The notes below the pieces were generated by a model. It ran no database searches. It was not told where the DNA came from and saw nothing but the letters and a program-made list of their open reading frames with translations. A program made the translations under genes and the position numbers. Below, one piece after another: positions 1-21,825 of a stretch of DNA of 21,825 bases. The stretch lies in the IMG/VR virus record IMGVR_UViG_3300017734_000099, positions 1 through 21,825 of that record; one strand, 5' to 3'. Each line of letters opens with the position of its first letter. Position 1 is the first letter of the stretch. Origin of the DNA: a virus.

Positions 1-98
1 GAACCATCGCCAACGAAGGAACTTGCCGTCGTCACTCCAGATACTTGTACATTCTGGTTATCATGAATAACGGTGTTTCCTGCTAATTGAATCGCCAT
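1..98 (-). CDS. 5' end of a tail-fibre-like virion structural protein (partial)
   Basis: Only the first 32 codons are in the window; the gene runs off the left edge. The visible protein begins MAIQLAGNTVIHDN and reaches GVTTASSFVGDGS. The pattern 'G-V-(V/T)-T-A-x-S-F-V-G-D-G' is a repeat unit I recognise from long structural or tail-fibre-like proteins of marine T4-like cyanophages, so a virion role is likely but inferred. The start is the ATG at 96-98. It has only a weak purine-rich stretch (AAAAGAAA) upstream as a ribosome binding site. The gene has its own perfect late promoter (126-133), placed just past the gp23 terminator, so it is probably expressed late and separately from the capsid genes. 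Confidence 0.6.
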   Translation of the reverse strand, partial: MAIQLAGNTVIHDNQNVQVSGVTTASSFVGDG

Positions 99-125
99 TA
101 TTTCTTTTAAATCTTAGTATAATAT

Positions 126-133
126 TATTTATA
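126..133 (-). promoter_or_regulatory. T4-type late promoter TATAAATA
   Basis: The minus strand reads TATAAATA, the exact T4 late promoter core recognised by the gp55-type late sigma factor with the sliding clamp. It lies 28 bases before the ATG at 98 and directly abuts the U-tract of the terminator at 139-160, so transcription ends and restarts within about 35 bases. Confidence 0.75.
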
Positions 134-160
134 AAAAAAGGGGGGTCTTTCGACCCCCCT
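133..160 (-). terminator. Rho-independent terminator after gp23
   Basis: On the minus strand, AGGGGGGTC and GACCCCCCT form a perfect 9-bp stem closed by a GAAA (GNRA) tetraloop and followed by a run of T residues ending at 133. It starts about 24 bases past the gp23 stop codon, where a terminator for the highly expressed capsid transcript is expected. Six of the nine pairs are consecutive G-C pairs, so it should be strong. It is the only convincing intrinsic terminator in the window. Confidence 0.92.
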
Positions 161-183
161 CTATAGAACCTTGTGAATTTAGA

Positions 184-1578
184 TCACATGAGGTTGTTAA
201 CGCGAACACGTCTGTAGTAACGGTTGGAGTTTGTTGTAAGAGCTCCGAGACCTTGGTTAAGACCCTCAGCGAATGGATTAGCAACCATTCCGTAACGAGT
301 CTTAAAGCCGATCTTAGGCTGGAAGGTGTTCTCTCCAACTGCACGTACCATCTGGAGGGGTACATATGGGCAGTAGAACAGACCAGCGTCATAAGGGGAA
401 GTACCCTTATAACCAACAACATAGTACTGTGAAGCAGCACCGTTTGCTGAATAAGGATCGATGTAGACTCTGTAGCGACCGTTAAGAACACCAGCGAATG
501 TGTTACCTGTGTCATCGACATTCAGGTTTGCATTCAGAGCAGGTGTGTAGTCGAGCATACCAGCATGTGTCAGAGCTGAAGCAACGTCAGCGGAGCACAT
601 GATGATGTTGCCCTTTCCTCTACGAGTTCTTTGTGCAATTGCGTTAGCATCGCGCTCGATCTGGAAGATCAGACCCTTGAACTTCTCTACACTCCAGCGT
701 CCGTTGGAGTCAACGTCCAGGTCGAAGATACCTGAAGTAGCAGTGTTTGCAGTAGCACCTTGCTCAGCAGTCTTGTAGATGGTTCTGATGACTTCACGGT
801 TGATCTCAGCCAGGATCTCAGTTGAGAGAATGTTGGCGAGTTCCGCTTCAGCGTTCAGACCATGGATTGCCTTGAGGTCCTGTGCGAGTTCTAAGGAGTA
901 TTCTGCTTTCAGAGCTCTGCTCTTAGCAGTTACGGTGACCTTCTCGATTGAGAATGCCATTTCGTTGAACTCGTTACCTGATGTGCCGAGTGACTCAGCA
1001 TCATCGGTACGCATACCCTGACCAACATTGTAGTCAGTCTCAGTTGCGGTTGCGGTTGGGTTCAGCAGACCTGGGTTTGTTCCGCCTTGTGCGGTTGTAC
1101 CCATACCAACGGTAGCACCGGAGTGTCCGTTGAAGCTGTTGCCAGTTGCATTCTGACCAGAGAATGCGGTATCTACTTCGTCGAAGAAGGTTTCTGGACC
1201 GGTTTGATCGTTGTACTTAGAACGCATCGCGAAGATGAGTCCAGTAGGACCAGACATAGGCTGAACGCCAGCCAGGTCATAAGCGACCAGGTTAGGCATA
1301 GAGCGTCTGATCAGGGAGATCAGTACGGGGTCGAAACCAGCAACAGGGCCTGCATCAGCAGCACCACCTGTGAATCCACCATTACCTACAGCGTTGGTGG
1401 GTTGCTCACTCAGGAATGAACCTGACTGAGAGAAAGCATTTTGCTCTCTTAAGAATTTCTCTTGGTTTTCCAGCAGAACAGCGGTTACAGCCTTACGATG
1501 GTTGTCTTTGATTGACTCGCATCCCTCATGCTCAAGAAGAGGGGCCCACTTTTCTACCAGATGCTCTGATTGGAACAT
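184..1578 (-). CDS. gp23: gp23 major capsid protein
   Basis: Major capsid protein that forms the hexameric shell of the head. The protein is 464 residues (T4 gp23 is 521) and has the start typical of cyanophage gp23 (MFQSEHLVEKWAP, then an ESIKDNHRKAV segment). The first 60 or so residues should be removed by the gp21 protease: L56-S57-E58 fits the T4 cleavage rule (L/I)-x-E, so the mature protein would begin near Q59. The N-terminal part is helical and charged; the region after about residue 80 (PVLISLIRRSMPNLVAYDLAGVQPM) is the conserved shell core. The ATG at 1578 has a ribosome site AAAGGT about 8 bases upstream. It follows gp22 by 43 bases, with no clear late promoter in that gap. Base composition is visibly more GC-rich than the neck genes, as expected for a very highly expressed gene. 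Confidence 0.97.
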   Translation of the reverse strand: MFQSEHLVEKWAPLLEHEGCESIKDNHRKAVTAVLLENQEKFLREQNAFSQSGSFLSEQPTNAVGNGGFTGGAADAGPVAGFDPVLISLIRRSMPNLVAYDLAGVQPMSGPTGLIFAMRSKYNDQTGPETFFDEVDTAFSGQNATGNSFNGHSGATVGMGTTAQGGTNPGLLNPTATATETDYNVGQGMRTDDAESLGTSGNEFNEMAFSIEKVTVTAKSRALKAEYSLELAQDLKAIHGLNAEAELANILSTEILAEINREVIRTIYKTAEQGATANTATSGIFDLDVDSNGRWSVEKFKGLIFQIERDANAIAQRTRRGKGNIIMCSADVASALTHAGMLDYTPALNANLNVDDTGNTFAGVLNGRYRVYIDPYSANGAASQYYVVGYKGTSPYDAGLFYCPYVPLQMVRAVGENTFQPKIGFKTRYGMVANPFAEGLNQGLGALTTNSNRYYRRVRVNNLM

Positions 1579-1621
1579 TTGGTTTACCTTTAATTGGTTT
1601 ACGTTTGATTTAATGTTAAAT

Positions 1622-2728
1622 TCAGGAATGCTTGAATGAATTCATCATCTTCAGATATTGATCCATTGAACCAGCGATTGATGCTGGTGATGAATCTACA
1701 CCCTCAGAAATTGATTCAGTCTTAGCAACGGAAGACTCTTTCTTGGAGTTGAAATATGACTCCTTGAGTGTTTCCAGTTTTTCACGATATTGTGCTTCAC
1801 TTTCAAACTCTACACTTTCGGCAAGTGAGGCGAGCTTCTCTTTCTGGGTCTGTGCAAGACCTTCAGAGATTTGATCTAAGATACCACTAGCATTGGCCTC
1901 GGAGAGACGCTTATTCAGTGAAATATTTTTCTCAAGTTGCTCGTTGAGTTTTGTCTCCATTTCATCAAGTTTATTCGTCATACCGACGAAAGCATCATAT
2001 TTATCTTCAGGGATTGTTACATAATGTGCTTCAAAAAGTTCCTTCATGCCTGAGAGGAAGCTCTCAGTCATTTCGGATTGAAGTCCTTTTTCAATTGTGA
2101 GAGCGTTCTCAGTGAACCACTCATCAGCAACATACTCAAGGTAAGAATCAACTCTCTCGGAGAGTGACTCTTTGACTTCTTTCATTTCTTCTTCGAATGC
2201 AACAGCATACTGCTGCTCCAGTTCTTCTTTGATGCCAGCAACCTTAGAATTGATTGCTGCTTCAAAGATTGTTCTTGCCTTCTCTTGGAATTCTTCGGAG
2301 AGTTCTTCACCGGCAAGAAGAGCATTGACATCTTCTTCCATGTCATACTCGTCAACTACTTTTTCAGTAGTTGTTGTTTCTTCTTCAGAAACAACCTCTT
2401 CGGTTGATTCTTCTGCTTCTGCGACAACTTCTTCTGCTTCCACTTCTTCCTCTTCCTTCATGCCCTTTGGCATAGGATCGGCTTTACCTGCTTTAGCGTT
2501 TACAACGTTAGAAACAGTCTTCAGTGAAGGCTCTTTTAACTTTGCAGAATCGTCGTCGGGCTTGTAATTTTGGGGTGTAGGACCGCCAAGATCTTCTACA
2601 GAACCCAGCTGGGTTCCTGGATCTGCCATGGTTGGCATAGGATCAGCAGGTTTCGCTCCAGCATTTACAGCAGTTTTGGATTGAGTTGTGCCCGCTTCCA
2701 TTTCCTGTAAGTTATTGTCACTAGACAT
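1622..2728 (-). CDS. gp22: gp22 prohead core scaffold protein
   Basis: Major component of the prohead scaffold, around which gp23 assembles and which gp21 then digests to peptides. The 368-residue protein is longer than T4 gp22 (269). The N-terminal third is a low-complexity extension with two ADPMP segments (residues about 28-32 and 83-87) and a strongly acidic stretch (about 91-135, runs of Glu). From about residue 145 it becomes a continuous helical, coiled-coil-prone region (FQEKARTIFEAAINSKV onward), the part that resembles gp22. Several (L/I)-x-E sites are available for gp21. The ATG at 2728 has a GGAGAG ribosome site. It sits between gp21 and gp23 as in T4. An overlapping CTAAATA/AATAAATA promoter motif lies 44 bases upstream. 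Confidence 0.93.
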   Translation of the reverse strand: MSSDNNLQEMEAGTTQSKTAVNAGAKPADPMPTMADPGTQLGSVEDLGGPTPQNYKPDDDSAKLKEPSLKTVSNVVNAKAGKADPMPKGMKEEEEVEAEEVVAEAEESTEEVVSEEETTTTEKVVDEYDMEEDVNALLAGEELSEEFQEKARTIFEAAINSKVAGIKEELEQQYAVAFEEEMKEVKESLSERVDSYLEYVADEWFTENALTIEKGLQSEMTESFLSGMKELFEAHYVTIPEDKYDAFVGMTNKLDEMETKLNEQLEKNISLNKRLSEANASGILDQISEGLAQTQKEKLASLAESVEFESEAQYREKLETLKESYFNSKKESSVAKTESISEGVDSSPASIAGSMDQYLKMMNSFKHS

Positions 2729-2771
2729 TTGAGACTCTCCGATTTTACTTAGTAATAATAGGTACTATATG

Positions 2772-2782
2772 TATTTATTTAG
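2772..2782 (-). promoter_or_regulatory. Late promoter motif before gp22 (CTAAATAAATA)
   Basis: The minus strand reads CTAAATAAATA, which contains both forms reported for cyanophage late promoters (CTAAATA and NATAAATA). It lies in the gp21-gp22 gap, 4 bases after the gp21 stop and 44 bases before the gp22 start. Confidence 0.55.
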
Positions 2783-2786
2783 TATT

Positions 2787-3437
2787 TTAAAGATTTGACA
2801 AGAAGTCATTAAACAGACTTAACTTATGTTCCTCCAGTCGTTTTTGATCGACCAGAGTATTAATCTTTCTTTGGGTCTGTTCAGCGAGTTTTTCTCGAAG
2901 AATTCCTCCATCCCAGATCCACTCTTTTCCTTCCATAATCCCTTCAACAAAAGCATCTGGGGCAGAAGGATCAGCAACGATATCAGCAGCTGTTGCTAGC
3001 ATGAAATCGTTACCAACGACATTGCATCCCTCTTTATTAATTTGGAGAGATCCAATACCGCGAGAAGAAACACCGAGTTTTACTCCCTCATCAATTAAAG
3101 AAGATGCAATCTTACCCATGGGTGTGCTAAGAATCTTAGCTTTTCCGATGAAATTAGATCCACTTTCCCTCAAAGAAACAATCTTATGAGAAACACGATC
3201 GAGGTTTACTGTTGGGCCATCAGGATGTCCCAGTTCACCAAGTGCTCTACCAGATTGAATATTTGACTCATTATAACGAGCAACTTCTTTACGAAGAGTC
3301 TCCATGGGGTACATACGACCATTACGGTTTTTGATGTCTCCTTGAAGAAAAACTCCTTCAATATACAAAGACTTCTTGCCGTTCTTTTGTTCGACAAGAA
3401 ACTTTACTGATTCTACTTCTTCTCTGATTAGTTTCAT
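2787..3437 (-). CDS. gp21: gp21 prohead maturation protease
   Basis: Serine protease that sits in the prohead core, digests gp22 and the other core proteins, and trims gp23 and itself before DNA packaging (T4 gp21, MEROPS S77). Length 216 residues, against 212 in T4. The catalytic histidine is most likely H71 in GELGHPDG and the nucleophile S124 or S125 in LGVSSRGIG; their 53-54 residue spacing matches the T4 H85/S140 pair closely. The conserved IKNRNGRMYP segment (about 36-44) is also visible. The ATG at 3437 is 4 bases after the previous stop, and its AGGAT ribosome site overlaps the end of that gene, so the two are probably translationally coupled. Confidence 0.95.
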   Translation of the reverse strand: MKLIREEVESVKFLVEQKNGKKSLYIEGVFLQGDIKNRNGRMYPMETLRKEVARYNESNIQSGRALGELGHPDGPTVNLDRVSHKIVSLRESGSNFIGKAKILSTPMGKIASSLIDEGVKLGVSSRGIGSLQINKEGCNVVGNDFMLATAADIVADPSAPDAFVEGIMEGKEWIWDGGILREKLAEQTQRKINTLVDQKRLEEHKLSLFNDFLSNL

Positions 3438-3441
3438 GTTT

Positions 3442-3708
3442 TTATCCTGTAAAACCTACTTTTGCGACTTCTGCGTTACCACCAGTAACATATAATTTAT
3501 CGGTTGGATATTTTTCAACCAACTCTGAAGTATTAGCCAACATTGTAAAAGAACCGATTATAGAATTACTAGAATCTGTTCTGACAACAACAACAAGTCC
3601 AGAAGAAGCTAATACTCTTACAACTGTTGCGTTAGAAACAGTTGTGGCATTACTAGAACCTGCAGTTAGTGATACTTTTTCTGCCAATGGCAAGATACGT
3701 GAAGCCAT
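3442..3708 (-). CDS. Conserved small protein of the head gene cluster
   Basis: An 88-residue protein rich in Ser, Thr and Val (MASRILPLAEKVSLTAG start) with predicted beta strands and no cysteine, signal peptide or membrane segment. I do not know its function. It lies between the portal/core genes and the gp21 protease, where T4 has the small core genes 67 and 68. However, it is not acidic or helical like those proteins, so it is not an obvious core peptide; a small virion or decoration protein is possible. The ATG at 3708 has no clear Shine-Dalgarno, but a perfect late promoter lies 25 bases upstream. The stop is 4 bases from the gp21 start. Confidence 0.8.
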   Translation of the reverse strand: MASRILPLAEKVSLTAGSSNATTVSNATVVRVLASSGLVVVVRTDSSNSIIGSFTMLANTSELVEKYPTDKLYVTGGNAEVAKVGFTG

Positions 3709-3732
3709 GATTAAGTAAATTACTTTATCAAT

Positions 3733-3740
3733 TATTTATA
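3733..3740 (-). promoter_or_regulatory. T4-type late promoter TATAAATA
   Basis: Exact TATAAATA on the minus strand, 25 bases before the ATG at 3708 and 4 bases past the stop of the 58-residue gene. It probably drives the 88-residue gene and gp21. Confidence 0.75.
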
Positions 3741-3744
3741 CTAA

Positions 3745-3921
3745 TCAATCCTCAGAACCTTCTGTTTCTGGGGTTTCTTGGCCAAAGAAAGTAGATTGTG
3801 CTGCTTTTGGTCTGAAAGCATCTACTTTTTCTGCCGATTTTGCGTATAAAATTTCTTTAATCTTGTCACTAACTTCTGATGGTGATTCATCAGATGCAAT
3901 TAAATCTAAAAGTTCTTCCAT
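3745..3921 (-). CDS. Small prohead-core-like protein (gp67/gp68 position)
   Basis: A short gene of 58 codons, running MEELLDLIASDESPSEVSDKI at its start to ETEGSED at its end. It is acidic at both ends. The middle segment is helical (KIKEILYAKSAEKVDAFRP), with an 'I-x-x-I/A-L-Y-x-K-x-x-E-K-V-x-A-x-R-P' pattern that I associate with small core or scaffold proteins of phages. It lies directly after the portal gene, where T4 carries the prohead core genes 67 and 68, so a core peptide degraded by gp21 is the best guess; this is inferred from position and character. The ATG at 3921 lacks a clear Shine-Dalgarno. A perfect TATAAATA lies 25 bases upstream and overlaps the gp20 stop codon. Confidence 0.78.
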   Translation of the reverse strand: MEELLDLIASDESPSEVSDKIKEILYAKSAEKVDAFRPKAAQSTFFGQETPETEGSED

Positions 3922-3945
3922 GATAATTTAAGTGTTTATCGAATA

Positions 3946-3953
3946 TATTTATA
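3946..3953 (-). promoter_or_regulatory. T4-type late promoter TATAAATA overlapping the gp20 stop
   Basis: Exact TATAAATA on the minus strand. The TAA inside it is the stop codon of gp20 (3949-3951). It lies 25 bases before the start of the 58-residue core-like gene. Confidence 0.72.
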
Positions 3954-5628
3954 TTTCACCGCCTTGAGGCATTTCTGGAGCCTTGGTAGCATTTGAATCT
4001 TTTTCTAAATCTGGTTCCATCACTGGAGTTCCGAGATCCATTCCAGCACCTGACTGATCTAATGGTTGACCCGTTTCTGGATCTACAGGAATGCTAGGAT
4101 CGAGAATAGTTCCATCAGCAATTTCTTTCTCAATCAGTCTATCCTGCTCAATAATTTCTTCATCCGTCTGACGAAGAATCTTGCGGCGAACATAATCCTG
4201 AGAGTAATATTTACCAACATATGGTTCCGCAACTTGAGCAAGAGCCAATCTCTCATTCATCAGTTCTGCATCTTTCAGTTCTGAGAAATGATTATCATAA
4301 AGAAAATCATATTGAATATGCTCACTCATTCTATCCCAATCTTCTGGAGTGATGATATTCTTCAGAATAAGTTGAGTCTTAAGCATATCATTGAACATAT
4401 TTGAGAATCTCTTTCTCAAACGTGCAACAAATTTGGTAAACTTCAGCTCATCTCTCAGAATCTCAGAAGATCTCCCCAAGTTAAACCCACCTTCTCCATC
4501 CATTCGTGATGGAGGGACGTTAAGTGAACGATAGAGTTTCTTCTTAAAGTATTCAATATCAGTGATTTCTCCCAAGTTTTGTCCGCCAGGGAGAGTGGAG
4601 ATTTCGGTTCCTCTTCCACCCTCTCTTCTAGGGAGCCAGAAATCTTCAAGCATAGACATGTACTTTTTGTCATCTCGAATCTCTCCAGTATTTGCATCGT
4701 AAACTTGCTTGTTACGATAACGCATCATTACATCACGCAGATATTGTTCTGCTTTTACCTTTGGAAGATTACCAACATCAATATAGAAAATACGACGTTC
4801 TGGTGCTCTTGACAATCTATAGATTACTAGACTATCCTCAATCATTCGGAGTTGATTGAGTGACTTAATAGCCTTATGAAGATATGAAAGTGTTGATCCT
4901 TTATTTCTATCTACCAATCCAGAACTACAATATGTGATTGAGTCCTTTGAAATTTTAATTCCTTTATTTGATGCCTGAGATGCATATCCAGATGTTCCTG
5001 TAGGATACTGCAACTTAGGATTATATGAAAAGTATTCTTCAATTTCTGGGAATTCAAAATCCATAGGATTATCCTTATTTGGATTTCTTAGTAGATCGTT
5101 AGGATTATTCTTAGATTTCTTTACCTGACGAACATACCTAATCTTCATTGCGTCAATGTAACGCAACTCTTGAATTCCTTCCTGAGGATTTTTTAAATCT
5201 ATGACTTTATGATAGAAAAGTCTACCGTCAACATACCAATTCCTATAAATTTCGTGAGCTTTCTTATCAAAGTCAAGTAAGTCTAGAATTGTCTTAAATT
5301 CTTCTCTTACGCTCTTCTTTATTCCATCACTAGCATTCAGATTATCCAGATCAATTTGAACTGGAGTGTCATTTGAATCTGATACAATAGCTTCATTAAC
5401 AATATCTTCAATAGCACTATCACACTCTGGGTGAAGGGCCATTTCACGATATCTTTTGATTAAATCAAATTCAGTTTTGTATACCCCTTCAATATCAACA
5501 TATGAACCGAAAAATCCAGATGTCAAATAATGGTCAACCCCGTCCTCATTATTTGGAGGAACGGGGGAGACCGCAGAAGGGCTTAAATTATTGTCATCAT
5601 CTATAGAAAATCCAAAAAGTTTTGCCAC
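3949..5628 (-). CDS. gp20: gp20 portal vertex protein
   Basis: Forms the dodecameric portal through which DNA is packaged and to which the neck attaches; it also starts prohead assembly. Length 559 residues, against 524 in T4. The N-terminus (MAKLFGFSIDDD, YLTSGFFGSYVDIEG) and the central RNWYVDGRLFYHKVID and YLHKAIKSLNQLRMIEDSLVIYRLSRAPERR segments are characteristic of T4-type and especially cyanophage gp20, the classic diversity marker gene. The C-terminal 50 or so residues are Pro-, Gly- and Asp-rich and probably disordered. The start codon is GTG at 5628; no in-frame ATG near it fits the conserved MAKLFGF start. The ribosome site is weak. A CATAAATA motif lies 29 bases upstream. Confidence 0.96.
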   Translation of the reverse strand: MAKLFGFSIDDDNNLSPSAVSPVPPNNEDGVDHYLTSGFFGSYVDIEGVYKTEFDLIKRYREMALHPECDSAIEDIVNEAIVSDSNDTPVQIDLDNLNASDGIKKSVREEFKTILDLLDFDKKAHEIYRNWYVDGRLFYHKVIDLKNPQEGIQELRYIDAMKIRYVRQVKKSKNNPNDLLRNPNKDNPMDFEFPEIEEYFSYNPKLQYPTGTSGYASQASNKGIKISKDSITYCSSGLVDRNKGSTLSYLHKAIKSLNQLRMIEDSLVIYRLSRAPERRIFYIDVGNLPKVKAEQYLRDVMMRYRNKQVYDANTGEIRDDKKYMSMLEDFWLPRREGGRGTEISTLPGGQNLGEITDIEYFKKKLYRSLNVPPSRMDGEGGFNLGRSSEILRDELKFTKFVARLRKRFSNMFNDMLKTQLILKNIITPEDWDRMSEHIQYDFLYDNHFSELKDAELMNERLALAQVAEPYVGKYYSQDYVRRKILRQTDEEIIEQDRLIEKEIADGTILDPSIPVDPETGQPLDQSGAGMDLGTPVMEPDLEKDSNATKAPEMPQGGEI

Positions 5629-5656
5629 TGCTCAATAATTCTATTTTTACTTCTAC

Positions 5657-5664
5657 TATTTATG
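5657..5664 (-). promoter_or_regulatory. Late promoter motif CATAAATA before gp20
   Basis: The minus strand reads CATAAATA, a NATAAATA match. It lies 2 bases after the gp19 stop and 29 bases before the gp20 GTG start, the same layout as the exact TATAAATA sites elsewhere in the window. Confidence 0.6.
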
Positions 5665-5666
5665 TA

Positions 5667-6311
5667 TCAAGTTTGATCGGGTACTGCGTTAGACTTACCA
5701 CCGTTACCATCAGATTCCCACCACTGAACTTGGAATTCTACGGTGAATTCTGAAATAGTATCGTTATTGTCAAATGCAAGATCAATCTGAGATACTGCAG
5801 TTGGGAAGCAACCCCAGAACTTATAACCTCTCAAGGAACTCATTTTTTTATCCTTGAAATTACCTCCGCTAGCCGAATCGCTAGGTAATGCTCTACCAAG
5901 TTGATAGACGTAAAGTTCTTTCTGATAAGTTGCTGGATCTGTTCTTCCCTGACCAGAATCTGCTGTGCCAAGAACATTGATCCATCTTTCAAATGCTCCA
6001 CGAAGACCCATATCGGTATCGTTGAGAATAGTAACTGTCCAAGTATCAAAAGTTCTATCTCCAGCAACCTTGAGTTGGCGACCACGGAAAGGAACTTCGA
6101 TTAATCCCATATTAGATGCTGGAAGAGCAGCAGCTTTGCAGAAGAAGATTCCATCACTCTTTGCCTGTGCAAGATTTGGAGCTACTCCGTCAGGAAAATC
6201 TAAATGAACTTCATATAGATTGGGACGAAGACCGCCCCCGTCAAGTTCGCTTCTAAACTGAGAAATTGCTCTCTCCGAAGCATTTGTGGATGAATAAGCT
6301 GAAACTGCCAT
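5667..6311 (-). CDS. gp19: gp19 tail tube protein
   Basis: Subunit of the inner tail tube through which DNA passes; it stacks as hexameric rings inside the gp18 sheath. Length 214 residues, longer than T4 gp19 (163). Family features include RPNLYEVHLDFPDG near residue 30, the LIEVPFRGRQLKVAGDRTFDTWTVTILND block (about 70-100) and a C-terminal EFTVEFQVQWWE strand. All are typical of the T4 tube family and of related tube folds. The extra length lies in the middle and the C-terminal tail (ESDGNGGKSNAVPDQT). The ATG at 6311 has a GAGGT ribosome site about 9 bases upstream. An AATAAATA motif lies 23 bases upstream. Confidence 0.95.
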   Translation of the reverse strand: MAVSAYSSTNASERAISQFRSELDGGGLRPNLYEVHLDFPDGVAPNLAQAKSDGIFFCKAAALPASNMGLIEVPFRGRQLKVAGDRTFDTWTVTILNDTDMGLRGAFERWINVLGTADSGQGRTDPATYQKELYVYQLGRALPSDSASGGNFKDKKMSSLRGYKFWGCFPTAVSQIDLAFDNNDTISEFTVEFQVQWWESDGNGGKSNAVPDQT

Positions 6312-6333
6312 TTTTAGTGACCTCTTGTGTAGT

Positions 6334-6341
6334 TATTTATT
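6334..6341 (-). promoter_or_regulatory. Late promoter motif AATAAATA before gp19
   Basis: The minus strand reads AATAAATA (NATAAATA form) in the 40-base gap between the gp18 stop and the gp19 start, 23 bases before the ATG. It would allow the tube to be made in excess over the sheath. Confidence 0.6.
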
Positions 6342-6351
6342 AGGATAATGG

Positions 6352-8559
6352 TCAAACTGTACCGACCACTTCTTCGAATGATACACCTGTGCGTGTAGCA
6401 ACAAATGTCAGTCCAATGAAGTTAATTGACCTTGCTGGCTTGATGTAGATGTCAGCAATAAACTCATTTCTGTCGATAACATCGGGTGGATTGTTTGAGT
6501 CATCACATACGAGTAAGAAGTCTGTGATGCCTCTCTTAGCCTGAACATCTCTCAGGAAAGGAGAAACGATGTTGACGAATGTTGATCTTGTGATTGAATC
6601 GTTGAATTCAAACAATTGAGTGTTTGCTGCTGCTTCAATTGCCTTCTCAACTACGAGGAAGAGACGACGGACGTTGATTCTGTCGAATGCAGAATTATAT
6701 CCAAGAGCAGTCTTGTCTCCGAAGAGGATGAATCCACCACCCTTATTGGAAATAACTGGATTGACTCTATTCTTGTAGAGTGCATCTCTGTGTGACTGTG
6801 GGGGATCATAAGCCAACTTAACAATATTGTTGACTCCACCTCTTTGAACACCTGCGGGCGAATACCAAGGATAAACATTGAGTTCGGTTCTCACCATCAT
6901 TCCGGCGATGTCTGCGTTCAGAGGGAGATAGATGAATTCGTTGTTAAATCTATCATAAGTATACTTGTAACCACTATCAAATACTCCATAAGATGTTGAA
7001 GAAAGTGGTGCGAAAAATTCAAGAACACTGTCTCTAGCATCATCGATTGATGGGCGATTTACAACCGCAGATCTTGGTGGTGAGATACATGCAATACAAT
7101 CTTTTTTTGCATTTGCAATATCAAGAAGTTTGATTGCCTTTGCTTGAGTTTCTTCCATGGTAGCCAGACCAGGACCCATGATCAAGAAATCTATATCAAA
7201 TTCATCTCTTTCAAAGAGACTGTATGATGCTGTTACATTTGATAAGGATGTTTCGTAACCACCAATCATAGATGATGGAGTTTCGCTAGCTGCTGTAGAA
7301 TAATCCTTTCCTCCGACCAGATCAAGATTAAGTGATCCGATGCTGTTGAAAGTTATTCCCTGAACATCTTGACCAAAATCTCCATCTGAAAGACCAACTT
7401 CAGTATAAGTTCCTGCATCAAATCCTGAAGATGCTGGATAAATTCCCTGAGTTAAATCAATAGCAGTACCAAGAGACTTGCCAGCATAGAGATATGCTGA
7501 ATTAAGAGCCAGATAATCTTTGTAGTAAGTTACTACATTTTGATCTCTGGTATCTTTTCCTTTTGAGAGGAATAAGTTCTTTTCAAGAATTTGACCAGCA
7601 ACACCTGTTACAGATCCTTTATCATCAACAACAACGATATGCATTTGATCGTTCTTGCCACTTCTCTCTCTAGCATACTCACTAGTTCCTGGCTTATCTG
7701 CGATATTTTTCCAGGATACGGTTGAATTGGAAAGACCAAGAGTTTGCTGATCATACCAATCTTTTACAGATATTGGAGTAAATCCATCTGCACCATATGC
7801 TCCAGTAGCAACTCCAGAACCATCAATTATTGTGACAGTATCAGTTGCTTTGAGTGATAAAGTTCTTGCGTTTTCTTTATATTCGATCGCGGTAGATACT
7901 CCAGCGATGCTTACTCTTTCTGTGATTTTAACATCGAAAGAACTTGATCCTGAAGAATCAGTTTTAATTCCAGTGATAATTCCTTTAATGTGACCTTGGA
8001 ATCTGGATGTAGATCCAGCACCAGCGACTACGGCATCGATTGAAGCAGAAACACCATAACCAACCTGAACTCCAGCAGAGCTTAAATCTGCTGTACTGAT
8101 TCCGATTGTTTGGTCTGATCCACCATCAATAACACAAACCTTAATATCGTTGAACCAAGAACCTGGGTTCTTAGCAGCTAAATACCAAGTTGTTCCTGCT
8201 GAGTAAGATGCTTGATAATCATCAAAGTTTTTGATCTTTAATGAAACTGAACCAGCACCAACTCCTGCGTTAGCTGTCTTTAGTTCTGTACCATCACATC
8301 TTACCAGTGAAAGAGAACCTCCATAACTCATGAAGTCAGAAGCTGCATACCAATACTCGTAATGGTTGTCTTCTAAACTTGGTTTTCCAAAGTTATCGAT
8401 GAGTTCTTTTTCTGATGTGATAATTACAGGATCTTCAACTGGACCTTGTGAGAAAGGACCGGCAAGACCGCCAACAATACTAAAAGAAGCATCTACAGCT
8501 CCTACTGTCCTGTCGATTTCTCTAACAAGAACTCCTGGAGAGACTAATCCTAATGCCAT
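6352..8559 (-). CDS. gp18: gp18 contractile tail sheath protein
   Basis: Sheath subunit that contracts during infection. Length 735 residues, against 659 in T4. The N-terminus (MALGLVSPGVLVREIDRTVG) carries the linking strand common to contractile sheaths. The C-terminal third holds the conserved core: DFLIMGPG, the KDCIACISPPRS block, YPWYSPAGVQRG, NPVISNKGGGFILFGDKTA and FDRINVRRLFLVVEKAIE, ending GLTFVATRTGVSFEEVVGTV. The middle (about residues 130-330) is more variable, Ser/Gly/Ala-rich, and corresponds to the surface-exposed protrusion domains. The ATG at 8559 has a strong AAGGAG ribosome site about 13 bases upstream. A CTAAATA promoter motif lies 41 bases before the start. Confidence 0.97.
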   Translation of the reverse strand: MALGLVSPGVLVREIDRTVGAVDASFSIVGGLAGPFSQGPVEDPVIITSEKELIDNFGKPSLEDNHYEYWYAASDFMSYGGSLSLVRCDGTELKTANAGVGAGSVSLKIKNFDDYQASYSAGTTWYLAAKNPGSWFNDIKVCVIDGGSDQTIGISTADLSSAGVQVGYGVSASIDAVVAGAGSTSRFQGHIKGIITGIKTDSSGSSSFDVKITERVSIAGVSTAIEYKENARTLSLKATDTVTIIDGSGVATGAYGADGFTPISVKDWYDQQTLGLSNSTVSWKNIADKPGTSEYARERSGKNDQMHIVVVDDKGSVTGVAGQILEKNLFLSKGKDTRDQNVVTYYKDYLALNSAYLYAGKSLGTAIDLTQGIYPASSGFDAGTYTEVGLSDGDFGQDVQGITFNSIGSLNLDLVGGKDYSTAASETPSSMIGGYETSLSNVTASYSLFERDEFDIDFLIMGPGLATMEETQAKAIKLLDIANAKKDCIACISPPRSAVVNRPSIDDARDSVLEFFAPLSSTSYGVFDSGYKYTYDRFNNEFIYLPLNADIAGMMVRTELNVYPWYSPAGVQRGGVNNIVKLAYDPPQSHRDALYKNRVNPVISNKGGGFILFGDKTALGYNSAFDRINVRRLFLVVEKAIEAAANTQLFEFNDSITRSTFVNIVSPFLRDVQAKRGITDFLLVCDDSNNPPDVIDRNEFIADIYIKPARSINFIGLTFVATRTGVSFEEVVGTV

Positions 8560-8599
8560 TTTTATTTGTCTCCTTAAAAGAATTTCAGTGACCTAAAAA

Positions 8600-8606
8600 T
8601 ATTTAG
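8600..8606 (-). promoter_or_regulatory. Late promoter motif CTAAATA before gp18
   Basis: The minus strand reads CTAAATA within the palindrome TATTTACTAAATA (8600-8612), in the 84-base gap before gp18. It is 41 bases upstream of the start. This is the weaker of the two cyanophage late motif forms, so confidence is moderate. Confidence 0.45.
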
Positions 8607-8643
8607 TAAATACTGAAGTTTGAGTGGGGAAACCTGACGTGAA

Positions 8644-8880
8644 CTACCAATCTGGGTATATATCTGGGACATCTGGAACAAAATCTCTCTTAGATCTATT
8701 CTCTATGATTCTCTTTTTTGTACAATCCTTACATTCATATGAATACGATGAAGATACTGGTCCTCTATCTTTTCTAGTCCTATAAAAATTATCAACTAGA
8801 TTTTTTTCTACTCCACAAGATCTACAAATTCTTTCATGCAGTAATAAGTGAGATAAACTAAACTCCTCGTCAATATTCAT
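8644..8880 (-). CDS. Small zinc-ribbon protein, unknown function
   Basis: A 78-residue protein with two CxxC knuckles, C19-x2-C22 (ICRSCG) and C50-x2-C53 (YECKDC), 27 residues apart. Between and after them lie basic stretches (FYRTRKDRG, TKKRIIENRSKRDF). The layout resembles the zinc-binding half of small phage HNH or endonuclease-VII-like proteins, but no HNH histidines or acidic catalytic residues are visible. A structural or nucleic-acid-binding zinc ribbon is therefore more likely than a nuclease. The ATG at 8880 overlaps the stop of the upstream membrane protein by one base (TAATG) and has a GGAG ribosome site, so the two are translationally coupled. T4 has no gene at this position. Confidence 0.82.
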   Translation of the reverse strand: MNIDEEFSLSHLLLHERICRSCGVEKNLVDNFYRTRKDRGPVSSSYSYECKDCTKKRIIENRSKRDFVPDVPDIYPDW

Positions 8881-9230
8881 TACTCAGAACTCCAATCCCA
8901 ATTCCAAGGGAGTATTGCGACACCCAAATATGGCATAAGTACATACTCATCTAATAATATTAAAATAGGAACAAAAACAAAAAGTTCTAGAGCTATCCTT
9001 TTTTTCATAGGCAGTGATTCCACCCATCTTCTCCAAGGATTATCTGCTAACCTATCAAGTTTAAGTTTATAGAACAATGTTTCAGACCACCAGTTAACAT
9101 CAAGTATATTCTTTAACCAAATGAGAGGTGTAAACAGCCATCTAATCTGTTTATTCCATCTAAAGAGAATATATATCCATCCTATTATAACTGAGAATAA
9201 AATTAAAACTAATAATATATCGTAAATCAT
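8880..9230 (-). CDS. Small inner-membrane protein, unknown function
   Basis: A 116-residue protein (from the ATG at 9230) with a strongly hydrophobic N-terminal segment (about residues 3-23, MIYDILLVLILFSVIIGW) and a second near residues 78-98 (IALELFVFVPILILLDEYVLM). Between them is a Trp- and Lys-rich loop (WNKQIRW, NPWRRWVESLPMKKR). It should span the membrane twice. I recognise no family. The ATG at 9230 overlaps the gp17 stop as ATGA, which marks translational coupling, and a GGGA ribosome site sits about 9 bases upstream. An in-frame ATG at 9245 would add five residues but overlaps gp17 more deeply. Its place between the terminase and the sheath gene is unlike T4. A holin-like or membrane-assembly role cannot be excluded or shown. 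Confidence 0.8.
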   Translation of the reverse strand: MIYDILLVLILFSVIIGWIYILFRWNKQIRWLFTPLIWLKNILDVNWWSETLFYKLKLDRLADNPWRRWVESLPMKKRIALELFVFVPILILLDEYVLMPYLGVAILPWNWDWSSE

Positions 9231-10876
9231 GATAAGTAATCCCACATATGTGCCATATCTCCATATTCATCCGTATACCAACGATCACCCTGGGCGTCTA
9301 CAAATGAACTTTCATCAGTGATGCCATCATTCAAAAATCCAAAAGGAGCCATGTCTTGCTCTATTTGATTCTTTTGTTCCTCATATAATTTTTTGCGGAC
9401 ATCTTGGTCCGTAAGTTCTTTAAAATAGTCTTGTGCAACCAACCATGCATAAATTACAAGACACATTGCAAGGTCATCGTTACAACCTTCTTCTGCCTCG
9501 AAAGAATTTTTCTTAGAAATAAAAGTGGTCAATTCCGAAATTATTTCATAGTCGCAGAATAATAATTTGTTCTCCTCTATCAGTGTCTTTAAATTTAAAG
9601 ACCCAACTTTTTTGACTGTCTTGGACATCTTCAGTCCGAGTTGCGTTTTCTTTCCAGAAAAACCTTGACCAACTACTTGACCTGCCCTACCTCGCATAGA
9701 GCACATAAGAAGATTTTGATATTCTAGGTCATATTGAATGATCGAGGCTACTTGATCCCCAACGTCATTTACTTCACATAAAATATATGCACTGTTATAA
9801 CTCTTAGAGACTTCATAAATTACATTTGGAAACAACATTGGTTTTATTTCGTTGTTTCTATACTTTGCAACAATCTTATGAGGGAATTCTGTAATGTCAG
9901 CGACTATGAAAGCAGAGTAATCCTCACCAACTCCTCTGGCAACGTCAACGGTCACAATATAATCATGATCTTTTACTGGATCTTGATAAACGTCAAGACC
10001 AGCATTTCTTTTTCTTGGATTTTCATATACCAAACTCTTTAGTTTGCTTGGAGCAATTAAAGTATCAACAGAACCAAGGAACTCACACTCAAACTCAACT
10101 TTAAACTGAGCTTCGGATGTATTTTTGATTGTAGTCGCTTTCCACTTCTCATCGCGACCTGGAACCTCTGACCAGTGAACATCAGTTGGTACATATTCAT
10201 TCAATTGACGCTCAGCATCATGCCACATTCGGTAGAAATGATTCATACCATGTGGCGTAGATACGATAATTACTTTGGTGCTTTTACCAGAAGTAATAGT
10301 AGGATAAACAGAGGCAAAGAACGAGTCAGCAACATGATTCGGGACGAACGCGAACTCGTCGAGAAAGAGGATGTTAAACGACATACCTCGTACAGCACTC
10401 GCAGACGTAGAAGCTGCCAATATCTTACTGCCATTTTCTAATTCGATAGATCCCTTATTCCAGTTTAATATACCTTGTTGCATCCACTTAGGCAAGTTCT
10501 CATACGCAGTCTGTAATCTTCCTAACAATTCCCTCGCGGTGGCTGCTTTGTTAGCAAGGATACCAATATTAACACTATCGTTAAAGACTGCGTAGTGAAG
10601 AAGATAAGATACCACAGTCGTAGACTTACCAGTCTGACGAGGCATCTTACAAATATTGAATCTGTTTTCATGGAAATTGTTAATTAACTTTTCCTGGAAA
10701 TCATATGGTTGGAATTGTGTAAGACCTTCATCAAGAGAAACAATCTTGACGTGATTCTGTGCAAAATAAACTGGATCTTCCTTGCAGCGAAGGAATTCCA
10801 CCATCATTTCTTCAGTCCATTCAATTTGAGTATTCGCTTTTTTTAATAAAGGATTACCAAGATAATTTTCACTCAT
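9227..10876 (-). CDS. gp17: gp17 terminase large subunit
   Basis: ATP-driven packaging motor and headful nuclease that works with gp16 at the gp20 portal. Length 549 residues (T4 610), with a shorter N-terminus. The ATPase half has Walker A PRQTGKST (about 79-86) and Walker B LFLDEFAF (about 170-177) with the catalytic Glu, followed by the coupling motif VSTPHG (about 205-210). The C-terminal RNase-H-like nuclease has acidic residues in TVDVARGVGEDYS (about 309-321, D311), in CEVNDVGD, and in the CNDDLAM segment. All key motifs are intact. The start chosen is the ATG at 10876 (MSENYLGNPLL), 7 bases past the preceding stop; the seven extra upstream codons begin with TTG inside the previous gene and are less likely. 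The stop overlaps the next gene as ATGA. Confidence 0.96.
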   Translation of the reverse strand: MSENYLGNPLLKKANTQIEWTEEMMVEFLRCKEDPVYFAQNHVKIVSLDEGLTQFQPYDFQEKLINNFHENRFNICKMPRQTGKSTTVVSYLLHYAVFNDSVNIGILANKAATARELLGRLQTAYENLPKWMQQGILNWNKGSIELENGSKILAASTSASAVRGMSFNILFLDEFAFVPNHVADSFFASVYPTITSGKSTKVIIVSTPHGMNHFYRMWHDAERQLNEYVPTDVHWSEVPGRDEKWKATTIKNTSEAQFKVEFECEFLGSVDTLIAPSKLKSLVYENPRKRNAGLDVYQDPVKDHDYIVTVDVARGVGEDYSAFIVADITEFPHKIVAKYRNNEIKPMLFPNVIYEVSKSYNSAYILCEVNDVGDQVASIIQYDLEYQNLLMCSMRGRAGQVVGQGFSGKKTQLGLKMSKTVKKVGSLNLKTLIEENKLLFCDYEIISELTTFISKKNSFEAEEGCNDDLAMCLVIYAWLVAQDYFKELTDQDVRKKLYEEQKNQIEQDMAPFGFLNDGITDESSFVDAQGDRWYTDEYGDMAHMWDYLS

Positions 10877-10883
10877 AAAATAA

Positions 10884-11726
10884 TCAATTATCCACAAGAA
10901 TTATATTAAAAGTTGAGCTAACAATTGTTCCACCACCATCGAATGCTTGAACTTCAATGTCAGTTTTTTCAACAAACTTTAATGGAATAGAATAGTTCTT
11001 TACATGAAAACCACCTGATACTGCCATAGTATCAGCGGTAGTCATAACAAATCCATTGACAGGTAATCTAGTTCTCAAGAAAGCAGATATTGAGGTATTA
11101 TAATTACCATTACCAATAGTCCATTGTGTCACATAAGCAGTTTTACCAGCAGGAACTGTATACAATGCTAACATTGTTTGACCATAACCAATAAAATTAG
11201 CACCAGTTCCATCACCACCAATGTCTGCTAATACTGTTCCAGCACCACTAGATTGAGTGCTGATGATAAGATTTCCTTTATTATACCCAGTAGATCCAGC
11301 ATCGGTAATAAATGCTCGGTATACTCTTAAGAAAGTGGCAGTAGATCCAGCACCATTGACTGTTAGTTCTTCTGAAATAATATTCCAATTTTCATCCAGA
11401 CCTTGAACTGTTACTTTGATAGCACCAACTTGCCCTACACCATCATCAGATGAAGCAGAGTAAACAAAAATTTGAGAAGCAGTCGTTAGATATTCGTAGA
11501 TACCACCATGCTCCCAGATAGTTTCAATAGTGGTAGTTACATTAGGATTTCTACCAAACTTTTCAATAGAGGAATAACCTGCTAATTGTCCAGCAGCAAT
11601 GGGAATGTTAGCAGCAGATCCATAACTATTGAGGGGGTTGCCGTCTTCATCGGCAATCATCACTACTTCAAATAGCGATGTGCCATTTGCAAGGTAAGAT
11701 TGTGTTTGTTTATTCCACTGTGCCAT
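10884..11726 (-). CDS. Probable virion structural protein between the terminase genes
   Basis: A 280-residue protein rich in Gly, Ser, Thr and Ala, with predicted beta structure throughout and only scattered charge. The N-terminus MAQWNKQTQSYL leads into alternating short strands. The segment LALYTVPAGKTAYVTQW (about 185-205) is a pattern I associate with small virion proteins of marine phages, and the C-terminus (TIVSSTFNIILVDN) reads as a final beta strand. No signal peptide, transmembrane helix or catalytic motif is visible. A head or fibre component is the best guess, from composition and from the late-gene setting. The ATG at 11726 has the strongest ribosome site in the window (AGGAGGT, about 7 bases upstream), which suggests high expression. 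It lies between gp16 and gp17, which are adjacent in T4. Confidence 0.8.
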   Translation of the reverse strand: MAQWNKQTQSYLANGTSLFEVVMIADEDGNPLNSYGSAANIPIAAGQLAGYSSIEKFGRNPNVTTTIETIWEHGGIYEYLTTASQIFVYSASSDDGVGQVGAIKVTVQGLDENWNIISEELTVNGAGSTATFLRVYRAFITDAGSTGYNKGNLIISTQSSGAGTVLADIGGDGTGANFIGYGQTMLALYTVPAGKTAYVTQWTIGNGNYNTSISAFLRTRLPVNGFVMTTADTMAVSGGFHVKNYSIPLKFVEKTDIEVQAFDGGGTIVSSTFNIILVDN

Positions 11727-11740
11727 TTAAATACCTCCTA

Positions 11741-13312
11741 TCAACAATTCCAAGCTCTAAGTGATTTATTGATTCTGCTATCTGGATCCCTAGCAGTCTT
11801 AGCAGATGTCAATTTCTTTTTCATTCCTCTCATTCTAGCGCAAAACGATGCCCTACGCTTATTTCCAACCTTCTTGCTTGGTGCTTTAAGGTTAGATCCT
11901 GGATTTTCTCTCTCATACGATTTTCTTCCTTTTTCGTTAAGTCCTCCCGACTTGTTCTTTCCTTCTTTTCTTGTCCATGCCGATGATTCGACATATAAGA
12001 ATGGTTGTCCTGGTTCATACTTGGAAACTTTAAAACTCTGCAGTATTGCTTCAGGATAAACTTTCCTAATCTGATCTTGGACATCAGATCTCTTTGGAAG
12101 AGTTAGTTGTGGGAAAAATAACTTGAGGGCATAATATTTACCTCTCCAATTAAAGTAGGTATCGACAAGATTCCCTGTTTTTGCGGGAACTCTTACGGCT
12201 TCACTCATCAAGTCTTCATTAGTGATAACATCTTCAATATGTGCAAATGTATTGCCATTAGCGTCTTGTATTTCAACTTCTTCTTTCTTTGTTTTTTTGA
12301 CACAGTTTGGATATCTTTTTCCAAACATAGTCTTCATACCCTTCTTTTCATAGCCTGGCCAGCACTTTTCATCCAATTCAAATTCTTCTTTTTTAGTTTT
12401 GTTTCCCCAATTCTTCGCGCCTTTCTTGCGGCATTTGACCAATGCTCCTGAAGCATATGCACTTGGCCAAACTGAGTAGCGTGACTTGACTTTATGATAG
12501 CAAGCGTCTTTTTCTCCTGCTGCTTCATCAATATCAATCTCGTCACCTACTTCGATGTTGTTTTCTTCGAACCAACCTCTATTTACCTCAAGGGCACATA
12601 CTACTTCTCCTTCTGATGATACTGGAGTCTCGTCGAGGGGTTCTAATTGTTTAATACTTTCTATGATTCCATTTTCATTAATGAATGCAATATCCAATGG
12701 AATTCTTGTTTCCTTCATATAGAAGGATTGTTGAGTTAAATCATCAAATATGAATAGCATTCCACTATTCTGATCCAGACTCTCGCGGAACATAAGTCCA
12801 AGATTAAAGTCCCTAATATCTGTAGGAATTTCTACATTAAGTGGTAGTGTTGTAAATTCTTCAGTGCTCACGTTAATTGCTTTCCCTTTTCTATCTGGAT
12901 TTGGATCTTGACGATTCTTGCGTCTAAATGCAGCATCTTCCTCCTTTTTGGAGAGATTACGCTTCATTTTACTTGAACCACATTTTGGTTTTGTGGTTTG
13001 TCCTGGTTGTTTTGCACAGGGTTTACCTGCGTATTTGCCACCCAGTTGAACCCAACCAGGCTTCCCATCACTAGAGCGACTCTTGCCAAACCAGTCACGC
13101 AAAGAACTATCACCACTTTTCGATTCACTTACACCTCCATTACCACCATTACCATTTGAGCTTTGCTCTCCACCCTCAACGGGTTTATCAATACCAACCT
13201 CTTCTGGTTCCTTACCGTTGCCAAAGTACCTTCCAGTCATTTTAAGACCAGCAGGAATCTTTTTACACTTTTTATCAGTGTAGCAAAAATAGTAACCGGG
13301 TTTGCACTTCAT
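11741..13312 (-). CDS. Modular Cys/Lys-rich protein with a DUF192 domain
   Basis: A 523-residue mosaic. In order: (1) a cysteine motif CKPGYYFC-x5-CKKIP (3-20); (2) a Gly/Ser/Asn linker (about 45-68); (3) a basic module SLRDWFGKS to CGSSKMKR and a RRKNRQDPNPD tail (70-142); (4) a DUF192 domain (about 158-262: GLMFRESL, GMLFIFDD, MKETRIPLDIAF, ALEVNRGWFEENNIEVGDEI); (5) a VWPSAYASGALVKCRK module (281-295, DUF5872-like); (6) CWPGYEKKGMKTMFG to PNCVKK (317-340); (7) a TYFNWRGKYYALKLFFP module (about 375-440); (8) a basic C-terminus SFCARMRGMKKKLTSAKTARD to WNC (489-523, DUF6321-like). Family names are from memory. The function is unknown; the late-gene context between gp16 and gp17 suggests a head-associated or packaged protein. 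The ATG at 13312 lacks a good Shine-Dalgarno; a GATAAATA motif lies 25 bases upstream. Confidence 0.88.
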   Translation of the reverse strand: MKCKPGYYFCYTDKKCKKIPAGLKMTGRYFGNGKEPEEVGIDKPVEGGEQSSNGNGGNGGVSESKSGDSSLRDWFGKSRSSDGKPGWVQLGGKYAGKPCAKQPGQTTKPKCGSSKMKRNLSKKEEDAAFRRKNRQDPNPDRKGKAINVSTEEFTTLPLNVEIPTDIRDFNLGLMFRESLDQNSGMLFIFDDLTQQSFYMKETRIPLDIAFINENGIIESIKQLEPLDETPVSSEGEVVCALEVNRGWFEENNIEVGDEIDIDEAAGEKDACYHKVKSRYSVWPSAYASGALVKCRKKGAKNWGNKTKKEEFELDEKCWPGYEKKGMKTMFGKRYPNCVKKTKKEEVEIQDANGNTFAHIEDVITNEDLMSEAVRVPAKTGNLVDTYFNWRGKYYALKLFFPQLTLPKRSDVQDQIRKVYPEAILQSFKVSKYEPGQPFLYVESSAWTRKEGKNKSGGLNEKGRKSYERENPGSNLKAPSKKVGNKRRASFCARMRGMKKKLTSAKTARDPDSRINKSLRAWNC

Positions 13313-13335
13313 AAAAAAAGGATAGATCCTGTTTA

Positions 13336-13752
13336 TTATTTATCTTCTTTTAATCCAGACTTTAGCATCTTTGCTAATTCTGCAGTAGATCCAACAAACA
13401 GAGCATTATTGACTGTTGATGGCCCCTTCTCCTTTTCTTCTGTATTAACGTCCTTCAACTTCTTTTGAAGATCCATCAACTTATCTGTTGCATCAGAAAC
13501 GCTCTTGATAAGTTGGCCTGCGACTTCATATGCCCTTGGTTGATCACTTTCCTGTGCTAACTCAAGAATGCCATTTATAGCTTCTTGTCCCTTTTCTATA
13601 ATAGAATAAAGATTTCCTCTTGTATATTCATAGTCTTTTGTTACATCATCTTTACTTCTCTCTGGAACTACTTCTGACTTCATAATCTCAACCTTTTCAT
13701 CACTTTTCTCAATACCTAAAGAATCTTCTATTTCATCAAAATTTTTAGTCAT
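13336..13752 (-). CDS. gp16: gp16 terminase small subunit
   Basis: DNA-recognition and regulatory subunit of the packaging motor, which forms rings and stimulates the gp17 ATPase. Length 138 residues, against 164 in T4. The protein is charged and helical: an acidic N-terminus (MTKNFDEIEDSLGIEKSDEK), a central helical pair (DYEYTRGNLYSIIEKGQEAINGIL and AYEVAGQLIKSVSDATDKLMDLQKKL) that matches the coiled-coil core of T4 gp16, and a C-terminal VNNALFVGSTAELAKML typical of cyanophage gp16. The ATG at 13752 was preferred over a TTG two codons earlier; it lies 2 bases after the gp15 stop. Its own stop, TAA, lies inside a GATAAATA promoter motif. Confidence 0.92.
   Translation of the reverse strand: MTKNFDEIEDSLGIEKSDEKVEIMKSEVVPERSKDDVTKDYEYTRGNLYSIIEKGQEAINGILELAQESDQPRAYEVAGQLIKSVSDATDKLMDLQKKLKDVNTEEKEKGPSTVNNALFVGSTAELAKMLKSGLKEDK
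13337..13344 (-). promoter_or_regulatory. Possible late promoter GATAAATA overlapping the gp16 stop
   Basis: The minus strand reads GATAAATA, and the TAA inside it is the gp16 stop codon. It lies 25 bases before the start of the modular DUF192 gene, the same distance as the two exact TATAAATA sites at 3733 and 3946. GATAAATA also occurs by chance inside gp22 (1998-2005), so the motif alone is not decisive. Confidence 0.5.
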
Positions 13753-13754
13753 AA

Positions 13755-14813
13755 TCAAGGATCAATATCCTGACCAGAAGTTGGATTGAATATCTTTCCA
13801 TCACTAAAGAAATCCGTAGAACCATCAAATCCAAAATCGTCTCCAGATTCGATAAGTATATCGTCTTGAACATCTACGACAAATATTGCAGTTGATGCAA
13901 TATGACTAACAGCAGTTGTATTTTCATAACCTCTGGATACAACTAAGTTATTGTCAATAATTTTACTAATAAACATTAGTTCATCATTAATTGTAATTCT
14001 AGAATGCTCTGAGAATAGAGATCCGTCAGAAACTGATATATTAGTAGTATCTGCTTCTATACTTCCAGCAAGAGTTCCTGCTTGTGTTCCAGTATAATTT
14101 TTTGTAGCCGTAGGTGTTCCAATATATCTCATACTTCTTGGAGTCTTCTTCGAGGTATCTGTATGATAATCCACCTGAACTTTTTTGATAATGCCTGGAG
14201 TAGATCCTGAAGGGATTGGGCCATAAAGATAAGTTTTTACATTAAATTGAAGAGTATATAAAAGAACCCTTCTTTTGTTGTAGTCACCATCATAATCATC
14301 TCGCATACGTATACTTTCTAAGACGACAGGAATATCTTTTACCTCATTAATTTCATCAATTAATTTAACACTAACATTATATGCTGGTTGGAAGTATGGC
14401 AATATTTGTTCAATAATTTGAAGAGCATCTTCATTCAATTTAGTCATAATATTTAACTCAAATCCCATATTATATGGAACCGGCATGAATACTTTTTTAA
14501 CTTCTTTTTTATCTGATTTATTATATGCTTTAAATTGTTTTGTTACTGTTCCTTTTCTGGATGGGTCGTAAGTGAGAGAATTCATCTCAAACGACATTCT
14601 TGGGAGAGTTATTCCTCTTTTACTTTCAATATCTGCTTGCTGTTCTATTTTTGCTAAGAATTTTTGTATGGGAGAGTAAGCTAAAGGAACTTTAATAACA
14701 CTTGTAATGTTATTGGAAGAATCTTTATGTCTTACGTCAATATTATTAAATATTGTTCCAAATGCGACAACGGTTTTTCTAAAAATTTCATTGTAATAAT
14801 ATGTTCCTAACAT
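13755..14813 (-). CDS. gp15: gp15 tail completion and sheath stabiliser protein
   Basis: Caps the tail tube and sheath and gives the docking site for the head neck. Length 352 residues, against 272 in T4. The first 200 or so residues follow the family: MLGTYYYNEIFRKTVVAFGTIFNNI, the PRMSFEM segment, PYNMGFELNI, the PYFQPAYNVSVKLID block and VLLYTLQFNVKTYLYGPI. After residue 245 an inserted beta module runs to about 313 (ISVSDGSLFSEHSRITINDE, then SRGYENTTAVSHI), followed by an acidic tail (DDFGFDG, NPTSGQDIDP) common in cyanophage gp15. The ATG at 14813 is 3 bases past the gp14 stop, with GGAG overlapping the gp14 end as ribosome site. It is part of the tight gp13-gp16 operon. Confidence 0.93.
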   Translation of the reverse strand: MLGTYYYNEIFRKTVVAFGTIFNNIDVRHKDSSNNITSVIKVPLAYSPIQKFLAKIEQQADIESKRGITLPRMSFEMNSLTYDPSRKGTVTKQFKAYNKSDKKEVKKVFMPVPYNMGFELNIMTKLNEDALQIIEQILPYFQPAYNVSVKLIDEINEVKDIPVVLESIRMRDDYDGDYNKRRVLLYTLQFNVKTYLYGPIPSGSTPGIIKKVQVDYHTDTSKKTPRSMRYIGTPTATKNYTGTQAGTLAGSIEADTTNISVSDGSLFSEHSRITINDELMFISKIIDNNLVVSRGYENTTAVSHIASTAIFVVDVQDDILIESGDDFGFDGSTDFFSDGKIFNPTSGQDIDP

Positions 14814-14816
14814 AAT

Positions 14817-16199
14817 TTATACTCCACCAAATGGGTTTACTTCTGTAAAGTCTAAAATAGAATCAGCTTCAGTTTGTATATCTCGACTACTGGAGTATGG
14901 TTCTGTATCTATATAGTCAGTTGATAGTAGATTTAAATAACTTCCTCCAGCACCAACTATATTTTCTCCAGTCACAAATGTTCCAGTTATGTTAGAAACA
15001 GACAGTAAGAAATTATTAGCATCATAACTTCTGACTCTTGCTGTAGCAGAACTTGCTGATCCAATAACAACTTCATTCAGTGCATAAGTGGTTTCGTCAG
15101 ACAATAAACCAAAAGATTGTGGAACACTTATTGTTACTGATGGGGATGTCGTATAACCAGCACCAGCGTTTGTAATTTGAATAGATGAAATAAGACCGTT
15201 CGATAAAATAGCTCTTCCAGTAGATGTCGTTCCTCCACCAACAGGAGAACTAAATGTTACTGTAGGTTCATTTGCGTATCCTCGACCAAAATCTGTTACT
15301 GTAACAATTCCAATAGTTCCATCTGCTATAGTGGCTTGGGCTGAAGCAATTCTCGTATGTTGATTGCTTCCGCCATTGAATGAAATATCTGGAGGAGTTG
15401 AATAACCAGATCCTGGATTAATTATTTCTATCCTATCCACATAAAAATGCCCATCACCAATAGCGGAAGTTATTGCGACAGCAGAAGCGGTCACTCCACT
15501 CGTCGGTGGTGAAATTTGGATAAGAGGAGCTGCATCGTACTCAAATCCTTTATCAATCATAATAATTTCCTGAACACCCTTGTTTTGTTGGGCCAATCCA
15601 GCAATAGCAGTAGCAGAACTACCAGCACCAGTCAATCTAAATGTTGATTCGTATCCAAGATCAACAATTTCATCATCAATCTCGCCAATTCCAGTTTCAA
15701 TGATTTCATCTTCAAATCTGAAGAGTTCGCATGTTAATTCATAAACATAGTTCTTTTGTAGCTGGTAGAATGGTTTGTCTCTCTTAACGTTCTTAATTTC
15801 AAAAAGAACATCTCCAAGTGGGAAATAAATAAGATCACCTTCTTTTGGTCTACTTGCTAATTTGATATTAGGTATTCTTTCAATTAAAGGTTGAATATAC
15901 ATTTCATATCTTTCTTGAGATACGACTAGCACTATCTCATCTTTTGATTCGATTCCAAATTTTGATAATTCTACAGACTGTCCTTCCCATCCATCATAGT
16001 TCTGCACATACATTTCAATTGGCAGTGCGCTTCTAAATGCAGAAACAATATTTTCTTTTATTACCGTATTTTCTCCCAAGTATAATCTAGGCATATAGTG
16101 TACTTCTACACCATATGTTTTTATTGATTCATTTATAAGGTCCTGCATCAGGCCTTGTTCACCTTTGGAACCTTGGAGAAAAAAGGGATTTAATGCCAT
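14817..16199 (-). CDS. gp14: gp14 neck protein with inserted beta-repeat domain
   Basis: Head-completion neck protein that, with gp13, seals the packaged head and joins it to the tail. At 460 residues it is much longer than T4 gp14 (256). Residues 1-187 (MALNPFFLQGSKGEQGLMQDLI, EVHYMPR, FYQLQKNYVYELTCELFRFEDE) and the last 25 or so (ADSILDFTEVNPFGGV) carry the family features. The difference is an insert of about 240 residues. It holds four GxGY-type units (IDKGFEY at 216, NPGSGY at 261, DFGRGY at 303, NAGAGY at 344; 41-45 residues apart), then a different repeat (GSASSATARV to VTGENIVGAGGS, about 380-420). The ATG at 16199 overlaps the gp13 stop by one base (TAATG). Confidence 0.93.
   Translation of the reverse strand: MALNPFFLQGSKGEQGLMQDLINESIKTYGVEVHYMPRLYLGENTVIKENIVSAFRSALPIEMYVQNYDGWEGQSVELSKFGIESKDEIVLVVSQERYEMYIQPLIERIPNIKLASRPKEGDLIYFPLGDVLFEIKNVKRDKPFYQLQKNYVYELTCELFRFEDEIIETGIGEIDDEIVDLGYESTFRLTGAGSSATAIAGLAQQNKGVQEIIMIDKGFEYDAAPLIQISPPTSGVTASAVAITSAIGDGHFYVDRIEIINPGSGYSTPPDISFNGGSNQHTRIASAQATIADGTIGIVTVTDFGRGYANEPTVTFSSPVGGGTTSTGRAILSNGLISSIQITNAGAGYTTSPSVTISVPQSFGLLSDETTYALNEVVIGSASSATARVRSYDANNFLLSVSNITGTFVTGENIVGAGGSYLNLLSTDYIDTEPYSSSRDIQTEADSILDFTEVNPFGGV
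15129..15575 (-). repeat. Four protein-level GxGY repeats inside gp14
   Basis: Residues 209-357 of gp14 hold four related units of about 41-45 residues. Each has the form hydrophobic strand, G-x-G/E-Y, then x-x-x-P-x-(V/I)-x-(I/F): EIIMIDKGFEYDAAPLIQI, RIEIINPGSGYSTPPDISF, IVTVTDFGRGYANEPTVTF and SIQITNAGAGYTTSPSVTI. They have diverged at the DNA level, so this is an old tandem array rather than a recent duplication. Confidence 0.8.
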
Positions 16200-17047
16200 T
16201 ATCCAATCATATCAAGGGGTGGAAGTTCATAGGTATTAGACATCTGTTCTCTAATTATTTGAAGTTCTTTCTCTGCATCGTCATACATCTGACGACCATT
16301 TAATTCAATTCCCCCAGGAAGTTTCATTCCTTGGAACTTAATCATATTTTGGCCCCACTGTCTCTTAATAAGTTGAACAGCATACCTCTTAAGAAATGAA
16401 TCGTTCCATACTCTAGTATGAGTGTCTGGGTTCATTCCACGATAACAATCTATGACTAGATGATTATTTGGAGAAACACTTGACCAATCTATATCAAGAT
16501 ATAATCTATTCATTCTTTGATTAAATCTTATTTGCTTTTGAGTGGATAATAAGAAATCGATATCCTCAAGATATCTCTTAGTCATTGCATATGTGAGAAG
16601 TTCTGTTGATCCCCAGAAATAAATATCATTCAAAAATAATTGATATTTAATACTGAACATTCCAGAACTAACTGAGTTAGATCCTTCAAATTGGAAAACT
16701 TTTGTTATACCAATGACATCATCAGGAACTTTTAGATAATTACTATTCTCTTCAAAATCAAATTGTACTGAAACACCATCAATAACTGATGTAGCTGATG
16801 TCGATGCGATACCTACGGGACTATTGGGGCCCCCTCTAGATCTTCCCCTATCAATATCTGCTTGGGTGAATTTATACTTCAAAAATGTTGGAAAGACACC
16901 ATCAAAATGTCTTTCCTGAAAATACTGCAAAGCATCATCAACTAAGTCGTCGATTTGTTCATCGGCAACATTTATTTCAAGAACTGGATATCCCAACTGT
17001 CTTTTACAGTAATCTACGAAAGTTTGTCTAGATGATGGTTGTGCCAT
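16199..17047 (-). CDS. gp13: gp13 neck protein
   Basis: Head-completion protein that binds the portal after packaging and forms the neck with gp14. Length 282 residues, against 309 in T4. Typical features are the N-terminal SSRQTFVDYCKRQLGYPVLEINVADEQIDDLVDDALQYFQERHFDG block (about 4-50), the SGMFSIKYQLFLNDIYFWGS segment, the DIDWSSVSPNNHLVIDCYRG segment and FLKRYAVQLIKRQWGQNMIKFQGMKLPGGIELNG near the C-terminus. The family is among the best conserved in T4-like phages. The ATG at 17047 overlaps the stop of the upstream coiled-coil gene (TAATG) and its own stop overlaps the gp14 start in the same way, so the three should be translated as a coupled series. Confidence 0.95.
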   Translation of the reverse strand: MAQPSSRQTFVDYCKRQLGYPVLEINVADEQIDDLVDDALQYFQERHFDGVFPTFLKYKFTQADIDRGRSRGGPNSPVGIASTSATSVIDGVSVQFDFEENSNYLKVPDDVIGITKVFQFEGSNSVSSGMFSIKYQLFLNDIYFWGSTELLTYAMTKRYLEDIDFLLSTQKQIRFNQRMNRLYLDIDWSSVSPNNHLVIDCYRGMNPDTHTRVWNDSFLKRYAVQLIKRQWGQNMIKFQGMKLPGGIELNGRQMYDDAEKELQIIREQMSNTYELPPLDMIG

Positions 17048-17271
17048 TACTTATTTTCCACTAATTTATAGAGTAGGGACTTTATCTCATTAATTTCATT
17101 TTTCATAGTATCTAAATCACTTTTGAAAGAATCAATATCTTCCTTTTCTTTTAGTTTTTGTTCCCTAAGATTTTTGTAGGTATTATATGCCTGCCTATCA
17201 GTATTTATGATGGCATGGGAGTTTTCATCCCTAAAAAGATTTTTCTTATCTTTTACTGGTATATTCTTCAT
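17047..17271 (-). CDS. Small coiled-coil protein upstream of gp13
   Basis: A 74-residue charged protein (about one third Lys, Glu and Asp). The C-terminal half is a clear coiled coil, with heptad-like spacing in DSFKSDLDTMKNEINEIKSLLYKLVENK. The N-terminal half (MKNIPVKDKKNLFRDENSHAIIN) is basic and probably flexible. I recognise no family. T4 has the fibritin gene wac immediately before gene 13. A short coiled coil in the same place is suggestive but not enough for homology, since wac is far longer and has a foldon. The ATG at 17271 is 2 bases after the stop of the large structural gene, and its stop overlaps the gp13 start, so it is probably produced together with the neck proteins. Confidence 0.85.
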   Translation of the reverse strand: MKNIPVKDKKNLFRDENSHAIINTDRQAYNTYKNLREQKLKEKEDIDSFKSDLDTMKNEINEIKSLLYKLVENK

Positions 17272-17273
17272 AA

Positions 17274-20200
17274 TTATGCTAATGCTATAACTCTTAGATC
17301 TCTGATTTTGGGAACAACAGCCTGATTTGTAGAAGTGAATAAGATCTTGACTTGATAAACTTCATATTCGGGCAAATTGTCAATGGTAAATTCATAATCA
17401 GAATATTCAATATCTGAACCATTGATTGGAATAAACGTATCTGGTAATCCATCACTATTTCTTGGATCTAATATTTCACTATTATCTCCTAGATTATTAT
17501 AACCTGGGAATAATTCAAATTCAGGATTATCTGGACCATCATTTCTGAATATCTTGTACAGAGCTCTGATATCAGTTCCGGGTGGTCTATTTCCAAGGAA
17601 CATCAATTTGATAGAAGTCGCAGGTTGCTCCAACCTAATCGCTTGGGTCAGATACACTGCTGCGTGTGGTTCTGTAAATGAGTCCATAATATCGCCATTA
17701 TTAGCAAAATCCTTAACTGGATTGTCAATTCTATTTGTGGAGAGAATGGCATTCACTCTTGTGGTATCGACGACAGGAGATATATCTTTGTGCTTACTAT
17801 TCAAATTAAGTTCCAGAGTCAAAGATCTTGATCCTGGGAGGCCATTAACGAATTGATCCTCATTCACTCTAGAAGCAACCATTCTTGGAGAATCAAAATA
17901 GTTATTTTCATTGAGAACAACAGATTCAAATCCCATGTCTTCGAAAGAAGATTCTGGTATTTCGTTTTGATATGCTCCGATACTTGTCGCAGTAATTGTT
18001 CTTACATTTGCATCTATTGTTGTTTCTGCTGGTGTGAATACCTGTACATTTGGATGGATCAGTTCAAACTGCAAGTTCTTACTAGACTTAACATTTGTTC
18101 CACCAGCCATCTTGGTTTCATTAAAGAATAATTTTGGTAGAGAACCAGATCCACTTCTATCAGGAAGGATGGTAATAGATCCATCAACTGTACCAGTAGT
18201 ATCTATCTTGACATAGAAACTATCAAGGGTTCTTGATGTTCCGACAGAAACATTAACATCAGCAAAGTTATGTGTCTTATTGAATCTAGCCAAACATACA
18301 CCATTTAGTTCATATTTTTCTACAAAATTGTTTATAGTATGTGAACTTGAAACACTATCAAACATTCCCCTAGTAATTTCAGAAAGACCAGTTCCATTTG
18401 AATTTATGGAAGTATATTTGATTACCTCATTGTTTATTTTGACATATCCAGGGTTAGTTGCGGAAACTTGTAAACCTTCAAAATTCAAATAAGGATCAAT
18501 TGAAGATGTATTTCCAGTTCCTGCAATCACAATATCATCCGTAGATGTCTTAGACATAGCATCTAACAAAATCAAAGGTCTGACATCAGTTCTAATATTA
18601 GAAAGACTTACAAAGTTGTTTCCAGAATGCATACCATGAGTATGGAATAATACATCCATATGCAAACCATCTCTTGTGTTATTTGGGAATACACTTGCCG
18701 AATTGGGTGTCTGAGAAACTAAAGTAACACCAACTCCAGTAGAGGTACGATACTGTATCTGAGAATTTTCATCATATTCTCCTTGAATATCATCAACAAA
18801 TACTGTATCTGTTGCGGCTATACCAATTACAGAGAGTCTTGGAGTTTCATTTCCAACTCTAGCAAAGTTTGTTGGATCAATAATTAGTCTTTGACCTGTT
18901 TGATATCCAGATCCACCACTGAAGACACTAACAACTCCTACGACACCATTTTCGACAACAATACTACATGTTGCTCCAGTTCCAGTTGCTGAAGTTAGTG
19001 ATACATTTTCATAGGTTACTTGACCATTTCCAGTTAGAGGAACGATTCCTACACCAGGATCATCGATAGCAACACTCAAACTAGGCTTGTAGGATGGTAC
19101 ATCCAGATTAGCACCACTGACATCTCTAGTCATAGATCCACCCAATCCAACAATTCTTCCACTAAAGTCTGGATTATTCTTTTGAGTTATTGCGACACCT
19201 GCACTGACTCCAGCGAGAAGATCTTCAGCAATCGATGATGTTATACCGATTTTAATTTGACGAGATCCCATAATAATTGGATTATCTCTTAATCTCTTAA
19301 TCTGATTATTGTCTTCTGAAAGAATTGGGCTATAGAATCTTACAGTTCCAGTAGTCTCTTTAAATTTAGCCTTATTGATCGTATAAGCCAAATCTTCAAA
19401 TTGATTAGCAGTCCATGTAGAACCGTTCTGAGACTTAAAGAGAACACCTGCAGATGGTTGCTGAGAAACTATAGTTTGAGTTCCAGTATCATCTTGAGAA
19501 CTGCTGAATACATCAACCTCACCCATTCTTGCAATATACACATTATATTCATCAGAGTTTGATAAAAGAGTTATTCCATACTCTCTGTTAGGTTGCAAAT
19601 ATACCAGTGATGGGAAAGTAAATCTGGTTACACTAGTTGAACTAGATCCATCAGCTTCAAATATTGTTACATCCTCTGGTTCTAATGTAACTTCTCCAAA
19701 AGGTAAAACAGTCTGAGTAGGACTACCATTCCTCAAAGTTCTTATCTGCAGAGTAATTGGAATAGATTCTGATTTTGTTTTGAAGTAAACATCAACACTA
19801 GTGAGGAATACTCCTTCTCCTTCTCCGGTCACAAAAGACTGGCAAAGTGGATCAATCCAACGAACTTCTTCTGTTACTAATTCTTCCCTCTGATCTACTC
19901 TAGTTTCTTGTCTTCTAGTCTCTTCAAATTTCTGATCAGTATGATCTCTTGTTTCTATACGTGCATTTCTGACACCTATTACATCCTCTTGAAGATTGTC
20001 TATCTCTCCTTGTGCAAAGAAATTAGTTTCTGCTGATGTATTTACAGCTCCACCAATTCTGGAATTTAGCTCACTATCTGTCAGTCTAAATGTCTTAGTG
20101 CCAGTTTCAAATTTTGGATTTTTTGCTACAGATGAATCTGGAATAAAGAAACAACCACGAATAGATCCATTTTCATCAGTTACCAAACGGAGATTTGATA

Positions 20201-21825
20201 CTGTTGCTTCCGCACCACTAGTTTGTCCAACTAATTTCATACCAATACCAACCCATCCCAATCCATTTTCTTCAATACTAGATAAACCAAAAGTATCTAC
20301 ATTGAGAATAGTACTTGATTCGGAGTATTGCGATTCAATTGTAGAATCTGGATCGTATGGAATATTTGAATATGTTGATGTGGGTTCATCATATGGGCCA
20401 TACTTATGATTTGCTTGAGCAAGTCTAAATCTTATTCTTGGATTTATTCCATCGCCAGCTATATCTGGATTATCATTCGGCATAAGACCTTGAACGATTT
20501 CTCCTACCTGGAATTCTCCAGATACGTCAGATACCTCCAGAAGTTTAGGGACTATAAATCCACCAAGATTTATTTCATCAAAGAATGGATAAACTCTGGT
20601 GAAAGGCTTTAATCTCTTTGCAATAAATTCTACATCACGGAATCTCATGAAAGGAATAACATCCCTACTCACGACTTTATTACCCAGACTTTGCTTATCA
20701 ATTTGCTCAGTAACTTTATAAGATACTCCCGTTCTATTGAACTCATGTCTGGTTGTAACCTCAACTTGCTGCATTGAGGTTACTGTATCTCTTCTCCTTC
20801 TTGCAATTTGAACCTCTCCAAGACCACTCTCAGTTGTTCCAAATCTAGCACCACCACCATTAGGTCTTCTTAATTGTATATCTTGTTGAAGTCTTAAAGC
20901 CTCTGGTGTTCCTGGTCGAATACCTCTTCTCTGCAAGTTCCTTAAGAATCCTGATCCAAGAGCATTTCTTGCACCACGTTCTACAAATTGAAACTGAGTC
21001 CCACCAGAACCAGTAAGTAGACCATCCGCCCCTGGAGCTCCAAAACGTGCTGTAAGTCTCTGACCAGCAGCACTGTTACGGTCAATTAAGAATGCTCCAG
21101 AAGAATTTCTTCTAGCAACACCTTCAGTTAAAGAATCAACTAAAGCATTTGCTAACCGATTATTTCCCGCGTCTAGGGCTCTACCAGCACCATTAGACAT
21201 TACATGTACTCGACTTCTATCAACTACACCTGTTTTCTCCCAATTACTCTCACCTTGCTGTCTTGTTTCAATAGGAGCTCCTATATTTCTTTCCGTCTCT
21301 GTTCTTCCCGCAAAGTTTTCTTCCCACGCATTCCATTGAATAGCACTCCAACCATCAGCTTCAGGTGGATATAGATCCATAAAAGCCTGATAAGAACCCT
21401 CTATAGTTACATTATTAACCTCTAACTGATTTGTTGCAATCCAAATATCGGAGGCTGGTTCAAGTTCCATAGAACCTGACCAGTTAACAATATTAAATGG
21501 GTTTACATTTTCTGTTCTGGTAGCAAACTTTTGTGATTGATACTCCTCTTCGTTATAGTCTAATGTGACTAAAGGACCAGTCTTTCTAACGTTTGGATTT
21601 CCTAGATCAGTTACAAATGCCAAATCAGCATTAGGAGTTGTTGTACTAGTGACTCCTGGAATGGCACTAGAACCTAACTGAAGGTCGATTGATGGAGTAT
21701 TATGAGTGGGTCTACAGAGATTGTTTTCCGTATCAATAGAACATCCCCAACTTGGATCATTAGTATTAGCTAATTGCAGTGTGCTAAAGTTATCGACATA
21801 GAAACCAGACTTAAATCTATCCAAA
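17274..21825 (-). CDS. Large modular virion structural protein (5' end missing)
   Basis: At least 1517 residues; the frame is open to the right edge and the true start is outside the window. Visible parts, numbered from the codon at 21824: GFYVDNFSTLQL with IDTENNLCRP (7-37), the opening seen in many large structural proteins of T4-like marine phages (DUF4815-like, from memory); an Arg/Gly-rich stretch (about 200-345, ending IARRRRD); the conserved WIDPLCQSFVTGEG (656-669) followed by a beta domain with ITLQIRTLRNG; a GGSGY unit (970-974); an HTHGMHSG motif (near 1060); an INNEVIKYTS to ITRGMFDS module (about 1115-1160); and the C-terminal IRALYKIFRND segment. It sits where T4 has the baseplate and fibre genes 9-12 and wac, so a baseplate or fibre role is likely. 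Confidence 0.85.
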   Translation of the reverse strand, partial: LDRFKSGFYVDNFSTLQLANTNDPSWGCSIDTENNLCRPTHNTPSIDLQLGSSAIPGVTSTTTPNADLAFVTDLGNPNVRKTGPLVTLDYNEEEYQSQKFATRTENVNPFNIVNWSGSMELEPASDIWIATNQLEVNNVTIEGSYQAFMDLYPPEADGWSAIQWNAWEENFAGRTETERNIGAPIETRQQGESNWEKTGVVDRSRVHVMSNGAGRALDAGNNRLANALVDSLTEGVARRNSSGAFLIDRNSAAGQRLTARFGAPGADGLLTGSGGTQFQFVERGARNALGSGFLRNLQRRGIRPGTPEALRLQQDIQLRRPNGGGARFGTTESGLGEVQIARRRRDTVTSMQQVEVTTRHEFNRTGVSYKVTEQIDKQSLGNKVVSRDVIPFMRFRDVEFIAKRLKPFTRVYPFFDEINLGGFIVPKLLEVSDVSGEFQVGEIVQGLMPNDNPDIAGDGINPRIRFRLAQANHKYGPYDEPTSTYSNIPYDPDSTIESQYSESSTILNVDTFGLSSIEENGLGWVGIGMKLVGQTSGAEATVSNLRLVTDENGSIRGCFFIPDSSVAKNPKFETGTKTFRLTDSELNSRIGGAVNTSAETNFFAQGEIDNLQEDVIGVRNARIETRDHTDQKFEETRRQETRVDQREELVTEEVRWIDPLCQSFVTGEGEGVFLTSVDVYFKTKSESIPITLQIRTLRNGSPTQTVLPFGEVTLEPEDVTIFEADGSSSTSVTRFTFPSLVYLQPNREYGITLLSNSDEYNVYIARMGEVDVFSSSQDDTGTQTIVSQQPSAGVLFKSQNGSTWTANQFEDLAYTINKAKFKETTGTVRFYSPILSEDNNQIKRLRDNPIIMGSRQIKIGITSSIAEDLLAGVSAGVAITQKNNPDFSGRIVGLGGSMTRDVSGANLDVPSYKPSLSVAIDDPGVGIVPLTGNGQVTYENVSLTSATGTGATCSIVVENGVVGVVSVFSGGSGYQTGQRLIIDPTNFARVGNETPRLSVIGIAATDTVFVDDIQGEYDENSQIQYRTSTGVGVTLVSQTPNSASVFPNNTRDGLHMDVLFHTHGMHSGNNFVSLSNIRTDVRPLILLDAMSKTSTDDIVIAGTGNTSSIDPYLNFEGLQVSATNPGYVKINNEVIKYTSINSNGTGLSEITRGMFDSVSSSHTINNFVEKYELNGVCLARFNKTHNFADVNVSVGTSRTLDSFYVKIDTTGTVDGSITILPDRSGSGSLPKLFFNETKMAGGTNVKSSKNLQFELIHPNVQVFTPAETTIDANVRTITATSIGAYQNEIPESSFEDMGFESVVLNENNYFDSPRMVASRVNEDQFVNGLPGSRSLTLELNLNSKHKDISPVVDTTRVNAILSTNRIDNPVKDFANNGDIMDSFTEPHAAVYLTQAIRLEQPATSIKLMFLGNRPPGTDIRALYKIFRNDGPDNPEFELFPGYNNLGDNSEILDPRNSDGLPDTFIPINGSDIEYSDYEFTIDNLPEYEVYQVKILFTSTNQAVVPKIRDLRVIALA

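Follow-up and report, generated by a model that had tools for sequence, protein, structure and literature searches.

Shuffled short modules and prohead protease-type motifs in a late protein of T4-like cyanophages: a candidate head polyprotein

A 523-residue protein encoded in the late gene cluster of a T4-like cyanophage is, in our assessment, probably a head-packaged polyprotein, a string of beads that the prohead protease gp21 would cut into bead-sized fragments staying in the mature head. Its location in the head is well supported; the cutting is inferred from sequence, and the chain's route into the core, its association with DNA and a possible injection into the host are all inferred. 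What this analysis adds is a putative gp21-type cleavage motif preceding most beads. We propose that independently folded, partly basic, Cys-containing short beads are made as one chain from the late capsid/packaging operon, with a DUF192 domain added to the chain in the lineage studied here. The bead chain would enter the prohead core, where gp21 would cut after hydrophobic-x-Glu at bead boundaries (E63, E263, E315 and E371) to leave bead-sized fragments with the DNA inside the mature head.

Gene neighbourhood and modular composition

The DNA analysed, a 21.8-kb fragment of an uncultivated virus (the window), carries on its minus strand a T4-like cyanophage late structural cluster comprised of gp13, gp14, gp15, gp16, the 523-aa ORF, a 280-aa protein, gp17–gp20, gp21, gp22 and gp23 (the names gp13, gp14 and gp18–gp20 derive from gene order and comparison with related phage genomes). 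The 523-aa ORF runs on the minus strand from an ATG at 13312 to a stop at 11741, the coordinates given for it in the preliminary description (11741–13312), and stops interrupt the opposite strand when it is read in the same register. Its placement between gp16 (13336–13758, minus strand; DNA_Packaging, PF11053) and gp17 (9227–10897, minus strand; Terminase_6N/6C) had also been described correctly; the 280-aa ORF (10884–11726) is a second ORF in this interval. The 280-aa protein matches phrog_8198, has no Pfam match, and its residues 1–38 match a virion structural family. Elsewhere in the window, a Cys-rich 78-aa protein (8644–8880) matches the endonuclease VII family phrog_4723.

By sequence comparison, the 523-aa protein is a member of T4-GC119, a family already described but without an assigned function. 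Its closest homologues in isolates are S-SM2 SSM2_109, Bellamy gp123 and a protein of SynMITS9220M01 (63% over the whole length), and membership is met by the matches to S-SM2 (63.5% over 100% of the query) and S-SM1 (59.8% over 70%). Database records label these proteins "T4-LIKE GC 119" (S-SM2 and S-SM1) or "Phage T4-like structural protein, T4 GC0119" (S-E7).

Seven modules make up the chain: DUF192, DUF6321 at the C-terminus, and five further short ones. DUF192 (PF02643) matches residues 159–261 with an E-value of 1.8e-26 (92.6 bits against a gathering cut-off of 27), which bears out the earlier recognition of this fold, and DUF6321 (PF19846) matches residues 451–521 with an E-value of 2.8e-22 (79.6 bits against a cut-off of 28.5). 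The Pfam scan of the 523-aa chain found only these two domains and no embedded peptidase or characteristic effector domains. All modules lie on the minus strand. M1 (residues 1–25; 13238–13312) contains C3, C10 and C16, is conserved in relatives and is predicted to form beta strands (pLDDT 74–77). A Gly/Asn-rich linker (residues 26–63; 13124–13237, minus strand) leads to M2 (residues 64–148; 12869–13123), which has C99 and C111. DUF192 was delimited at residues 149–262 (12527–12868) from Pfam, the PDB entries 3m7a and 3pjy, and Foldseek. It is followed by M4 (residues 264–308; 12389–12523), the best-conserved segment of the whole chain; M5 (residues 312–344; 12281–12379), with C317 and C337 and recognized through module scans of relatives; M6 (residues 372–441; 11990–12199); and M7 (residues 442–523; 11744–11989), which is the Pfam-supported DUF6321 with C491 and C523. 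The cysteines listed in the preliminary description mostly stand; its C490 is C491, and C239 and C271 had been overlooked, so that the full set is 3, 10, 16, 99, 111, 239, 271, 294, 317, 337, 491 and 523. Most of residues 266–303 in M4 and the pairs C317/C337, C99/C111 and C491/C523 are invariant across 58 aligned relatives, which argues that the modules are not chance patterns.

A single continuous fold would have counted against a mosaic chain. AlphaFold2, run with the 58-sequence alignment, instead predicted ordered islands (residues 1–20, about 71–135, 155–262, 314–340, 376–441 and 459–523) separated by disordered linkers (pLDDT 58.5, pTM 0.28). M6 has a predicted beta-beta-alpha-beta arrangement and M7 is all-helical. 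M4 is predicted to be disordered, which is not proof of disorder because its invariance gives little covariation signal. A Foldseek search with the DUF192 model matched 3pjy (E 5.7e-8); a similarity to SGIV ORF158L, a histone H3-binding protein (3rj2), was too weak for use (E 0.036). The same search with the M6-M7 model matched no solved structure (best E 1.1).

Relatives that always carried all modules in the same order would likewise have contradicted a swap-in, bead-on-a-string design. Scanning the ORFs of 181 sequences (loci plus window) with phmmer and HMMs gave module E-values down to 1e-40 and revealed departures from the usual order, DUF192 gained or lost precisely, sets split over several genes, and modules found alone or in other combinations, as that design had anticipated. 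The most frequent order is M1 M2 DUF192 M4 M5 (M5b) M6 M7, where M5b is an extra Cys/His module (CxHxHxGEECPVHG) located before M6 in about 40 relatives and missing from the window protein. DUF192 is cleanly missing, with intact flanks, in many relatives; it occurs in only 3 isolated cyanophages and is absent from most GC119 isolates. Full-length reordered proteins include M2-M5-M4-M7 (P-SSM2 and others), M4-M5-M2 (L131), M1-M5-M6-M5b-M4 (L133) and several with the order M5-M2 (L137, L144, L153 and L161). L134 has the order M2-M4-M5-M6-M1-M7 and is truncated at one end. In P-SSM4 the M4-M5 pair is in a separate gene (GC420), S-CREM2 splits the set between gp160 (M2-M5-M4) and gp137 (M6-M7), and M6 is fused to an S-adenosylmethionine lyase in three loci (L122:3474-4391, L124:2732-3649 and L127:1751-2668). 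Several contigs are fragmentary, which makes the counts of short architectures upper bounds and leaves the order changes unaffected.

Several further observations concern the module repertoire. Other beads shuffle with those of GC119, among them a DUF3008-like SKKQQRFFG, DHEVSMAQ...PAWVQAKIT, YGKRxKEVMYATANK and SDLYTDENPKGTIHGLGF (L113, L123, L129, L136, L162 and others). The motif IEDADGNTFAEVxDIV (residues 348–362; 12227–12271) recurs in linkers and in the long gene lying upstream of GC119. When a genome collection was searched for cellular relatives from which the window DUF192 might derive, the only close hit was a contig from a Euryarchaeota MAG (L185) that carries a DUF192 79% identical to the window's and is probably a mis-binned virus.

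Solo ORFs exist for M2, M4, M6 and M7. Lone DUF6321 genes of 81–106 aa are found in pelagiphages, a T7-like cyanophage, Methylophilales and Planktothrix phages, and Microcystis phage LMM01, and in several cases adjoin capsid, scaffold or terminase genes. The T7-like Prochlorococcus phage P-SCSP2 has M4 (gene 19), M2 (gene 22) and M7 (gene 23) between its scaffold and major capsid protein genes, and roseophage CRP-7 has M7 (gp65), M4 (gp64) and an M2-like bead (gp63) in consecutive genes that end at the terminase large subunit. Additional solo homologues are CRP-2 gp70 (M4) and L133:3466-3780 (M2). The HMM matches are significant for M4 (E 2e-13) and M7 (E 2e-8) of CRP-7 and for M7 of P-SCSP2 (1e-17). 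For M2 in both phages and M4 in P-SCSP2 the HMM support is weak (E 0.008 to 0.1), and these assignments were accepted because motif and position fit.

Protease-type motifs at the bead joints

The T4 prohead protease gp21 cleaves after L/I-X-E, and a 10-residue targeting sequence directs proteins to the T4 capsid, with residues 4 and 7 serving targeting and residues 8 and 10 serving processing (PMC9026906). The N-terminus of T4 IPII and IPIII, for example, is MKTYQEFIAE. The proposed cutter in the window is a gp21 with a Peptidase_S77 domain (2787–3437, minus strand; Pfam E 4.6e-33). Under the same motif rule (PMC9026906), the predicted maturation site of the window's major capsid protein gp23, FLSE/QPT (slashes mark predicted cuts), lies where it is expected, with its Glu at 1405–1407 (minus strand).

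A hydrophobic-x-Glu motif of this type directly precedes most beads. The candidate sites in the chain, all on the minus strand, are VSE/S (E63) at the end of the Gly/Asn-rich linker, IDE/A (E263) at the DUF192/M4 joint (12524–12532; [LI]xE in 44 of 49 relatives), LDE/K (E315) before M5 (12368–12376; 51 of 58 relatives) and MSE/A (E371) before M6 (12200–12208). We picked the joint Glu from its position alone, without reference to the motif, and counted V, I, L, M and F as hydrophobic. The residue two before this Glu (P3) was hydrophobic at 98% of 57 distinct M5 junctions and 100% of 41 M6 junctions, and in 24/25 (M5) and 19/19 (M6) clusters at 50% identity, against a background of 26–31%. Positions P2, P4 and P5 at the same joints stayed close to the background level, and Glu residues elsewhere in the linkers gave 26%. 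Composition-preserving shuffles of the upstream 17-mers pointed in the same direction for M1 (14/16 observed vs 4.6 shuffled), M2 (68/76 vs 20.4), M4 (80/91 vs 31.4), M5 (101/106 vs 47), M6 (67/80 vs 33.9) and M7 (58/90 vs 30), with no clear enrichment over shuffles at the DUF192 and M5b junctions. Because the junctions share ancestry, the shuffle statistics make the case look firmer than it is; more weight rests on the counts after clustering and on the difference between P3 and its neighbours.

Several solo beads carry a T4-type targeting sequence. Leaving aside the SAM-lyase fusions, each of the 26 distinct solo M6 ORFs begins with MK-x-F/Y-x-x-F-(L/M/I)-x-E, which ends at the joint motif; the solo M2 protein of L133 begins MKTFEEFINE/SNKSGDSSLRDWF and the M7 protein S-SZBM1_192 begins MKTFKQYITE. 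In some solo ORFs the targeting sequence begins not at the mechanical ORF start but at an internal Met slightly further into the frame, by a few codons. The inner joints of the chains keep the processing positions 8 and 10 and not the targeting positions 4 and 7, as expected for joints that serve cutting rather than targeting. The idea that gp21 cuts the protein, raised in the preliminary description, thus gains strong support from the joint motif and the solo-bead targeting sequences and lacks direct proof. Many joints carry V or M at P3, whereas T4 gp21 favours L/I. The N-terminus of the window protein (MKCKPGYYFC) has no capsid-targeting sequence, and no clear site was found in its chain at the M2/DUF192 or M6/M7 boundary. 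The predicted pieces are residues 1–63, 64–263 (M2 and DUF192), 264–315 (M4), 316–371 (M5) and 372–523 (M6 and M7), with uneven net charge (about -7 for M2-DUF192, +5 for M4 and +23 for M6 plus M7).

Small genes adjoining GC119 (L003:9081-9509, L021:1112-1546, L046:5605-5958, L068:259-693 and L070:5150-5584) encode a targeting sequence and then a capsid-arm-like stretch (QPTNNVGNGGYT...VAGFD). In S-CREM2 gp160 (L084:2239-3132), residues 21–44 share 75% identity over 24 aa with residues 61–84 of the major capsid protein, the arm directly after its predicted gp21 site.

Virion evidence and alternative explanations

The suggestion that this is a packaged head protein is supported by published virion proteomics of relatives, not of this virus. 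The S-CREM2 virion proteome includes gp160 (7 peptides, 13.1%) and gp137 (4 peptides, 4.1%) (PMC10665884, Table 3). The full-length homologue S-SCSM1_29 (43%) carries the annotation 'virion protein', and the S-SCSM1 paper reports 45 MS-detected proteins (PMC9602691). S-SZBM1_139, which has only bead M5 in common with the window protein, is in the published virion list of its phage (PMC9146016); S-SZBM1_191 (solo M6) and S-SZBM1_192 (solo M7) are missing from that list. These virion proteomics papers give peptide counts, not termini.

T4-type targeting sequences (e.g., MKNFSSFLTE) are also present on virion-detected gp6, gp13, gp14, gp136 and gp154 of S-CREM2 (L181/L183), and the strict pattern occurs in 0/93 undetected S-CREM2 proteins. 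A SAM hydrolase, an APH-like kinase and a cytidylyltransferase are among those five proteins, and two other cytidylyltransferases, L101:1373-2524 (MKKFSAFLKE) and S-SZBM1_140 (MRFRQFIIE), have similar-looking starts.

The alternative that survives best, possible and still unlikely in our judgement, is an injected host-takeover precursor whose parts, chiefly DUF192, would be released and work inside the cyanobacterial host after infection, in the manner of T4 Alt and IPI. It overlaps the reading that we prefer, since packaging and cutting are needed in both. It would suit the targeted, virion-borne SAM hydrolase, kinase and cytidylyltransferase of S-CREM2, the fusion of M6 to a SAM lyase and the published comparison of polyvalent proteins to polyproteins (PMC5512222). 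Against it, no enzymatic fold can be recognised in any bead except DUF192, there is no embedded peptidase and there are no injection data; the bead sets of T7-like phages sit among capsid genes, a position that also fits a role in the head.

More doubtful is an uncut structural protein of the head or tail whose beads bind DNA, capsid or core from a flexible string and whose joints are only linkers or docking motifs. The presence of related proteins in virions, the AlphaFold2 islands and linkers, and the lack of direct proof of cleavage are all compatible with such a protein. However, the joint motif agrees with the cleavage rule for the protease of this lineage of viruses, it retains just the two processing positions of the targeting sequence and neither targeting position, and the beads also exist as separate genes.

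That the protein works on the terminase in the cytoplasm, as a factor for assembly or packaging, we regard as highly improbable. The position of the gene between gp16 and gp17 invites this explanation, but that location is frequent in GC119 and not universal: the family is also found between gp15 and gp16 in P-SSM2, near gp61/nrdA in P-SSM4 and near the primase in S-CREM2 (gp160). We rejected a terminase-linked role because the gene moves between sites; furthermore, gp15–gp18 is a known hyper-variable insertion region (PMC2984593) and related proteins are found in virions. Lastly, Lys-rich short segments can yield spurious hits, but chance or low-complexity similarity without real modules is already refuted by the E-values, the invariant Cys/Trp patterns and the occurrence of the same beads in unrelated phage groups.

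We therefore retain the head-packaged, gp21-cut bead chain as the preferred reading. The evidence leaves us evenly divided over its fuller form, a true phage-head polyprotein of cyanomyoviruses: seven or more kinds of bead, shuffled along one string, would be cut in trans by gp21 at each joint, and phages of other lineages would encode such beads as small genes of their own. The strings would have been fused from targeted single-bead genes, with inner joints keeping only the cleavage half of the targeting sequence.

Implications and comparison with known systems

If correct, this reading would assign a function to Pfam DUF6321 and to a late gene that is frequent in abundant marine viruses and has had no explanation. 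T4 head processing would no longer be confined to internal proteins that are single units but would take in strings of beads that are cut apart. The sequence rule (a targeting sequence or a hydrophobic-x-Glu joint) would then predict head-carried cyanophage proteins, among them the metabolic enzymes cytidylyltransferase and SAM hydrolase.

The T4-GC119 proteins SSM2_109, SSM1_115 and P-SSM4_160 (Sullivan 2010) are homologous along the chain, and the family occupies the gp16–gp17 position in many genomes. The part of Sullivan 2010 that was available to us names the family a 'hypothetical protein', with no modular or processing model, and most isolates lack the DUF192 domain. DUF192 (PF02643; 3m7a, 3pjy) and DUF6321 (PF19846) are clear matches to families that are both of unknown function and here form parts of a longer mosaic.

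The likeness to the T4 internal proteins IPI–IPIII and Alt lies in small, often basic head contents, the L/I-x-E rule and the MKTYQEFIAE-type start of solo beads. One criterion for that class, a gp21 motif (L/I-x-E) with gp21 in the genome, is met, and cleavage has not been observed. However, the T4 proteins are single units cut near one end, whereas the window chain has many beads with motifs at inner joints and no targeting sequence. Because it lacks that sequence, we do not class the chain as a T4-type internal protein; at most it works like one. The bead sequences gave no significant match to the T4 internal proteins. We do not claim IPIII homology for FAHIEDV, which is common to IPIII and residues 356–362 of the window protein, within its copy of the recurrent IEDADGNTFAEVxDIV motif (motif profile E 8.9, not above reversed decoys).

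T4 gp21 also cuts each of the core proteins gp22, gp67 and gp68 into several pieces inside the prohead (PMC9026906). Those proteins are scaffold and mostly removed, whereas the GC119 beads are folded, conserved and also represented by solo homologues. Polyvalent proteins, which the published survey found scarce in cyanobacteria (PMC5512222), carry embedded peptidase domains and effector enzymes, none of which were found in the window chain. Yet they resemble it in having many shuffled domains per chain, in being thought to be packaged and in having been likened to polyproteins (PMC5512222), and their criterion of at least two separable domains shuffled between proteins is met by the GC119 modules.
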